Both the position numbers and the translations under genes were made by a program. The notes under the pieces are model-generated. The model searched no databases. It was not told where the DNA came from and saw only the letters and a program-made list of their open reading frames with translations. A stretch of DNA of 64,000 nucleotides from Streptomyces halstedii. Its GTDB lineage: Bacteria; Actinomycetota; Actinomycetes; Streptomycetales; Streptomycetaceae. Below are positions 1 through 64,000 of this stretch, in pieces (the first letter of the stretch is position 1; each line of letters starts with the position of its first letter). The DNA is taken from assembly GCA_000720535.1 (NCBI GenBank), contig JOAZ01000009.1, positions 1 through 64,000 on the forward strand. Reading direction: 5' to 3'.

Positions 1-217
1 GTGGGTGGGTGGTGCGGCAGGGGTGCGGTGGGGGGCCGTATCGACCGGTTCGGCATGCGTGTCTCTCCTCGTGGGGGGGGCGGGCCGAGCGGGCCCCATT
101 GTTCCCGGAGGAGGTGAACTCCCGGTAGATGGAGGGGTGTTCGGACTTCGCGTGAGGCTGGACGGTCAGCCTTCACATACGGTGGGAGGTCCGGCGTTCG
201 CGTGATGGCGGCCCGTT

Positions 218-235
218 CACCCCTCGGGCGGGGTG
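218..235 (-). terminator. Possible terminator after the GntR gene
   Basis: A six-base-pair hairpin (CACCCC / GGGGTG, six-base loop) starts a few bases after the stop codon of the minus-strand regulator. There is no T-run, as is common in Streptomyces. The remaining left edge (1-217) shows no gene I can support. Confidence 0.4.
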
Positions 236-240
236 GCCCC

Positions 241-948
241 TCACACCGACCGCAGCCGCTCCAGGGTCGCGGCCAGTTCGTCGCGCAGGGTGCGGCCGGC
301 CCGTTCCGGTTCGCCCGCGACGACCGCGTCCACCAGGGCGGCGTGGTCCGCGTCGCCGTGGTCGGGGTCGGCGGTGCGCAGGCCGAGCAGGTCCAGCATG
401 TCGATGAGCCCACTGCGCAGGGCGGGCACGAACTGGGTGAACAGCGAGGTCAGCACGGGATTGTGGGCGGCCGCGACCACGGCGGAGTGCAGCGCGATGT
501 CGGCGTCCACGAAGGCGGCGTTGTCCGCGCGGCCCGCGGCCCGGCGCCCGGCCAACGCCTCCCGCAGGGCCTGGACGTCCTCGTCCGTACGCCGCCGGGC
601 GGCCAGTTGCGCCGCCTCGACCTCGATGAGCATGCGGACCTCGTAGACGTCGGTGACCGCCGCGCGCCGCAGCTGGGTCGCCCAGTCCTCCTTGGGTTCC
701 GTCGCGAGGACGAAGACCCCGGCTCCCTGGCGCGGCTGGACGAGTCCGGCTCCGGCGAGCGCCCTCAGCGCCTCGCGGACGGTGGACCGGCCGACGCCCA
801 GGGACGCGGCGAGCGTGGTCTCGCCCGGCAGCTTCGTGCCCACCGGCCAGGCGCCGCACGCGATCCGCTCGCGCAGGCGCTCGGCGGCCTGCTCGACCAG
901 GGGCGACGGCCGTAGCGCGCCCAGTTCGCCGAGCGGTCCCCGCGCCAT
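241..948 (-). CDS. FadR-subfamily GntR transcriptional regulator
   Basis: A 235-residue DNA-binding repressor or activator. The N-terminal winged helix-turn-helix (about residues 10-75) has the GntR signature: LVEQAAERLRERI, then LPGETTLAASLGVGRSTVRE and a wing ending PRQGAGVFV. The C-terminal helical FCD ligand domain (about 90-225) has the D-x4-H and late H positions expected for metal or carboxylate binding (DADIALHSAV; DADHAALVDA). I chose the start at 948 because GGAAGGTGG lies eight bases upstream; an in-frame codon at 969 is an alternative. The gene is divergent from leuA, so it may act on the shared 949-1011 region, where TCAG-N5-CTGA overlaps the leuA -35. The ligand is unknown. Confidence 0.88.
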   Translation of the reverse strand: MARGPLGELGALRPSPLVEQAAERLRERIACGAWPVGTKLPGETTLAASLGVGRSTVREALRALAGAGLVQPRQGAGVFVLATEPKEDWATQLRRAAVTDVYEVRMLIEVEAAQLAARRRTDEDVQALREALAGRRAAGRADNAAFVDADIALHSAVVAAAHNPVLTSLFTQFVPALRSGLIDMLDLLGLRTADPDHGDADHAALVDAVVAGEPERAGRTLRDELAATLERLRSV

Positions 949-975
949 GTCGTCCACCTTCCGCCACACCTCAGC

Positions 976-1004
976 TTGTCTGAGGAGTTCGTTTGCCCTA
1001 CTGT
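976..1004 (+). promoter_or_regulatory. Candidate leuA promoter
   Basis: TTGTCT (976-981) and TACTGT (999-1004) are 17 bases apart, which fits a vegetative sigma-70-type promoter. The expected start site is about 1011, so transcription would begin at or one base before the ATG of the leader peptide. A small inverted repeat TCAG-N5-CTGA (971-983) overlaps the -35. Confidence 0.55.
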
Positions 1005-1011
1005 ACCCGGC

Positions 1012-1059
1012 ATGCCGCAGCGCGAGCTCCTTCTCCTCGACTGCCGCTGCGGGGCCTGA
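1012..1059 (+). CDS. Leucine leader peptide of leuA
   Basis: A 15-codon reading frame, MPQRELLLLDCRCGA, contains four consecutive leucine codons (CTC CTT CTC CTC) immediately upstream of leuA. Ribosome stalling at runs of the end-product amino acid is the known basis of transcription attenuation. Leucine leader elements upstream of leuA are known in Actinobacteria. The stop codon lies in the loop of a strong hairpin, as expected for an attenuator. No ribosome binding site precedes the ATG; with the predicted promoter the message would be leaderless, which is common in Streptomyces. Confidence 0.8.
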   Translation: MPQRELLLLDCRCGA

Positions 1060-1082
1060 TCACGACCGGCCCCCCGCAGCGG
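1044..1082 (+). terminator. Attenuator hairpin of leuA leader
   Basis: An 11-base perfect inverted repeat, CCGCTGCGGGG (1044-1054) and CCCCGCAGCGG (1072-1082), closes a 17-base loop that contains the leader peptide stop. Its left arm lies in the last leader codons. A ribosome that finishes the leader peptide and one that stalls on the leucine codons (1027-1038) would therefore affect this stem differently. No T-run follows, so it may work as a pause/terminator or by masking the downstream start. Confidence 0.65.
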
Positions 1083-1129
1083 AGGTCGGGCCGTGCCGGT
1101 CGTCGTAGGCCGAGTGAGAGAAGTTCGCC

Positions 1130-3022
1130 GTGACCCCTCCCGTACAGCCGGGCACCACCGTCCGGGCAGCCACTTCCGTCCGGGCAGCCACCGCCGTCCA
1201 GGCAGCCGCTCCCGCCCAGACGGTCACCGCTCCCCTCCGGACCACCGCGTTCCCGACCCTGCGGACGCCCGCCGGGGAGGTGCCCGCCGGGGCCCCCGCG
1301 TGGAATCCGCAGCGCCCGAGCGCGATGCCGCACCACCGCTACCGGCCCGCCCACGACCGGGTCGCGCTGCCGCTGACCGACCGGAGCTGGCCCTCGCGAC
1401 GGCTGACCCGGGCCCCGCTGTGGGTGCCGGTGGACCTGCGGGACGGCAACCAGGCGCTGGCCGAACCCATGGACGCCGCCCGCAAGCGCCGGATGTTCGA
1501 CCTGCTGGTCGCCATGGGGTTCAAGGAGATCGAGGTCGGCTACCCCTCCGCCAGCGAGACCGACTTCGGCTTCGTACGCCACCTGGCGGAGAGCGGCGCG
1601 GTGCCCGACGACGTGACGGTGTCCGTCTTCACCGCCGCCCGCGAGGACCTGATCGACCGCACGATCGCGTCCGTCGAAGGGCTCCCCCGCACCCTGGTCC
1701 ACCTGTACACGGCCACCGCCCCCGTCTGGCGGGACGTGGTGCTGGGACGGTCGAGGGCCGAACTGCACGCGATGATCCTCGACGCGGCCACGTATCTGAT
1801 GCGGCGGGCCGAGGAACGGCCGGGTGCCGACATCCGGTTCGAGTTCTCCCCGGAGGTCTTCAACCTCACCGAGCCGGACTACGTGCTGGAGGTGTGCGAC
1901 AGCCTCACCGAGCGGTGGGAGGCGAGCTGGGACCGCCCGGTGGTCCACAACCTCCCGGCGACGGTGGAGATCGCCACGCCCAACGTCTACGCGGACCAGA
2001 TCGAGTACATGCACCGCCATCTGGCCCGCCGTGACTCCGTGATCCTCTCGGTCCACCCGCACAACGACCGGGGCACCGGGGTGGCCTGCGCCGAACTCGC
2101 CGTCCTGGCCGGGGCGCAGCGGGTCGAGGGCTGCCTGTTCGGCAACGGCGAGCGCACCGGCAACGTCGATCTCGTCACCCTGGCCCTGAACCTGTACGCG
2201 CAGGGCGTGGACCCGATGGTGGACTTCTCCGACATCGACGCCGTACGGGAGGTGGTGGAGCACTGCAACCGCCTGCCGGTCCACCCGCGCCACCCGTACG
2301 GCGGCGAGCTGGTGCACACGGCCTTCTCCGGCACCCACCAGGACGCCATCGCCAAGGGCATGGCCGATCACGCGAGGCGCGCCGCCGAGCGGGGCGTTCC
2401 CGAGAGCGAGGCGGCGTGGGCGGTGCCCTATCTGCCGATCGACCCGGCGGACATCGGGCGTACGTACGAGGAGGTCATCCGCATCAACTCCCAGTCGGGC
2501 AAGGGTGGTATCGCCCATCTGCTGCGCACGCACCACGGGCTGGACCTGCCCCGGGGCATGCGGCCGGACTTCTCGCGCGCGGTGCAGCGGGTGACCGACG
2601 ACACCGGTCGGGAGCTGTCGGCGAAGGAGCTGTGGGAGCTGTTCCGCACCACCTACATCGCCCCCGCCGAGGAGGGGACCGTCGAGCCGGTGTCCTGGAG
2701 TACCGCCGAAACGGCCCCAGGGGCCCATGAGTTCACCTGCGTCCTGCGGATCGACGGGCGGGAGCGCACCTGCCTGGGCACCGGGAACGGGCCGCTGGCC
2801 GCCCTCACCGACGCCCTGCGTACGGCCGGGGTGAGCGTGGACATCCTCGGCTACTCCGAGCACGCGACGGCCGCCGGGCCGGACTCCCCCGCCGTCGCCT
2901 ACGCCGAGTGCCGGGTGGACGGCACCACGTGCTGGGGCGCCGGGTGGGACACGTCGGTGCTGACCGCGTCGGTCAGCTCCGTCATGGCCGCCGTCAACCG
3001 CGCCCTCGGGAGCCGGTCATGA
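1130..3022 (+). CDS. leuA: 2-isopropylmalate synthase, long form
   Basis: Condenses acetyl-CoA with 2-ketoisovalerate, the first committed step of leucine synthesis, in the cytoplasm. The TIM-barrel catalytic domain runs from about residue 100 to 390, with the DLRDGNQAL start motif, metal-binding [18 protein letters not shown], and SQSGKGG near 455-461. The C-terminal LeuA allosteric dimer domain (about 520-625) mediates leucine feedback. The GTG start has GAGAG nine bases upstream. The first 60 or so residues are an Ala/Thr/Val-rich extension, and an ATG at 1325 is closer to the usual start. From memory the sequence looks clearly divergent from the typical Streptomyces LeuA, so it may be a second copy. 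Regulation by the upstream leader peptide is well supported. It overlaps the next gene by ATGA. Confidence 0.93.
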
Positions 3023-3858
3023 GCGCGGAACCCACCGTGGCCACCCCGGGCACCGTTCCGGTCCTCTGCGCGCGGGAGGTGGACGTCGTCCGGGACGGCC
3101 GGCCGATCCTGAGCGAGGTGTCGCTGACGGTGCGGACCGGTGAGCACTGGGCGCTGCTCGGCGCGAACGGCGCGGGCAAGAGCACCCTGCTCGGCCTGCT
3201 CGGCGCCCTCACCCACCCCACCCGGGGCACCGTGGACGTCCTGGGGCACCGGCTGGGGCGGGTGGACATGCGCAGCCTGCGGGCGTACGTGGGGCATGTG
3301 GATCCCCGGCACGGCCTGCGCTCGCCGCTGAAGGTCCGTGACGTCGTGCTGACGGGGCTGACCAACAGCATCGAGAAGGTCCCCCGGCGGCGCCCGACAC
3401 CCGACCAACTGGCCACGGCCGACCATCTCGTCGGCCTGCTCGGCCTCGGCCACCGCAGGGACGCCCTCTGGCCGACCCTGTCCCAGGGGGAACGCGGCCG
3501 GGTGCTGATCGCGCGGGCCCTCATGCCCAAGCCCCGGCTGCTCCTGCTCGACGAGCCCGCGACCGGCCTGGACGTGGCGGGGCGCGAGCAGCTCATCGAG
3601 CGGATCGACACGCTCCAGCAGACCCACCCGGAGCTGGCGTCGGTCCTGGTCACCCACCATCTGGAGGAGCTGCCGCCGGGGACGACGCACGCGATGCTGC
3701 TGCGGGACGGGCGGTGTCTGGCCGCCGGGCCGGTCGAGAAGATCCTGACCGGTGACCTGGTCAGCCGCTGCTTCGACCATCCGGTCCGGCTCTTCCGCGA
3801 CGAGGGGCGGTGGAGCGTACGGACGGGGCGGACGGCCGCGGCGCTCCGGACGGGCTGA
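3019..3858 (+). CDS. ABC transporter ATP-binding protein, stand-alone
   Basis: A 279-residue ATPase with Walker A GANGAGKS (about residue 50), signature LSQGERGR, Walker [13 protein letters not shown] and the switch histidine in VTHHLEELP. No permease is encoded nearby, so the partner is unknown. The YlmA/ModF-like single-domain group is the closest type I recognise. The start ATG overlaps the leuA stop by four bases, so the two are translationally coupled and share the leucine-responsive leader. Whether the link to leucine is functional or only positional cannot be told from sequence. Confidence 0.85.
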
Positions 3859-4083
3859 CCGGCCGGGCCGTCCGGGCCGTCCGGGCCCGCGCGTCAGGTT
3901 CCGCGTCGCGGCCCCGGCGCGTCAGGTGCCGTGTCGCGCGCCGCCGGGGCCCTCCGCACCACTTCCCCTGCGCGGGGCGCCGCCCCCGGTTGCCGGGCGC
4001 GCCCGTATGGGTTTGCTTCGAAGGTGGGGACGGGGACGGACCGCCCCCGCCGAAGACGGCGCGGACTCCGGAGGCGAGCGACA

Positions 4084-5370
4084 GTGCTGTTCATGGATCG
4101 TACGGACGCCGGACGCCGGCTGGCCGGGGCGCTGGGGAACCTCGGGCGGCGGGAGCCGGTGGTCCTGGGCCTGCCCCGCGGCGGGGTTCCGGTGGCGTTC
4201 GAGGTGGCGCGGGCACTGGGCGCCCCGCTCGACGTGACGGTGGTGCGCAAACTGGGCGTCCCCTACCAGCCTGAGCTGGGCTTCGGTGCGGTCGGCGAGG
4301 GCGGGGCGCGGGTCGTCAGCGACGCGATCGTCCGGCACGCCGGGATCAGCGAGGCGGACATCCTGGCGGTCGAGCGCGCCGAGACCGCCGAGCTGGAGCG
4401 GCGGGCGCACGCCTACCGGGCGGGCCGGGAGCGGCTGCCGCTGCGGGGGCGCACGGTGATCGTGGTGGACGACGGTGTCGCGACCGGCGCGACCGCCCGC
4501 GCGGCGTGCCGGGTGGTACGGGAGCAGGGCGCCACCCATGTCGTGCTGGCCGTCCCGGTGGCCTCGCCGGACGTGGTGGCCCGGCTGCGCGACGACGTGG
4601 ACGAAGTGGTGTGCCTGTCCACCCCGGCCCTCTTCTCCTCCGTGGGCGAGTGGTACCAGGACTTCTCCCAGACCTCCGACGACGAGGTCGTGGCCCTGCT
4701 GGCGCGGGCGGGCCGGGGCGGCACGGTGTCCGAGGAGGTCGAGGTGGAGTCGGGCGGGACCCGGCTGGCCGGGGACCTGGTGCTCCCGCGCGGGACGGGG
4801 GCGGTCGTGGTGTTCGCACACGGCTCGGGCAGCAGCCGGCACAGCCCCCGCAACCGTGCGGTGGCGTCGGTCCTGAACGGCGCAGGTCTGGGCACCCTCC
4901 TCTTCGACCTGCTCACCCCCGCCGAGGAGACGGACCGGGCCAACGTCTTCGACATCGGGCTGCTCGCGGGCCGGCTGGCGGACGCCACCGGGTGGCTGCG
5001 GAACCGGGTGTCCGTGCCGGTGGGCTCCTTCGGGGCCAGCACCGGAGCGGCCGCCGCGCTGCGGGCCGCGGCGGCGACGGACTCGGGTGTCGGCGCGGTG
5101 GTCTCCCGGGGCGGGCGCCCGGACCTGGCCGGCGCGGACCTGTCCGGGGTACGGGCGCCGACCCTGCTGATCGTGGGCGGCGACGACGGCACGGTGATCG
5201 ACCTCAACCGGCAGGCGCAGGCGTCACTGCACTGCGAGAACCGGCTGGAGGTCGTCCCCGGCGCCACCCACCTCTTCGAGGAACCCGGGGCCCTCGACCA
5301 GGTCGCCGCGCTGGCCCGCGACTGGTTCACGGCACACCTGCTGCCGGAAGAGCCGGACACGGCCCCCTGA
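4084..5370 (+). CDS. Phosphoribosyltransferase fused to dienelactone-hydrolase-type alpha/beta hydrolase
   Basis: A 428-residue two-domain protein. The N-terminal type I phosphoribosyltransferase domain (about 1-210) carries the PRPP-binding loop VIVVDDGVATGATARA. The C-terminal alpha/beta hydrolase (about 220-425) has the oxyanion start FAHGSGSSRHSPRN, nucleophile elbow GASTG, an acidic residue in GGDDGTV and the histidine in GATHLFEEPG. The same domain order is known in actinobacterial proteins such as mycobacterial Rv0571c. Substrates are unknown; the hydrolase may act on a product or ligand of the transferase domain. The GTG at 4084 was chosen because GGAGGCG lies seven bases upstream; an ATG at 4093 is possible. 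It is monocistronic as far as can be seen. Confidence 0.85.
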   Translation: MLFMDRTDAGRRLAGALGNLGRREPVVLGLPRGGVPVAFEVARALGAPLDVTVVRKLGVPYQPELGFGAVGEGGARVVSDAIVRHAGISEADILAVERAETAELERRAHAYRAGRERLPLRGRTVIVVDDGVATGATARAACRVVREQGATHVVLAVPVASPDVVARLRDDVDEVVCLSTPALFSSVGEWYQDFSQTSDDEVVALLARAGRGGTVSEEVEVESGGTRLAGDLVLPRGTGAVVVFAHGSGSSRHSPRNRAVASVLNGAGLGTLLFDLLTPAEETDRANVFDIGLLAGRLADATGWLRNRVSVPVGSFGASTGAAAALRAAAATDSGVGAVVSRGGRPDLAGADLSGVRAPTLLIVGGDDGTVIDLNRQAQASLHCENRLEVVPGATHLFEEPGALDQVAALARDWFTAHLLPEEPDTAP

Positions 5371-5440
5371 GCCCGCCCCGGCCGTCCCGCCCTCGCCCCT
5401 ATCCTTTCCGCACCGAGCGGCACAGGGGGAAGGGGCGATC

Positions 5441-6013
5441 GTGCGGGTGCGGGTCTTGGACGGCGAGGGTGTCGGTGCGTACGCGGACGGGATACGGCGG
5501 GTGTACGCGGACGCCTTCTCGGGCCCGCCGTGGCACGAGGACGACCCGGCGGCGGCCCGCCGGTACGTCGAGCGGCTCGCCACCGACGCGGTGCGCCCCG
5601 GGTTCACGGCGGCGCTGGCCCTCGACGCGGACGGCGCCGTGAGCGGTTTCGCCACCGCCTGGACCACCCCCGACCCCTTCCCCACCGGACGCGCGTACGA
5701 CGCGGTGGCGGCGGCCCTGGGCCCGCGGCGGGTGACGGACCGGCTGTGCGGGGCCCTGGAGGTCGACGAACTGGCCGTGGCCCCGGCCGCTCGCGGTACG
5801 GGAACGGGCGCGGCACTGCTCACGGCGGTCACCGCGGCTGCTCCCGGCGGACGCTGCTGGCTGCTCACCTCGCTGCGCGCCGGGTCCGCGCTGCGCCTCT
5901 ACCGGCGGGCCGGATGGCACCGGCTCCCGGAAGCCGTACCCGGCCGGGCCGCCCTGACCGTACTGCTCGGCCCCGCCCACCCGGGCGCCGGTGCCGCCGC
6001 CGGTGCCGGGTAG
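5441..6013 (+). CDS. GNAT-family N-acetyltransferase
   Basis: A 190-residue protein with the GNAT acetyl-CoA-binding signature VDELAVAPAARGTGTGAAL (about residues 105-124), followed by a conserved helix and the C-terminal SALRLYRRAGW motif that packs on the cofactor. The N-terminal half (WHEDDPAAARRYVERL) is typical of acetyltransferases acting on small amines. The substrate is not predictable. GTG start with a GGGGGAAGGGG run just upstream. It is convergent with the following transporter operon. Confidence 0.82.
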   Translation: MRVRVLDGEGVGAYADGIRRVYADAFSGPPWHEDDPAAARRYVERLATDAVRPGFTAALALDADGAVSGFATAWTTPDPFPTGRAYDAVAAALGPRRVTDRLCGALEVDELAVAPAARGTGTGAALLTAVTAAAPGGRCWLLTSLRAGSALRLYRRAGWHRLPEAVPGRAALTVLLGPAHPGAGAAAGAG

Positions 6014-6112
6014 CGGCCTGACGCGCGGGCGGGCACGGACCGGGGGCGAGCCGTGTGCGGCGGGCGAGACGTCCACGACGGGCGGGCCGTGTGCGTACGA
6101 CCGCGACCGGCC

Positions 6113-6997
6113 TCAGGACACGATGTCCTTGCGGCCGAACCCCCGGAAGGCCAGGGCGAACAGGACCAGGGCGTACGCCACCGAGACCGCCGCCCCCTTC
6201 GCCATCCCGCCCCACTCCAGGTCCGGCTGGAGGGCGTCCGCCCAGGCGAACTGCCAGTGCGCGGGCAGGAATTCGCGCCAGGAGCCCAGCGCGGTGACGG
6301 CGTCCAGGACGTTGCCGACGATGGTCAGCCCGACCGCGCCGCCGACCGCGCCGAGCGGTGCGTCCGTCTTGGTGGACAACCAGAACGCCAGCCCGGCCGT
6401 GACGAGTTGGGAGACGAAGACGAACGCGACGGCGAGGGCGATCCGGGGCACGGTGTCGCCCGTGGCGAGCGCGCCACCGGTGGGCAGCCGCAGCGGGCCC
6501 CAGCCGTAGGCGACGGCTCCCGCCCCGAGTGCGACCAGCGGCAGCAGCACCATCGCGGCCAGGCTGAAGCCGAGCGCCACGACGAGCTTGCTCCACAGCA
6601 GCCGGGCCCGGGGCACGGGCGCGGCCAGCAGATAGCGCAGCGAGGACCAGCTCGCCTCGGAGGCGACGGTGTCCCCGCAGAACAGCGCCACCGGCACCAC
6701 CAGCAGGAACCCGGCGGAGACGAACAGACAGGTGGCGGCGAAGTTGCCCGCGGACTGGGTGGCGACGTCCATGAGGTTGATCCGCGAACCGCCGCGACCG
6801 CCCCCTTCGCCGCCGGGTGTCCCGCCGATCGCGAAGGCGGTGATCAGCACGAAGGGCAGGGCGGCCAGCACCCCGCCCATGAGCAGGGTGCGGCGCCTGC
6901 GCAGTTGCCGCATCGCCTCGACGCGCAGCGGCAGGGTGCGTCGGGCGCGGTAGCCGGGGGCTTCGGCGAGGCTCTGGAGCTCGCTGGCGGGGCTCAT
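6113..6997 (-). CDS. ABC-2 type transporter permease
   Basis: A 294-residue integral membrane protein with about six hydrophobic segments, for example around residues 37-58, 88-112, 152-175 and 190-220. A short cytoplasmic N-terminus ends in RRRTLLMGGVLAALPF, as in ABC-2 permeases that work with a DrrA/CcmA-type ATPase. Its ATG overlaps the stop of the upstream fusion gene by four bases, so the two form one transport unit. No substrate clue is visible beyond the hydrolase domain carried by the partner. Confidence 0.85.
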   Translation of the reverse strand: MSPASELQSLAEAPGYRARRTLPLRVEAMRQLRRRRTLLMGGVLAALPFVLITAFAIGGTPGGEGGGRGGSRINLMDVATQSAGNFAATCLFVSAGFLLVVPVALFCGDTVASEASWSSLRYLLAAPVPRARLLWSKLVVALGFSLAAMVLLPLVALGAGAVAYGWGPLRLPTGGALATGDTVPRIALAVAFVFVSQLVTAGLAFWLSTKTDAPLGAVGGAVGLTIVGNVLDAVTALGSWREFLPAHWQFAWADALQPDLEWGGMAKGAAVSVAYALVLFALAFRGFGRKDIVS

Positions 6998-9672
6998 GCG
7001 GAACCTCCGGAGATGAGGGTGAGGAAGGCGTCCTCCAGGCGGCGGTGGGGTCCGACCCCGGTGACCGGTACGTCGAGCCGGACGAGCTCACTGACCAGGG
7101 CCGGGACGGTCGCCCCGTCCAGCCGGACGAGCAGGCCGCGCCCGTCGTCGGCGCGGACGGCGGAGCCGATGCCGGGCAGCGCGGCGACCTTCTCCGCGAG
7201 CGGCTCGGGCACCTCCTCGGCGGTGGTCACCAGGACCGTGTCGCCCGCCCCGGTGATCTCGGCGACCGGCCCGGCCTGGACGAGCCGGCCCCGGTCCATG
7301 ACGACGAGGTGGGTGCAGGACTGCTCGACCTCGGAGAGGAGGTGGCTGGAGACGATCACGGTGCGGCCCGCGGCCGCGTACCGGATCATCACGTCCCGCA
7401 TCTCACGGATCTGGGGCGGGTCGAGACCGTTGGTCGGCTCGTCCAGGATGAGCAGGTCCGGCAGGCCGAGCATGGCCTGGGCGATGGCGAGGCGCTGCCG
7501 CATGCCCTGGGAGTAGGTGCGTACGGCACGGGCCAGGGCGTCGCCGAGCCCGGCGATCTCCAGCGCCTCGTCCATGTGGGCGTCCTCGGCGGGGCGTCCG
7601 GTGGCCTGCCAGTACAGCTCCAGGTTGGCGCGGCCGGACAGGTGCGGGAGGAAACCGGCGCCCTCCACGAAGGAGCCGACCCGGGACAGCACGGGCGCCC
7701 CGGGCCGGATGGCGTGTCCGAAGACCCGGATCTCACCGGCGTCGGGGGTGATGAGCCCCATCAGCATCCGCAGGGTGGTGGTCTTGCCGGCGCCGTTCGG
7801 TCCGAGGAGGCCGAGGACCTGGCCCTTCTCCACCTGGAAGCCGAGATCGCGGACGGCGTAGCGGTCGGTGGCGCCCGCGTACTTCTTCGACAGGCCGGTG
7901 ATCCGCAGCGGTACCCGGGCGAGGTCCGGGTCGGGTGCGGGGGCGGCGGAACGCCTGCGGGTGGTGAGCAGCAGGGCGGCGGCGACAAGGAGCCCGGCGG
8001 CCGGAAGCCCCCAGGTCCACCAGGGCAGTCCGGTCGCGGCGGTCGTCACGGCGGGCGCGGTGGGGACGGTGAGGGGTCCGTCGAGGGACACGGTGTACGT
8101 GGCCGGCTCGGCGGGTGACGCGTAGCCGAGGTCGGTCGCGGACAGGACGAGGCGGAGCCGGTGCCCGGCCGCGATCTCGTGGTCGACGGCGGGCAGGGTC
8201 AGCTCGACGGGCTTGCCCTGCTCGCCCGCTGCGATCCGGTAGGGGGCGACGAGCTGGGACGGCAGCACCTGCTGCTTGCCGTCCGGGGAGACGTCGTACA
8301 CCTTGCCGAAGAGGACGGCGTCGCCGTGGTCGGCCTTGACGTTCACGCGGACGGTGGGTGAGCCGGTGACGCGTAGCGGTGCGTCCAGCGGGGCGGAGTC
8401 GTAGCGCGCGTACTGGCCGGGGAAGTCGAGGGAGAGCCCGACGCCGAGGGACGACAGCTGGGAGAGCCCGCCGCCGATGCCGGGCAGGGCGGAGACGGAG
8501 GGCGGGTTGGCCCCGGCGGGGTTGCGGACGGTCTGGGTGCGCCGCCCGTCGAGGGCGAAGCGCTCGCCGCCGCTGTGCAGCCCCGGGTAGACGGCACCGT
8601 CCGCACCGCGCATGAGGGCGGCCCCGTCGGTGGAGTCGACGCCGCCGGTGCGGGTGACCCGGAAGGCGGGCCCGGTGTCGGCGCCCTTGTCGTCCTTGAG
8701 GTAGCGGTCGAACCACTGGCCGATGCGGTGCTGGACGCGGTCGGCCTCCATGTCCCCGCCGTCGTGCCCGCCGGAGATCCAGTCGACGGAGACGGGGGCG
8801 CCGTTGCCCCGGATAGCGCGGGCCATGGCGTCGGCCTGCCCGAGCGGGAAGAGGGAGTCGCTCTGGCCCTGGACGATGAGCGCGGGAACGTCGATACGGT
8901 CGGCCACGGCCACGGGGGAACGTTCCGTCAGGAGCGCCCGCGCGGCCTCGTCCGGCTTACCGTCGACCGCGACCCGCTCGTACATCGCGCAGAGGCTCTT
9001 CTCGAACTTCTGGCAGCCGCCGCCGGTCGTGACGAAGATCCCGGCCCAGAGCTTCTTGAACACCCCGTCGGGGAACAGGGCCTCGGCCAGGTCCCAGTAG
9101 GTGATCACCGGGGCGACGGCGTCCACCCGGGGGTCGTGTCCGGCGGCCAGCAGCGACACGGCCCCGCCGTAGGAGGACCCGGTCACGCCGACGCGCGGGT
9201 CGCCCTTCGCGTCGAGCTGTACGTCGGGCCGGGTGGCGAGCCAGTCGATGAGCCCGGAGACGTCCTTGACCTCGCCGTCGGCCGCGTTGAGGCCGATCTC
9301 CCCGGTGGTCCTCCCGAATCCGCGCGCGGACCAGGTCAGCACGGCGTACCCGTCGGCGGCCAGCTTCTCGGCCTGGGCGCGTACGTCGTCCTTGCTGCCG
9401 CCGAAGCCGTGCCCGATGAGCACGGCGGGCCGGGGCCGGCCGGGGTCGCCGCCGGTGAAGTACGAGGTGTCGACGGACACCCCGTTCATCGGCATCATCC
9501 GGTCCTCGCGGTGCACGGACGGTGTGCTGTCGTCGGCCACGGCGGCCCAGGTGCCGGCACCCGCGAGCAGGACGAGCACGGCGACGAGCGCGGCCCACCT
9601 GCCCGGGGTGCCGGGCAGCCGGACCCGGGCGCGGGGCAGCCGGGCACGCCACCGGGAAGTCGGAGTCTCCAT
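6994..9672 (-). CDS. Membrane-tethered serine hydrolase fused to ABC transporter ATPase
   Basis: An 892-residue four-part protein. A membrane anchor (about 25-46) is followed by an S15/CocE-type alpha/beta hydrolase (about 60-330) with nucleophile motif GSSYG (Ser167), acid near QSDSLF (Asp272) and His303 in SGGHDGGD. Next is a PepX-C-like beta domain (about 430-530), a second transmembrane helix (about 550-570), and a complete ABC ATPase (590-892) with GPNGAGKT, YSQGMRQRLAIAQ and LILDEPTNGLD. The predicted topology places the hydrolase outside and the ATPase inside. Similar fusions occur in Streptomyces, but I know of no established function. It likely exports and then trims, or senses, a peptide or ester. 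Paired with the permease that follows. Confidence 0.85.
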   Translation of the reverse strand: METPTSRWRARLPRARVRLPGTPGRWAALVAVLVLLAGAGTWAAVADDSTPSVHREDRMMPMNGVSVDTSYFTGGDPGRPRPAVLIGHGFGGSKDDVRAQAEKLAADGYAVLTWSARGFGRTTGEIGLNAADGEVKDVSGLIDWLATRPDVQLDAKGDPRVGVTGSSYGGAVSLLAAGHDPRVDAVAPVITYWDLAEALFPDGVFKKLWAGIFVTTGGGCQKFEKSLCAMYERVAVDGKPDEAARALLTERSPVAVADRIDVPALIVQGQSDSLFPLGQADAMARAIRGNGAPVSVDWISGGHDGGDMEADRVQHRIGQWFDRYLKDDKGADTGPAFRVTRTGGVDSTDGAALMRGADGAVYPGLHSGGERFALDGRRTQTVRNPAGANPPSVSALPGIGGGLSQLSSLGVGLSLDFPGQYARYDSAPLDAPLRVTGSPTVRVNVKADHGDAVLFGKVYDVSPDGKQQVLPSQLVAPYRIAAGEQGKPVELTLPAVDHEIAAGHRLRLVLSATDLGYASPAEPATYTVSLDGPLTVPTAPAVTTAATGLPWWTWGLPAAGLLVAAALLLTTRRRSAAPAPDPDLARVPLRITGLSKKYAGATDRYAVRDLGFQVEKGQVLGLLGPNGAGKTTTLRMLMGLITPDAGEIRVFGHAIRPGAPVLSRVGSFVEGAGFLPHLSGRANLELYWQATGRPAEDAHMDEALEIAGLGDALARAVRTYSQGMRQRLAIAQAMLGLPDLLILDEPTNGLDPPQIREMRDVMIRYAAAGRTVIVSSHLLSEVEQSCTHLVVMDRGRLVQAGPVAEITGAGDTVLVTTAEEVPEPLAEKVAALPGIGSAVRADDGRGLLVRLDGATVPALVSELVRLDVPVTGVGPHRRLEDAFLTLISGGSA

Positions 9673-9949
9673 GGTCCGACCCTAAACGGCACGCCCCGGG
9701 CCCCCGGGCGCCCCCGGGGTGAGGTTGCGGACCTCCCTGAGGGGTACGCCTCGTCCACCCCGTACTCCGCACGCGGTACGCCACCGGCCCGAAGGGCCCC
9801 CGCCGACGCGTATCCATCGCACCACCACCAGGGATCAACTCCACGCGGTCGGGGCCCTGTTCGCTGAGCGCCGCATGAGGAGGGCGGTCGGGGTGTGATC
9901 AGGCGTAATCCCCTCGCAGGGGCCGCGCACGGCCTGGCAGGGTACGCGC

Positions 9950-10630
9950 ATGGACGACATCGACGGCACGGGCGGCCTGGACAGCACGAACAGCGCGGAC
10001 GGCACGGGCGGCACGGGCGGCACAAACGGCACAAACGGCACAAACAGCATCGTGGATCCGGCCCCGGCCCCGGGCCCCACCGAGGTGCTGCTGATCGGCG
10101 GCCGGGCGGGCGTGGGCAAGACGACGGTGGGCTGGGAGATCTCCGACCGGCTCCGCGAGGCGGCCGTGGCGCACGCGATCCTGGAAGGCGACTACCTGGG
10201 TCAGGTCCACCCGGCCCCGCCCGACGACCCGCACCGCTCGGCGGTCACGGAGGCCAACCTGACGGCGGTGTGGGGCACCTACGCGGCTCTCGGCCACCGC
10301 CGCCTCGTCTACACGAACACGGTGAGCGTCCTGCCGGACTCGGCCCCGATGTTCGAGCGGGCCCTCGGCCCCGGCGTACGGATCATCCGCGTCCTGCTCA
10401 CCGCCACCGACACCACGACCCTGACCCGCCTCACGGCCCGCGAGATCGGTTCGGCCCTGGACCGCGAACTGGCGGGCAGCGCCCGCAAGTCCCGCCTCCT
10501 GGACGCGCACTCCCCGCCGGACACGGTCCGGGTGGCGACGGACGACCGGACGGTGGGTGACATCGCGGCGGAGGTGCTGGCGGTCACGGGGTGGATGGCG
10601 CCGGACACGGGTGGCGACAGGGGCCGGTGA
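9950..10630 (+). CDS. P-loop ATPase/kinase-like protein
   Basis: A 226-residue protein with a Walker A loop GGRAGVGKTTVGWE (about 48-61) followed by an EGDYLGQ segment that resembles the substrate-binding acidic motif of small-molecule kinases (shikimate/gluconate kinase or chloramphenicol phosphotransferase type). LTRLTAREIGSALDREL is a likely lid with arginines. The first 35 residues are a Gly/Thr/Asn-rich low-complexity tail encoded by tandem GGCAC-containing units at 10000-10050. An internal start near the kinase domain is possible. The substrate is unknown. Confidence 0.7.
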   Translation: MDDIDGTGGLDSTNSADGTGGTGGTNGTNGTNSIVDPAPAPGPTEVLLIGGRAGVGKTTVGWEISDRLREAAVAHAILEGDYLGQVHPAPPDDPHRSAVTEANLTAVWGTYAALGHRRLVYTNTVSVLPDSAPMFERALGPGVRIIRVLLTATDTTTLTRLTAREIGSALDRELAGSARKSRLLDAHSPPDTVRVATDDRTVGDIAAEVLAVTGWMAPDTGGDRGR

Positions 10631-10653
10631 GGCCGGAGCGGGCCAGCCTGACC

Positions 10654-11034
10654 GGGCTCGTCCCCGCTGACGCGCGGGGCAGGTGGTGTCGGCGGTCTCC
10701 TCGTTCTCGCCGGGAGGGCCATCCCCGCGTCGCGGGGAGCGGGAGGGGCCGGTCGTCGTCCGGGCCCGTCGCATAGGGGCATTCCCGCGTGGGGGCATTC
10801 CAGCGGGGGGGCATTCCCGCGTGGGGCATTCCCGCGTGGGCGGGCAGCAGCGCGTGAGATACACCCTCACGACCACCCCGAAGGGTTCATCCCCGCATAC
10901 GCGGGCGGCAGGCACTCGGCGTACGAGGTCGCCGTCGAGCAGGGGGGTCCATCCCCACGCATGCGGGGAGCGGGCCTTGGTGCGGTGAAGGAGCAGCACG
11001 TCCGCAGGACCATTCCCGCATCGGCGGGAAGCGG
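10654..11034 (-). CRISPR. Decayed CRISPR array 0, no leader
   Basis: Six degenerate units begin at 10654, 10715, 10775, 10883, 10945 and 11006. Each keeps the core ATCCCC/ATTCCC...GCGGG of the intact repeats further right. The gaps between them are 32, 32, 32, 33 and 32 bases, that is, the spacer length of the intact arrays, so this is a true former array and not chance. Orientation matches the other arrays (minus strand). No copy of the shared leader is present on its right side (11035-11163). Confidence 0.75.
10775..10850. repeat. Short tandem expansion inside a CRISPR repeat
   Basis: One repeat of the decayed array has grown to about 76 bases by tandem copying of a 15-19 base unit, GGGGCATTCCCGCGTGG, present about four times with small changes. 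The end of the unit, GGCAGCAG, still marks the original repeat boundary. Slippage on GC-rich half repeats is the simplest cause. Confidence 0.7.
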
Positions 11035-11163
11035 CCGGAGGACAGCCGCCACCCAAGAAGCGTACGGGAGTTGGCGCGAGCGGCCCGTCGGCACCCGACC
11101 GGGCCGATCGGCGACAGAGCACCCAGGGCCGGCTCCGGAGAGGGCATGGCCGGGGCGGAGGCG

Positions 11164-11625
11164 TCAATCCAGCCACACCCCGTCGCGCATGACGAGTCTC
11201 CCGCGCAGTTCCGGCTCACCGCGCCAGGCACGCACGGTGCTCGGGACCACGCGTACATACGTAAAGGGACCCTCTTCCACGCGTGGATCCCACCCGAACT
11301 TCGCGGCGAACGCCTCCGCCGCGTCTCGGGGCACATCCTGGTCCGGGAACCACTCCGCCTCCCCCTGAAGGAGAACCACGTCGAAGCTGTCCGGGAGCGA
11401 CAGACGAACGCGGGGCTCCACGCGGACGTTCCGGGCAGTCACGGAAGTGGCGCCGGTACACATCCACACCGCCTCCCCGTCCCACAAGAACCACAACGGC
11501 ACCTGGTGCGGCCCATGCTCGGGATGAGCCGTCGCCACCCATACGTCCCGCTCGCTGACGAGCCGTTCCAGCACGTCACGCTTACGCTCCGCCGTCCGGC
11601 GACGACCGGTCCCCGAGGTCTCCAT
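11164..11625 (-). CDS. Pyridoxamine 5'-phosphate oxidase-like (F420/flavin split-barrel) protein
   Basis: A 153-residue split-beta-barrel protein of the PPOX / F420-dependent reductase type. The family pattern is visible: VSERDVWVATAHPEHGPHQVPLWFLWDGEAVWMCTG for the first strands, then TARNVRVEPRVRLSLPD and QGEAEWF. Members bind FMN or F420 and reduce or oxidise small molecules; the cofactor cannot be decided here. The ATG at 11625 fits the family N-terminus. A longer open frame continues through the CRISPR array to 12783, but that is an artefact of the 61 bp repeat. No strong ribosome binding site is seen. Confidence 0.82.
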   Translation of the reverse strand: METSGTGRRRTAERKRDVLERLVSERDVWVATAHPEHGPHQVPLWFLWDGEAVWMCTGATSVTARNVRVEPRVRLSLPDSFDVVLLQGEAEWFPDQDVPRDAAEAFAAKFGWDPRVEEGPFTYVRVVPSTVRAWRGEPELRGRLVMRDGVWLD

Positions 11626-11636
11626 GCGGACCGACC

Positions 11637-11922
11637 CTAGCCAGCGGGCGCGGAGTGCGCCTGAGGCGCGGGACCTACTCCCAGCGACGGATGCCCCCTT
11701 GGGACGGCCCACCACCAGACCATGGCCGGCCGCGAGGCCCCGGGGGATCGCGATATCGGGCAGCGCGCCACACAGACCTCGTCGCTGACGCCCCGGCCGA
11801 CGCGGTGCCGGTGGCCTGGCCGGTGACACCCGTGCCCGGTGCCCAGGAGCCGTTCGATCACCTCCTGGGCCGGTTCCGGCTCGGTCGCGAGGACGGCGAT
11901 CCGGTCGCTGTGCGCTGCGGCA
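11637..11922 (-). other. Gap with possible decayed reading frame
   Basis: Between the PPOX-like gene and array 1, a minus-strand frame from 11930 begins MNDAAAHSDRIAVLATEPEP and looks gene-like for about 30 codons. A second frame then becomes gene-like (ALPDIAIPRGLAAGHGLVVG). That pattern suggests a frameshifted remnant. The product is not recognised. Confidence 0.25.
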
Positions 11923-12745
11923 TCGTTCATCCCCGCTCAAGCGGGGGGACAGGACACGCTCAACTACGCCGACTTTCAACGGTCGGGGCCATCCCCGCGT
12001 GAGCGGGGAGCAGCAGGAAGCCCCGCGCCCGGAGCGCTTCGGCTTCGGGACCACCCCCGCATGCGCGGGGAGCAGCACATCCGCAAGTGCCCTTCCACGG
12101 CGGGATCGGGACCATCCCCGCGTGCGCGGGGAGCAGGGGAGGTTGGCGAGCAGCCCGGTCACCGCGGTGGGACCATCCCCGCGTGCGCGGGGAGCAGCGA
12201 TCTCCTCGTAGAAGCCCCAGCGCAGCGGGGGACCATCCCCGCGTGCGCGGGGAGCAGCTGGGGCTGCTGTTCGCCCCGTTCGCCCTGTTGGGACCATCCC
12301 CGCGTGCGCGGGGAGCAGCGCCTGGCCGCGCTCGGTCTGCTGTCCCGGGCGGGACCATCCCCGCGTGCGCGGGGAGCAGTCGGCGCCGAGCGGCCCGGTG
12401 CGCTTGATCTTGGGACCATCCCCGCGTGCGCGGGGAGCAGAGGTTCCGGACGTGGACGAGGGTGGGGCCGGAGGGACCATGGCCGCGTGCGCGGGGAGCA
12501 GTCGGGCTGGGTGGCGGCGATGTCTCCAAGGTGGGGACCATCCCCGCGTGCGCGGGGAGCAGGCGCAGTGCACGAGGCGCACTTCGCCGCGAACGGGACC
12601 ATCCCCGCGTGCGCGGGGAGCAGGTCGAAGGTCACCCGTGGCCTTCAGCACCTCGGGGACCATCCCCGCGTGCGCGGGGAGCAGATGCCCTTCGGCTGCC
12701 CGCCCGTCCCGGTTCCGGGACCATCCCCGCGTGCGCGGGGAGCAG
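11923..12745 (-). CRISPR. CRISPR array 1, type I-E-like, 14 repeats
   Basis: Fourteen 29-base repeats on a 61 bp period, with 13 spacers of 31-33 bases. On the plus strand the repeat opens GGGACCATCCCCGCG and closes CGCGGGGAGCAG; CCCCGCG/CGCGGGG form a seven-base stem. Read on the minus strand it ends GGGGATGGTCCC, equivalent to the E. coli I-E repeat with an eight-base crRNA handle, so transcription is leftward from the leader at 12746. The leftmost repeats (11923, 11985, 12047) are the most degenerate, as expected for the leader-distal end. The repeat at 12473 has CC changed to GG. No cas gene adjoins. Confidence 0.97.
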
Positions 12746-12835
12746 ACTCCGTGACCAGCGGGTCTACCGGCGCGGCTGGTCATTCTGAAGCACTTTCACC
12801 AACTCCGGCAATACGCACAAAAGACCCATCTTGAC
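12746..12835 (-). promoter_or_regulatory. CRISPR leader 1
   Basis: About 90 bases directly right of the last repeat of array 1 are conserved in four places in the window. Shared landmarks are GACCAGCGGGT, TCATTCTGAAGCACTTTC and a CGCA-A-rich end. The copy lies on the promoter side of the array in minus-strand reading. It would contain the array promoter and the integration signals for Cas1-Cas2. Confidence 0.85.
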
Positions 12836-12900
12836 GAACCCCCTACCTTCGGAGAGCCAGCCTAGCCAAGCTCTCGCCGCCGATCACCAGTTGCCAGGCC

Positions 12901-13056
12901 TCAGCCGTCTCGGCACCAATCCTGCTCCGCTTTCCAGCACACCCATTTCGGGCCGTTGTGGTCGGAGGCATATCCCATGACGCGGGACGCGGTGTGCTGG
13001 AGCACGCCGAACAGGTACGAGACCTCGCGGAGGGAGACCATCGGACGGGCGTCCAT
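12901..13056 (-). CDS. Small hypothetical protein
   Basis: A 51-codon frame reading MDARPMVSLREVSYLFGVLQ and ending HNGPKWVCWKAEQDWCRDG. Its residue pattern looks protein-like (amphipathic helix, then Trp/Cys-rich tail), while competing frames are arginine-rich as is usual for GC-rich shadows. It is divergent from the following hydrolase and could be a small gene or the end of a lost one. No ribosome binding site is evident, so the call is tentative. Confidence 0.3.
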   Translation of the reverse strand: MDARPMVSLREVSYLFGVLQHTASRVMGYASDHNGPKWVCWKAEQDWCRDG

Positions 13057-13143
13057 GCGCGGAGCGAAGCGGACAAGGGGGTCGCGCGGGACGCTCGGCC
13101 GCCTGCGGGCACATTGTCGGCAGCTTCCGACAGGCTTGTACGT

Positions 13144-13950
13144 ATGACTCAGCTTCACGCATCATCCGCTGACGGCCGGACCGTCACCGCCCTGGACGAC
13201 GGCTCCGGGCCGAACCTGCTGGTGGTCCACCCGGGCGGTGGGGACGCGACGGCCTGGGACAGCGTCGCCCGTCGCCTGACCGACGACTTCCGCGTCGTCA
13301 GGATCCACCGCCGTATCTACGCACCCGGAGCGGACATCGCGCTCCCCCACTCAATGGCGATGGAGGCCGCCGACGTTCTCGCTGTGGCGGAGGTCGTCGG
13401 GTCCCCGATGCTCCTCGTGGGGCATTCCTCGGGAGCCGTCGCCGCGCTGGAAGCCGCCGTACTCGCTCCGTCGTCGTTCGCCGGGCTCTTCCTCTACGAG
13501 CCCCCCTTGCCCACCCGAGGGCCGATCGCCGGAGAGGCCGGCGCTCGTGCCCGTGCCGCACTCGACGCGGGCGACCCGGTCGAAGCGATGCGGATCCATA
13601 TGCGCGACATCGTCCGCATGCCCGTGAGCACCGTCGATGCCATGTTCGCCGACGCGCGGGTACGGGCGGCCTTCGCCGCCCACGCGGACGCGCAGATCGC
13701 CGATGACGAGGCGATCGACGCCCTCGGCATCGGCACCGACCGCTTCGCGGACCTCTCCGTACCGACAACCTTGGTTCAGGGTGACCTCAGCCCCACGCAT
13801 CTGCGCGAGCGCGTGGCCGACCTGGCGGCGGCCCTCCCGAACGCGCGGACACTCACCCTCACCGGGCAGGGGCACATCGCCCACCTCACCGCCCCGGACG
13901 CACTGGCCGACGCGGTGAGGGAGGCGGCCGGGCGAGTACTCCACGAGTGA
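13144..13950 (+). CDS. Alpha/beta hydrolase
   Basis: A 268-residue cytoplasmic hydrolase of the 2-hydroxymuconate-semialdehyde hydrolase/haloperoxidase-like type. HPGGGDATAWD forms the oxyanion region, GHSSGAVAAL carries the nucleophile serine (about 99), VQGDLSPTHL the acid, and GQGHIAHLTAPD the catalytic histidine. The ATG at 13144 is the first start that begins the fold correctly; an open frame extends upstream but is not gene-like. The substrate is unknown. It is convergent with the Tet(X)-like gene with a 35 bp gap and sits between CRISPR arrays 1 and 2. Confidence 0.85.
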   Translation: MTQLHASSADGRTVTALDDGSGPNLLVVHPGGGDATAWDSVARRLTDDFRVVRIHRRIYAPGADIALPHSMAMEAADVLAVAEVVGSPMLLVGHSSGAVAALEAAVLAPSSFAGLFLYEPPLPTRGPIAGEAGARARAALDAGDPVEAMRIHMRDIVRMPVSTVDAMFADARVRAAFAAHADAQIADDEAIDALGIGTDRFADLSVPTTLVQGDLSPTHLRERVADLAAALPNARTLTLTGQGHIAHLTAPDALADAVREAAGRVLHE

Positions 13951-13985
13951 GGCGCCCAGCGCCCGGACAGGGCGGCTCAGGACCG

Positions 13986-15149
13986 CTACGACGCCTCTTC
14001 CGGCTCCGGGGAGACCCCGTTGAAGAGGTCGATGAGTCCGAAAGGTGCCCGCTCCCCCAGGCAGAGGTCCAGGATCTCGTGCGCGTCGGCGTAGAAGGCC
14101 TCGCTGCGCGGGAACATCGCCTCTTCGTAGACGGTGAGCGCCGTTTCGGGGTCATCGGGGTGCGCGGCGATCGCCCGGCCGAGTTCGGCGCCGTCGAACA
14201 TCGCCAGGTTCGCCCCGTCACCGGACGGCGGCATCAGGTGGGCGGCGTCGCCGAGGAGCGTCACTCCGGGCACGCGGTCCCACCTGTGTCCGTCCGGAAG
14301 GGTGTGGATCATGCGCGCGACCAGAGGCGTCTCACCGTCCGTGATCAGTGCGGTGAGTTCCGGCGCCCATCCGTCGAACTCGGCCGCGATCCGGGCGGTC
14401 GCGGCGGTGTCGGTGAAGTCGATCCCGGCGACCCATTCGGCACTGCGGTTCAGCTGGACGTACGTGTGGAGCACGTTCCCCGCCTCGCGGTGGGAGACGA
14501 TCCCCTTCCCCGGGGTCAGCGCGTACATCGCGCCGGCGCCGACCGCCTCGGCCGTCGCGGTGTGCCGCTCGTCCACGTCGTACAGGTAGGTCTCGACGAA
14601 GGTCGTGCCGATGTACCGGGGCTTCGCGTCGGAGAGCAGAGGGCGGATCCTCGACCAGGCGCCGTCCGCACCGACGAGGAGGCCGCTGGTCACCGTCGAA
14701 CCGTCGGCGAAGGTCAACTCGTGCCGGCCGTCGCCGAGGGGCCGGACGCCGGTGACCTTGTGCCCCCACCGGACCGTGCCGTCCGGCAGGGAGTCGAGCA
14801 GGATCCGCCGCAGGTCCCCGCGGAGCACCTCGGGGCGCTGCGCGGTCCCGTCGTCGGATTCCTCGTGCAGCGGTTCGCCGTGCGGGCCGAGTACGCGCAG
14901 GGCCTCGGCGCCCTCGTGGATGATCGCGCGGAACTCGTCGGTGAGACCGGCGTCCGCGAGCGCGCGCTGCCCGTCGTCCTGGTGGATGTCGAGTTGGCCG
15001 CCCTGGGTGCGGGACCGGGCCGAGGGGTCCGCCTCGTAGACGGTCGCGGGGATGCCGTGGACGTGCAGGACCCGGGCGAGGGTCAGGCCTCCGAGGCCCG
15101 CGCCGACGATGACGATCGGATGGTGAGGGGTGGTGCGGGTGGTGTCCAT
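13986..15149 (-). CDS. Tet(X)-like FAD-dependent monooxygenase
   Basis: A 387-residue class A flavoprotein hydroxylase. The Rossmann motif IVGAGLGGLTLARVLH opens the protein. GGQLDIHQDDGQRALADAGL closely parallels the GGxLDxHxxxGQxA motif of Tet(X) tetracycline-inactivating enzymes. The second FAD motif is LLGDAAHLMPPSGDGANLAM. Length matches Tet(X) (about 388). Known relatives hydroxylate tetracyclines or other aromatics with NADPH and O2; the substrate here is inferred only. The PPSGDGAN segment differs from the PFAGQGVN of Tet(X). It is divergent from a TetR gene with two inverted repeats between them, so it is probably induced by its substrate. Confidence 0.87.
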   Translation of the reverse strand: MDTTRTTPHHPIVIVGAGLGGLTLARVLHVHGIPATVYEADPSARSRTQGGQLDIHQDDGQRALADAGLTDEFRAIIHEGAEALRVLGPHGEPLHEESDDGTAQRPEVLRGDLRRILLDSLPDGTVRWGHKVTGVRPLGDGRHELTFADGSTVTSGLLVGADGAWSRIRPLLSDAKPRYIGTTFVETYLYDVDERHTATAEAVGAGAMYALTPGKGIVSHREAGNVLHTYVQLNRSAEWVAGIDFTDTAATARIAAEFDGWAPELTALITDGETPLVARMIHTLPDGHRWDRVPGVTLLGDAAHLMPPSGDGANLAMFDGAELGRAIAAHPDDPETALTVYEEAMFPRSEAFYADAHEILDLCLGERAPFGLIDLFNGVSPEPEEAS

Positions 15150-15214
15150 GGCTTCCTCGTTCCTGTGCGGAGTTCCTGTACGGACGGAGCACCGGACAGT
15201 TGCCCGGACGCTAT

Positions 15215-15254
15215 ATGGACCGACGTTCCATAAGCACTATGGAACGCCGTTCCA
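15215..15254. promoter_or_regulatory. Two TetR operator candidates
   Basis: Two related palindromes lie between the divergent genes: ATGGA-N7-TCCAT (15215-15231) and the perfect TGGAAC-GCC-GTTCCA (15240-15254). Their centres are 24 bases apart, about two helical turns. They share the half site ATGGAmC. This layout suits a TetR dimer controlling both directions. Confidence 0.72.
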
Positions 15255-15274
15255 GGGTGTGTCAAAATGAGGGC

Positions 15275-15973
15275 ATGCCACGGACACGCGGAAGAGCACC
15301 CGCCGGAGGACGCGCCGACGCCCTTTCGCGGGAGGTGGTCGTGGGCGCGGCGGTCGAGCTGCTGGACGAGCACGGCGAGCGGGGACTTACGTTCCGGCTG
15401 CTCGCCGAGCGGCTGAGCACCGGCCCCGGCGCCTTGTACTGGCACGTGGCCAACAAGGACGAGCTCGTCGCCCTGGCCGCCGATCACGTACTCGGTCACG
15501 CCCTGGCCGAGGTACCGCCCCCCACCGGCGACGCGGTTGCCGGGCTGCGCACGCTCGCTGTCACCGTCTTCGACGCCCTCGACCGGCACGCGTGGGCGGC
15601 GTCCCGCGTCACGGCACCCGCCACACTGGCGAACGCGCTGCGCCTGTTCGACCGCATCGGCACTCTGGTCGCGCGAACGGGCCTGCCCGCCGAGCGGCAT
15701 TTCGAGGTCTCCACCGCGATCTCGTACTACATCACCGGCGTCAGCGCCCAGATCATCGCCCCGGGCCTCACCGTCTCCCCGGCCACCAGCCGCGAGGACT
15801 TCCTGGCCCGGACGGCCGACCGCTGGGAAGCGCTCGACCCGGCCGACTACCCGTTCCTGACGCGCACCACGGCGAACCTGCGGGACCACGACGACCGCGA
15901 CCAGTTCACCACCGGCCTCGACCTGCTCCTGACCGGCCTGAACACAACCACGGAGCCGGGCCGTCCGGCGTAA
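15275..15973 (+). CDS. TetR-family regulator of the Tet(X)-like gene
   Basis: A 232-residue repressor. The N-terminal helix-turn-helix is LTFRLLAERLSTGPGALYWHVANKDELVAL (written here as a description of residues about 42-71), with the Tyr-Trp-His recognition core of the TetR class that controls tetracycline-type genes. The C-terminal part has the long helices of a ligand-binding dimer domain. The ATG at 15275 follows the two palindromes, which supports autoregulation and control of the divergent monooxygenase. It shares with that gene the arrangement known from tetracycline resistance pairs; the ligand is unproven. Confidence 0.85.
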   Translation: MPRTRGRAPAGGRADALSREVVVGAAVELLDEHGERGLTFRLLAERLSTGPGALYWHVANKDELVALAADHVLGHALAEVPPPTGDAVAGLRTLAVTVFDALDRHAWAASRVTAPATLANALRLFDRIGTLVARTGLPAERHFEVSTAISYYITGVSAQIIAPGLTVSPATSREDFLARTADRWEALDPADYPFLTRTTANLRDHDDRDQFTTGLDLLLTGLNTTTEPGRPA

Positions 15974-16401
15974 GCGGGCGTGGGTGCCGGACATGCCCGC
16001 TGACATCGCCCGCCGCGCGCACCACGCGGGAAGTTCTCACGCGCATGCGCTTCACCCATGGGCCAGGGTTCGGCCTCGGGTCGCGCATTCCGGCCGGCCG
16101 GGAACCCGAGGTCGGAGTCGCCCGTCAGCGACCCACCCAGCAGGCGACCGCAGCACTCCCGGCCGTGGTCACCAAGGTGATCAGCCACGCGGGAACGCGC
16201 TGGACGGTCACGTGGACCCCACCCCAACGAAGTTCGAACTGAGCGTCCTGCTCAGATGTTGCAACTCTTCGGCTCATAAGCACAGTTGTAGGTGATCTTC
16301 TCGAATTGCCGCAATACGGATACGAGTTGCGGCAGGCGGGCGCGCCGACACCGCGGGCGACACCCCCGCACCAATGACTACACCTGCCTCAACTGGACAC
16401 G
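15974..16401. other. 428 bp without a supported gene
   Basis: A plus-strand frame ending at 16242 has a gene-like tail (ALPAVVTKVISHAG, TRWTVTWTPP) but no good start or recognisable family. It may be a remnant. The right part leads into degenerate CRISPR repeats. Confidence 0.3.
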
Positions 16402-16980
16402 GCACCCATTCCCGCGTCACGCGGGGAGCAACGCGAGCTCCTGCTCGACGGAGCCGCCGCCACGGGACCATCCCCGCATGCGCGGGGAGCAGCACACGGG
16501 CCTGTGCTTCCTGGTCATCCCGCTGGGACCATCCCCGCGCGCGCGAGGAGCAGGCCACATACCGGCGAGGCGCCCCCTACATAGCGGGACCACCCCCGCA
16601 TACGCGGGGAGCAGGCCACCGGCTACGGCAGCGTCTTCACATTCTGGGGTCCATCCCGGCGGCGCGGGAAGCAGCCGGTCAGGCGGCCAGTTTTACCGAT
16701 GCAGTCGGGACCATTCCCGCGTGCGCGGGAAGCAGAGGCTTCCGGCGATCGTGATGGACCTCGACACGGGTCCATCCCCACGTGCGCGGGGGAGCAGCCG
16801 TTACCCAGGGCCTTGCCCATCGTCGTCAGGGGACCATCCCCGCGTGCGCGGGGAGCAGGCGCGCAGCACCAAGTGGTAGCCGCCGGTGGCGGGGCCATCC
16901 CCGCGTGCACGGGGAGCAGCCGTCGGCCGACGCCCGTTGGTGTCACCTCTGGGGACCATCCCCGCGTGCGCGGGGGGCAG
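16402..16980 (-). CRISPR. CRISPR array 2, 10 repeats
   Basis: Ten repeats start at 16402, 16464, 16525, 16586, 16647, 16707, 16768, 16830, 16891 and 16952, separated by nine spacers of 32 bases. The repeat is the same family as array 1 but varies more; several left-hand copies differ at 3-6 positions and two carry a one-base insertion. Orientation is leftward from the leader at 16981. The spacer at 16675-16706 resembles the leader (see findings). No cas gene adjoins. Confidence 0.96.
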
Positions 16981-17071
16981 ACTCCGCGACCAGCAAGTTT
17001 ACCGGCGCAGTCGGTCATTCTGAAGCACTTTCGCCGACTCCGGCATTACACGCAAAAGACTCAACGCGGAC
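16981..17071 (-). promoter_or_regulatory. CRISPR leader 2
   Basis: Second copy of the shared leader, with GACCAGCAAGTTTACCGG, TCATTCTGAAGCACTTTC and CGCAAAAGACTCAAC. Similarity to leader 1 continues a further 40 bases rightward (GACGAACC...CGG..GCCAGCCT), farther than to leaders 3 and 4. Confidence 0.85.
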
Positions 17072-17251
17072 GAACCTTCCTTACCTCGGGGGCCAGCCTA
17101 AGGGCTGCCCCGTTGACCACCGGCCATGCAGGAACCCCCATAGCCAGAATTAGAGCCTTCCGTTCGGATCAGCACTCGCAGCGACTCAGGCGGCGAGCAG
17201 TCATCGCCGCCCTTATCCGGCTAGCCAAATGACGCGGTCTAGGCTGATCGA

Positions 17252-17869
17252 ATGGACCTGGGGGCGGTACTCATTGCGATCACTGGTGTAGCGGGAACGC
17301 TTGGGGGCGCGTTGCTTACCCAGCGGGGCGCCGACCGCACCAAGAAGCGCGAGTTGGAGATGGCCCATGCCATCCAGGAAGCTCGCGAGAATCGTGAGGT
17401 ACGTCGGAGCTGTTACACACAACTGCACCGGGATGCCAGGCAGTTCGCCACGGCACTCAGCCGGCACTTGTACGTCATGCGGGATCACACCCTCGGGCAG
17501 GAGGACGTATCGGCGTTGGAAGGTACCAAGGATGCCCACCGTGACCGATGGTCCGAGGCTCTGATGATCGCCCCCGATGCGGTGATTGTTCCGGCTGACG
17601 AACTGAACGAAGCGCTGACCGGGGTCTACGGACAGATCAAGCGCCTGGAACGGGAAAGCCCCCGACCGGGCGAGACCTTGCGTTCAGCCGCCGAAGCGCA
17701 GCATGCGCTCTGGTCTCTCATAAGCGTCATGAGAGAGGCGATGCGCCGTGACCTGGGCGTCACCGTAGACGCCGGCGAGGGAGCCACCCGTCGAACACCG
17801 TTGGTCTCTTCCAGCAATCCCACTGCCTTGACCAGGGATTTCACCGAGTCGTCCGACGGCCTCAACTAG
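17252..17869 (+). CDS. Hypothetical protein with one N-terminal membrane helix
   Basis: A 205-residue protein. Residues 5-22 (AVLIAITGVAGTLGGALL) form one membrane segment, followed at once by QRGADRTKKRELEMAH and a long charged helical region that could form a coiled coil. The rest is soluble and cytoplasmic, without known motifs. Proteins of this shape are frequent, unnamed, in Streptomyces accessory regions. Codon use is less extreme in GC than the flanking core genes, which fits acquired DNA. Confidence 0.65.
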   Translation: MDLGAVLIAITGVAGTLGGALLTQRGADRTKKRELEMAHAIQEARENREVRRSCYTQLHRDARQFATALSRHLYVMRDHTLGQEDVSALEGTKDAHRDRWSEALMIAPDAVIVPADELNEALTGVYGQIKRLERESPRPGETLRSAAEAQHALWSLISVMREAMRRDLGVTVDAGEGATRRTPLVSSSNPTALTRDFTESSDGLN

Positions 17870-17892
17870 GGGCTTTCGGAACAGCGAGCCTC

Positions 17893-18066
17893 GCAGTCGA
17901 AGGCCGGTGGCCTGCCGCCCCGGATTCCTCGACGCAGCCGGTGGCCACGCTGATCTGCAGGGACCGGGATCACCGCCCGGATACCGCGCTTGCGCAGGTG
18001 GTCGCGGATCGCACGGGATGAATCGGCCTTGTCCGCCGGGACCACGTACGGCCTGGTGCGAGGGCG
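17893..18066 (-). mobile_element. IS5-family transposase remnant
   Basis: A minus-strand frame encodes a fragment of a DDE transposase: RPYVVPADKADSSRAIRDHL, then RKRGIRAVIPVPADQRGHR and GGRPPAFD. This is the second-aspartate region of IS5-type elements common in Streptomyces. Both ends are missing and I see no terminal inverted repeats. The right edge abuts the truncated gene at 18070, so the insertion, or a deletion around it, probably removed that gene's 5' end. Confidence 0.75.
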
Positions 18067-18069
18067 TCC

Positions 18070-18816
18070 GCGCCGCCGAGGGACGGGGCCTACTGCTTCC
18101 CGGTCCTGCCGTCGTACACCCTTACCCACCAATGGCTGCGCGAGCTGACCCGTTTCGGCAGCCGGGGCGGACTTGTGGCAGTCCACGTGCGGCTTGAAGA
18201 TGCCCAGGACGTGTTGGTCGGACGTTATGCCGACCGGGCACGGGACGCCCAGGCCACCGTCTCCGCGTCAGAGGCGGTGCGGCGGATCGCGGCGTTGGAG
18301 GACCCTCGCGGATGGGAGGTGTTCGTCCCCCGGGCGATCCGGCCGCGTGAGGTGCACCGGATTCGCACCGCGCCGCAGGTCGCGGGCTGGCGGTATCTGC
18401 CGGACGCGCACGGCGTGCGCCCCTGCACCTGTTTCGGATGCCGTGTGCGCGGCGGGTACGGAGCGCGGCGCCTGCGCGAGCGGTTGCCGCATCCGCTGGA
18501 TGGGCCGCCCCCGCCCGTCAAGGTGCTGCTCGCCCGCGTCGCAGCCGGTGACCCCGGGGACCCAGCCGCGCTGCGAGAGGCACTGCACTGGTTCGGTATG
18601 CGTCGGCGCGGCCCCCTCGCCCAGTTGAGCCGTCTCGCCACCCACCCCGACCCCGGGGTACGGGAGGGCTTGGTGTGGGCGGTGGCCCCTTGGTCCACCC
18701 CAGGGGTCACCGAACTGCTCGACGGCCTCGCCGACGACCCGCACTCACACGTCCGAGAGGCAGTGGAAGCAGTCCGTGACGCAGTGGCCACTGCTCCCCT
18801 GGAACAGATCGTCTAG
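18070..18816 (+). pseudogene. 5'-truncated gene, HEAT-repeat-like C-terminus
   Basis: Gene-like sequence in frame begins before any start codon: GAYCFPVLPSYTLTHQWLRE precedes the first in-frame GTG at 18175. The usable part continues with VRLEDAQDVLVGRYADRA, a WEVFVPRAIRPREVHRIR block, a CTCFGCRVRG cysteine cluster and a C-terminal HEAT-like region (LSRLATHPDPGVREGLVW, LADDPHSHVREAVEAVRD). An in-frame stop at 18019 lies in the transposase remnant. A product of 213 residues from GTG 18175 is possible but lacks the natural N-terminus. I do not recognise a function. Confidence 0.6.
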
Positions 18817-19412
18817 GCCCGGGTCGGTCGGGGCGCGGGCAGGTCCACCGGCGCCTCCGTCGGCAGGAGGTCCGCAGCCCGGTCCCGCTGCCCCGCCCTG
18901 AGCAAGCCGTGCACCTCGCGGGCCAGTGGTGTCACATCGCGGATCGACACCGTCCACTCGTCGGCGTACCTCCTCGCCGCCTCACCGGCCAGCCCGAGTT
19001 GCAGCGACCGGTACGGCAGCGGGTTCAAGTCCATGTCCCGTTCCGGGTCCCACTGCACCCGGGCCGGAGCGGCCCGCAGGCTCCGCTTCCAGGTGGCCTC
19101 GTCCTCGTGGACGTCACGCACGTAATGGGACAGCTCCGCGTGCTCCAGCGCCCAGGCGAGTCCCGCCCGCTCAACCTCGACGGCAAGCACGACCTCCTGC
19201 CCCTCCTTCGTACCCCACCCGCAGCGGTACATCATCCACAGGAAGCTGGGTTTGACCCAGGTCATCCGATCCCGCTTCCAGGCTGCCGGGAATCGACCGT
19301 CCCGTACGGCGGGCAGCCCGATGGCGGGCGAGTACGCCTGATACACGGTGACCGTCGAAGCGGTGTACTGGGCGCGGATCTCGTAACGGGGCGTTGCCAC
19401 CTGGACGTTCAT
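18813..19412 (-). CDS. DUF4291 family protein
   Basis: A 199-residue protein matching the DUF4291 pattern: EIRAQYTASTVTVYQAYSP, FPAAWKRDRMTWVKPSFLWM and a central W-x-T-K-x-GQE-x-VLAVEVER segment. The function of the family is unknown; the fold is sometimes grouped with ADP-ribosyl-type enzymes, which I cannot verify here. It is convergent with the truncated gene, the two stops overlapping. Upstream, at 19413-19457, lies the edge of a DUF397 remnant. Confidence 0.8.
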   Translation of the reverse strand: MNVQVATPRYEIRAQYTASTVTVYQAYSPAIGLPAVRDGRFPAAWKRDRMTWVKPSFLWMMYRCGWGTKEGQEVVLAVEVERAGLAWALEHAELSHYVRDVHEDEATWKRSLRAAPARVQWDPERDMDLNPLPYRSLQLGLAGEAARRYADEWTVSIRDVTPLAREVHGLLRAGQRDRAADLLPTEAPVDLPAPRPTRA

Positions 19413-19457
19413 ACGCCCCAGGATGTTGGACGCTCACACGCCCGGCACCTCGTTTTC

Positions 19458-19590
19458 TTACGCGGGAAGGTTCGCCTTCAACTCGTTGACGAAGGCAGAC
19501 CAGGCCGACGCCCTGAACACGAGCACCGGTCCCTGCGGGCGTTTGCTGTCTCGGACCTCACTTATCCCTCTCGGTGCTGGCACCGCCACC
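19458..19590 (-). pseudogene. XRE-DUF397 remnant, copy 3 (most decayed)
   Basis: In minus-strand reading the first codons of the XRE gene (VAVPAPR) run directly into the last third of DUF397 (VRDSKRPQGPVLVF, SAWSAFVNELKANLPA, stop at 19458). Nearly all of both genes has been deleted, leaving a fused scrap. The 5' edge of the scrap is continuous with the terminal repeat of array 3: the XRE start ATG has become GTG inside the repeat sequence. Compare copy 1 (20491-21535) and copy 2 (19892-20250). Confidence 0.8.
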
Positions 19591-19793
19591 CCCGCGTGCG
19601 CGGGGAGCAGTCAAAACCGACGGTGCTTTCTCCGGTGCTGCCGGGTCCATCCCCGCGTGCGCGGGGAGCAGTCGGTGGTGGCTTCGCCGTGGTCGGCGCG
19701 GACGGGTCCATCCCCGCGTGCGCGGGGAGCAGCGCTCGCCCCCATCGTTCTCGGTCTGCTGGTTGGGTCCATCCCCGCGTGCGCGGGGAGCAG
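19582..19793 (-). CRISPR. CRISPR array 3, 4 repeats
   Basis: Repeats start at 19582, 19643, 19704 and 19765, with three 32-base spacers. Three repeats open GGGTCC where arrays 1, 2 and 4 mostly have GGGACC. The left-most repeat is a hybrid: its outer end is XRE coding sequence (ACCGCCAC). Leader 3 follows on the right. No cas gene adjoins. Confidence 0.95.
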
Positions 19794-19880
19794 ACCGCGT
19801 GACCAGCGGGTTTACCAACGCGATCGGTCATTCTGAAGCACTTTCACCGACTCCGGCATTACACGCAAAAAACCCAACCT
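19794..19880 (-). promoter_or_regulatory. CRISPR leader 3
   Basis: Third copy of the leader, nearly identical to leader 4 (GTGACCAGCGGGTTTACC, TCATTCTGAAGCACTTTC, CGACTCCG, CCCAACCTGG). Its right end runs directly into the stop codon region of DUF397 copy 2, marking a duplication junction. Confidence 0.85.
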
Positions 19881-19891
19881 GGCTAGCTACC

Positions 19892-20107
19892 TTACGCGGA
19901 ACGGTCCGCCTTCACCTCGTTGACGAAGGCAGACCAGGCCGACGCCCCGAACACGAGCACCGGTCCCTGCGGGCGTTTGCTGTCGCGGACCGGGAGCACG
20001 CCGGGGAATCCGTCAGCGACCTCGACGCAGTCGCCGCCCTGCGTGTTGCTGTAGCTGGACCTGCGCCAGACGACGGCGCCGAGCCCGGGACGGAAGTCGG
20101 GAGACAC
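19892..20107 (-). CDS. DUF397 protein, copy 2
   Basis: A 71-residue DUF397 protein: WRRSSYSNTQGGDCVEVADG, then LPVRDSKRPQGPVLVFGASA and a charged end. DUF397 genes normally follow an XRE regulator with a DUF5753 domain and are thought to act with it as a regulator/antagonist pair, with roles in development and antibiotic production in Streptomyces. Here the partner XRE is an internal-deletion pseudogene overlapping the start. GTG start. Nearly identical to copy 1, indicating recent duplication. Confidence 0.8.
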   Translation of the reverse strand: MSPDFRPGLGAVVWRRSSYSNTQGGDCVEVADGFPGVLPVRDSKRPQGPVLVFGASAWSAFVNEVKADRSA

Positions 20108-20250
20108 AGTACCCCTCCTCGATGACGGAGCGGATCAAGTCGGCAGACGCTCGGGGCGAAAGCGCAAGGGCTTGCAACTGGTCAAGCTCCAAGGCGAACT
20201 CGGCCACGGTTCCAGGATGCTCCAACTTCCTCGGTGTGGGCACGGCAACC
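20013..20250 (-). pseudogene. XRE regulator remnant, copy 2 (internal deletion)
   Basis: The frame reads VAVPTPRKLEHPGTVAEFAL, joining the first eight codons of the XRE gene to its last 60 or so (LQALALSPRASADLIRS). In the intact copy these blocks are separated by about 235 codons, so the helix-turn-helix and most of the DUF5753 domain are gone. The join falls at a short shared stretch (around TTGGAGCAT / GTTGAGCAT). The start codon is lost: GTT replaces ATG where the terminal CRISPR repeat of array 4 begins. Confidence 0.82.
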
Positions 20251-20391
20251 CCCGCGTGCACAGGAGCAGTCGTTCACGTTCATCCTCCACGTCCCGATCC
20301 AGGGACCATCCCCGCGTGCGCGGGGAGCAGGCGATGGCGTGCCCGAGGAGCATGAGGGCGGCGGGATCATCCCCGCGTGCGCGGGGAGCAG
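20242..20391 (-). CRISPR. CRISPR array 4, 3 repeats
   Basis: Repeats at 20242 (degenerate, 28 bases, overlapping the XRE remnant start), 20302 and 20363, with two 32-base spacers. Orientation leftward from leader 4. The smallest array in the cluster. Confidence 0.93.
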
Positions 20392-20478
20392 ACTGCGTGA
20401 CCAGCGGGTTTACCAGCGCGATCGGTCATTCTGAAGCACTTTCACCGACTCCGACATTGCCCGCAAAATGCCCAACCT
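20392..20478 (-). promoter_or_regulatory. CRISPR leader 4
   Basis: Fourth leader copy, almost the same as leader 3. Its right end passes within about 15 bases into the stop codon of DUF397 copy 1, the same junction as leader 3 with copy 2. Confidence 0.85.
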
Positions 20479-20490
20479 GGTGAGGCTTCC

Positions 20491-20706
20491 TTACGCGGAA
20501 CGGTCCGCCTTCACCTCGTTGACGAAGGCAGACCAGGCCGACGCCCCGAACACGAGCGCCGGCCCCTGCGGGCGCTTGCTGTCGCGGACCGGGAGCACGC
20601 CGGGGAATCCGTCAGCGACCTCGACGCAGTCGCCGCCCGCCTGATTGCTGCAACTGGACCTGCGCCAGGCGGCGGCGCTGAGAGCGGCTCGGGAGAGGTC
20701 GGTCAC
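20491..20706 (-). CDS. DUF397 protein, copy 1
   Basis: A 71-residue DUF397 protein (WRRSSCSNQAGGDCVEVADG, RDSKRPQGPALVFGASAW), GTG start. It overlaps the 3' end of the intact XRE gene by about 95 bases in another frame, an unusually long overlap: the XRE frame simply has no earlier stop. Presumed regulatory partner of that XRE protein. Confidence 0.85.
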   Translation of the reverse strand: MTDLSRAALSAAAWRRSSCSNQAGGDCVEVADGFPGVLPVRDSKRPQGPALVFGASAWSAFVNEVKADRSA

Positions 20707-21535
20707 GATAGCTTTCCTTTGCTGCGGAACGGATCAGGTCGGCCGACTCCTCTGGCGGGAGCGCGAGAGCCTGCAAGTAGTCGAATGCTAAGGCGTATTC
20801 AGCCACTGTCGGAGCATGCTCAACCAGTTCACCAGAGTACGAACTCTCCAGGTAGGCGACATCCGGACGGTCGAGGAACGACAACACCGTGGCCGAACCG
20901 TTCAGAAACGTGTGCTCACCCTGATCAAAAGGCAGCACTTGCAGGACGACATGCTGGAACTCTCCCGTAGCACGCAGGAGCCGTTCCATCTGCTCCCGCA
21001 TGGTCGCCCGGCTGCCGACACGTCGTCGCAGTACGGCTTCATCCAGGATGGCCCAGAGAACGGGGGCGCCGCTCTCGCCGAGAATGCCCTGCCGAGCGAG
21101 CCTCGCCGCCAGCAACTCTTCGACTTTGCTGTCCTCCCGAGGGCGAGCCACACCCAGCAACGCCCGCCCGTAAGCCTCGGTCTGGAGTAGGCCCGGGACC
21201 GTGTGGGCCATGTACTTACGGATCTTGCTCGCCTGCGGCTCCAGATTCACGTACCGCCGGGCCCAGTCCGGGATCGGTGTCCGGACCACGTGCTGCCACA
21301 GGTCCAGCAGGTCCCCGTCCGCCTTGAGCAACCGGTCGAGTGCCTGGGCCACGTCCGGAACCGGTGTCTCGTTGCCGAGCTCGAACTGCGCGATGCGGCT
21401 GTGCGCGATCGGGATCCTGTCCCCCAACTCCCGCTGTGTCCAGCCCGCCTTCGTCCGGAACTTGCGGAGCATCGACCCGTAGAGCGCCGTGAGCGACTGC
21501 GTCGGGTCGAGCTTCTTCGGTGCGGGCACTGCCAT
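20612..21535 (-). CDS. XRE-family regulator with DUF5753 domain, intact copy 1
   Basis: A 307-residue regulator. The N-terminal helix-turn-helix (about 17-75) includes LRKFRTKAGWTQRELGDRI and SRIAQFELGNETP. The DUF5753 domain (about 95-280) has the typical ARRYVNLEPQASKIRKYMAH, VPGLLQTEAYGRALLG and FLDRPDVAYLESSYSGELV blocks. Such proteins control development or antibiotic synthesis together with a downstream DUF397 protein. The ATG at 21535 lies in CCATCCCCG (21532-21540, plus strand), which is identical to nine bases of the CRISPR repeat. Copies 2 and 3 were joined to arrays exactly at that point. Confidence 0.88.
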   Translation of the reverse strand: MAVPAPKKLDPTQSLTALYGSMLRKFRTKAGWTQRELGDRIPIAHSRIAQFELGNETPVPDVAQALDRLLKADGDLLDLWQHVVRTPIPDWARRYVNLEPQASKIRKYMAHTVPGLLQTEAYGRALLGVARPREDSKVEELLAARLARQGILGESGAPVLWAILDEAVLRRRVGSRATMREQMERLLRATGEFQHVVLQVLPFDQGEHTFLNGSATVLSFLDRPDVAYLESSYSGELVEHAPTVAEYALAFDYLQALALPPEESADLIRSAAKESYRDRPLPSRSQRRRLAQVQLQQSGGRRLRRGR

Positions 21536-21675
21536 CCCCGTTTTCACTCGGCACCTCGTAAACAACTACACCTGGTGATCGTAGCGATACGGACCGATGC
21601 TCAGGGGTGGAACAACCCATGACCGATTCATGGCCACTGAAGGCCAGTCAGGTCGACTCATCGAGGAGTACGTAC

Positions 21676-21906
21676 GTGAGCGTGGAACAACACAGGACCG
21701 CGGCAGAGCGGATCAGTGAGGCCGAGACGGCGAGGGACGACTTGCGGCGGGCGCTCACCGCCGTGGGGGTGACGTTGCCGTCATTACGTCTGGACCCGGC
21801 GTCGCTCGCCGCCCAGGTGCCGGTGCCCCTGGTGGAGTTGGGGCGATGCAACCTGGAGACCACGCGTCGGCTGACGGCCGCCCTGCACCGGCGACGGCCC
21901 GAGTGA
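21676..21906 (+). CDS. Small hypothetical protein
   Basis: A 76-residue protein starting at GTG 21676, with GAGGAG seven bases upstream. Mostly helical: HRTAAERISEAETARDDLRR, then a conserved-looking LDPASLAAQVPVPLVELGRC. Small proteins of this kind sit next to XRE/DUF397 loci in Streptomyces, but I do not recognise a function. It overlaps the next gene by GTGA, so they are co-translated. Confidence 0.65.
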   Translation: MSVEQHRTAAERISEAETARDDLRRALTAVGVTLPSLRLDPASLAAQVPVPLVELGRCNLETTRRLTAALHRRRPE

Positions 21907-22091
21907 GCGGCGCCGTGGGGGCGGGACCACAGCCCGAAGAGGAAAACGGGGACGCGGACACGGCCCCGGAAACGGTCCCGGACCCGGACACCGCCCCCGT
22001 CACCCCGGCCGCGGCCGGCGAGCAGCGCCGGGCGGCGCTGCTCGCCAGGGTCCGCGAGGCCAACAAGTGGAGTGCTGACAGGCCCACCTGA
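21903..22091 (+). CDS. Small hypothetical protein, partner of preceding gene
   Basis: A 62-residue acidic, Pro/Glu/Asp-rich protein with a C-terminal helix (EQRRAALLARVREANKWSAD). The GTG start overlaps the preceding stop. Probably unstructured in the first 35 residues. No known family. Confidence 0.5.
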   Translation: MSGAVGAGPQPEEENGDADTAPETVPDPDTAPVTPAAAGEQRRAALLARVREANKWSADRPT

Positions 22092-22093
22092 CC

Positions 22094-22147
22094 CCCGCTC
22101 CCTGCCGGTGACGTATCACCTGGCAGTGGCTCCCGGCAGGGAGCGGG
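22094..22147. terminator. Bidirectional terminator between convergent genes
   Basis: A 15-base perfect inverted repeat, CCCGCTCCCTGCCGG (22094-22108) and CCGGCAGGGAGCGGG (22133-22147), with a 24-base loop, lies three bases after the small-gene stop and before the mmsA stop. It can serve both directions. Confidence 0.8.
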
Positions 22148-22211
22148 CCGTACGAGAACAGGAGAGACCATGCGACGGGCCGCTGTCCAGACCACCCGGC
22201 GTGACGCTCTC

Positions 22212-23711
22212 TCAGTGATTGCGCGGGAAGCCCAGGTCCACGCCGGCCGGGGCGTCGGCCGGGTCGGGCCAGCGGGTGGTGACGACCTTGCCCCGGGTGT
22301 AGAAGTGCACACCGTCGTTGCCGTAGATGTGGTGGTCGCCGAAGAGGGAGTCCTTCCAGCCGCCGAAGGAGTGGTAGCCCACGGGCACCGGGATCGGGAC
22401 GTTGACGCCGACCATCCCGGCCTCGACCTCCAGTTGGAAGCGCCGGGCCGCGCCGCCGTCGCGGGTGAAGATGGCGGTGCCGTTGCCGAACGGGGAGGCG
22501 TTCATGAGGGCGACGCCCTTCTCGTACGTCTCGACCCGCAGCACGCACAGCACCGGGCCGAAGATCTCGTCGCGGTAGGCGTCGGAGTCCGTCGAGACGT
22601 TGTCCAGGAGGGACAGGCCGATCCAGTGGCCGTCCTCGAAGCCCTCGACGGTGAACGCCGTGCCGTCCAGCACCACGTCCGCGCCCTGGGCGGCGGCGCC
22701 CTTGACGTACGAGGCGACCTTGTCGCGGTGGGCGGCCGTGATCAGCGGGCCCATCTCGGAGGCGGGGTCCGTGCCGGGGCCGATCGTGACCTGCTGGGCG
22801 CGCTCCTTGATCCGGGCCACCAGGTCGTCCGCGACCGAACCCACCGCGACCACCGCCGAGATGGCCATGCAGCGCTCGCCGGCGGAGCCGTACGCGGCCG
22901 AGACAGCGGCGTCGGCCGCGGCGTCCAGGTCCGCGTCCGGGAGGACCAGCATGTGGTTCTTCGCGCCGCCGAGCGCCTGGACACGCTTGCCGTTCGCGGA
23001 GGCGGTGGCGTGGATGTGGCGGGCGATCGGGGTGGAGCCCACGAAGGAGACGGCCGCGACATCGGGGTGGGCCAGCAGCGCCTCCACGGCGACCCTGTCT
23101 CCGTGGACGACGTTCAGGACGCCGTCGGGCAGGCCCGCCTCCGCCGCCAGCTCGGCCAGCAGGTTGGCGGCGGAGGGGTCCTTCTCGCTGGGCTTCAGCA
23201 CGAACGTGTTGCCGCACGCGACGGCCAGCGGGAACATCCACATCGGTACCATCGCCGGGAAGTTGAACGGGGTGATCCCCGCGACCACGCCGAGCGGCTG
23301 CCGGATCGAGGAGACGTCCACCCGGCTGGAGACCTCGGTGGACAGTTCGCCCTTGAGCTGGGTGGTGATCCCGCAGGCCAGCTCGACGATCTCCAGGCCG
23401 CGCGCGACCTCGCCGAGCGCGTCGGAGCGCACCTTGCCGTGCTCGGCGGTGATGAGTGCGGCGATCTCGTCGCGGTGGGCGTCCAGCAGCGCGCGGTACC
23501 GGAAGAGGACGGCCGTACGGGCGGAGAGCGAGGAGGTGCCCCAGGTGGCGTACGCGTCCTTCGCGGCGGCGACCGCGGTGGCCACCTCGTCCGGTGAGGC
23601 GAGGGCGACCTGGGTGGTGACGGCGCCGGTCGCGGGGTCGGTGACCGGGCCGTAGGTGCCCGACGTGCCCTCGACGGTCTTGCCACCGATCCAGTGGTTG
23701 AGGGTCTTCAT
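22212..23711 (-). CDS. mmsA: Methylmalonate-semialdehyde dehydrogenase (CoA-acylating)
   Basis: A 499-residue NAD-dependent aldehyde dehydrogenase. It turns malonate semialdehyde or methylmalonate semialdehyde plus CoA into acetyl-CoA or propionyl-CoA, the last step of inositol (IolA) or valine breakdown. Visible are the MmsA-type start MKTLNHWIGGKTVEGTSG, NFPAMVPMWMFPLAVACGNT, the QALGGAKNHMLVLPDADLD block with the general-base region, and the catalytic cysteine in GERCMAIS (about 280). The ATG at 23711 gives the family length. Its place at the 3' end of the iol genes supports an inositol role. Confidence 0.93.
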   Translation of the reverse strand: MKTLNHWIGGKTVEGTSGTYGPVTDPATGAVTTQVALASPDEVATAVAAAKDAYATWGTSSLSARTAVLFRYRALLDAHRDEIAALITAEHGKVRSDALGEVARGLEIVELACGITTQLKGELSTEVSSRVDVSSIRQPLGVVAGITPFNFPAMVPMWMFPLAVACGNTFVLKPSEKDPSAANLLAELAAEAGLPDGVLNVVHGDRVAVEALLAHPDVAAVSFVGSTPIARHIHATASANGKRVQALGGAKNHMLVLPDADLDAAADAAVSAAYGSAGERCMAISAVVAVGSVADDLVARIKERAQQVTIGPGTDPASEMGPLITAAHRDKVASYVKGAAAQGADVVLDGTAFTVEGFEDGHWIGLSLLDNVSTDSDAYRDEIFGPVLCVLRVETYEKGVALMNASPFGNGTAIFTRDGGAARRFQLEVEAGMVGVNVPIPVPVGYHSFGGWKDSLFGDHHIYGNDGVHFYTRGKVVTTRWPDPADAPAGVDLGFPRNH

Positions 23712-23814
23712 GGCTGGGCTCCTTCGAAGAGGGTGGCGGGGTCGGGGTTCGCCGGACACACGGGCGGCGGTCGGAGCGCGCCGCGTCGTTCACAGGTGGC
23801 GGCGTCTCCGTGTT

Positions 23815-25719
23815 TCACAGGTGGCGGCGCCGGGCCGCGATCTGCCGGTCGTACGTCTTCCTGGCCTCGGCGGCGGGCGGGCGGCTCGCGGTCTCGGCCA
23901 CGGGGACATCCCACCACGCCTGGGCCGGAGGGGGTCCTGACGCGGTGTCCGCCGTCTCGGTCTCGACGTGGACGCAGGTGGGACGGTCCGCGCCGCGCGC
24001 CTCGGTCAGGGCCTCGCGCAGGTCCCGTACGGTACGGGCGCGCAGCACCCGCATGCCGAGCGAGGCGGCGTTGGCGGCGAGATCGACGGGGAGCGGGAGG
24101 CCGGTGTAGGCGCCGTCCTGGTCGCGGTAGCGGTAGGCGGTGCCGAAGCGTTCGGCGCCGACCGACTCGGAGAGACCGCCGATGGACGCGTACCCGTGGT
24201 TCTGGAGGATGACCAGCTTGACCGGCAGCGCTTCCTGTACGGCGGTGACGATCTCGGTGGGGTTCATCAGATAGGTGCCGTCACCGACCAGTGCCCAGAC
24301 GGGGCGGCCGGGCTCGGCGAGCTGGACGCCCAGGGCGGCGGGGATCTCGTAGCCCATGCAGGAGTAGCCGTACTCGACGTGGTACTGGCGTGGGGAGCGC
24401 GCCCGCCACAGTTTGTGCAGGTCGCCGGGGAGCGAACCGGCCGCGTTGATCAGGATGTCGTCCTCGGTGACCAGGGCGTCCAGCAGGCCGAGCACCTGGG
24501 CCTGGGTGGGGCGGGCGTCCGGGTCGGGAGCGGCGAACGCGGCGTCCACGCGCCGTTCCCAGCGCTCCTTGGCGTCGGTGTACTCGGTCTCGTAGGCGGG
24601 GTCCACGCGGTACGCGGGCGCGTCGAGGGCGGCGCCGAGCGCTTCCAGGCAGCTGCGGGCGTCCCCGACGAGGGGGTGGGCGGCGAGCTTGTGGGCATCG
24701 AAGCCGGTGATGTTGAGGTTGAGGAAGCGGACGGCCGGGGCGGCGAAGAGGGTGCCGGAGGCGGTGGTGAAGTCCGTGTAACGGGTTCCGACGCCGATCA
24801 CCAGGTCCGCCCCACGGGCGAGGTCGTCGGCGGTGGCGGTGCCGGTGTGCCCGATGCCTCCGACGTCGGCCGGGTGGTCGTGGCGCAGCGAGCCCTTGCC
24901 TGCCTGGGTGGAGGCGACGGGGATGCGGGTGGCGGCGGCGAACGCGGCGAGGGTCTCCTCGGCGGCGCTGTGGTGGACGCCTCCGCCCGCGACGATCAGG
25001 GGGCGCCGTGCGGCGCGCACGGCCCGGACCGCCCGCGCCAGTTCGTCCGGGTCGGGGGCGGGCCTGCGGACGTGCCAGACCCGCTCGGTGAAGAACTCCG
25101 CCGGCCAGTCGTACGCCTCCGCCTGCACGTCCTGCGGCAGGGCGAGCGTGACCGCGCCGGTGGCCGCCGGGTCGGTGAGCGTACGCATCGCCTGGAGCGC
25201 GGCCGGGATCAGCGCCTCGGGGCGGGTGATCCGGTCGAAGTAGCGGGAGACGGGGCGCAGGCAGTCGTTCACCGAGACGTCGCCGGTGTGCGCCACTTCG
25301 AGCTGCTGGAGCACCGGGTCGGCGGGCCGGGTCGCGAAGGTGTCGCCGGGCAGCAGCAGCACCGGGAGGTGGTTGACGGTGGCGAGGGCGGCGCCGGTCA
25401 CGAGGTTGGTGGCGCCGGGGCCGATGGAGGTGGTCACGGCGTGTGCGGAGAGGCGGTTGGACTGGCGGGCGTATCCGACGGCCGCGTGGACCATGGCCTG
25501 TTCGCTGCGGCCCTGGTAGTACGGCATGGCGGGTCCGGCTTCGACGAGCGCCTGGCCGACACCGGCGACGTTGCCGTGGCCGAAGATGCCCCAGGTGGCG
25601 CCGATCAGCCGGTGGCGGCGGCCGTCGCGCTCGGTGTACTGGCGGGCCAGGAAGGTGATCAGCGCCTGGGCGGTCGTCATCCGGCGGGCGGGCGCCCGCG
25701 TACGTGCGGTGGTGGTCAC
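23815..25719 (-). CDS. iolD: 3D-(3,5/4)-trihydroxycyclohexane-1,2-dione hydrolase
   Basis: A 634-residue thiamine diphosphate enzyme that opens the ring of the inositol-derived diketone. Domain order: PYR domain with the catalytic glutamate region (YYQGRSEQAMVHAAVGYAR, about 75-95), a central domain (IVAGGGVHHSAAEETLAAF), and the PP domain with the cofactor motif ending GDGTYLMNPTEIVTAVQE and QNHGYASIGGLSES. GTG start at 25719 overlaps the iolB stop by four bases, with GGAGG upstream. Cytoplasmic. Confidence 0.94.
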   Translation of the reverse strand: MTTTARTRAPARRMTTAQALITFLARQYTERDGRRHRLIGATWGIFGHGNVAGVGQALVEAGPAMPYYQGRSEQAMVHAAVGYARQSNRLSAHAVTTSIGPGATNLVTGAALATVNHLPVLLLPGDTFATRPADPVLQQLEVAHTGDVSVNDCLRPVSRYFDRITRPEALIPAALQAMRTLTDPAATGAVTLALPQDVQAEAYDWPAEFFTERVWHVRRPAPDPDELARAVRAVRAARRPLIVAGGGVHHSAAEETLAAFAAATRIPVASTQAGKGSLRHDHPADVGGIGHTGTATADDLARGADLVIGVGTRYTDFTTASGTLFAAPAVRFLNLNITGFDAHKLAAHPLVGDARSCLEALGAALDAPAYRVDPAYETEYTDAKERWERRVDAAFAAPDPDARPTQAQVLGLLDALVTEDDILINAAGSLPGDLHKLWRARSPRQYHVEYGYSCMGYEIPAALGVQLAEPGRPVWALVGDGTYLMNPTEIVTAVQEALPVKLVILQNHGYASIGGLSESVGAERFGTAYRYRDQDGAYTGLPLPVDLAANAASLGMRVLRARTVRDLREALTEARGADRPTCVHVETETADTASGPPPAQAWWDVPVAETASRPPAAEARKTYDRQIAARRRHL

Positions 25720-26726
25720 CGGGTGGCCTCCGGATCCTGGGGTGCGGGCGTCGGGCCGGGAGACGGTCCGTACAGCGGGAGCCGGGGGTCCACGGGCAGG
25801 TCCGGCCAGGTGTCGCGGATCCAGCGGTGGTCCGGGTGGTCGCGGATCAGCCACTCGCGCTGCTCGCCGGGGCCCGCCATCACGTTCAGGTAGTAGAGGG
25901 TGCGGCCGGGCGGGGCGATGGACGGGCCGTGCCAGCCGTCCGGGATCAGGACAGCGTCCCCGGTGGCGACTTCGGCGAGCACGTCCGTACCGTCCGCCCG
26001 GGACGGCGACACGCGGTGGTAGCCGAGCCCGCCGCCTTCGACCTCGAAGTAGTAGATCTCCTCCAGCTCGGATTCGATGCCGGGGTGGTGCTCGTCGTGC
26101 TTGTGCGGGGGGTACGAGGACCAGTTGCCGCCGGGGGTCAGCACCTCGACAGCGATGAGCCGGTCACACACGAAAGTGTCGGCCGCCGCGAAGTTGTTGA
26201 CCTGCCGGGAGCAGTTCCCGGCACCTCGCAGCTCCACCGGAACCTCCGGCGCGGGGCCGTAGCGAGCGGGGAGTCTTCGCTCGCACTTCGCTCCTGCCAG
26301 GGCGAAGCGGCCGCCTGCGCCGGAGGCGATCTGGGCGCGGGTATCACGTGGCAGATAGGCGAAATCCGTGACCGAGCCGAACACGTCGTCCCTGCCCAGC
26401 AGTTCGAAGTCCGCATCTGCCGTCTGCACCGTACAGGCACCGGACAACGGCAGGACGATCCATTCGCTGTCACCGGTGACGAGGGTGTGAACACCGCCCG
26501 GCACCAGCTCCAGGACGCGCAGGCTCGACCGGTCCCATCCGGCGGTCTCCGGGGTGATGTCGAGGGCGTACGAGCCGCTCGCGGCCCGGCCGGCCGGCAG
26601 GTGGTGGTGGCGGCGGGCGGGGCTGCGGTGGGGGTCCCGGTGCCCGCTCCGGTCCGGGGGGCGGCCGGGGCCGGAGTCCGGGCCGAGGTCCGGGCTGCGG
26701 TGCTCGTGCTGGTCGCGCGTCGTCAT
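25716..26726 (-). CDS. iolB: 5-deoxy-glucuronate isomerase
   Basis: A 336-residue bicupin that isomerises 5-deoxy-glucuronate to 5-dehydro-2-deoxygluconate. The metal site is visible as PPHKHDEHHPGIESELEEIYY (written in pieces: HKHDEHH and ELEEIYY) and the later ATGDAVLIPDGWHGPSIAPP with the last histidine. The first 50 residues are an Arg/His/Pro-rich extension (HRSPDLGPDSGPGR) that the family does not normally have; the fold starts near ASGSYALDITPETAGW. An internal start is possible. Translationally coupled to iolD. Confidence 0.92.
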   Translation of the reverse strand: MTTRDQHEHRSPDLGPDSGPGRPPDRSGHRDPHRSPARRHHHLPAGRAASGSYALDITPETAGWDRSSLRVLELVPGGVHTLVTGDSEWIVLPLSGACTVQTADADFELLGRDDVFGSVTDFAYLPRDTRAQIASGAGGRFALAGAKCERRLPARYGPAPEVPVELRGAGNCSRQVNNFAAADTFVCDRLIAVEVLTPGGNWSSYPPHKHDEHHPGIESELEEIYYFEVEGGGLGYHRVSPSRADGTDVLAEVATGDAVLIPDGWHGPSIAPPGRTLYYLNVMAGPGEQREWLIRDHPDHRWIRDTWPDLPVDPRLPLYGPSPGPTPAPQDPEATR

Positions 26727-26759
26727 GGTGCCATCCCTACCCGTCTCCCCTCTCGTGTC

Positions 26760-26844
26760 TCCCGTTCCGCCGACTCCGTTCCCCGTCCCCCCGTCTTTCT
26801 CGCGTCTCCCGTTCTCCCGTTCTCCCGTTCCGCCGACTCCGTTC
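26760..26844. repeat. Pyrimidine-rich tract with 22 bp direct repeat
   Basis: The 178 bp gap between iolB and the aldolase gene is almost pure C/T on the plus strand (purine-rich on the transcribed strand). It holds a 22-base direct repeat (26760-26781 and 26823-26844, core CCGTTCCGCCGACTCCG) and three CCCGTTCT units. It separates two otherwise overlapping gene groups of the iol operon. Confidence 0.6.
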
Positions 26845-26904
26845 TTCCGTCTTCCGGCTCGCGGCCGTCCGCCCGGCGGTCCTGCGGTGCGTTCGCCCGG
26901 CGCG

Positions 26905-27795
26905 TCACAGCAGCCCGACCGCCGTGTCGACCGCGCCGGCCACGTCCCCGTCCGACGGATAGAGCAGCGAACGCCCGACGACCAGCCCGCGAACGGTCGG
27001 CAGGCGCAGGGCCGCACGCCACTTCTCGTACGCCTTGTCCAGGTCGTCCCCCACCTCGCCGCCCAGCAGGACGGCGGGCAGGGTCGAGGCCCGCATCACC
27101 CGGGCCATGTCGTCGGGGTCGTCGGTGACGGGGACCTTGAGCCAGGTGTACGCGGAGGTGCCGCCGAGGCCCGAGGCGACGGCGATCGAGGTGGTGACGG
27201 CGGCGGGTGTCAGATCGGTGCGGAGCCTGCCCTCGGTGCGGTGGCAGAGGAACGGTTCGACGAACACCGGCAGCCGGAGGGCCGCCATCTCGTCCACGGT
27301 ACGGGCGGCGGTGTGCAGGGTCTCCAGGGAGCCGGGGTCGCCTCGGTCGATCCGCAGCAGGAGCTTGCCCGCGTCGAAGTGCCGGTGCGCGAGGTCGGCG
27401 GGGCGGTGGCCGGTGAAGCGGTCGTCCATCTCGAAGGCGGCCCCGGCGAGGCCGCCCCGGTTCATCGAACCGATGACGATCTTGTCTTCCAGGGCGCCGA
27501 GCAGCAGCAGGTCCTCCAGGACGTCGGCACCGGCCAGCACGCCGTCGACGCCCGGCCGGGAGAGGGCCAGCCGGAGACGGCCCAACAGGTCGAAGCGGTC
27601 GGCCATGGCGTACGCGTCGTCACCGACCGCGAGCGCGCCGCGTGCCGGATGGTCGGCGGCGATGATCATCAGCCGTCCGGAGGGGCCGATCAGGGGGCGT
27701 CGGCGGCGGGCGTCGGCAGCCTCGGCGACCGCCTCGGGGCGGTGGGCCCGGAGGCGGACCAGGTCGGCGAGGGTGTCGGCGGCGGGGGCACTCAC
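26905..27795 (-). CDS. Aldolase-type (beta/alpha)8 protein of the inositol cluster
   Basis: A 296-residue class I aldolase-like barrel of the Cgl0159/DeoC-LacD-like type found in actinobacterial iol clusters. Markers are RLMIIAADHPARGALAVGDD near the start, DGVLAGADVLEDLLLLGAL, IDRGDPGSLETLHTAA, and the predicted Schiff-base lysine in TSAYTWLKVPVTDDP. It probably splits 2-deoxy-5-keto-gluconate 6-phosphate into dihydroxyacetone phosphate and malonate semialdehyde (the IolJ step); this is inferred from context. GTG start overlaps the iolC stop (GTGA). Confidence 0.82.
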   Translation of the reverse strand: MSAPAADTLADLVRLRAHRPEAVAEAADARRRRPLIGPSGRLMIIAADHPARGALAVGDDAYAMADRFDLLGRLRLALSRPGVDGVLAGADVLEDLLLLGALEDKIVIGSMNRGGLAGAAFEMDDRFTGHRPADLAHRHFDAGKLLLRIDRGDPGSLETLHTAARTVDEMAALRLPVFVEPFLCHRTEGRLRTDLTPAAVTTSIAVASGLGGTSAYTWLKVPVTDDPDDMARVMRASTLPAVLLGGEVGDDLDKAYEKWRAALRLPTVRGLVVGRSLLYPSDGDVAGAVDTAVGLL

Positions 27796-28958
27796 GCGAC
27801 GGCCTCCGACGAACCGGAAGCCCCTGCCGCCGGCCCTGGCGAACCGGAGGTGGGGGCAGCCGTGTCCGGCGAACCAGGAGCGGAAGCCGCCGTTCCGGGC
27901 GAACCGGAAGCCGGGGCCGCTGCCCGCTCCGCCGGGACGGTGCCTTCGGTGAGGGCCTGTTCGACCTCGTGGGGGAAGGGCATCGCGGACGAACAGGCGA
28001 GGCGGGAGGCGACGATGGCGCCGGCGGCGTTCGCGTACCGCATGATGCGCGCGGTCTCCCAGCCGGCCAGCAGACCGTGGCAGAGGGCGCCGCCGAACGC
28101 GTCCCCCGCGCCCAGCCCGTTGACCACGTCCACCGGCAGGGGCGGGATCTCGGCCGTGGTGCCGTCCCGGTGTACGGCGAGGACACCGGCGGGGCCCCGC
28201 TTGACGACGGCGAGCTCCACCCCGGCGGCCAGCAGGGCGCGGGCGGCGGCGTACGGTTCGCGTTCGCCGGTGGCTACCTCGCACTCGTCCACGTTGCCGA
28301 CCGCGACCGTGGCGTGGGCGAGCGCCTCCCGGTAGTGGGCGGAAGCCGGGGAGGTGGTCGCCGTGGCGCCGCTCCGGCTCGCGTCGGGCCAGAACATCGG
28401 GCGCCAGTCGAGGTCGAAGACGGTGGCCCGTGGGGACACCGCCCCAGTGGACTCCGGGCCTGCGGACACCGGGCCTGCGGCGCTGCGGGCGCGGAGGGCG
28501 GTGAGGGTCGCGGTGCGGCTGGGTTCCGCGCACAGCCCGGTGCCGGTCATCCAGAAGACCCGGGCCGCGCCGACCGCTTCCAGGTCGAGTTCATGGCCGT
28601 GGATCTCCAGGTCGGGTGCCGTGGGCTGCCGGTAGAAGTAGAGGGGGAAATCGTCCGGGGGGAAGATCTCGCAGAAGGTGACCGGTGTCGGGTACTCCGC
28701 GACGGGCGTCACCCACCGGTCGTCCACCCCGAACTCCTTCAGGGCACTGTGCAGGTAGTCGGCGAAGGGGTCGCTGCCGGTCCGGGTGATCACGGCCGCG
28801 CGTCGGCCCAGCCGCGCGGCGGCCACGGCGACGTTGGAGGGCGAACCGCCGAGGAACTTCCCGAAGGTCTCGACGCGGGCCAGCGGCACACCGGTCTGCA
28901 AGGGGTAGATGTCCACCCCGATCCGGCCCATGGTGATCACGTCGTACGGCTCAGGCAT
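27792..28958 (-). CDS. iolC: 5-dehydro-2-deoxygluconokinase
   Basis: A 388-residue PfkB-family sugar kinase. It has the N-terminal DVITMGRIGVDIYP, the substrate motif FGKFLGGSPSNVAVAAARLG and the catalytic VNGLGAGDAFGGALCHGLL (about 280-298). Start at 28958 chosen because GAAGGG lies eight bases upstream; the ATG at 28964 lies almost within that sequence. The last 40 residues are an unusual tail of about five SGSPxxAA units, encoded by GC-rich tandem repeats at 27800-27920, absent from typical IolC. First gene of the minus-strand iol operon. Confidence 0.92.
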   Translation of the reverse strand: MPEPYDVITMGRIGVDIYPLQTGVPLARVETFGKFLGGSPSNVAVAAARLGRRAAVITRTGSDPFADYLHSALKEFGVDDRWVTPVAEYPTPVTFCEIFPPDDFPLYFYRQPTAPDLEIHGHELDLEAVGAARVFWMTGTGLCAEPSRTATLTALRARSAAGPVSAGPESTGAVSPRATVFDLDWRPMFWPDASRSGATATTSPASAHYREALAHATVAVGNVDECEVATGEREPYAAARALLAAGVELAVVKRGPAGVLAVHRDGTTAEIPPLPVDVVNGLGAGDAFGGALCHGLLAGWETARIMRYANAAGAIVASRLACSSAMPFPHEVEQALTEGTVPAERAAAPASGSPGTAASAPGSPDTAAPTSGSPGPAAGASGSSEAVA

Positions 28959-29016
28959 ATCCATCCCTTCGACCGGCCCCCAGGTCTAGCCCTACCCAGG
29001 AAGACTGTCAACACTT

Positions 29017-29026
29017 TGTCCGGACA
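29017..29026. promoter_or_regulatory. Candidate operator between iolC and the isomerase gene
   Basis: A perfect ten-base palindrome, TGTCCGGACA, with flanking TT and TG, is centred in the 128 bp divergent gap. The sequence fits GntR- or ROK-type operators. No inositol regulator gene lies nearby, so it must be encoded elsewhere. A possible -35 TTGACA is at 29051-29056. Confidence 0.45.
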
Positions 29027-29086
29027 TGCGGAGGATCCCTTGGCACGCCCTTGACACCCCCTCAAGGGGGCGGAAGGGTGGGCGAT

Positions 29087-30013
29087 ATGACCTCCTTCGC
29101 ACCCTCTCCGACCGGCATCCGTATCGGCTCGGCACCCGACTCGTGGGGGGTGTGGTTCCCCGACGACCCTCGGCAGGTGCCCTGGGAACGCTTCCTGGAC
29201 GAGGTCTCCGAGGCGGGCTACGCGTGGATCGAGCTCGGCCCGTACGGCTATCTGCCGACCGACCCCGCCCGGCTCCGGGACGAGACCGCCCGGCGGGGCC
29301 TCTCCGTCTCCGCGGGGACCGTCTTCACGGGATTGCACCACGGCCCCGGTGTCTGGGACCGGACCTGGGCGCATGTCGCCGACAACGCGGCACTCGCCCA
29401 GGCCGTGGGAGCCGAACATCTGGTGGTCATCCCGGCGTTCTGGCGTGACGACAAGACGGGTGAGGTGCTGGAGGACCGTACGCTCACGGCCGCCCAGTGG
29501 CACGACCTCACCACCCAGACGGAGCGGCTGGCCCGCGAGGTGCGGGAGCGCTACAGGCTACGGGTCGTGGTGCACCCGCACGCCGATACGCACATCGCCG
29601 GCGAGGAGGACGTCAACCGCTTCCTCGACGCCACCGACCCGGAGCTGGTCTCGCTCTGCCTCGACACCGGCCACTACGCGTACTGCGGCGGGGACAGCGT
29701 GAAGCTCATCGAGACCTACGGCGAACGCATCGGCTATCTGCACCTCAAGCAGGTCGATCCTGAGATCCTGGCCGATGTCGTGGCGAACGGGGTGCCGTTC
29801 GGCCCGGCGGTGGCGCGCGGGGTGATGTGTGAGCCTCCCGGCGGAGTGCCCGCGCTGGAACCGGTCCTGGACGCCGCACGCGCCCTGGGACGGGACCTGT
29901 TCGCCGTCGTCGAGCAGGACATGTACCCCTGTCCGCCCGACAAGCCGCTGCCCATCGCCCGCCGCACCCGTGCGTTCCTCCGCTCCTGCGGCCCCGCCCG
30001 CCCCACCGCCTGA
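29087..30013 (+). CDS. Sugar phosphate isomerase/epimerase, IolE/IolH-type
   Basis: A 308-residue TIM-barrel protein of the xylose-isomerase-like group. It has IGSAPDSWGVWFPDDP at the start, as in inosose dehydratases, EVSEAGYAWIELGPYGYLP, metal ligands in VVHPHADTHIA, SLCLDTGHYAYCGGD, and GYLHLKQVDP. Its position, divergent from iolC, makes 2-keto-myo-inositol dehydratase (IolE) the most likely role; IolH is the alternative. Start at 29087 chosen for GGAAGGG upstream. No inositol dehydrogenase is in this cluster. Confidence 0.82.
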   Translation: MTSFAPSPTGIRIGSAPDSWGVWFPDDPRQVPWERFLDEVSEAGYAWIELGPYGYLPTDPARLRDETARRGLSVSAGTVFTGLHHGPGVWDRTWAHVADNAALAQAVGAEHLVVIPAFWRDDKTGEVLEDRTLTAAQWHDLTTQTERLAREVRERYRLRVVVHPHADTHIAGEEDVNRFLDATDPELVSLCLDTGHYAYCGGDSVKLIETYGERIGYLHLKQVDPEILADVVANGVPFGPAVARGVMCEPPGGVPALEPVLDAARALGRDLFAVVEQDMYPCPPDKPLPIARRTRAFLRSCGPARPTA

Positions 30014-30062
30014 CCCGAGCCCGCCGATCACCGGGCCACCGGGCCGTGGGGCTGTGGGCCGC

Positions 30063-31127
30063 TCAGTCCTCCTCCGTGGGCCGTTGTGCCGGGTCGATGA
30101 CCGTGACGCCCGCGCCGGGGGCCGTGCCCATGGCCGCCAGTGCCGCCGGGGCGGCGTCGAGGGTGATCGTGGAGGTCACCAGCAGATCGGGCCGTAGGGT
30201 CCCGGTCCGGACCATGTCCATCATCGGCGGATAGTCGTGGGCGGCCATGCCGTGGCTGCCGAGGATCTCCAGCTCCAGGCCGATCACCCGGGCCATCGGC
30301 ACGACCGTCTCGCCCGCCGCCGCCGGCAGCAGGCCGACCTGGACGTGGCGGCCCTGGCGCCGCAAGCCGTCCACCGATGCCGCGCAGGTCGCCGGGGAGC
30401 CCAGCGCGTCGAGCGACAGGTGGGCACCGCCGCCGGTCAGGTCGCGTATCGCCGTGACCGGTCCGGCCGGGTGCGCCGAGGCGTCCACGCACTCCGCGGC
30501 GCCGAACGCCTTCGCCAGCTCCAGGGCGCCCGGCGAGACGTCCACCGCCACGACCCGGGCGCCGGCGGCGGCCGCGATCATCACGGCGGAGAGTCCGACC
30601 CCTCCGCAGCCGTGCACGGCCACCCACTCCCCCGGCGCGACCCTGCCCTGGCCCACCACGGCCCGGAAAGCCGTGGCGAAGCGACAGCCGAGCCCCGCGG
30701 CGGTGGCGAACGACAACTCCTTGGGCACCGCGACCAGATTGACGTCGGCCTGCTCGATCGCCACGAACTCGGCGAAGGAGCCCCAGTCGGTGAAGCCGGG
30801 CTGGGTCTGCCGCTCGCACACCTGCTGCGCCCCCCCGGCGCAGGCGGCGCACCGGCCGCAGGCGCAGACGAAGGGAACGGTGACCCGGTCACCCGGCCGC
30901 CAGTTGCGGACGTCCGGTCCCACCGCCTCCACCACGCCGGCCAGTTCATGGCCGGGCACGTGCGGGAGGACGATGTCCGGGTCGTGCCCCTTCCAGCCGT
31001 GCCAGTCGCTCCGGCACAGCCCGGTCGCCCCGACCCGGATCACCGCTCCCGCCGTGGACGGGGTGGGGTCCGGCACCTCCCGGACCCGGGCCTCCCGGCC
31101 GAACTCCTCGAACACCACGGCCCGCAT
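30063..31127 (-). CDS. Zinc-dependent alcohol dehydrogenase
   Basis: A 354-residue medium-chain dehydrogenase/reductase. Catalytic zinc ligands are in [10 protein letters not shown] and [12 protein letters not shown]; the structural zinc site is the four-cysteine loop [18 protein letters not shown]. The NAD(P) Rossmann motif is [12 protein letters not shown] (about 174-185). The acidic end of the second strand (VVAVDVSP) favours NAD. Substrate unknown. GGGGAGG precedes the ATG. Convergent with the isomerase gene. Confidence 0.88.
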
Positions 31128-31182
31128 CGGCTCCGCCTCCCCTGGATCGGCTCTCGGATGGATCGGCTCGGATCCGGTGAAT

Positions 31183-33555
31183 CTACGCGCCCGCCCTGAT
31201 CCTGTCCCGGTCTTGGCCGCCGCCCTCCCCCGGTATCTCCTCGGAAGCCCCGCCCGGTATGCCCCCGGGTGCGCCGCCGGGTATCCCCTCCGCGGGCCGG
31301 GACCGCGGGGGGACTGCCGGTGCCGACTCCCCCTCGCTCAGTCCGAACCGCCGGTGGAACGCGCGCAGGGGTGCGGGCGCCCACCAGGTGGCCCGGCCCA
31401 TCACCTTCATCACCGCGGGCACCAGCAGGCTGCGCACCACCATGGCGTCCATCAGGACGGCCAGGGCGATGCCGAGTCCCAGCATCTTCGTGTTGGTCAC
31501 CCGCGAGGTGCCGATGGCGACCATCACCACGGCGAGGATCACGGCGGCCGCGGTGATCAGTCCGCCGGTGTGCCGCAGTCCGAAGGTCACCGCGTGCTCG
31601 TGCTCGCCGGTGCGGTCGTACTCCTCCTTGATACGGGAGAGCAGGAACACCCCGTAGTCCATGGAGAGCCCGAACGCCACGCAGAACATCAGCACGGGCA
31701 AGGTGGTCTCTATGTCGCCGGTGCTGGTGAACGCGAGCAGACCGGAGAGGTGGCCGTCCTGGAACACCCACACCACCGCGCCGAACATCGCGGTCAGGCT
31801 GAGGGCGTTGAGCACGACCGCCTGGAGGGGGATCAGCACACTGCCGGTCAGCAGGAAGACCAGCAGCAGCGTCACGACGACGATGATGCCCACCGCCCAG
31901 GGGAGCCGGTCCGCGATGGCGTCCTGGGAGTCGACCAGCGCGGCGGCGGTGCCCGTCACCGAGGTGTCGAAGGGGGCGGGAACGGCCCGCAGGTCCCTCA
32001 CCAGGTGCTGGGCGTCCTGCCCTACGGACTCCCCGTCGGGCAGCACCTCGAAGTAGGCGGTGTTCTCCGCGGTGAGCGGGCCGTCGACCCGTCGCACCCC
32101 GTCGAGGGCGGCGACCCGGGCCCGGAAGTCCTCGTACTGGGCGGGGGTCGCCGGCCCTTCGGCGAGCACTTCGAGGCCGCCGCCCGGGTTCCCGGGGAAT
32201 CCGTGCTGGATGTGCTCCTGGACGACACGGGACTCCGCCGTCGCGGGCAGTTGGCGGTGGTCCGCCGTACCGAACTTCACCCCGAGGAAGGGCAGGCCCA
32301 GCAGCACGAGCCCCACTGTGGTGAGCACGGCGAAGACCGGTGCCCTGCGCATCACGAGCGCCGCGAAGCGGCCCCACCGCGCGCCCGGCCCGGTGTCCCT
32401 GCCTGGAGGGGTGCCCTTGCCCGATTCGGTGTCCCTGCCCGAGGCGGTGGCCGGAGCGGTGGACGCGTCCGCGGCCGCCGTGGCCCGCCTCGGTCGGCGC
32501 AGCAGGCGGCGCAGGTCCAGGGAGTTGACGCGCGGGCCGAGCAGCATCAGGGCCGCCGGGAGCAGGATGAGGGCCGCGGCGGCGGCCAGGAGCACCACGG
32601 CGATCCCGGCGTAGGCGAAGGAGCGCAGGAAGTACTGCGGGAAGACCAGCATCGCCGCCAGTGACACCGCCACCGTGAGCGCGGAGAAGAGCACCGTGCG
32701 CCCCGCTGTGCGCAGCGTGGTGCCGATCGCCGCCCGGGTGTCCGCCCCCGCGTTCAGCTCCTCACGGAACCGGCGCACGATGAACAGGGCGTAGTCAATG
32801 GCCAGTCCGAGGCCCAGTGCCGTGGTGAGGTTCTGGGCGAAGACGGAGACGTCGGTGAACTCGGTGATGCCCCGCAGCACCGCGTTGGTCCCGAGGATCG
32901 CGACGATGCCGACGCCGAGCGGGAGGAGGGCGGCGACGGCGCTGCCGAAGACCATGACCAGCAGCACCAGCGTCACGGGCAGGGCGATGAGCTCCGCGCG
33001 GAGCAGGTCCTCCTCGATGATGGTCTGCATGTCGTGCTGTACCGCGACGGGCCCGCCGACCGAGACCTCCACCGGGCCGTGCTCGCCGCGGTAGGCGGGG
33101 GCTATCCGGTCGAGGATCTCGCCCGCGGCCTTCTCCTCGCCCTCGATGCGGGCGACGACGAGCGCTTCGTGTCCGTCCTCGGAGCGGAGGGCGGGGGACT
33201 TGCCCTGCCAGTAGGAACCGACGCCGGTGACCCCTTCTTCGGCGGCCAGGCGCTCGGTGAGCCGGGCGGCTTCGGCGGCCACCGCCGGGTCGTCGACGGA
33301 GGCGCTTCCGCTGTGGACGAGGAGCAGGAGGTTGGGCTGCGAGGCGGGGAACTCACGCTCCAGCGCCTTGGTCGCGTAGGTCGACTCGGCGCCGGGGGCC
33401 GTCCAGCCCCCGCTGCCCATCCGGTCGGCCACGCCGCTTCCCGCGAACACGGCGAGCACCGTGATGACCAGGGCGGCCAGCAGTGCGAGCCGTGGTCGCG
33501 CGGTGACGAAGCGGGTCCAGCCCCCGACGCGCTCGCCGCTGTTGACTTCGGACAT
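31183..33555 (-). CDS. MmpL/RND-type exporter
   Basis: A 790-residue membrane protein with the duplicated MMPL layout. Each half has one helix, a large outer loop, then a five-helix bundle; the first helix is [18 protein letters not shown]. The proton-relay region reads [19 protein letters not shown] in the first half and [20 protein letters not shown] in the second, the paired Asp-Tyr motifs of this family. Actinobacterial members export lipids or hydrophobic antibiotics. The C-terminal 50 residues are a Pro/Gly/Glu-rich tail. Divergent from a TetR gene with clear inverted repeats between, so likely drug- or lipid-inducible. Confidence 0.9.
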
Positions 33556-33612
33556 GGTGCGGTGTCCCCTTCACCCCAGACCCGGGCAGCGCAGGGCAGC
33601 ATGGGTCGGTCA

Positions 33613-33683
33613 TTGCCAATTAGACTGGCAAACACGAGTCGGCGCTCGCGTTTTTCAAGAATGCGAGTGGCTACTCGTGTTTG
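33613..33683. promoter_or_regulatory. Operator region between exporter and TetR
   Basis: Two palindromic structures are seen. TTGCCA-N7-TGGCAA spans 33613-33631. An 11-base perfect inverted pair, CAAACACGAGT (33629-33639) and ACTCGTGTTTG (33673-33683), is separated by 33 bases and may be two half-operators or a loop. The stretch is AT-richer than its surroundings, as promoters here are. Confidence 0.65.
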
Positions 33684-33714
33684 TCAACCGCGTCCTGAAA
33701 GCTGGGGATTGACC

Positions 33715-34542
33715 GTGTCGGAGGCCAGGGCCAACAAAGCCGCCGAGCCCGCGCAGCACACCGAGGCCGGAACCGGAACCACACCAGGAACCGAAGCGAG
33801 GACCGGGCCGAGAACCACACAAGGAGCCGGACCCGGACCCGGAGCGACACCGGAGGCCGCAACCGATCCGGAATCCGCAACCGGTCCGGAGGCCACAACC
33901 GCCCGCCCCCGCCGCCGGCAGGCGCGCGGCGAGGCCCGTATCGCCCAGTTGCTGGAGGCCGCCGCCACCGTCTTCACCACCAGCGGTTACAACGGGGCCA
34001 GCACCAACGCCATCGCCCGGGAGGCGGGCGTGTCCCCCGGCACCCTCTACCAGTTCTTCCCGAACAAGGAGGCCATCGCGGTCGAGCTCGGCAACCGGCT
34101 CACGCACCGCTGGCGGGAGACGTACGGAGCCGCGTTCGTCCACAGCCACCTGGAGCTGCCGCTCGACCGGATGCTGGACGCGATCCTCGACCCACTGATC
34201 GCCTTCAACTGCGAGAACCCGGCCTTCGCCGTCCTGACCCACGGCTCGGAGATCCCGGGCGTGATCAGCCAGGAACACGACGCCCTCCACGAGACGATGC
34301 TCACCCGCACCGAGGAGCTGATCAGCGGCTACCTCCCCGACCTCCCCGCCGACCGGGTGACCCGCATCGCGGACACGGCGTTCGTCGTCTTCAAGTCGGG
34401 CCTCGACCTGGTCATGGCCCACGACGGGCCCGAACGGGAGGCGTACATCGCGGAGTTGAAGGCGGTGATGTACGGCTACCTGCACCCTCTGGCCCGCGCC
34501 CGGCCAACCGGGGTGACGGCACACGACACCGATACCCCCTAG
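33715..34542 (+). CDS. TetR-family regulator of the exporter
   Basis: A 275-residue regulator. The helix-turn-helix (about 80-125) has FTTSGYNGASTNAIAREAGV and SPGTLYQFFPNKEAIAVEL; a C-terminal TetR ligand domain follows (FAVLTHGSEIPGVISQEHDAL). The first 65 residues are a low-complexity Thr/Gly/Pro/Glu tail with ATGPEA- and GTTPGTEA-like units, unusual for the family. An internal start near RPRRRQARGE would give a normal-length protein. It probably represses the divergent MmpL-type gene. The stop codon lies inside the copper operator that follows. Confidence 0.85.
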   Translation: MSEARANKAAEPAQHTEAGTGTTPGTEARTGPRTTQGAGPGPGATPEAATDPESATGPEATTARPRRRQARGEARIAQLLEAAATVFTTSGYNGASTNAIAREAGVSPGTLYQFFPNKEAIAVELGNRLTHRWRETYGAAFVHSHLELPLDRMLDAILDPLIAFNCENPAFAVLTHGSEIPGVISQEHDALHETMLTRTEELISGYLPDLPADRVTRIADTAFVVFKSGLDLVMAHDGPEREAYIAELKAVMYGYLHPLARARPTGVTAHDTDTP

Positions 34543-34548
34543 GGGTAT
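34532..34548. promoter_or_regulatory. CsoR-type copper operator
   Basis: ATACCCC-CTA-GGGGTAT is a perfect seven-base palindrome of the form bound by the Cu(I) sensor CsoR in Streptomyces. It overlaps the TetR stop codon (34540-34542) and is followed by TAGTAT, a likely -10, so copper would relieve repression of the chaperone and CopA genes. No csoR gene is in the window. Confidence 0.82.
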
Positions 34549-34629
34549 AGTATCGAAGAAGTGGGGCGCACCGGCCTTCCCGGTGCCCCTCGCTCCATGC
34601 CCCCGTGTGCCCGCGAAGAGGAGAACGTC

Positions 34630-34935
34630 ATGACCACCGAGACCGAGACCCCCCGGACCGCCGGCTCCTGCTGCTCGTCCACCGGTTCCTGCCAGGACGG
34701 GGCGGCGGACGCCCAGGCGGGCGGCGTCACCACCGTCTACACGGTGACGGGCATGACCTGCGGCCACTGCGAAGGCGCCGTCTCCGAGGAGATCTCCGGG
34801 CTGGAGGGCGTCACCTCCGTCCAGGCCGAGGCGTCGAGCGGCCGGGTGACCGTCACCTCCGCGGCCCCGCTGTCCGAGGACGCCGTACGCGCGGCCGTCG
34901 ACGAGGCGGGTTACGAGCTCGTGGGCCAGGCCTGA
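34630..34935 (+). CDS. copZ: Copper chaperone (HMA domain)
   Basis: A 101-residue cytoplasmic Cu(I) carrier. The HMA domain (about 35-100) carries the metal motif MTCGHC and the usual VSEEISGLEGVTSVQAEAS helix-strand. An N-terminal extension adds a second Cys-rich element, GSCCSSTGSCQDG, that could bind extra metal. AGAGGAG lies ahead of the ATG. Delivers copper to the downstream ATPase. Under the CsoR-type box. Confidence 0.9.
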   Translation: MTTETETPRTAGSCCSSTGSCQDGAADAQAGGVTTVYTVTGMTCGHCEGAVSEEISGLEGVTSVQAEASSGRVTVTSAAPLSEDAVRAAVDEAGYELVGQA

Positions 34936-35134
34936 GAGCCGGGCACCCGCCCGACGCCGGGCGGTGCGGGTCCGTGAGCCCGGACCCGCACCCCGCCCGG
35001 CCCCCGGTGGCACGCCCCGTGACCCGGGACCCGCGCCCCACCCCTTCCCCGTCGGGCCGGCCGCCGCCAGGAGATCCGCGCGAGCGGACACCGGTGAGCG
35101 AACGGCCCGGCATGCGTCACCCAGGAGTCCGGCC

Positions 35135-37489
35135 ATGGCCAGTACCACAACAGCCGATGCCCCGGCAGCGGAAGCGTCCGAGGCCGAGCTGACGATCGGC
35201 GGAATGACCTGCGCCTCGTGCGCGGCCCGCGTCGAGAAGAAGCTCAACCGGATGGACGGCGTCACCGCCGCCACCGTCAACTACGCGACCGAGAAGGCCC
35301 GCGTCCGGTTCGCCGCCGGAACCACGCTCGACGATCTCGTCGCCACCGTCGAGAGGACCGGGTACAGCGCGCGGCCCGTCCCCAAGGCGGCTCCCGCACC
35401 GTCTCCGGCGGCCCCGGCGTCCACCACCGGGGGCCACGGCGGGTCCGACGAGGGGCACGCCCCCGACGACGGGGACGAGCGCGCCGACACCCAGGACACC
35501 GCCGACCGCGGCGCCGCCGACGCCCTCGCCGCGCTGCGGCAGCGCCTGCTGGTCACCGTCACGCTCGCCGTGCCGGTGGTCCTGATGGCGATGGTCCCCG
35601 CCCTCCAGTTCGACAACTGGCAGTGGCTCTCCCTCACGCTCGCCGCCCCCGTGGTCGTCTGGGGCGGGCTGCCCTTCCACCGCGCCACCTGGACGAACCT
35701 CAAGCACGGCGCGGCGACGATGGACACCCTGGTGTCGGTCGGAACCCTCGCCGCGTTCGGCTGGTCGGTGTGGGCGCTGTTCCTCGGCAACGCGGGCATG
35801 GCCGGGATGCGGCACGGGTTCGAGTTCACCGTCTCCCGCTCGGACCCGTCCTCCACCATCTATCTGGAGGTCGCGGCCGGGGTCATCGCCTTCATCCTGC
35901 TGGGCCGGTACCTGGAGGCCCGGTCCAAGCGCCAGGCGGGCTCCGCGCTGCGCGCGCTGATGCACCTCGGCGCGAAGGACGTGACGGTCCTGCGGGACGG
36001 CCGGGAGGTACGTGTCCCGGTCGGCCGGCTCGTCGTCGGTGACCGCTTCGTCGTGCGGCCCGGCGAGAAGATCGCCACGGACGGCACGGTCACCGAGGGG
36101 TCCTCGGCCGTGGACGCCTCGATGCTCACCGGCGAGTCCGTGCCGGTGGACACCGCCCCGGGCGACTTCGTCGCCGGTGCCACGCTCAACATGTCGGGCC
36201 GGCTGGTGGTCGAGGCCACCCGGGTCGGCGGGGACACCCAGCTGGCGCGGATGGCGAAGCTGGTCGAGGACGCGCAGAGCGGCAAGGCCTCCGCCCAGCG
36301 CCTCGCGGACCGCATCTCCGCGGTCTTCGTACCCGTGGTGCTGCTGATCGCCCTGGCCACCCTGGTCACCTGGCTGCTCGTCACCGGCGACGTCACCGCG
36401 TCGTTCACCGCGGCCGTCGCCGTACTGATCATCGCCTGCCCGTGCGCCCTCGGGCTCGCCACGCCCACCGCCCTCATGGTCGGCACCGGGCGCGGCGCCC
36501 AGCTCGGCATCCTCATCAAGGGCCCCGAGGTCCTGGAGACCACCCGCCGCGCGGACACGATCGTCCTGGACAAGACGGGTACGGTCACCACCGGCCGGAT
36601 GACCCTCGGCGCCGTGCACACCGCGCCCGGCACGGACGAGGCCGAGGTGCTGCGGCTCGCGGGCGCCCTGGAGTACGCCTCCGAGCACCCGATCGCCCAG
36701 GCGGTCGCCGCCGGGGCCGCCGACCGCACCGCCGGGCCGCTGCCCGCGACCGAGTCGTTCACCAACGTCCCCGGGCTCGGGGTCCGCGGCACGGTCGAGG
36801 GACACGAGGTGCTGGCGGGCCGCCCCCGGCTCCTCGCCGACGCCGGTATCGCCCTGCCGGCCGCCCTGTCCGGCGCGCTGGCGGACGCGGCGAGGCAGGG
36901 GCGCACGGCCATCGCGGTCGCCTGGGACGGCGAGGCCCGTGGAGTGCTGGAGGTCGCCGACGCGGTGAAGGAGAGCAGCGCGGAGGCCGTCGCGGAGCTG
37001 CGCGCCCTGGGCCTGCGGCCGATCCTGCTCACCGGCGACAACCAGGCCGTGGCGGACGCCGTGGCCCGTACCGTGGGGATCGACGAGGTCTACGCGGAGG
37101 TCATGCCCGAGGACAAGGTGGACGTCGTCCGGCGCCTCCAGGCCGAGGGTCGGTCCGTGGCGATGGTCGGTGACGGGGTCAACGACGCGGCGGCCCTCGC
37201 CGTGGCCGATCTGGGCCTGTCGATGGGAACCGGCACGGACGCGGCGATCGAAGCGGGCGACCTCACGTTGGTTCGTGGAGATCTCAAGGTGGCCGCTGAC
37301 GCCATCCGGCTGTCAAGGCGTACGCTGTCGACCATCAGAAGCAACCTCTTCTGGGCCTTCGGCTACAACGTGGCCGCACTGCCTCTGGCTGCGTTCGGGC
37401 TGCTCAGCCCCATGATCGCGGGTGCGGCGATGGCGTTTTCGTCGGTCTTCGTCGTGACGAACAGCCTGCGGTTGCGCTCCTTCACATAA
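35135..37489 (+). CDS. copA: Copper-exporting P1B-type ATPase
   Basis: A 784-residue Cu(I) efflux pump. One N-terminal HMA domain with GMTCASC (about 26-32) is followed by a Pro/Asp-rich linker and eight membrane helices. The actuator carries SMLTGESVP, the transport site is CPC in IIACPCALGLATP, the phosphorylation site is DKTGTVTTG, and HPIAQAV and GDGVNDAAALA complete the ATP site. The eighth helix has the YN (YNVAALPLAAFG) and SSVFVVTNSLRLR motifs typical of CopA. Start at ATG 35135 with CAGGAG nine bases upstream. Co-regulated with the chaperone gene; the 199 bp gap between holds no gene. Confidence 0.94.
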   Translation: MASTTTADAPAAEASEAELTIGGMTCASCAARVEKKLNRMDGVTAATVNYATEKARVRFAAGTTLDDLVATVERTGYSARPVPKAAPAPSPAAPASTTGGHGGSDEGHAPDDGDERADTQDTADRGAADALAALRQRLLVTVTLAVPVVLMAMVPALQFDNWQWLSLTLAAPVVVWGGLPFHRATWTNLKHGAATMDTLVSVGTLAAFGWSVWALFLGNAGMAGMRHGFEFTVSRSDPSSTIYLEVAAGVIAFILLGRYLEARSKRQAGSALRALMHLGAKDVTVLRDGREVRVPVGRLVVGDRFVVRPGEKIATDGTVTEGSSAVDASMLTGESVPVDTAPGDFVAGATLNMSGRLVVEATRVGGDTQLARMAKLVEDAQSGKASAQRLADRISAVFVPVVLLIALATLVTWLLVTGDVTASFTAAVAVLIIACPCALGLATPTALMVGTGRGAQLGILIKGPEVLETTRRADTIVLDKTGTVTTGRMTLGAVHTAPGTDEAEVLRLAGALEYASEHPIAQAVAAGAADRTAGPLPATESFTNVPGLGVRGTVEGHEVLAGRPRLLADAGIALPAALSGALADAARQGRTAIAVAWDGEARGVLEVADAVKESSAEAVAELRALGLRPILLTGDNQAVADAVARTVGIDEVYAEVMPEDKVDVVRRLQAEGRSVAMVGDGVNDAAALAVADLGLSMGTGTDAAIEAGDLTLVRGDLKVAADAIRLSRRTLSTIRSNLFWAFGYNVAALPLAAFGLLSPMIAGAAMAFSSVFVVTNSLRLRSFT

Positions 37490-38068
37490 TTTCTACAAAG
37501 AGACTTAGATCACACCGATTCGAGGGTAACCATCTGATGGGTTGGTGAGTCTAAGAGTGCGATGCCAAGGATGTCTTGGGGGACGTCCGACTGGAGTGTC
37601 TTGGGGGGCGCTCCTGGCAAGCGTGGCCGGGGCACGTGCACCGGGGAGCTTTGAGCGGCCCTCCCGTGCGTACGTACCCCGGCAGATCGCACCAGCAGGA
37701 CCGAACTGAATACGCGCCACCGTAAGGAACAGCGGGAGCCCGAGTGCTCCCCGCAGACGCCCGGCCGGATCCCGTGGGGGGAATCCGCACCGGGACATGG
37801 GAAGCGCCCCGTCCGTCGACCCGTGGGGGGATCGGCAGACGGGGCGCTTCTCGCGTTCGCCGCCGCGCGCCGGGCCCACCAGCCCGCGAGGTGCGTCAGC
37901 CCGTGGCCGTGTCCCCCGTGCGGGGGACGCACAGGTGTCCACCGTGAGGTGACGATCCCGGATCGCCGGATCCGTAGCGTTCAGGGCAACGGCGGAACAG
38001 GGCGACAGCCCCTGAACCACCGCCCACGGCTTGGCCGTTACCCACCTTTTCCCTTCCCGGAGGACATC
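37490..38068. other. 579 bp intergenic region rich in stem structures
   Basis: No coding frame is convincing here. From the left: a low-GC stretch (37490-37560); a pair of direct repeats TGTCTTGGGGG near 37573 and 37598; a 13-base inverted repeat (37801-37850); a GTCCCCC-GTGC-GGGGGAC hairpin (37911-37928) that can alternatively be spanned by GTGCGTC (37891-37897) pairing with GACGCAC (37926-37932); and GTTCAGGG (37979-37986) with CCCTGAAC (38010-38017). The layout could be a terminator followed by a structured 5' leader or small RNA for the lipoprotein gene. Confidence 0.5.
37801..37850. terminator. Strong inverted repeat, possible terminator
   Basis: GAAGCGCCCCGTC (37801-37813) and GACGGGGCGCTTC (37838-37850) form a 13-base perfect stem around a 24-base loop. 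It lies about 310 bp after copA, too far to be its only terminator, and may end an unseen transcript. Confidence 0.6.
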
Positions 38069-38974
38069 ATGGCGCGCACGATCAGGACCACCGTTATGAC
38101 CGCACTGTGCTGCGCGGTGGTCGGCGCGGGGCTCGTCGGCTGCGTGGACATCACCGAGACGGAGCCGCGCCCGGCGTCCACCACCGGCGCGTCGCCGAGC
38201 GGATCCGGCCTGCTCTCCGGGACGAAGAAGATAGACGTCAAGGGCCGTTCGGTGAACGTCTCCTGCTCCGGCGACGCGGTGGACGGCAGGCCGGTCGTCG
38301 TCCTGATGGCCGGGCTGGGTGACGGACTGGACAAGATGGCCGCCCTCCAGAAGTCCTTGAGCGAGAAGGACCGGGTCTGCTCCTTCGACCGTCTCGGCGA
38401 GGGGGCGAGCGACAAGCCGACCGGTGCGCAGACCGTCGCCGACAGCGGGAAGGTCCTCACCGCCGTGCTCGACCGGGTCGCGGGCGACGGACCGGTCGTC
38501 CTGGCCGGCCACTCGCTGGGCGGACTGCTCGCCGCGCGGTACGCCCCCGACCACCAGGACCGGGTCAAGGGCCTCGTCCTCATGGACGCCACGTCGCCGA
38601 CCACCACCGCCGACATCGCGAAGGTGATCCCGGACTCGGCCGACGACGCGGGTGCCGAACTGCGGGCGCAGACCCTCGCGGTGAACGAGGGGGAGAACCC
38701 GGAGATGCTGGTCGTCCCCGACGGGAAGGTCCTCTCCGCCGGGGACATCCCGGTGGAGGTCATCCAGCACGGCACCCCCTACCTCGCCGAGGTCCCCACC
38801 TACGGGTCCGGCCTGGAAGAGGTGTGGTCCGAGGGCCAGCAGCAGTGGCTCGCGGTCTCCCCCGGGCGGGCCGTCCTCACCACCGCCGCCAAGAGCGGCC
38901 ACTACATCTACGCCGACCGGGCCGACCTCGCGGTCAAGGCCATCCAGCGCGTCACCACCCAGGCCGCCGGCTGA
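38069..38974 (+). CDS. Alpha/beta hydrolase lipoprotein
   Basis: A 301-residue secreted hydrolase. The signal peptide (TVMTALCCAVVGAG) ends in the lipobox LVGC, so Cys25 would be lipidated and the enzyme anchored outside the membrane. The fold shows VVLMAGLGDGLDKM, the nucleophile elbow GHSLGGLLAARY and a late histidine in AAKSGHYIYAD, matching a serine esterase/lipase. GGAGG precedes ATG 38069 at a good distance. Substrate unknown. Confidence 0.87.
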   Translation: MARTIRTTVMTALCCAVVGAGLVGCVDITETEPRPASTTGASPSGSGLLSGTKKIDVKGRSVNVSCSGDAVDGRPVVVLMAGLGDGLDKMAALQKSLSEKDRVCSFDRLGEGASDKPTGAQTVADSGKVLTAVLDRVAGDGPVVLAGHSLGGLLAARYAPDHQDRVKGLVLMDATSPTTTADIAKVIPDSADDAGAELRAQTLAVNEGENPEMLVVPDGKVLSAGDIPVEVIQHGTPYLAEVPTYGSGLEEVWSEGQQQWLAVSPGRAVLTTAAKSGHYIYADRADLAVKAIQRVTTQAAG

Positions 38975-39027
38975 GGACGGCCCGCCAGGGGCACGGTCGG
39001 CCACCGCTCGCCCCCTGAACGCCGAAT

Positions 39028-39071
39028 CGCCCCGGCACCGCGCTCGATGAGCGAGCGCGGCAGGCGGGGCG
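39028..39071. terminator. Terminator between convergent genes
   Basis: Nested hairpin: CCGCGCTCG (39038-39046) with CGAGCGCGG (39052-39060) around a five-base loop, inside CGCCCC (39028-39033) pairing with GGGGCG (39066-39071). It serves the lipoprotein gene and, from the other side, citrate synthase. Confidence 0.75.
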
Positions 39072-39140
39072 AAGGCATGGGCCGCGGGGACCCGGTACGG
39101 CGGTGGCTCCGGTGGGACCGGAACCGGTGGTGGTCGGGGC

Positions 39141-40439
39141 TCAGCGGCTCTCGACCGGGACGAAGTCGCGCAGGACCTCGCCGGTGTAGATCTGGCGCGG
39201 GCGGCCGATGCGGGATCCCGGCTCCTTGATCATCTCGTGCCACTGGGCGATCCAGCCGGGAAGGCGGCCGATCGCGAAGAGCACGGTGAACATCTCGCTC
39301 GGGAAGCCCATGGCCCGGTAGATCAGGCCCGTGTAGAAGTCCACGTTGGGGTAGAGGTTGCGCGAGACGAAGTAGTCGTCGGAGAGCGCGTGCTCTTCCA
39401 GCTTCAGCGCGATGTCGAGCAGCTCGTCGGACTTGCCGAGCGAGGACAGCACGTCGTGCGCCGCAGCCTTGATGATCTTGGCGCGCGGGTCGAAGGACTT
39501 GTACACCCGGTGGCCGAAGCCCATCAGGCGGACGCCGTCCTCCTTGTTCTTGACCTTCTGGATGAAGGAGTCGACGTCGCCGCCGTTGGCCTGGATGCCT
39601 TCCAGCATCTCCAGCACCGACTGGTTGGCACCGCCGTGCAGGGGGCCCCACAGCGCGGAGATGCCGGCGGAGATGGAGGCGAACATGTTGGCCTGCGAGG
39701 AGCCGACCAGGCGCACGGTGGAGGTCGAACAGTTCTGCTCGTGGTCCGCGTGCAGGATGAGCAGCTTCTCCAGCGCGGAGACGACGACCGGGTCCGGCAC
39801 GTACTCCTGGGCCGGCACCGAGAAGGTCATACGCAGGAAGTTCTCGACGTAACCGAGGTCGTTGCGCGGGTAGACGAACGGGTGACCGATCGACTTCTTG
39901 TACGCGTACGCCGCGATCGTCGGGAGCTTGGCCAGCAGCCGGATCGTCGAGAGGTGGCGCTGCGTCTCGTCGAACGGGTTGTGGCTGTCCTGGTAGAACG
40001 TGGACAGCGCGCTGACGACCGAGGACAGCATGGCCATCGGGTGGGCGTCGCGCGGGAAGCCGTCGAAGAAGCGCTTGACGTCCTCGTGCAGCAGCGTGTG
40101 CTGGGTGATCTCGTTCTTGAAGTCCGACAGCTCGTCGGCCTTGGGAAGCTCACCGTTGATCAGCGTGTAGGCGACCTCAAGGAAGGTCGAGCTCTCCGCG
40201 AGCTGCTCGATCGGGTAACCGCGGTAGCGCAGGATGCCCTGTTCGCCGTCGAGATAGGTGATGGCGGATTTATAGGCGGCGGTGTTGCCGTATCCGCTGT
40301 CCAGCGTGACCAGGCCGGTATTGGCCCGGAGCTTCCCGATGTCGAAGCCCTTGTCGCCGACGGTGCTGTCGATCACCGGGTAGGTGTACTCGTCATCGCC
40401 GTACCGCAGTACTACAGCGTTGTTGGTGTGCTCGCTCAC
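39141..40439 (-). CDS. gltA: Citrate synthase
   Basis: A 432-residue type II (hexameric) citrate synthase of the TCA cycle; condenses acetyl-CoA with oxaloacetate. Catalytic residues are visible in HADHEQNCSTSTVR (His), LWGPLHGGANQSVLEM (His) and GFGHRVYKSFDPRA, with the late SRNLYPNVDFYTGLIYRAMG (Asp). The lid and dimer helices are all present. GTG start at 40439 with GAGGGATGAC ahead. Housekeeping gene with strong Streptomyces-type codon bias. Confidence 0.96.
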   Translation of the reverse strand: MSEHTNNAVVLRYGDDEYTYPVIDSTVGDKGFDIGKLRANTGLVTLDSGYGNTAAYKSAITYLDGEQGILRYRGYPIEQLAESSTFLEVAYTLINGELPKADELSDFKNEITQHTLLHEDVKRFFDGFPRDAHPMAMLSSVVSALSTFYQDSHNPFDETQRHLSTIRLLAKLPTIAAYAYKKSIGHPFVYPRNDLGYVENFLRMTFSVPAQEYVPDPVVVSALEKLLILHADHEQNCSTSTVRLVGSSQANMFASISAGISALWGPLHGGANQSVLEMLEGIQANGGDVDSFIQKVKNKEDGVRLMGFGHRVYKSFDPRAKIIKAAAHDVLSSLGKSDELLDIALKLEEHALSDDYFVSRNLYPNVDFYTGLIYRAMGFPSEMFTVLFAIGRLPGWIAQWHEMIKEPGSRIGRPRQIYTGEVLRDFVPVESR

Positions 40440-40636
40440 GTCATCCCTCACCGACGTAGTGCCTCTTCTTCGAGGTGCCCTGACTGTCTCCACCCTCCCC
40501 CATTTGGCTCAGGAGAGTGCACTCGGGGTCGTCCATTGGACCTACCGACGGCACTGAGTGCCGCCAACTTTCTCATCCTGCCCCCTCTCTTCCGGTTCCG
40601 GAAGAGCTCAGTGATGTTTCCCACCGTTTTGATCGA

Positions 40637-42868
40637 TCATTTTTCCGCGAAGTCTCCTGTGCCGCCTCCCCGCAGCCGGAAAGCCAGCCCCGTACAGCGC
40701 CTGCCGGCGGAAACCGTGCGGACCGCCTGGCCGATCGCCCTGCGCGAGCCGACCAGGACGACGAGCTTCTTCGCCCTGGTCACGGCCGTGTACAGCAGGT
40801 TCCGCTGGAGCATCATCCACGCGCTGGTGGTGACGGGGACGACGACCGCCGGGTACTCGCTGCCCTGGGAGCGATGGATCGTCATGGCGTAGGCGTGGGA
40901 CAGCTCGTCGAGCTCGTCGAAGTCGTACCCGATCTCCTCGTCCTCGTCGGTGAGGACGGTGAGCGTCTGCTCGTCCGTGTCGAGGGCGGTGACGACGCCG
41001 ACCGTGCCGTTGAAGACGCCGTTCGCCCCCTTCTCGTAGTTGTTCCGGATCTGGGTGACCTTGTCGCCGACCCGGAAGACCCGGCCGCCGAACCGCTTCT
41101 CCGGCAGGTCGGGGCGGCCCGGGGTGATGGCCTGCTGGAGGAGGCCGTTCAGATGGCCCGCACCGGCCGGACCCCGGTGCATCGGGGCGAGCACCTGCAC
41201 GTCACGGCGGGGGTTCAGCCCGAACTTGGCGGGGATACGGCGGGCCGCGACGTCCACGGCGAGCACCCCCGCGTCCTCCGTCTCGTCCTCCACGAACAGG
41301 AAGAAGTCGCTCAGCCCCTGGGTGTGCGGCGGGAGACCGGCGTTGATGCGGTGGGCGTTGGTGACGACACCGGACTGCTGGGCCTGCCGGAAGATCGTGG
41401 TCAGCCGGACCGAGGGCACCGGCCCGTCCTCCGCGAGCAGATCGCGCAGGACCTCCCCCGCGCCGACCGAGGGCAGCTGGTCCACGTCCCCGACCAGCAG
41501 GAGGTGGGCACCCGGTGCCACCGCCTTCACGAGTTTGTTGGCGAGGAGCAGGTCGAGCATCGACGCCTCGTCCACGACCACCAGGTCGGCGTCCAGCGGC
41601 CGTTCGCGGTCGTACGCCGCGTCCCCGCCCGGCTTCAGCTCCAGCAGCCGGTGCACGGTGGACGCCTCGGCGCCGGTCAGCTCGGAGAGCCGCTTCGCCG
41701 CCCGGCCGGTGGGAGCGGCCAGCACCACCGTGGCGTTCTTGGCGCGGGCCAGCTCCACCACGGACCGTACGGTGAACGACTTGCCGCAGCCGGGACCGCC
41801 GGTGAGGACGGCCACCTTCCGGCTGAGCGCGAGCCGTACGGCGGCCTGCTGCTCGGGCGCCAGCGTGGCCCCCGTACGCCGTGCGAGCCAGGACAGCGCC
41901 GCGTCCCAGTCGACGTCCTGGAAGGCCGGCATCCGGTCCTCCGGCGTGTGCAGCAGGCGCCGGACCTGGGCGGCGAGGGAGATCTCGGCGCGGTGGAAGG
42001 GCACGAGGTAGACGGCGGTGACGAGCGCGCCGTCCTCCGGGCCCGGCACCTTCTCCCGTACGACGCCCTCCGGGTCCTCGGCCAGCTCGGCCAGGCACTC
42101 GATGACGAGCCCCGTGTCCACCTGGAGGAGCTTCACCCCGTCCGCGATCAGCCGCTCCTCGGGCAGGAAGCAGTGGCCCTGGTCGGTGGACTGCGACAGC
42201 GCGTACTGGAGGCCCGCCTTGACGCGTTCCGGGCTGTCGTGCGGGATGCCGACGGCCTGGGCGATGCGGTCGGCGGTGAGGAAGCCGATGCCCCAGACGT
42301 CGGCGGCCAGCCGGTAGGGCCGGTTCCTCACGACGGAGATCGAGGCGTCCTCGTACTTCTTGTAGATACGGACGGCGATGGACGTCGAGACGCCGACGCT
42401 CTGGAGGAAGACCATGACCTCCTTGATCGCCTTCTGCTCCTCCCAGGCCGCGGCGATCATCTTCGTGCGCTTGGGCCCGAGCCTGGGCACCTCCACCAGC
42501 CGCTCGGGGTGCCGCTCGATGACGTCCAGGGTGTCCACGCCGAAGTGGGTGGTGATGCGGTCGGCCATGACGGGTCCGATGCCCTTGATCAGGCCGGAGC
42601 CGAGGTAGCGGCGGATGCCCTGGATCGTGGCCGGGAGGACCGTCGTGTAGTTGTCCACCTGGAACTGTTTGCCGAACTGCGGGTGCGAGGCCCAACGCCC
42701 CTCCATCCGCAGGGACTCACCGGGCTGCGCGCCCAGCAGCGACCCGACGACGGTGAGCAGGTCCCCGCTCCCCCGCCCGGTGTCGACGCGGGCGACGGTG
42801 TATCCGTTCTCCTCGTTGGCGTAGGTGATCCGCTCCAGGACGCCTTCGAGCACGGCGGTGTTGGACAT
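40637..42868 (-). CDS. recD2: RecD2-type ATP-dependent DNA helicase
   Basis: A 743-residue 5'-3' superfamily 1B helicase not associated with RecBC. The N-terminal OB/HhH part (about 1-330) includes the helix-hairpin-helix run LGSGLIKGIGPVMADRI and RLGPKRTKMIAAA. The motor has LTGGPGCGKSFTVR (motif I), VVVDEASMLDL (II), LVGDVDQLPSVGAGE (III), TTIFRQAQQSG (IV) and HAYAMTIHRSQGSEYP with LLYTAVTRAKKLVVLVGS (V-VI). Acts in DNA repair. Start at ATG 42868. The 197 bp before citrate synthase holds nothing I recognise. Confidence 0.94.
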   Translation of the reverse strand: MSNTAVLEGVLERITYANEENGYTVARVDTGRGSGDLLTVVGSLLGAQPGESLRMEGRWASHPQFGKQFQVDNYTTVLPATIQGIRRYLGSGLIKGIGPVMADRITTHFGVDTLDVIERHPERLVEVPRLGPKRTKMIAAAWEEQKAIKEVMVFLQSVGVSTSIAVRIYKKYEDASISVVRNRPYRLAADVWGIGFLTADRIAQAVGIPHDSPERVKAGLQYALSQSTDQGHCFLPEERLIADGVKLLQVDTGLVIECLAELAEDPEGVVREKVPGPEDGALVTAVYLVPFHRAEISLAAQVRRLLHTPEDRMPAFQDVDWDAALSWLARRTGATLAPEQQAAVRLALSRKVAVLTGGPGCGKSFTVRSVVELARAKNATVVLAAPTGRAAKRLSELTGAEASTVHRLLELKPGGDAAYDRERPLDADLVVVDEASMLDLLLANKLVKAVAPGAHLLLVGDVDQLPSVGAGEVLRDLLAEDGPVPSVRLTTIFRQAQQSGVVTNAHRINAGLPPHTQGLSDFFLFVEDETEDAGVLAVDVAARRIPAKFGLNPRRDVQVLAPMHRGPAGAGHLNGLLQQAITPGRPDLPEKRFGGRVFRVGDKVTQIRNNYEKGANGVFNGTVGVVTALDTDEQTLTVLTDEDEEIGYDFDELDELSHAYAMTIHRSQGSEYPAVVVPVTTSAWMMLQRNLLYTAVTRAKKLVVLVGSRRAIGQAVRTVSAGRRCTGLAFRLRGGGTGDFAEK

Positions 42869-43030
42869 GGGACCGACGGTATCGGGCGGGGGTGACAGTG
42901 CTCGGCCGGGCCCGTGAGGGACGGAGCGCGCGACGAGGGCGCCGCCGGGGCGGGCAGCCGTACCACCCCCCGCCCGCCCGGTCCTCAACGCCGGGTAGAC
43001 GCAGGGGAGATGACCGTCACCCGGCGGCGG

Positions 43031-43564
43031 TCACGGCGTGGGGGGTGTCACCGACGCGAGGTAGGTCGCGGCCTCGGTGCCGGTGTTGGTGTAGCGGTGG
43101 GGCCGTGCGGCGTCGAAGGTCAGGGCCTCCCCCGCCTGGAGCTCGAATCGCTGGTCGGCGAGGTGCACGGTGACCGTGCCGCTGATGACGTAGGCGCACT
43201 CCACGGCGACGTGGCTCCACTGCTCGTCACCGGAGGACTGACCGGGCTCCAGCGTGCCGAGCAGGACTTCGAGCTGGCCGTTGCCCGGGGTCAGACGCTC
43301 GTACTGCACGTGCCCCTTCGGCATCACCAGCCGGGAGCGTTCGCCGGCGCGGCTGTGGTGGGCCGTGAGCGGGGTCTGCCCGTGGAACAGCGAGGCGGTG
43401 GACGGGCCGAAGACGGTGCTCAGGGCACGCAGGGTCTTGAGACTGGGCTCGCGGACCCCCCGCTCCACCTGGCTGAGGAGGGTCGCCGACAGGCCGGTCT
43501 GCGCCGCGAGGTCGCGCAGGCTCAGTCCCGCCTCCGTCCGAAGCGCGCGTAGCTGATCTCCCAT
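43031..43564 (-). CDS. XRE-cupin transcriptional regulator
   Basis: A 177-residue regulator. The N-terminal helix-turn-helix (about 4-58) reads LRALRTEAGLSLRDLAAQTG, SATLLSQVERGVREPS. The C-terminal cupin (about 105-172) has LGTLEPGQSSGDEQWSHVAV and YVISGTVTVHLADQRFELQAGEAL (read in two parts). This PuuR/SutR-like type usually senses amines or amino acids. Divergent from the transporter and dehydrogenase genes, which it probably controls. GTG at 43567 is an equally possible start. Confidence 0.87.
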   Translation of the reverse strand: MGDQLRALRTEAGLSLRDLAAQTGLSATLLSQVERGVREPSLKTLRALSTVFGPSTASLFHGQTPLTAHHSRAGERSRLVMPKGHVQYERLTPGNGQLEVLLGTLEPGQSSGDEQWSHVAVECAYVISGTVTVHLADQRFELQAGEALTFDAARPHRYTNTGTEAATYLASVTPPTP

Positions 43565-43600
43565 CACGCGCCCAGGTTATCCGAGGAGCACGCACTCCCG

Positions 43601-43700
43601 TGCACGATTGTGCACGAGACGCTCATGACGCGACACGGGGAGAGCACGTTTTACCCGGCAGGTCAACTGTTGACAGGAATGGGATGTGCACTGTTGTGTA
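43601..43700. promoter_or_regulatory. Operator and promoter elements of the divergent region
   Basis: Two similar sequences, TGCACGATTGTGCA (43601-43614) and TGCACTGTTGTGTA (43687-43700), match at 11 of 14 positions and may be twin XRE-cupin sites. Between them is the perfect palindrome GTCAAC-T-GTTGAC (43662-43674), which contains a consensus -35 TTGACA (43670-43675) reading toward the transporter. An AT-rich stretch follows at 43705-43718. Confidence 0.5.
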
Positions 43701-43759
43701 GCGATGTAAATAAATACACATCCTGCTGTCCCCGACGTTGTGGAGAGAGGTTCATCGCC

Positions 43760-45217
43760 ATGAGCGACGAACGGCCCCTGGTGTTTCGTGGAGGAAGACC
43801 CCTGGCGTTCCTGCCGGTGGCCGTCTTCCTCGCCTTCTGCATTGTCTTCTTCGTCGTGTTCAAGACGTTCGACATGACGGCGCTGGCCGCGGGAGGCGTC
43901 GTCGCGCTGCTGGTCGGTGCGGTGTTCGCCAGGTCGTACTCGACGTACTGGTCCGCCGTGACCCGGGGTATCGGGTCCTCCACGGCGGTGACGATCGTGA
44001 TGATCCTCTTCTGCGTGGGACTGATGTCCGCGCTGATCAAGGAGACGAACGTCTCGGGCGGGTTCGTGTGGCTCGCCGACTTCCTCGGCGTCGGCGGCGG
44101 CACCTTCACGCTCTTCACGTTCGTCGCGGTGTGCGTCATCTCGATGTCGACGGCGTCGTCCATCGGCACGATGTTCACCGCGTTCCCGATCTTCTACCCG
44201 GCGGGCGTGCTCCTCGGCGCCGAGCCGGCGTTCCTCGCCGCCGCGATCATCTCCGGCGCGATCTTCGGTGACAACGTCGCACCGATCTCCGACACGACCG
44301 TCATCTCGTCGTCGACCCAGTCCTTCCGCCGTAAGGACGGGAACGCGGACATCGCGGGAGTCGTGCGCAGCCGGGCCCGTTTCGCGTTCACGGCTGCGGT
44401 CGTGGCGGCCGTCGGGTTCTTCGCGCTGGGGGCGTCCGGTCGTTCGGGCGACACCGCCCAGTCCCAGCAGCTCCTCCAGCAGGCGTCCGACCCGCTCGCC
44501 CTCGTGATGCTGGTCCCCGTCGCGCTCATGCTCGTGGTGGCGCTGCGGACCCGCGACATCTTCAAGGCGGTCACGGTCGGACTGGTGTCCGGCATCGTCA
44601 CCGGACTCGCCTCGGGACTCCTGTCCCTGGACGGCGTCATCGGCGTCTCCGACGGGGCCCCGACGGGATTCCTGGTCGCGGGCGTCGGCAGCATGCTCAG
44701 TGTGATCGCCCTGGTGGTGACCGTGTTCGGCATCATGGGCGTGCTGACCGAGGCGGGCATCCTCGACTGGCTGGTGAGCGCGCTGACCGGCAGCCGTCTG
44801 TCGCGGACCCCGCGTGGCGCGGAACTGGCGATCGGCATGGGCATCTCGGGCACCACGCTGCTGTTCGGCGGCGTGAACTCCGCCGCGATGCTCACCTTCG
44901 GCCCCGTCGCCGACAAGATCGGCGCCCGCGTCGGCCTGCACCCGTACCGCCGGGCGGTCGTCATGGACTGCTTCGCGATGGGAATCGCCTCCATCGTGCC
45001 CGTCCTCAGCGCCTACCTGTTCATCGGCGCACAGCTCACGACCGGGATCGAGGGAGTTCCCGCACTGGCCACGACGGAGATCTTCGTCGCCATGCTCTAC
45101 CCCCTCGTCCTCACCGTCGTCATGGTCCTCGCGGCCGTCACCGGCTGGGGCCGCCGCTTCGAGGGCCCCGAGGGCATCGAGCTGAAGCAGCCCGAGAGCG
45201 TGCCGGCCACGGTCTGA
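43760..45217 (+). CDS. NhaC-family transporter
   Basis: A 485-residue membrane protein with 11-12 helices. It has the NhaC-type core: SMSTASSIGTMFTAFPIFYP, AAIISGAIFGDNVAPISDTT (conserved GDN-x-SP/ISDTT region) and a late FGGVNSAAMLTFGPVADKIG. Family members exchange Na+ and H+, and some carry organic cations or amino acids. Here the gene is the first of a catabolic operon, so uptake of the amine or imino acid substrate is the more likely job. Start at ATG 43760 with GGAGAGAGG upstream. Confidence 0.84.
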   Translation: MSDERPLVFRGGRPLAFLPVAVFLAFCIVFFVVFKTFDMTALAAGGVVALLVGAVFARSYSTYWSAVTRGIGSSTAVTIVMILFCVGLMSALIKETNVSGGFVWLADFLGVGGGTFTLFTFVAVCVISMSTASSIGTMFTAFPIFYPAGVLLGAEPAFLAAAIISGAIFGDNVAPISDTTVISSSTQSFRRKDGNADIAGVVRSRARFAFTAAVVAAVGFFALGASGRSGDTAQSQQLLQQASDPLALVMLVPVALMLVVALRTRDIFKAVTVGLVSGIVTGLASGLLSLDGVIGVSDGAPTGFLVAGVGSMLSVIALVVTVFGIMGVLTEAGILDWLVSALTGSRLSRTPRGAELAIGMGISGTTLLFGGVNSAAMLTFGPVADKIGARVGLHPYRRAVVMDCFAMGIASIVPVLSAYLFIGAQLTTGIEGVPALATTEIFVAMLYPLVLTVVMVLAAVTGWGRRFEGPEGIELKQPESVPATV

Positions 45218-45314
45218 CACGCCCCGGAAGCACGCCGGTCGCAGCCTGACACGCCCCGGAAGCACGCCGGCCACGGTCTGACACAGCCCGGAAGCACGCC
45301 GGTCGCAGCCTGAA
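45202..45314 (+). repeat. 32 bp tandem repeat overlapping a stop codon
   Basis: About 3.5 copies of a 32-base unit start at 45202, 45234, 45266 and 45298. Each contains GCCGGYC, a YCTGACAC segment and CCCGGAAGCAC; units alternate between GCCACGGTC and GTCGCAGCC variants. The first unit includes the last codons and TGA of the transporter gene, so the gene's end has been copied downstream. Confidence 0.85.
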
Positions 45315-45365
45315 CGGCCGTGGCACGTACCCGCACCCCCCACCGGACGAGGTTGGAGCACACAC

Positions 45366-46304
45366 ATGGACCGCAACACAGTCGACTGGCGCGGCTACAT
45401 CCCCGCCGTCACCACCCCCTTCACCCGCGACGGAGCGCTCGACCTCGACGCCCTGCACGTACAGCTGGCATGGCTCGCCGACGAGGGCGTCCAGGGCGCG
45501 ATCCTGGCCGGAACCAGCGGCGAGTGGTTCGCCATGTCGGCGCGGGAGCGCGCCGACCTGTTCGCGGCGGGCGCCGAGCACCGCAGTGCCGCCTTCCCCG
45601 TCCTCGGCGCCTGCAACGCCTTCACCCCCGACGAGGCGATCACCCACGCCCGCGCCGCGCGGGCGGCCGGTCTCGACGGCACCCTCCTCACCCCGCCGCC
45701 CTACATCGTGCCCAACAGGAAGGAGATCGTCGGGTTCTACCGGGCGGTCAGCGACGCCGTCGACATCCCGATGACCGTGTACAACTGGCCGCGCGGCTGC
45801 GTCGTGGACATGGACGTCGACCTGCTGGGCGAACTCGCGCAGCTGGAGAGCGTCGTGGCCGTCAAGAACTCGACGGGGGACTTCGCGAGCTTCCTCGCGG
45901 GGATGTACGCCCTGGAGGACCAGGTACGGTACTTCGGCCTGCCGACCAGTGCCCTCGGCGCCGACCTCGCGATACTCGGCCACGGCGACGGACTGATGGG
46001 GACGGGCGGCATCCTCGGCCGCGACCAGGCCGATTTCTGGAACGCCGTCGACGCGGGAGACCGGGAGCGCGCCATCCGGCTGGGCGAGAAGGACCGCGTC
46101 TACATGAAAGCGTGGTTCCGCCCCGACTACGGCGTGCAGTTCGGCAACCAGCAGGCGATCATCAAGACCGCGCTGCGGCTGCGCGGCATCCCGGCGGGGT
46201 TCGTGCGGTCGCCGCTGCTCGAACTCACCGGGGACGAGGTCGCCCGCGTCGAGGCGACCCTGCGTGAACTCGGCATCGAGACGGTCGCCCTCACCGATGA
46301 GTGA
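45366..46304 (+). CDS. DapA-family enzyme, likely 1-pyrroline-4-hydroxy-2-carboxylate deaminase
   Basis: A 312-residue class I aldolase-like barrel of the dihydrodipicolinate synthase superfamily. Seen are GTSGEWFAMSARERADL (substrate carboxylate loop), the catalytic tyrosine in MTVYNWPRG, and the Schiff-base lysine in ESVVAVKNSTGDF. In hydroxyproline catabolism a DapA-family deaminase acts on the product of D-hydroxyproline dehydrogenase, and such a dehydrogenase follows here, so that role is inferred from context. Other keto-acid aldolase roles remain possible. The next ATG overlaps its stop by eight bases. Confidence 0.8.
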   Translation: MDRNTVDWRGYIPAVTTPFTRDGALDLDALHVQLAWLADEGVQGAILAGTSGEWFAMSARERADLFAAGAEHRSAAFPVLGACNAFTPDEAITHARAARAAGLDGTLLTPPPYIVPNRKEIVGFYRAVSDAVDIPMTVYNWPRGCVVDMDVDLLGELAQLESVVAVKNSTGDFASFLAGMYALEDQVRYFGLPTSALGADLAILGHGDGLMGTGGILGRDQADFWNAVDAGDRERAIRLGEKDRVYMKAWFRPDYGVQFGNQQAIIKTALRLRGIPAGFVRSPLLELTGDEVARVEATLRELGIETVALTDE

Positions 46305-47499
46305 GTCGTACGACGTCGTGGTCGTCGGCGGCGGGCTGCTCGGCTGCCTCACGGCCTGGATGGCGGCACGCGACGGCGCGCGCGTGCTGCTGGTCGACAA
46401 GGACCAGGTGAACCAGCACGCCTCCGGGCAGAACGCCGGAAGCCTGCACTTCCAGCTGGAGTACCGGATGGTCGAGGCCGGCGAGGAGGCCGCGCGGGTC
46501 GCGGCGGAGGCCATGCCGCTGCACCTCGACGCCGCGGCGATGTGGGCCCGCCTGGAGGAAGAGATCGGCGAGTCGCTCGGTGTGCGCCAGACCGGCGGAC
46601 TCATGGTCGCCGAGAACGCGGACCAGGTCGGGATGCTCGAATTCAAGGCCGAGCTGGAACGCTCCTGGGGCCTCGACGTCCGCACGCTCGACCGCTCCGA
46701 GCTCGACACGGTCGCGCCGTACCTCTCCCGGGACATCGTCGCGGCCAACCTCAGCGCGCTGGAGGGCAAGGCCGACGCGCGCATCGCCGCACCCGCGGTC
46801 GCCCGCGCCGCCGTCGCGGCCGGGGCGGCCGTGTGCGCGCGCACCCGTCTGACCGGCGCGTCTCACACGCCGACCGGGTGGGACGTCACCCTCCGGGAGA
46901 CGGACCGCACGGGAGAGGTACGGACACGCACCGTCCGGACGGCCGCGGTCGTGATCGCCGCCGGGGTGTGGACGACCGAGCTCGGCCAGGTCTTCGGCGC
47001 CGGGCTGCCCACCGTCCCGCTCGCCCTGACGATGACGGTCACCTCGAAGGTCCCCGCCTTCATCCCCCACCTCGTCCAGCACGCGGGCGCCCGTCTGTCG
47101 CTCAAGCAGTCGCTCGACAAGACGGTCCTCATCGGCGGGGGCTGGCCCGCACGGCTCATGAGGGACGCGGACGGCGCCCCGGAGTTCGACCGCAAGCACC
47201 AGTTGATCCCCCGGTCGATCGCCGGAAACGCCCGCGCGGCCGTGAACGCCGTGCCCTCGCTGGAACGGGTGCCCGCCGTACGCAGCTGGGTCGGCACGAC
47301 GACGGTCGCCCCCGACCAGCTCCCGCTCGTGGGCGCGGTCAAGGGCGCGCCGGGCGTGTTCGTCGCCACCGGCGGATCGGCGTTCACCCTGGGTCCGAGC
47401 TTCGCGCGGGTGCTGACCGGCCTGCTCGCCGGGCGCTCGCCCGACATCGACCTGGCACCGTACGACCCGGCCCGCTTCACGGAAGGGAGCACCCCATGA
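46297..47499 (+). CDS. FAD-dependent amine dehydrogenase subunit (DadA/LhpB-like)
   Basis: A 400-residue flavoprotein. VVVVGGGLLGCLTAWMAARD binds FAD, with the downstream HASGQNAGSLHFQLEY segment typical of D-amino-acid or sarcosine/hydroxyproline dehydrogenase beta subunits. The C-terminal GVFVATGGSAFTLGPSFARV completes the FAD site. With the next two genes it would form a three-part membrane-associated or cytosolic dehydrogenase like LhpBEF/HcnABC. Substrate assigned only by analogy. Confidence 0.85.
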   Translation: MSESYDVVVVGGGLLGCLTAWMAARDGARVLLVDKDQVNQHASGQNAGSLHFQLEYRMVEAGEEAARVAAEAMPLHLDAAAMWARLEEEIGESLGVRQTGGLMVAENADQVGMLEFKAELERSWGLDVRTLDRSELDTVAPYLSRDIVAANLSALEGKADARIAAPAVARAAVAAGAAVCARTRLTGASHTPTGWDVTLRETDRTGEVRTRTVRTAAVVIAAGVWTTELGQVFGAGLPTVPLALTMTVTSKVPAFIPHLVQHAGARLSLKQSLDKTVLIGGGWPARLMRDADGAPEFDRKHQLIPRSIAGNARAAVNAVPSLERVPAVRSWVGTTTVAPDQLPLVGAVKGAPGVFVATGGSAFTLGPSFARVLTGLLAGRSPDIDLAPYDPARFTEGSTP

Positions 47500-47786
47500 C
47501 CAGGGACGACACCTGGCGTCGTACCGCGCGTCGGCGCGGGGCCGCCGTGACCGTCGTCGTGGACGACGAACCGGTACCCGCCTGTACGGGCGAGACGGTC
47601 GCCGCGGCCATGCTGACCGCGGGCGCCGCGTTCGAACAGGACAGCGGCGGAACGCCCCGTGCGCCGCTCTGCACCATGGGGACGTGCTTCGAGTGCGCCG
47701 CCACGGTCGACGGCCGGCCGCTGACGCGCACCTGTCTCGTGCCGGTACGCGACGGCATGGTCGTCGAGACATCGAGGAGGCTGTGA
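47496..47786 (+). CDS. [2Fe-2S] subunit of the dehydrogenase
   Basis: A 96-residue ferredoxin-like subunit. The cluster ligands are in PLCTMGTCFECAATVDG and the later TRTCLVPV (Cys-x4-Cys-x2-Cys...Cys). It corresponds to the small subunit between the two flavoproteins in sarcosine-oxidase-like and hydroxyproline dehydrogenases. ATGA overlap with the preceding gene and TGATG overlap with the next indicate tight coupling. Confidence 0.88.
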   Translation: MTRDDTWRRTARRRGAAVTVVVDDEPVPACTGETVAAAMLTAGAAFEQDSGGTPRAPLCTMGTCFECAATVDGRPLTRTCLVPVRDGMVVETSRRL

Positions 47787-49360
47787 TGGGGCGGACCGGG
47801 ACGGACCACAACGCCATCGGGCAGGCCGGGACGGAGCACAACGTCGTCGGACACGGGACCGGGCAGGCCGGGATGTTCGATCTCGCGGTCGTCGGCGCGG
47901 GTCCGGCGGGTATGGCGGCGGCCCTCACCGCGGCCGATCACGGCCTGAAGGTCGTCGTCGTCGACGAGCAGCAGCGGGCGGGCGGACAGATCTTCCGCCA
48001 GCCACCCGAGGAGTTCACCGGCAGCGTCCTGCGCCCCACCGCCGGTTACGGCTGGGCCACCGGGCTCATCCGGCGCTTCGAGGCGGACGAGCGGCTGACG
48101 ACCGAGTTCGGCTGGTCGGCGATCGGTGTGCTGTACGACGACGCGCTGCCCGGCGGCCTGTGCCTGGCGGTCAACCACCCGCAGGACGGCACACGCGTGA
48201 TCGGCGCTCGCCGCCTGCTGATCGCGACCGGCGCGTACGACCTTCCCGTCGCCTTCCCCGGCTGGACGCTGCCGGGCGTCATGACCGCCGGTGCCGTCCA
48301 GACGCTCGTCAAGGCACAGAAGATCGCACCCGTCGGCGACGTGGTCCTGGCCGGTGCCCACCCGCTGCTGCTGCTCGTGGCCGACCTGCTCGTCCGTGAG
48401 GGGGTGCGGGTGAGCGAGGTCGCCTTCGCGCAGAACATCCCGAAGCCGGCGGACCTGCTCCACGCGCTGGGCGCGGTGCCCGGTCATGTGCGGATGCTCG
48501 CGGAGACGGGCGGCATCCTGGCGCGGCTGGTGCGCAACGGGGTGCGTGTCTCGTCCCGGACCGTCGTGACGGCCGCCCGTGGCGAGGAACACGTCGCCCG
48601 GGTGGAGCTGGCCCGCGTCGACCGGCGGTGGAAGGTGACCGGCACACCCCGCGCGGTCGACGCCTCCCATCTGGTGCTGGGATACGGCTTCTCCGCCTCC
48701 ACCGAGCTCGCCCGCCAGATCGGCTGTGACCTCGTGTACGACTCACCGAAGGGCGGCTGGGTCGTTTCGCACGACGACCGGCTGCGGACCTCCGTCCCGG
48801 GGGTCTTCGTCGCGGGCGAGCCGACCGGCGTCGCCGGCGCCGACCAGTCCCGTGCCGAGGGCGAGTTGGCGGCCCTGGCGATCGCCGCCGACCTCGGCCG
48901 CGACGTGTCCGCCACGGCCCTGGCCGAGGCGGAACGCGGCATCCGTACGGCAACCCGTTTCTCCACCGTGGTGCAGCGGATGTTCGAGCCGGCCCGCGAG
49001 GCCCTCGGCGACCTCGCCGGGCGGGACACCACCGTGTGCCGGTGCGAGACGGTCACCCGCGGCACCCTCGACGACTTCCTCGAAGCGTCACCGTTCGTCA
49101 GCGATGTCAACGCCGTCAAACTCTCCTGCCGCACCGGCATGGGCCCCTGCCAGGGCCGCTACTGCGAAGGCAGCGTGGGCACGATCCTGGCGTCGGCACG
49201 GGAGCAGCCGATCGGGCTCGGCGGGCGCTTCTCCGCCCACCTGCCGATCAAACCCGTACCGGTGGGAGACCTCCGGACCCTCGACTCCTTCCTGGACGCC
49301 CCACCGGACGCCCCACCGGACGGGCCGGGTGGCGACGGCAGCGGCGCCGTCGACGGCTGA
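47786..49360 (+). CDS. NAD(P)/FAD oxidoreductase subunit with BFD-type cluster
   Basis: A 524-residue protein: N-terminal FAD-binding LAVVGAGPAGMAAALTAADH, second dinucleotide site PVGDVVLAGAHPLLLLVADL, FVAGEPTGVAGADQSRAEG, and a C-terminal BFD-like [2Fe-2S] domain with VCRCETVTRG and SCRTGMGPCQGRYC. It matches the alpha subunit (LhpF/HcnB-like) of the three-part dehydrogenase. The first 28 residues are a repeated low-complexity leader (TGTDHN, AGTEHN, HGTGQAG) not usual in the family, and the tail has DAPPDAPPD repeats. Confidence 0.87.
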   Translation: MGRTGTDHNAIGQAGTEHNVVGHGTGQAGMFDLAVVGAGPAGMAAALTAADHGLKVVVVDEQQRAGGQIFRQPPEEFTGSVLRPTAGYGWATGLIRRFEADERLTTEFGWSAIGVLYDDALPGGLCLAVNHPQDGTRVIGARRLLIATGAYDLPVAFPGWTLPGVMTAGAVQTLVKAQKIAPVGDVVLAGAHPLLLLVADLLVREGVRVSEVAFAQNIPKPADLLHALGAVPGHVRMLAETGGILARLVRNGVRVSSRTVVTAARGEEHVARVELARVDRRWKVTGTPRAVDASHLVLGYGFSASTELARQIGCDLVYDSPKGGWVVSHDDRLRTSVPGVFVAGEPTGVAGADQSRAEGELAALAIAADLGRDVSATALAEAERGIRTATRFSTVVQRMFEPAREALGDLAGRDTTVCRCETVTRGTLDDFLEASPFVSDVNAVKLSCRTGMGPCQGRYCEGSVGTILASAREQPIGLGGRFSAHLPIKPVPVGDLRTLDSFLDAPPDAPPDGPGGDGSGAVDG

Positions 49361-49476
49361 GGGCGCGCCAGCCCCCTGGCGTGAACCGGGCCCGCGTCCT
49401 TATGCTGCGAGCTGTCCACCGCCGTCGCCCATCCCCCGTCCGGCCCGGCATCGCACTGTGCCGTAGGGAACTCACC

Positions 49477-49815
49477 ATGCCCGTCCGCCGGAACGCCACC
49501 GTCCTCGCCGCGATATCCGTCGCCGTCCTCCTGCTCGCCGCCTGTGGCAGCAGCGACGTGCACGGCACGATCACGGAGAAGGAGCACAAGGCGGCCCGCA
49601 CCACGTGGTCCACCGAGCCGGTCACCAAGAGGCAGTGCACCACGACCAAGAAGAACGGCACGTCCAAGAAGTCGTGCAGCACGGTGAAGACCGGCACCAA
49701 ACGCGTCTCGCACCGCGAGCCGGAGTGCTGGCAGATCGAGTTGGACGACGACAGGCACGAGCTGTGCATCGCCAAGAGCCGCTGGGACAAGGTGCGCGTC
49801 GGCGACCGGTGGTGA
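49477..49815 (+). CDS. Small putative lipoprotein
   Basis: A 112-residue exported protein. The signal peptide (ATVLAAISVAVLL) ends in lipobox LAAC, lipidating Cys22. The mature part is rich in Lys, Thr and Cys (KRQCTTTKKNGTSKKSCSTV) with four further cysteines that could pair, and a C-terminal ECWQIELDDD, ELCIAKSRWDKVRVGD. Function unknown; streptomycetes carry many such proteins. ATG 49477 follows a weak TAGGGAA. Confidence 0.72.
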   Translation: MPVRRNATVLAAISVAVLLLAACGSSDVHGTITEKEHKAARTTWSTEPVTKRQCTTTKKNGTSKKSCSTVKTGTKRVSHREPECWQIELDDDRHELCIAKSRWDKVRVGDRW

Positions 49816-50185
49816 GGTGGCGACCGGGCCGACGCGGGGCACGGCGGACCCGGCGTAGGGACGATTCCTCAGCGGCGTGACGTCCGCCCTCGACAACCGG
49901 GTGTCACAGGTCGGGCGCGACGTACAGCAGATGAAGGATCTCCCCCTTCTCCGCCGTCCCGCGTCCGTGCTGGGGCTCGAAGCCCGCACCTGCCGCTCGA
50001 CCCCCCGCGTGCGGAGTCGTCGGACACCGCCACCGGCCGATGAGGAAAAACCTCTTGGAACCGTGACTCGACCTGTCCGTAACATACCCGGGCCGGCGGC
50101 CCCCGCTCTGTGCACACCACTGTCATCGATCCACCTCCAGCTCACAGGCCGAACCAGATCCGCGCGCATCTGTCAGGGAGTCGGA
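49816..50185. other. 370 bp gap, possible gene remnant on minus strand
   Basis: A minus-strand frame that ends at 49904 finishes with a gene-like GTAEKGEILHLLYVAPDL, but no start or family can be assigned further upstream. The rest shows no clear signal. GGGAG eight bases before 50186 belongs to the next gene. Confidence 0.25.
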
Positions 50186-51613
50186 ATGTCCGCTCAACAC
50201 GCCCTGCTTCCACGTTCGGCACCGGCCGCCTCGGGAATCTCGTCCCGTTCGATCGCCGCGCTGCTGGACCGGCTCGAAGCGCACTCGGTCGAGTGTCACT
50301 CGATCATGGTCGTGCACCACGGTCACGTCGTCGCCGAAGGCTGGTGGGCGCCGTACTCGGCCGAACGTCCGCATCTCCTCTACTCGCTGACCAAATCGTT
50401 CACGTCGATCGCCGTGGGGCTCGCGGTCGCCGACGGACTCCTCTCGCTGGACGACCGGGTGGTGCGGGTGTTGCCGGACCACGTCCCGGCCGACCTCTCG
50501 GAGCAGGGAGGCCGCATCACCGTTCACCACCTGCTGTCCATGACGGCCGGGCACCCCACGGACAGCCTCGCCGAAGCCTGGCGGCTGGAGCCCGACGACT
50601 TGGTGAAGGGTTTCCTGGGCCTGCCGTTCGCCACGGCCGAGGGAACGCGGCACACCTACGACAACTCAACCACCTTCATCCTGGCCCGGATGGTGGAACG
50701 GGTCACGGGTCGCAGTCTCCCGGAGTTCCTCGACGAGCGCCTCTTCAAGCCGATGGGCGTCGACCACGCCGAATGGGACCGGGTGAAGAGCGGTGCCGCC
50801 TTCGGATTCCACGGACTGCACCTCACGACCGAGGCCATCGCCGCCTTCGGTGAACTACTGCTGCGCGGAGGCCGCTTCGGCGACCAGCAACTCGTCCCGC
50901 GCGAATGGGTGGAGCTCGCGACCAGCCGGCACATCGACAGCGAGTGGATCCTGGACGGATCGGACCAGGCGGACTTCTCTTACGGCTACGGCTACCAGTT
51001 CTGGATGTCGCGTCACGGCTACCACGGTCATGGCTCCTTCGGACAGCAGTGTGTGGTGGTCCCCTCGCACGATCTCGTGGTCGCCGTGACCGCCCAAGGG
51101 GTGTCCCAGAAGGTTCTCGACGCCGTATGGGAGTGCCTGCTCCCCGGCGTGGACCGCGCGGGAAGCGCCCAGGACGACGAGATCCTCGCCGGTCGGCTGC
51201 GGCAGCTGTCGTTGTCGCCGGTGCCGGGTTCCGCCGGCCCGGGGCGTTCGGCCAGTGCCACGCTGGACGCCTCCGCCGAGGGCTCGGCCCTGCCCGACGG
51301 AACGACGGTGATCGTCGATCCCGTCGACGGCGGATGGCTCGTACGGTTCGAGTCGCTCCTCGACGTCGAGGTCGGCCATGGCGACTGGCGGGAAAGCTCC
51401 CCGCTCGGCCGGCCTGTCGTCGCGGCCGGTGCCTGGCAGGGCAGCACATTCATGGCCGATCTCTACGTCGTCACCACCCCACACCGGGTTCAACTGGTCG
51501 TCGACGCCGAGGCGAGGACCGCGGCGGCGACGTGGAGCACCGTGCCCCTGACCGGTCCCAGCCTGGAGTTGCACGTGCGTTCGCCCCTGATGACACGACC
51601 TGACGTCCAGTAA
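50186..51613 (+). CDS. Serine hydrolase of the beta-lactamase/penicillin-binding fold
   Basis: A 475-residue class C beta-lactamase-related protein. The SxxK motif is in LYSLTKSFTSIAVGLA, the YxN motif in TYDNSTTFILARM, and a HGHGSFGQQ segment replaces the usual KTG-like triad box. A C-terminal beta domain (about 345-470) is also present in relatives. These proteins are esterases, D-peptidases or transesterases; a true beta-lactamase role is unlikely. No signal peptide is seen, so it is probably cytoplasmic. CAGGGAG precedes the ATG. Convergent with the HelD-like gene. Confidence 0.85.
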   Translation: MSAQHALLPRSAPAASGISSRSIAALLDRLEAHSVECHSIMVVHHGHVVAEGWWAPYSAERPHLLYSLTKSFTSIAVGLAVADGLLSLDDRVVRVLPDHVPADLSEQGGRITVHHLLSMTAGHPTDSLAEAWRLEPDDLVKGFLGLPFATAEGTRHTYDNSTTFILARMVERVTGRSLPEFLDERLFKPMGVDHAEWDRVKSGAAFGFHGLHLTTEAIAAFGELLLRGGRFGDQQLVPREWVELATSRHIDSEWILDGSDQADFSYGYGYQFWMSRHGYHGHGSFGQQCVVVPSHDLVVAVTAQGVSQKVLDAVWECLLPGVDRAGSAQDDEILAGRLRQLSLSPVPGSAGPGRSASATLDASAEGSALPDGTTVIVDPVDGGWLVRFESLLDVEVGHGDWRESSPLGRPVVAAGAWQGSTFMADLYVVTTPHRVQLVVDAEARTAAATWSTVPLTGPSLELHVRSPLMTRPDVQ

Positions 51614-51668
51614 GAGACAGCGGGCGAAAGGGTGTTGCGCCCTCGGTGGGACCGCGGGCGCGGAGTCG

Positions 51669-53753
51669 TCAGGCGGGCTGGGCGGTGATGGTGCAGAGGC
51701 GTTTGGTGGCCCGGGTCAGGGCTACGTACAAGTCTCTCTCCCCACCAGGGCGCGCCGTGATGATTTCCTCGGGGTTCAGGACGACGACCCCGTCGAATTC
51801 CAGGCCGCGTGCTTCGGACGCCGGCACGATGCGTGCCTGGTGCACGATATCCAGGGCCGTCAACTCGCTCACCCTCGCGTCCGCGCAGATCACCCCCAGA
51901 AGCTCGTCCGGGTGCGTGGTGCTCTGCGCATGGATTTCCTGGACGACGGCGGCGACCGAACCGTCCTGTGGTGTGGTCACGGTACGAGGGCTCTCACCGC
52001 TGCGCAGTGACCGTGTGGGCTTCTGGTCCGGAGCGATCCGCGTGAGCAGGTCCCGGACGCTTTCCAGGATCTCCTGCGTGGTGCGGTAACTGACGGTCAG
52101 GTTGTGCAATTTGAACCTCGGTCCGACGTGGGGGCTCAGCGCCTCCCTCCAGTCCCGTGCCGTCGCGACGGGGCCTGCCTGGGCGAAGTCGCCCACCAGC
52201 GTCATCGCTCTTGCCGGGCAACGGCGGACGATCATCCGCCACTGCATGGCGGTCAGTTCCTGCGCCTCGTCGACGACGACGTGCCCGTACGTCCGCTCGG
52301 GGGGACCCTCGACCAGGCTCGCCGCCTCGTCCAGCAGCGGGACATCGGCACCGGTCCACGGGTCGTCCGGACCGCGCAGGAGCAGGGACCGCTCCCGCTC
52401 GGTCACGCCAGGCAGGTGCTCGGCGAGAGCGTCGGCGCTCGTCAGGAGCTCTTTCACGAGGCCGCCCGGCAGGAGCCGCGGCCACAGCGCCTCGACCGCC
52501 CGGTCGACGCCTGCGTCGTCGAGGAGGTCGGCCCGGATGGCGTCCACGTCCAGCTCGTGGGCAGGATCCGGGTCGGCCGCGCCTTCGGCACGGCGCTGCG
52601 CGGCTCCCGTGAACCGGTCGAGGTTGAGACCCGTCATCTTTTCGGCATCGGCGTCGATCTGCTCCAGGACGTCGCCCATGTCCCGCCGCATCACATCGGC
52701 GACGGCATCGACCAGGAGCTCCTTGAACACCTGGCGCGCGGGGTTGTGCCCCGGTGCGGCTGCCACGGCGGCGTCGCGTGCCGTGGCCACGTCCTTCTCG
52801 GACAGGTGGACCACTTCCTGACCGACCCGCACGGTGAAGTCACCGGCAGGGGCTTGGTGGACGCGCAGCAGTCCGGCCAGGGCGTCGGCGAGGCCCGAGG
52901 TGCCCTTGAGACGTGCCGTGTCGAAGGGGTCCGCCGCCTCCGTGAACACTCCGGCCAGTTCCTGGCACGTCGCCAGAACCACGTCGTTCTCTCCCAGTGA
53001 GGGAAGGACCTGGGAGATGTAGTCGAGGAACCGGGCGTTAGGGCCCACCACCAGGACTCCCTCTTCCGCGGCGCGCGGAAAGGCGTACAGGACGTAGGCC
53101 GCCCGGTGCAGGGCGACGACCGTCTTGCCGGTGCCGGGCCCGCCCTGCACCACGGTCACCCCTCGGTGGCGGGAGCGGACGATCTCGTCCTGCTCGGCCT
53201 GAAGCGTCGCGACGGCGGCGTGCATCCTGCCCGTGCGCCTGGCCGACAGGGCCTCGGTCAGCGGGCCGTCCCCCACGATGTCCTCGTGGGTCGGCGCGGT
53301 CCCGTCCAGCAGTTCGTCGCTCACCGAGAGGACGGTGCGGTCGTCGAGGCGCAGATGCCTGCGGCGCCGCAGGTCCATCGGGTGGACCGGTGTCGCCTCG
53401 TAGAAGGGCCGCGCCGCGTTCGCGCGCCAGTCCACCAGCAGCGGCAGGTCGTCCTCCTCCGTGTGCAGTCCGATCCGTCCGATGCGCAGGGCGGTGCCGT
53501 CGGTCCAGTCGATGCGCCCGAAGACCAGCCCTTTTTCGGCGCCCTCCAGCCGGCCGATTTCCTTGGCCAGACGGTCGGCGGCGATTTCCCTCTCGTATGT
53601 CTCACCGGCGCTGTCCGCCGGGCCCTTCAGCACACTCGCTCTGTGTGCCCGCGCCTCGGAAAGCCGCTCGGTGAGCAACTCGTACAACGAGGACACATAA
53701 TCCTGCTCCAATTCAACCGCACGCACGGCAGAATCATTTTTCTTCGACAACAA
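51669..53753 (-). CDS. helD: HelD/HelR-like RNA polymerase-recycling ATPase
   Basis: A 694-residue UvrD-like SF1 ATPase of the actinobacterial HelD class. An N-terminal coiled arm (about 10-75, LEQDYVSSLYELLTERLSEA) is followed by the conserved GRIDWTDGTALRIGRIGL, and LVDWRANAARPFYEATPVHP. Motor motifs are VVQGGPGTGKTVVALHRAAY, VVDEAQELTAMQWRM, LVGDFAQAG, VSYRTTQEI and LYVALTRATKRL. HelD proteins pull RNA polymerase off DNA; the HelR branch gives tolerance to rifamycins. No rifamycin-associated element is visible upstream. Rare TTG start at 53753, supported by GGAGGAGGG. Next to an ABC-F gene, so a stress or antibiotic role is likely. Confidence 0.88.
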   Translation of the reverse strand: MLSKKNDSAVRAVELEQDYVSSLYELLTERLSEARAHRASVLKGPADSAGETYEREIAADRLAKEIGRLEGAEKGLVFGRIDWTDGTALRIGRIGLHTEEDDLPLLVDWRANAARPFYEATPVHPMDLRRRRHLRLDDRTVLSVSDELLDGTAPTHEDIVGDGPLTEALSARRTGRMHAAVATLQAEQDEIVRSRHRGVTVVQGGPGTGKTVVALHRAAYVLYAFPRAAEEGVLVVGPNARFLDYISQVLPSLGENDVVLATCQELAGVFTEAADPFDTARLKGTSGLADALAGLLRVHQAPAGDFTVRVGQEVVHLSEKDVATARDAAVAAAPGHNPARQVFKELLVDAVADVMRRDMGDVLEQIDADAEKMTGLNLDRFTGAAQRRAEGAADPDPAHELDVDAIRADLLDDAGVDRAVEALWPRLLPGGLVKELLTSADALAEHLPGVTERERSLLLRGPDDPWTGADVPLLDEAASLVEGPPERTYGHVVVDEAQELTAMQWRMIVRRCPARAMTLVGDFAQAGPVATARDWREALSPHVGPRFKLHNLTVSYRTTQEILESVRDLLTRIAPDQKPTRSLRSGESPRTVTTPQDGSVAAVVQEIHAQSTTHPDELLGVICADARVSELTALDIVHQARIVPASEARGLEFDGVVVLNPEEIITARPGGERDLYVALTRATKRLCTITAQPA

Positions 53754-53801
53754 GACCCTCCTCCGATTCGACCCACACCATACGGACGAAGCTCCCTAAA
53801 G

Positions 53802-53817
53802 GTAAGTCTTGACTTAC
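53802..53817. promoter_or_regulatory. Palindrome upstream of the HelD-like gene
   Basis: GTAAGTC-TT-GACTTAC is a perfect seven-base palindrome 48 bases ahead of the TTG start, in a local AT-rich patch. Its form suits a MarR/TetR-type regulator. A TATGGT (minus strand, near 53780) between it and the gene could be the -10. Confidence 0.5.
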
Positions 53818-53865
53818 TTGTCGGGACTATGCCCTCATGACTGGGTCCATGACGGCCGACCATAT

Positions 53866-54119
53866 TTACGTGTCACGCATTTGGCTGCTCCATATATCGG
53901 AATGCTGGATGGAATGGCCCTTGAGTGAATCGAGTCGGTGCCGGAGGCACGCGACGGTCTCTGCCGCCTGATCCTCGATGATCGAGAAGTGATCTGCCTC
54001 GATGCGCTCGGCCGGTCCACGGTGTCGCCGGTCGGGGACGGGATCGAAGTCGCCGGGGGGGCGCGCGTTGTCCCGATACCGGGCGACGATCGCCCCGCCG
54101 CCGGTGACGAGGCGACCTG
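53866..54119 (-). pseudogene. C-terminal remnant of a thioesterase
   Basis: A minus-strand frame without start reads GGGAIVARYRDNARPPGDFD, then AERIEADHFSIIEDQAAETV and ACLRHRLDSLKGHS, ending at TAA 53866-53868. The DHFSIIEDxAxET block with its catalytic histidine is typical of the C-terminal end of type II or NRPS/PKS thioesterase alpha/beta hydrolases. About 84 residues remain; the nucleophile half is missing. It begins right at the 3' end of the ABC-F gene, suggesting loss of a biosynthetic neighbour. Confidence 0.6.
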
Positions 54120-54126
54120 TGGGCTT

Positions 54127-55782
54127 TCAGCCCGCCGCGGTCTCCTGGAACTGTGCGACGTGGCCGGCGTCCAGTTCCACGTGCCTGCCGGTGAAGCGGG
54201 TTCGCATGCGGCGGTCGTGGGTGACGACGACCACCGCTCCTCGGTAACCGGCCAGGGCTCCTTCCAGTTCTTCGACCAGGACCGGGGAGAGATGGTTGGT
54301 GGGCTCGTCCAGCAGCAACAGGTCGACGGGTTCGCTGACGAGGCGGGCCAGTTCGATCCGGCGCCTTTGTCCATACGACAGTTCGCCCACTTTCAGGCGC
54401 AGGTCGGCAGGGCTGAACAGGCCGAGGGACAACAGTTGGTCGATGCGCTCATCCAGTGAGCCCCCGCGGCCGTGGGCGAACGCCTGTGGGACTGTCAGGC
54501 CGGGCGGCCACGGTGTCCCCTCCTGTCTCAGGTGCCCGACTCTGCCTCGCGTCCGCACCGTCCCCTCATCGGGCCGCAGCTCACCCGCCAGCACCCGCAT
54601 GAGCGTCGTCTTGCCGGCCCCGTTGGGCCCGGTGACCAACAGCCGCTCCTCGCCGCCGATCCGCAGTGAAGGTACGTGCAGTCGGTCCTCAACACGGATG
54701 CCGGTGAGTTCCGCCGCGGCCTGCGACATCTGACCGTCGGCGGCGGTGGTCATCCGAACGGCGAACACCAGCGGTTCGGGCGGCGGCGCGACGGCGTTGT
54801 CCGTCAGCCGTTCGACACGCTCCTTCGCATTGCGGATACGGACCATCGCCCCGTGACCACGGCCACGGGCACGGAAGCCGCCGTGACCGAACACGGCAAA
54901 CGGCAGCTTGCGCGGGATCGCCTCCAGCCGTACCACGTTCGTGGCGGCCAACTTCTGATTGCGGGCCAGCTCCGCGGACCAGTCCGCGTACTCCCGCAGA
55001 AGGCGCCGCCGCTCAGCGGCCTTGGCGGCGAGGTAGCCGTCGTAGCCGTCGCCGTGACGCGTCACCTTGCCCTCGCCGACCTCCAGGATCGTGGTGGTGA
55101 CCCGTTCCAGGAACACCCGGTCATGGGTGACCACGAGCACGGTGCCGCGCTGCGCCCGCAGGTGTGCCTCCAGCCAGCCCACCGCCTGGTCGTCCAGATC
55201 GTTGGTCGGCTCGTCCAGCAGCAACAGCTCCGGCTGGGACGCCAAGGTCGCCGCCAGAGCCAGCCGTGACCGCTCACCGCCCGACAGCGTGCCCAGGGTC
55301 CGGTCCCGAGCCAGACCCGGCAGGCCGAGCCCGTGCAGGGCGATGTCCACCCGGGCATCGGCTTCATAGCCGGCGCGCGCCTCGTACTGGGCGACCATGT
55401 GGGCGTAGGCGTCCAGCGCGGCGGTGAGCTCAGCCCCCGTCAAGCCCGTGAGTCCGGCTTCGGCGTGGTGCATCCGCCCTTCGAGTTCACGCAGGTCGGC
55501 GAGAGCCATATCCACTGCGGCCTGGACGGTGGCCTCGGGGGGCAGGGCCAACGACTGGGCCAGATAGCCCGAGCCACCTGGTGCGACGACGGTCAGTTCG
55601 CCGTTGTCGGGCCGGTCCTGCCCGGCGATCAGTCGCAGCAGGGTGGATTTTCCGGCTCCGTTGTCGCCCACGATGCCGGCCCTCTCGCCCGGCTTGACGC
55701 TGAAGGACACGTCGTCCAGCACGACGTGGTCGTCGTAGCGGCGGGTGACGTTCTGAAGGGATAGCTGTGCGGCAGTAGGCAT
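54127..55782 (-). CDS. ABC-F family ATPase, antibiotic-resistance type
   Basis: A 551-residue protein with two ABC domains and no membrane helices. The first domain has [26 protein letters not shown] and LLLLDEPTNDLDD; the second has VTGPNGAGKTTLMR, LSYGQRRRIELA and LLLLDEPTNHLS. The linker (about 240-330) is charged with a long arm (FGHGGFRARGRGHGAMVRIR). Streptomyces ABC-F proteins such as TlrC, OleB, VarM and LmrC protect ribosomes from macrolides, lincosamides and streptogramins; the drug here is unknown. Start at ATG 55782 after AGGGGA. Confidence 0.9.
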   Translation of the reverse strand: MPTAAQLSLQNVTRRYDDHVVLDDVSFSVKPGERAGIVGDNGAGKSTLLRLIAGQDRPDNGELTVVAPGGSGYLAQSLALPPEATVQAAVDMALADLRELEGRMHHAEAGLTGLTGAELTAALDAYAHMVAQYEARAGYEADARVDIALHGLGLPGLARDRTLGTLSGGERSRLALAATLASQPELLLLDEPTNDLDDQAVGWLEAHLRAQRGTVLVVTHDRVFLERVTTTILEVGEGKVTRHGDGYDGYLAAKAAERRRLLREYADWSAELARNQKLAATNVVRLEAIPRKLPFAVFGHGGFRARGRGHGAMVRIRNAKERVERLTDNAVAPPPEPLVFAVRMTTAADGQMSQAAAELTGIRVEDRLHVPSLRIGGEERLLVTGPNGAGKTTLMRVLAGELRPDEGTVRTRGRVGHLRQEGTPWPPGLTVPQAFAHGRGGSLDERIDQLLSLGLFSPADLRLKVGELSYGQRRRIELARLVSEPVDLLLLDEPTNHLSPVLVEELEGALAGYRGAVVVVTHDRRMRTRFTGRHVELDAGHVAQFQETAAG

Positions 55783-56302
55783 GGGGTCCCCTGTTCTCGG
55801 CCGGGCCGATCGGCGCGGGTGGATGGACGCGTCCGCGCACGCCGGAACACTCCACGGCACGCCGAACAGACGTCATCACGGGAGAGGCGGAAGCACGGAG
55901 GAGAACGCGCGACGGCGGAGCCAAGCTCAACGCGGCCGCACGGGGAATATCACAGGGAACCCATGCGCAGAACCGTAAACGGGGAGTCCGTGTGGCTGCA
56001 AGCCATTTCTTCGGTGAGGTGGCAGAAAGGCGCGACAGGGACGGTTGAATCCCCGCGGTCGACCGGCGACGACGGGTACGGGAGCGCCCGTCGCCCCGGC
56101 GGCGAGTGGCTCGGCAGCCTCGGCCTGAAGGCTCCGGGCCCGTCGACCCGGCTCTCCCCTCTCCCGGACGACCACGTCGGCTTCCTCGGCAGCCACTCGG
56201 CCGTCGGCGCCGGGCCCGAGATCAGTCCTGTGCCGGCCGGGGCGCGTGCGCACCGGCTCGGTCCCCTGCCCGCCGTGCTCGTGTGGCTACGGAACACCCA
56301 CC
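55783..56302. other. 520 bp intergenic region
   Basis: This covers the upstream leader of the ABC-F gene (55783 to about 56000) and the 3' flank of a TetR gene. I see no supported gene, and no clear leader peptide of the kind that regulates many ABC-F genes, though the leader is long enough for one. Confidence 0.4.
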
Positions 56303-56920
56303 TCACGGGGCCGGGTCTGGGAGCCGAAGGCCGGGGAAGGCGGCGGGGGTCGCCCAGCCGCGCAGTACGGCCTCGATCGTCGACCGGAACGCGGTCTCGG
56401 CCGCGGTGCCGTCGAGGCCGCCGGCGAGTTCGAGGGTCACGAGCCCGTGCAGGGCGACCCACAACGAGACGGCGATCAGTGTGGTGTCGCCCGTGAGGAT
56501 CCGGTCCGCCACGGCACGGTCGATCGCCGCGACAAGCGGTCGCACCGGGTCTCGGTCGCCGATCCGGGCCGACGGTGCGAAGGACTGTGCGCCACCGAAC
56601 AACACCGCGTACAGGTGGCTGTGTTCGCGTCCCCAACGGCGATACGCCACGGCCAACGCGTACAGGTCGTCCAGGGCGGCCTCCGAGCAGGGAACGGCCG
56701 TCAGGTCCTGGAACAGGCCGGCGACCGCCTGGTCGCGTACCTCGCGGATCACTCCGTCCTTCCCCTGGAACAACGTGTACACCGCCGCCGTCGACGTTCC
56801 GGCGGCGGCGGCCAGCGCGCGGACTGTGACCGACTCCCGCGGGCGGGTGGCGAACATCTCGGTCGCGCATGCGACGAGCCGTTCTCTGACGTCGGCGTCG
56901 TTGGTTCTCGGCCTTCCCAT
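56303..56920 (-). CDS. TetR-family regulator
   Basis: A 205-residue regulator starting at MGRPRTND (ATG 56920). The helix-turn-helix is SVTVRALAAAAGTSTAAVYT with LFQGKDGVIREV after it. The C-terminal half resembles TetR_C (WG-containing type: YRRWGREHSHLYAVLFGG). Divergent from a membrane-bound hydrolase gene with direct repeats between; likely represses that gene and itself. Confidence 0.86.
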   Translation of the reverse strand: MGRPRTNDADVRERLVACATEMFATRPRESVTVRALAAAAGTSTAAVYTLFQGKDGVIREVRDQAVAGLFQDLTAVPCSEAALDDLYALAVAYRRWGREHSHLYAVLFGGAQSFAPSARIGDRDPVRPLVAAIDRAVADRILTGDTTLIAVSLWVALHGLVTLELAGGLDGTAAETAFRSTIEAVLRGWATPAAFPGLRLPDPAP

Positions 56921-56945
56921 GCCAAGCAGTGTACCCAAGCTGATA

Positions 56946-56973
56946 ACATCGTTTCAAAACGTCGTTCCAAAAC
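56946..56973. promoter_or_regulatory. TetR operator candidate, tandem repeats
   Basis: Two overlapping direct copies, ACATCGTTTCAAAAC (56946-56960) and ACGTCGTTCCAAAAC (56959-56973), lie 15-25 bases from both genes. Within the first is CGTTT-CA-AAACG, a five-base palindrome. This is the only AT-rich stretch of the gap. Confidence 0.6.
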
Positions 56974-56988
56974 CCTGGGGGGTTCACC

Positions 56989-58323
56989 ATGCCACCGTCC
57001 GTCATACGTCCCTCGCGCCTTGCCGGCCGCCTGCTGGCGGCCACCGCGGCGGTAGTGGGGCTGGTCGCCCTCTTCCTGGCGCTGACCGTCGCCACCGACG
57101 GCGCGGGGTCGGGGTCAGCCGCATGGTCCGCGACTGCCGGGGTCGGGGTCGTCGCGGCGGTGTGGCGGGGCCGCCGCCGCTCCTGTCGGGGGCGGCTGGT
57201 GCCCTTCCTGCCGGTCCTCGTCGCAACGGCTCTGACCCTGTCGGTGTGCGTCCCCACCGTCCCCACGACGCGCCACCACCCGCCCGCCCTGTCGTTCGTG
57301 GCCACCGAGCACATGCGCCTGTCCACCGGCAGCCGGGTCGCGGTCTACCACTACCCGCCCACCGGCAACGGCCCCCGGCAACGCACCCCGCTCGTCTACC
57401 TCAACGGCGGCCCGGTGCGCGGCATCTCGGTGCTCGACCACCACTTCCTCCAGCGGCTCGCGGGACAGGGCTATGACGTGTACGCCTACGAACAGGCCGG
57501 TGGCGGACGCAGCGACCTGCTGCCCATGAACCAGTACTCGATCACGCGGTCCGTCCACGACCTCGGCGCCTTCGTCGACGAACTCGGCGTGGGCCGCGCC
57601 GACGTACTGGGCTTCTCCTCGGGCGCGGTCGTGCTCACCCGCGCGCTCGCCGACCCCACCGTCGCCGACCACCTGCGCCGGGCGGTCATCGCCGAGCCGG
57701 GCCCGATGGACGGCCCCACCGCCCGCATGGCCGGGCAGAAGGGCCGGCCGTCGGCCCGCGACATCGCGCCGGCCATGACCGGACCGCGCTCCACACGCGT
57801 CCCGCGGTACGCGGTCGCCTTCGGCCTCATGCGGCTCGGACTGCTCAGCCCGGACAACGGGCTGGTAGGGCAGGCGGAGGGCGACAACGCCTTCACCGCC
57901 GCCGACCTCGGCAGCGACACCGCGTCCGCCTACTGCGCACGGGACGCGCACCGCATCCCGGTCGAGGACACCGCGGAGAACTTCTCCTTCAGTGCCGCCG
58001 CCAGCCTCCGCGTCCAGCGGACAATCCAGGACTCCCCGTCCGTCACACCCCAGTTGAGGCGCTCCCGGACGCCCGCGATGCTCATGATCGCGGAATGCTC
58101 CTCCCAGATCCGGCAGTGGCAGACGACCCTCCTCGCGGACAACCCCGCCGTCCAGCGCACTCAGTACATGCCCGGTGTCGGCCACCACATGTGGAACGGC
58201 CTGGGTGACAACGACCAACGAGCGGCAGCCGTCATCACCGCGTTCCTCCAGGACAAGCCCGCACCGCTGCCCGACTACCCGACCCGAGCCGACATCCCGG
58301 CCTTCCTCCGTGACCACAAGTAG
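56989..58323 (+). CDS. Membrane-anchored alpha/beta hydrolase, prolyl-aminopeptidase-like
   Basis: A 444-residue protein. Two or three N-terminal hydrophobic segments (about 13-35, 45-60, 71-90) precede a hydrolase domain (about 105-440). LVYLNGGPVRGISV is the HGGP-type oxyanion motif of proline iminopeptidase-like enzymes, GFSSGAVVLTRAL carries the nucleophile serine, and GVGHHMWNG the histidine. A lid domain (about 235-340) is charged. It probably acts at or outside the membrane on peptides or esters. ATG 56989 with GGGG upstream; controlled by the divergent TetR. Confidence 0.82.
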   Translation: MPPSVIRPSRLAGRLLAATAAVVGLVALFLALTVATDGAGSGSAAWSATAGVGVVAAVWRGRRRSCRGRLVPFLPVLVATALTLSVCVPTVPTTRHHPPALSFVATEHMRLSTGSRVAVYHYPPTGNGPRQRTPLVYLNGGPVRGISVLDHHFLQRLAGQGYDVYAYEQAGGGRSDLLPMNQYSITRSVHDLGAFVDELGVGRADVLGFSSGAVVLTRALADPTVADHLRRAVIAEPGPMDGPTARMAGQKGRPSARDIAPAMTGPRSTRVPRYAVAFGLMRLGLLSPDNGLVGQAEGDNAFTAADLGSDTASAYCARDAHRIPVEDTAENFSFSAAASLRVQRTIQDSPSVTPQLRRSRTPAMLMIAECSSQIRQWQTTLLADNPAVQRTQYMPGVGHHMWNGLGDNDQRAAAVITAFLQDKPAPLPDYPTRADIPAFLRDHK

Positions 58324-58843
58324 GCGGGCGGGCCCTGGACATCGCACCCAAGGTGCGGGAGAAGCCGGCAAGGTCCACCGGACAGGTCCTACCGGTATCG
58401 GCGACGACGCCCCGCGCCTCTCACCGACGATCCTCTGCCCGAGCAAGCTCGAAAACGGCCGGCCGCATCCCGCACACCCGGGTCCGCCGGACCGAGCCCG
58501 GCGGCGTCATCCTGGAGGCCGCGGCTCAGGAGCGGCCCACACGGTCCCCGGGACCGGCTCGGAACACCCTTCGCGCAGGCACCGGACGCCGCCGCGGGCC
58601 GCCGGCGACAGGCTCCGGCAAAAGCCGAATGGGGTCCGGCCATGTGGCCGGACCCCCCTCGCTTTCCCCCTCCGTCGGGTCTTCGCGTTCCCCCCGGACT
58701 CCCCCCGGAAGCCCCGACGCCGAATACGACGACGGAAGGTACGGAAAGGTTGCAGCCCTTTACATTTCCTTTACCGAAAGGGTCGTTCCTTCGTTGTGAA
58801 CCGCCCCGCCACATGATCGAAACGCTCCGCTACCATCCCGCCC
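58324..58843. other. 520 bp intergenic region
   Basis: No gene supported. Left part looks like decayed GC-rich sequence. A strong hairpin lies at 58632-58657. Before the next gene, CCTTTACATTTCCTTTACC (about 58759-58777) is a short tandem repeat in an AT-richer patch, the likely promoter area of the lipoprotein gene. Confidence 0.45.
58632..58657. terminator. Strong hairpin terminator
   Basis: GGGGTCCGGCC (58632-58642) and GGCCGGACCCC (58647-58657) form an 11-base perfect stem with a four-base loop, followed by CCTCGCTTTCCCC. It would end transcripts from the left. Confidence 0.75.
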
Positions 58844-59650
58844 ATGGGTAGACCGAAGCACCTCATGGCAGCACTCACGACCACCGCGATCGGGGCCGTC
58901 CTCCTCACGGGATGCTCGTCCGACGACGCGGACGCGGACGCCAAGGAGCCGGTGGCGTCGTCGCCCGCCACGTCCGGCTCCCCCGCGGCGGACGAGAGCT
59001 CGGCCACCGGGTACACCACCCCCGCCGCCTGCGAGGGCGTGCGGCTGGAATCCGAGGCGACGATTTCCGGCAAGGACCTGGCCGCCTGTGTGGTCGCCGC
59101 GATGGAGGCCTACGGCACCGGCACCGAGTACGTGCTCTCCGGGGACCGGTCGGGTACCACGCGGTTCCGGTTCGGGGACGACCCGGCGATGGCTGGGGAC
59201 ATCGACGGGGAGGACGGGCAGGAGGGCGCGACCTCGTTCGTGTTCCTCGGTGACGAGGAGTGGATCAAGAGCAACGGGACATGGGTCAAGGGTGATCCGG
59301 ACGGTGACGCCGAGGCGGTCGTCGTCGCCTCGGTCGGTAAGGCCTACCGGGTGCTCTCGGACCCGCAGGTGACGGCCGACGTCATCGCCACGTCCCCGGA
59401 GTGGAAGGTCGACACCGAGAAGGCCCTGATCTCCCTGGAGAACGGCAAGGACACCAACGCCTGGCGCATCACCAACACGGAGCCGTTCACCTGGAACGGC
59501 GCGACGATGACCGAGTACATCGTGTGGCTGGAGGACGACGCCACCCCGGTGGGCGCCCAGGGCACCTCCCAGGCCGGTGGTACATCCAGCACCACGCTCC
59601 AGCACTTCTACGACCTCGGCGAGCCGGTCACCATCGAATCGCCCAAGTGA
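58844..59650 (+). CDS. Putative lipoprotein
   Basis: A 268-residue exported protein. The signal peptide (LMAALTTTAIGAV) ends in lipobox LLTGC, lipidating Cys24, followed by a flexible Asp/Ala/Ser-rich linker to about residue 60. The mature domain (about 65-265) has the pattern of the LppX/LprG-like or LolA-type beta fold: EYVLSGDRSGTTRFRF, WIKSNGTWVKGDPDGD, and EYIVWLEDDATPV. Substrate unknown. Ends at a strong terminator shared with the next operon. Confidence 0.78.
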   Translation: MGRPKHLMAALTTTAIGAVLLTGCSSDDADADAKEPVASSPATSGSPAADESSATGYTTPAACEGVRLESEATISGKDLAACVVAAMEAYGTGTEYVLSGDRSGTTRFRFGDDPAMAGDIDGEDGQEGATSFVFLGDEEWIKSNGTWVKGDPDGDAEAVVVASVGKAYRVLSDPQVTADVIATSPEWKVDTEKALISLENGKDTNAWRITNTEPFTWNGATMTEYIVWLEDDATPVGAQGTSQAGGTSSTTLQHFYDLGEPVTIESPK

Positions 59651-59656
59651 AGCGGC

Positions 59657-59703
59657 CACGTCCCCCGGGGCCCGGACCGCACAACCGGGCCCCGGGGGAC
59701 GTG
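59657..59703. terminator. Bidirectional terminator
   Basis: A 19-base perfect inverted repeat (59657-59675 with 59685-59703, arms beginning CACGTCCCCCGGGG) around a nine-base loop fills most of the gap between two convergent stop codons. Confidence 0.9.
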
Positions 59704-59706
59704 TGT

Positions 59707-60540
59707 TCAGCAGGCGTGCTCCAGATAGCGGGCGGCGACCTCGGCGATCACCTCGGCGCCGTCACGCGCCCACAGCTCCTCGTTGAAGATCTCCACCTCG
59801 ATCGGCCCGTCGAATCCGGTCGCCTCGACGTGCCGCCGGAAGAAGCGGAAGTCCACGCTGCCGTCGCCCAGTTGGCCCCGGCCCACGAGAACGCCCGCGG
59901 GCAGCGGGGTGATCCAGTCGGCCAGCTGGAAGGAGTGGATCCGGCCGCCCTCGCCCGCACGGGCGATCTGCGCGGGCGCCTGGTCGTCCCACCAGACGTG
60001 GTACGCGTCCACGACGACCCCGACCTGTTCCGCCGGGAAGCGCTCCGCCAGGTCCAGGGCCTGGGACAGCGTGGAGACGACACAGCGGTCCGAGGCGAAC
60101 ATCGGGTGCAGCGGCTCGATCGCGAGACGGACCCCTCGCTCCCCCGCGTACGGGGCCAGCTCGGCCAGGGCGTCGGCGACGCGTTCGCGGGCACCGTACA
60201 GGTCCTTGTCGCCCTCGGGGAGCCCGCCGGAGACCAGGACCAGGGTGTCGGTCCCCACGCCCGCGGCCTCGTCCACCGCCGCACGGTTGTCGTCCAGGGC
60301 GCGGGCCCGCCCGGCGGGGTCGGACGCGGTGAGGAAGCCGCCCCGGCACAGGCTGGTGACGGTGAGCCCGGCGTCCTTCATCAGCTTTCCGGCGCGCTCG
60401 GCCCCGTACTCCTGCACGGGGGCCCGCCACAGGCCGACCTGTCCGACGCCCGCCTTGGCGCAGCCGTCGGCCAGTTCGGGGAGGGAGAGCCGGCGGACGG
60501 TCTCCTGGTTGATGGACAGCCGGGAGAGTGCGGAGCTCAT
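59707..60540 (-). CDS. Sugar phosphate isomerase/epimerase (TIM barrel)
   Basis: A 277-residue xylose-isomerase-like barrel. Metal-site elements are visible in AGERGVRLAIEPLHPMFASD (Glu), VGVVVDAYHVWWDDQ (Asp, His), GRIHSFQLADW and PIEVEIFNEELW (Glu). Last gene of a three-gene operon with DUF993 and a Gfo/Idh/MocA oxidoreductase; overlaps the former by ATGA. It likely isomerises or epimerises a keto-sugar or inosose made by the oxidoreductase. Confidence 0.86.
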   Translation of the reverse strand: MSSALSRLSINQETVRRLSLPELADGCAKAGVGQVGLWRAPVQEYGAERAGKLMKDAGLTVTSLCRGGFLTASDPAGRARALDDNRAAVDEAAGVGTDTLVLVSGGLPEGDKDLYGARERVADALAELAPYAGERGVRLAIEPLHPMFASDRCVVSTLSQALDLAERFPAEQVGVVVDAYHVWWDDQAPAQIARAGEGGRIHSFQLADWITPLPAGVLVGRGQLGDGSVDFRFFRRHVEATGFDGPIEVEIFNEELWARDGAEVIAEVAARYLEHAC

Positions 60541-61685
60541 CGGGTACCTCCGTGGACGGCGAGCAGCGCGCGCATACGGGACTCGGCCAGCTCCGGATCG
60601 GGGAACAGGCCCAGCAGGTCGGCCAGTTCGTACGCCTTCGCCAGGTGCGGCAGCGAACGGGCGGACTGGAGGCCGCCGACCATCGTGAAGTGGTCCTGGT
60701 GGCCCGCCAGCCAGGCGAGGAGGACCACGCCCGTCTTGTAGTAGCGGGTCGGCGCCTGGAAGAGGTGGCGGGACAGCTCGACCGTGGGGTCGAGCAGGGC
60801 CCGGAAGCCCTCGGTGTCACCGGTGTCCAGGACGCGTACGGCGTGGGCGGCCAGCGGCCCGAGCGGGTCGAAGATGCCGAGCAGGGCGTGGCTGAAGCCG
60901 CGTTCGTCGCCCGCGATCAGCTCCGGGTAGTGGAAGTCGTCGCCCGTGTAGCAGCGCACCCCGCCGGGGAGGCGGCGCCGGACGTCGATCTCGCGCCCGG
61001 CGTCCAGGAGCGACATCTTGATGCCGTCGACCTTGTCCGGGTGTTCCGCGATGACCTTCAGGAAGGTGTCGGTAGCGGCGTCGAGGTCCGCGGAGCCCCA
61101 GTAGCCGTCCAGCGCCGGGTCGAACATCGGGCCGAGCCAGTGCAGGACGACGGGTTCGGCGGCCTGGCGCAGGAGGTGGGCGTAGGTCTCCAGGTAGTCC
61201 TCGGGGCCGGTCGCCGTGGCAGCCAGGGCCCTTGAGGCCATCAGGATGGCCTGGGCGCCGCTCTCCTCGACGACCGCGAGCTGCTCCTCGTAGGCCGCGC
61301 GCACCTCGGCGAGCGTGGCGGGGCCGGTGAGCTGGTCGGTGCCGACACCGCAGGCGATCCGGCCGCCGACCGCCTTCGCCTCGGCGGCGGACCGGCGGAT
61401 CAGCTCGGCCGCACCGGCCCAGTCCAGGCCCATGCCACGCTGCGCGGTGTCCATCGCCTCGGCGACGCCCAGCCCGTGCGACCAGAGGTGGCGGCGGAAG
61501 GCGAGGGTGGCGTCCCAGTCGACGGCGGCGGGGCCGTCGGGACCGGCGTCGGCGTACGGGTCGGCGACGACGTGGGCGGCGGAGAACACCGTACGGGAGG
61601 CGAGCGCCGCGCCGTCCGGGGCGGGGCCGAGGTCGAGCGGGGTGGTACGCGGCTCGTACGGGCCCTGCGGGAGGTGGATGGTCAC
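60537..61685 (-). CDS. DUF993 family protein (DapA-like barrel)
   Basis: A 382-residue protein of the DUF993 family, distantly related to dihydrodipicolinate synthase. Markers: SAAHVVADPYADAGPDGPAA, AMDTAQRGMGLDWAGAAELI, and the probable Schiff-base lysine in DKVDGIKMSLLDAGREI. A retro-aldol or dehydratase step on a sugar-derived keto acid is a reasonable guess, not shown. Between the oxidoreductase and isomerase genes of one operon. Confidence 0.83.
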   Translation of the reverse strand: MTIHLPQGPYEPRTTPLDLGPAPDGAALASRTVFSAAHVVADPYADAGPDGPAAVDWDATLAFRRHLWSHGLGVAEAMDTAQRGMGLDWAGAAELIRRSAAEAKAVGGRIACGVGTDQLTGPATLAEVRAAYEEQLAVVEESGAQAILMASRALAATATGPEDYLETYAHLLRQAAEPVVLHWLGPMFDPALDGYWGSADLDAATDTFLKVIAEHPDKVDGIKMSLLDAGREIDVRRRLPGGVRCYTGDDFHYPELIAGDERGFSHALLGIFDPLGPLAAHAVRVLDTGDTEGFRALLDPTVELSRHLFQAPTRYYKTGVVLLAWLAGHQDHFTMVGGLQSARSLPHLAKAYELADLLGLFPDPELAESRMRALLAVHGGTR

Positions 61686-61749
61686 GGGATCAACTCCGGT
61701 GCTCCGGGGGCGGGTCGGGCGCCTACGGCTGCGCTCGCCGGGCCGCCCG

Positions 61750-61828
61750 TGGGGCCGTACGGGGGTTCGTTCAGGACACCGTTCAGGGGGCGGTTCGCAG
61801 CGCCGTCCACAGGACCGCTCACAGGGTG
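61750..61828. repeat. Degenerate short tandem repeats
   Basis: In the 145 bp gap before DUF993, six units of 13-18 bases resembling CTGTGAACCRCCC (minus strand) follow each other. They keep one frame open (NHPVSGPVDGAANRPLNG) but are not part of either neighbour. Confidence 0.45.
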
Positions 61829-61830
61829 GT

Positions 61831-62982
61831 TCACAGGGACAGCTCCGGGACGTCGAAGCGGCGGCCCTCGGCCGCTGACTTCAGGCCGAGCTCGGCGAGC
61901 TGGACGCCCCGGGCGCCCGCCATCAGGTCCCAGGTGTAGGGCTCGTCGAGGGCGATGTGGCGCAGGAACAGCTCCCACTGGGCCTTGAAGCCGTTGTCGA
62001 AGACGGCGTTGTCCGGGACCTCCTGCCACTGGTCGCGGAACGGCTCGGTGACCGGCAGGTCCGGGTTCCAGACCGGCTTGGGGGTGGCGGAGCGGTGCTG
62101 CACACGGCAGTTGCGCAGACCGGCGACGGCGGAGCCGTGGGTGCCGTCCACCTGGAACTCCACCAGCTCGTCGCGGTTGACGCGGACCGCCCAGGAGGAG
62201 TTGATCTGGGCGACGGCCCCGCCCGCCAGCTGGAAGGTGCCGTAGGCGGCGTCGTCGGCGGTGGCCGCGTAGGGCTTGCCCTGCTCGTCCCAGCGCTGCG
62301 GGATGTGCGTCCGGACGGTTGCGGAGACGCTGGTGACCTGGCCGAACAGCTCGTGCAGGACGTACTCCCAGTGCGGGAACATGTCCACGACGATGCCGCC
62401 GCCGTCCTCCGCGCGGTAGTTCCAGGACGGCCGCTGGGCCTCCTGCCAGTCGCCCTCGAAGACCCAGTAGCCGAACTCGCCGCGTACGGACAGGATCTCG
62501 CCGAAGAAGCCGCCGTCGATGAGGCGCTTCAGCTTGAGCAGTCCCGGCAGGAAGATCTTGTCCTGCACGACGCCGTGCTTGATCCCGGCGTCGCGGGCCA
62601 GCCGGGCCAGTTCGAGGGCGCCCTCGACATCGGTGGCGGTGGGCTTCTCGGTGTAGATGTGCTTGCCGGCCGCGACGGCCTTCTTGATCGCCTCGACGCG
62701 GGCCGAGGTGACCTGGGCGTCGAAGTAGATGTCGATGGTCTCGTCGGCGAGGACCGCGTCCAGGTCGGTGGACCACTCGGTCAGGCCGTGCCGCTCGGCG
62801 AGCGCCTCCAGGGCGTGGGCGCGGCGGCCGACGAGCACGGGCTCGGGCCACAGCACGTCGCCGTCGCCGAGGTCGAGACCGCCCTGCTCCCGGATCGCGA
62901 GGATCGAGCGCACCAGGTGCTGCCGGTATCCCATGCGTCCCGTGACGCCGTTCATGGCGATGCGCACTGTCCTGCGTGTCAC
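61831..62982 (-). CDS. Gfo/Idh/MocA-family oxidoreductase
   Basis: A 383-residue NAD(P)-dependent sugar or inositol dehydrogenase. The N-terminal Rossmann fold is RIAMNGVTGRMGYRQHLVRS, with YFDAQVTSARVEAIKKAVAA and the hallmark catalytic lysine motif HIYTEKPTATD. The C-terminal domain has FGYWVFEGDWQEAQRPSWNY and DGGGIVVDMFPHWEYVL (Asp, His). GTG at 62982 is the best start because GGAGGG lies seven bases upstream; ATG 62997 overlaps that site. First gene of the operon, divergent from a LacI regulator. Confidence 0.88.
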   Translation of the reverse strand: MTRRTVRIAMNGVTGRMGYRQHLVRSILAIREQGGLDLGDGDVLWPEPVLVGRRAHALEALAERHGLTEWSTDLDAVLADETIDIYFDAQVTSARVEAIKKAVAAGKHIYTEKPTATDVEGALELARLARDAGIKHGVVQDKIFLPGLLKLKRLIDGGFFGEILSVRGEFGYWVFEGDWQEAQRPSWNYRAEDGGGIVVDMFPHWEYVLHELFGQVTSVSATVRTHIPQRWDEQGKPYAATADDAAYGTFQLAGGAVAQINSSWAVRVNRDELVEFQVDGTHGSAVAGLRNCRVQHRSATPKPVWNPDLPVTEPFRDQWQEVPDNAVFDNGFKAQWELFLRHIALDEPYTWDLMAGARGVQLAELGLKSAAEGRRFDVPELSL

Positions 62983-63006
62983 GAAAGGTCCCTCCATACA
63001 GCCGTA

Positions 63007-63018
63007 GCAAGCGCTTTC
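63007..63018. promoter_or_regulatory. LacI-type operator
   Basis: GCAAGCGCTTTC contains the palindromic core AAGCGCTT (63009-63016), the usual LacI/GalR-family operator core. It lies 25 bases ahead of the oxidoreductase gene and 76 before the regulator, so it can control the operon. Confidence 0.78.
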
Positions 63019-63093
63019 TATGAGGGATGACGCTAGCCTGCCGACAGCGGCCCGGACAAGAGGGGCCGCTCCACAACTCCTCGGAGGAGAGCG

Positions 63094-64000
63094 ATGACAG
63101 TCACGCTGGCGGACGTGGCGGCCCGCGCCCGGGTCTCCCCGGCCACCGTGTCCCGCGTGCTGAACGGCAACTACCCGGTGGCCACGTCCACCCGGGACCG
63201 GGTGCTGCGCGCGGTGGACGAACTGGACTACGTGCTCAACGGCCCCGCCAGTTCGCTCGCCGCGGCCACGTCCGACCTGGTGGGGATCCTGGTCAACGAC
63301 ATCGCCGACCCCTTCTTCGGGATCATGGCGGGCGCCGCGCAGAGCGAGATCGGCGGGCCGGGGGACGGATCGGGCCGGGCGGGCGGCGAGAAGCTGGCCG
63401 TGGTGTGCAACACCGGCGGCTCGCCCGAACGCGAGCTGACCTATCTCACCCTGCTCCAGCGGCAGCGCGCGGCGGCCGTGGTCGTCACCGGTGGAGCGCT
63501 GGAGGATCCGGACCACCAGGCCGCCATGGCCGCGAAGTTGGCCAAGCTCGCGGACGCGGGCACCCGGATCGTCTTCTGCGGGCGCCCCCCGCTGCCGGAC
63601 TCGGACGCCGTCGCGGCCTCGCTGGCCTTCGACAACCGGGGCGGTGCCCGACGGCTCACCGAACACCTGCTGGAACTCGGCCACCGGCGGATCGGTTACG
63701 TCGCCGGCCCGCTGGAACGCACCACGACCCGGCACCGGCTGGAGGGCCACCGCGAGGCGATGCGCGCGGCGGGCCTCTCCGGCGACGAGGAAAGCCTGAC
63801 GGTGCACGGCCCGTACGACCGGAGCTCCGGCTACGACGCCACGTGTGAACTCCTGTCCCGCGAAGGGACGGTGACGGCCGTCCTCGCCGCGAACGACACG
63901 GTGGCGCTGGGTGCCTGCGCGGCGGTCCGGGACCACGGGCTCCGCATACCGGAGGACGTCTCGGTGGCGGGCTTCGACGACCTGCCGTTCTCGGTGGACG
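63094..64000 (+). CDS. LacI-family regulator (3' end beyond window)
   Basis: At least 302 residues are visible and the frame is open at the window edge. The N-terminal helix-turn-helix is TLADVAARARVSPATVSRVL with the hinge ending NGPASSLAAATSDLVGILV. The periplasmic-binding-like domain follows: LVNDIADPFFGIMAGAAQSE, RGGARRLTEHLLELGHRRIG, and VAGFDDLPFSVDV at the edge. A Gly-rich insert (about 85-100, GGPGDGSGRAGGEK) is unusual. ATG has GGAGGAGAG upstream. Probably senses a sugar handled by the divergent operon. Confidence 0.9.
   Translation, partial: MTVTLADVAARARVSPATVSRVLNGNYPVATSTRDRVLRAVDELDYVLNGPASSLAAATSDLVGILVNDIADPFFGIMAGAAQSEIGGPGDGSGRAGGEKLAVVCNTGGSPERELTYLTLLQRQRAAAVVVTGGALEDPDHQAAMAAKLAKLADAGTRIVFCGRPPLPDSDAVAASLAFDNRGGARRLTEHLLELGHRRIGYVAGPLERTTTRHRLEGHREAMRAAGLSGDEESLTVHGPYDRSSGYDATCELLSREGTVTAVLAANDTVALGACAAVRDHGLRIPEDVSVAGFDDLPFSVD

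Follow-up and report, generated by a model that had tools for sequence, protein, structure and literature searches.

Genomes often carry several CRISPR arrays that have the same leader, and the origin of such sets is rarely visible. Three described systems come closest to the locus reported here, the third of which is taken up at the end. The first is a minimal type I-E system of Streptomyces, presented in the relevant parts of PMC12231136 (citing Shmakov et al. 2018) as lacking cas1, cas2 and cas3 and as lying beside STAND NTPases. The second is the XRE-DUF397 gene pair, in which an XRE regulator gene with HTH_31 and DUF5753 domains overlaps a DUF397 gene and which exists as many paralogues, with 45 DUF397 and 37 XRE matches (fragments included) in the genome studied. 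Pairs with this composition, XRE with DUF5753 followed by DUF397, were found in the window, by which we mean the whole stretch of 64,000 nucleotides analysed from Streptomyces halstedii, but they differ from the known ones in having a CRISPR array between the copies and in the reduction of two of the three XRE copies. In passages on CRISPR from two DUF397/Streptomyces papers (PMC7159879, PMC10364602), it appears as an editing tool or in general mention, and no paper combining a CRISPR array, unequal crossing and a leader was found in the literature searched.

The source genome is a draft of 7.74 Mb in 105 contigs. The locus occupies the minus strand of the window from 21529 down to 18813 and consists, in this order, of XRE, DUF397, leader D, array D, shortened XRE', DUF397, leader C, array C, a scrap and DUF4291; arrays B, A and E follow further along the same strand:

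20612..21529, minus strand: intact XRE regulator (HTH_31 and DUF5753), 305 codons from GTG (Pfam DUF5753 7.8e-53, HTH_31 2.1e-10; start comparison)
20491..20706, minus strand: DUF397 copy 1, intact (Pfam DUF397 4e-21; translation)
20392..20490, minus strand: leader D, upstream end at the DUF397 stop codon (leader alignment; extension test)
20244..20391, minus strand: array D, 2 repeats (20302-20330, 20363-20391), 2 spacers and a degenerate terminal repeat
about 20244-20269, minus strand: degenerate terminal repeat of array D (limits judged by eye), joined to the start region of XRE
20013..20243, minus strand: shortened XRE' of 76 codons, keeping roughly 8 codons from the start of XRE and 68 from its end (ORF, start comparison)
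19892..20107, minus strand: middle DUF397, chimeric, copy-2-like before 20083/20084 and copy-1-like after (Pfam 1.3e-22; breakpoint test)
19794..19891, minus strand: leader C (leader alignment; extension test)
19584..19793, minus strand: array C, 3 repeats and 3 spacers; its terminal repeat is fused to an XRE start
19458..19583, minus strand: scrap, XRE start in frame with the last half of DUF397, 41 codons, 126 bases
18813..19412, minus strand: DUF4291 gene, next after the scrap (profile match; next in the sister locus too)
16464..17075, minus strand: array B, 9 repeats and leader (leader limit approximate)
11985..12840, minus strand: array A, 13 repeats and leader (leader limit approximate)
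10822..11034, minus strand: degenerate array E, 4 repeats with 6-7 mismatches each, no leader recognised

The repeat, read on the minus strand, is CTGCTCCCCGCGCACGCGGGGATGGTCCC, a palindromic sequence of 29 bases, and the spacers are unique and 31-33 bases long, typically about 32; this is the form of type I-E as known from E. coli. A leader adjoins the first repeat, and the four leaders of the window have a conserved core which also precedes the repeat in other genomes. All leaders with this core in the source genome are these four (20-mer, up to 3 mismatches).

Short patterns taken from the XRE protein were scanned against 84,980 species genomes and matched 43 stretches, one of which encodes a relative: the sister locus L026 of Streptomyces sp. 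NRRL WC-3549. Its order is an iolA-like gene, a small divergent gene, XRE, DUF397, leader and three repeats, followed by a degenerate terminal repeat fused to an internally deleted XRE, a second DUF397 and DUF4291. L026 has two XRE-DUF397 pairs and one array, and the window one array more. The shortened XRE of L026 (7354-7584) carries the same internal deletion as XRE' of the window, and the two DUF4291 proteins (L026, 7753-8349) are 86% identical in amino acids. An iolA-like methylmalonate-semialdehyde dehydrogenase gene flanks both loci on one side and DUF4291 on the other, beyond which they differ; the XRE of L026 also has an in-frame stop at codon 12 counted from GTG. No counterpart of arrays A and B was found in the L026 genome by a repeat search allowing up to 3 mismatches. 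Since the join of terminal repeat to XRE and the XRE deletion occur in both genomes, they are older than the split of the two lineages.

An earlier note, made from the letters of the window, had described three copies of the XRE/DUF397 locus, and a direct-repeat search recovered all three where it had placed them, 83-94% alike over 100-300 bases. Gap-free matches link 19886-20185 to 20485-20784 (83% identity) and 19457-19557 to both 19891-19991 (94%) and 20490-20590 (91%); the first repeat with its leader is 92% identical, also gap-free, between 19765-19882 and 20363-20480. Judging from the lengths of these matches and from the same junction in the separate L026 assembly, chance is excluded as the source of the likeness. 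The deletion in the second XRE is internal, as the note held, but its size is 229 codons and not 235, because, counted from GTG, 305 codons of the intact ORF stand against 76 of the shortened one. The third copy does join the XRE start to the DUF397 end, and can be described more closely as an open in-frame fusion of 41 codons.

The note had further pointed to CCATCCCCG at 21532-21540, at the start of the intact XRE, which is indeed present and matches the repeat. It took the start to be the ATG at 21535; the GTG at 21529, two codons further inside, is more likely the conserved start, because the XRE homologues of two other genomes (G015 and G025; 61-62% amino acid identity to the window XRE) align from GTGCCCGCACCG and lack that ATG. 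With this GTG as the start, the terminal repeat would run into the region just before the start, so that the fusion itself is real while the abutment on the start codon would not be. The exact 9-mer CGGGGATGG is absent from all three fused junctions, which read CGGGGGTTG in D, CGGGGGTGG in C and CGAGGGTGG in L026; each has G where CGGGGATGG has A, and two of the three have one further change.

The trace of a crossover lies elsewhere, inside DUF397. The first and middle copies of the window were aligned with both L026 copies, which are told apart by 73 coding sites. The middle copy fits a single break at 20083/20084 at 61 of these 73 sites (0 of 20,000 permutations as good), 30 of 40 sites being copy-2-like before the break and 31 of 33 copy-1-like after it. 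Its identity to L026 copy 2 is 81.1% before the break and 79.2% after it; to copy 1 it rises from 65.4% to 94.3%. The copy-1-like end of this chimera runs into the leader, as copy 1 does, and some 160 bases separate the break from the closest remnant of a repeat. The second leader and array are best explained by unequal crossing-over within DUF397 and not by one at the 9-bp identity. The proposal of the earlier note that unequal crossing-over multiplied the unit thus gains support from the one-array state of L026 and from the breakpoint in the middle copy. Its placing of the crossover at the 9-bp identity does not hold, as the visible crossover is inside DUF397; what survives of the single recombination at this identity is a one-time join of array and XRE, of which the identity is only a possible cause. 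The remaining 12 of the 73 sites misfit one crossover, and the first copy of the window has mixed sites itself, so that smaller gene conversions acted as well. The scrap is 94% identical to the middle copy over 101 bases, closer than the crossover model predicts; with its expected descent from copy 2, conversion or another duplication would be needed.

The leaders bear on both the date of the duplication and the older join. Leaders C and D are identical at 83 of 92 positions, C and that of L026 at 80 and D and that of L026 at 81. These distances are nearly equal; with a single sister genome for comparison, the duplication may be older than the species split and have been followed by loss in L026. 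Beyond 95 bases from the repeat, leaders C, D and L026 have the DUF397 end, in agreement with the earlier observation that leaders end at a DUF397 stop, where leader D has its upstream limit. In this outer part leaders A and B are alike (0 of 500 shuffles as good), and A is at chance level against both C (242/500) and D (219/500). Leader B resembles D (0/500), apparently through a common GTAAGGAAG at the edge, and C weakly (31/500). The leader-array was perhaps joined at the DUF397 stop through the short GTAAGGAAG match; the similarity of CGGGGATGG to the repeat is only compatible with a corresponding join at the front of XRE. The XRE homologues of G015 and G025 belong to one pair each, and the 15 kb read around them contains neither such a repeat nor an iolA-like gene or DUF4291; this makes the array look like the later arrival. 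A search of 61 relatives with the DNA of the pair matched six, including the source genome, XRE being matched only in G015 and G025; DUF397-only matches were seen in G022, G026 and G030.

Array C, array D and the array of L026 have no spacer in common among the matches listed. A comparison of 27 spacers gave, among the matches listed, a single pairwise match at E <=0.1, of 12 bases, and the second spacer of array D, outside that set and compared separately, matches none. Spacer matches inside the window do not exceed 19 bases among those listed and were taken as chance. The whole of array A matched 24 phage records (best E 4e-4; the best 20 of the 24 cover at most 19% of the query) and 167 plasmid records (154 at 60-80% and 13 at 80-95% identity), the best 15 of which span the whole query; the C-D stretch matched four phage records, on the repeats or on DUF397. 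No spacer target was read from these whole-stretch queries of array A against phages and plasmids and of C-D against phages.

Taken together, these results are best explained, with a probability of roughly 0.8, by an array set between tandem gene pairs and copied by a crossover in the flanking DUF397. Two XRE-DUF397 pairs would have stood in tandem with a type I-E-like leader-array block between them, its leader end meeting the stop of one DUF397 and its terminal repeat the start region of the second XRE, from which 229 internal codons would have been lost. This two-pair, one-array state is the one seen in L026. In the lineage of the window, out-of-register pairing of the DUF397 genes on either side of the array, with a crossover at about 20083, would have produced three pairs and two leader-arrays; the last pair would have shrunk to the 126-base scrap and the array spacers would have been replaced later. 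The regulator pair would be a passenger that supplied homology and not a CRISPR partner. Against this explanation it may be said that fresh duplicates would have all spacers in common, and C, D and L026 have none in common among the matches listed.

Other readings were weighed against this crossover in DUF397. The whole XRE-DUF397-leader-array unit might have been duplicated in tandem in one step through the 9-bp identity, the last array being lost later. The 9-mer at the intact start speaks for this, as do fused junctions only one or two bases away from it, but we consider it unlikely: none of the fused copies carries the exact 9-mer, the visible crossover falls within DUF397, and no array follows the last DUF397 in the window or in L026, so that an added loss is needed. 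An error of the draft assembler, which could have created or misjoined the copies, is a possibility the earlier note had raised itself. A draft of 105 contigs invites the suspicion and repeats are hard to assemble, but the copies differ by 6-17%, and L026, assembled separately, has the fused junction and the deletion as well; we discount this reading almost entirely.

Very improbable too, if less so than an artefact, is a functional module in which a leader promoter would co-transcribe the array with XRE'-DUF397, Cas6e cleavage in the terminal repeat would control translation, and the G run of that repeat could be a ribosome-binding site for the downstream genes. In its favour are the shortened frame, uninterrupted over 76 codons in both species, the likewise open frame of the scrap, and the terminal repeat of C, which still folds with a repeat-like hairpin; the terminal repeats of D and L026 do not fold as repeat hairpins, and L026 has CTG, not GTG, at the homologous start codon. 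Over the whole shortened frame, DUF397 overlap included, N/S is 0.42 (p 0.013), but p is 0.11 for the 41 codons outside the overlap, and the sign of selection on the mini-ORF is weak. Neither a promoter-like nor a terminator-like site turned up, though the sigma-70 scan is ill suited to Streptomyces.

The earlier note had linked CRISPR and the regulator pair in one duplicated module and knew of no description of such a link. A 23-base leader core (up to 3 mismatches) was sought in 26 genomes, namely the 25 with a C4-like CasC (see below) and that of L026, and gave 31 matches in nine genomes, against one for the reversed control. Repeats adjoin all 31 leaders (15 surveyed, 11 on contig 23 of genome G363, four in the source genome and one on contig 37 of G363). 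A tblastn search for XRE/DUF397 homology reached about 1.5 kb from 30 of the leaders (less where a contig ends) and, for the last, took in its whole 13.6-kb contig. It was found near three of the 31, leaders C and D of the window and that of L026, which represent one orthologous locus in two genomes; no XRE/DUF397 match lies within about 1.5 kb of the leaders of arrays A and B. A conserved CRISPR/XRE-DUF397 module as a general association was rejected, recurrence at independent loci being absent from this sample, and the corresponding claim of the note is not supported, also in view of the G015 and G025 homologues, which have no such repeat in 15 kb. With three of 31 leaders, all at one locus, the link looks incidental, and good evidence for a role of the gene pair in CRISPR function was not found. 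The absence holds for the sample, since a survey built on one leader core passes over leaders that have diverged. An exact leader 20-mer had no match in the contig set searched; with two mismatches it was found in the source genome and at one place in 199 genomes, an apparent coding stretch without repeats. BLAST with leader C against 392 genomes hit, besides the source genome, G074 and G363, and the leader had no match on plasmids.

The source genome has two Cas7e loci, C4 and C41, and its only Cas1 match is at C41, the repeat of which differs from that of the window. C4, outside the window, encodes casA-casE homologues, of which casA, casB and casD exceed the NCBIfam cut-offs and casC and casE fall below these but exceed those of Pfam. 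No cas1 is present at the locus, nor was the Cas1 family found in G363 or G074, and no cas2 or cas3 was recognised in the ORFs scanned, by a scan not aimed at these families. A 1281-amino acid protein of C4 has a weak NACHT-like NPHP3_N match (24.2 bits against a cut-off of 24.8); in the STAND NTPase comparison, a C-terminal match at 32% was found near the G074 locus. One repeat-like sequence of C4 has 6 mismatches to the window repeat and 11 to the C41 repeat; a second candidate, with 11 and 10 mismatches respectively, was dropped. C4 resembles the minimal I-E variant in its casA-casE, a protein with a sub-threshold NACHT-like match, a repeat closer in sequence to that of the window than to that of C41, and a Cas1 located elsewhere, at C41; the difference is that the window holds arrays only, on another contig. 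C4-like CasC (E <=1e-70) occurs in 25 of 392 genomes of the genus, including the source genome, and on 17 plasmid records.

The arrays of the window may serve this minimal system, a pairing which is uncertain and is suggested by repeat similarity and by co-occurrence in G074 and G363. Within about 19 kb around the C4-like CasC, window-like repeat blocks were present in two of seven genomes (G361, G260) and absent from the other five (G255, G369, G156, G249, G171). These five loci count against the pairing, as does the array in the L026 genome, which is without C4-like CasC. The only CasC match there, at 36%, is on the contig of its Cas1 and presumably belongs to an ordinary I-E system; the array of L026 may therefore be an orphan.

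Such leaders are more numerous in G363, which has 18 on two contigs (11 and 7) and no Cas1 match. On contig 23 a short array or a lone repeat comes after every one of the 11 leaders, in the same direction. Comparison of 96 G363 spacers revealed, among the matches listed, two families common within contig 23 (a trio and a pair, 28-32 identical bases) and two spacers common to contigs 23 and 37, near the end of contig 23, which could reflect assembly overlap. These sequences suggest recombination of cassettes, and acquisition must also have occurred, because most spacers are unique. One could go further and suppose that the leader-array cassette multiplies by homologous recombination between flanking or internal repeats, not by spacer acquisition alone, with G363 as an advanced state; we regard this generalisation as unlikely. 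If true, the window would hold one cassette-copying event frozen between gene copies.

The array rearrangement by recombination treated in the pertinent sections of PMC8047081 is alike in that duplication proceeds through misaligned homologous sequence. There, however, the repeats of one array recombine, whereas here flanking protein-coding paralogues would have done so, copying leader and array together. This multiplication through flanking genes can be read because a relative keeps the one-array state and the window keeps the crossover point. The locus also carries a warning, as a fusion of CRISPR and gene can resemble a functional module though it is a by-product of duplication. Compared with the known systems, it appears to be a well-preserved record of CRISPR array multiplication from known parts, not a new immune-regulatory module, and one whose history is unusually readable.

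A plasmid search with the stretch holding array A (window 11985-12745), whose repeat belongs to the same family as that of leader-arrays C and D, matched 167 records, 140 of them from Streptomyces, and 68 of the 167 contained at least 40 matching pieces each. Judging from these matches, plasmids of Streptomyces commonly carry the I-E repeat of array A or a similar one. Repeat-like sequences of the window family also stand in isolation, one or two at a time, in contig C12 of the S. halstedii genome and in the genome of Streptomyces sp. NRRL WC-3549 (L046 1255-1344, L047 1164-1192). Four evenly spaced I-E-like repeats were observed in the record of Saccharomonospora phage PIS 136 (L131 2524-2735), where CRISPR is not named among the listed features.

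Genome G363, which has the same leader family, harbors 18 densely packed leader-array cassettes on contigs 23 (L045 and L058) and 37 (L117). A few spacers are common to different cassettes, and a Cas1 search gave no match in this genome.

Examination by eye of the region ahead of the intact XRE gene revealed the following feature:

Window 21540-21563: GTTTAC...GAAAAC, a short inverted repeat whose arms match imperfectly

Its counterpart at the NRRL WC-3549 sister locus reads GTTTTC...GAAAAC (also by eye), and the window repeat is a possible operator. The DUF397 stretch of the window matches a small gene of Streptomyces phage Samy (L132 2486-3531) whose neighbor is annotated as a DNA-binding regulator; phages may thus carry XRE-DUF397-like pairs.

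A further feature lies on contig C4 of the S. halstedii genome:

L044 2270-13796: the second I-E Cascade locus of this genome, of derived type, which also encodes a large protein with a weak NACHT-like match

On a Streptomyces laculatispora plasmid (L133), casA, casB, casC, casE and a gene for an unnamed 1246-aa protein adjoin one another. The C4 locus is similar to a minimal form of I-E system that has been described in Streptomyces.
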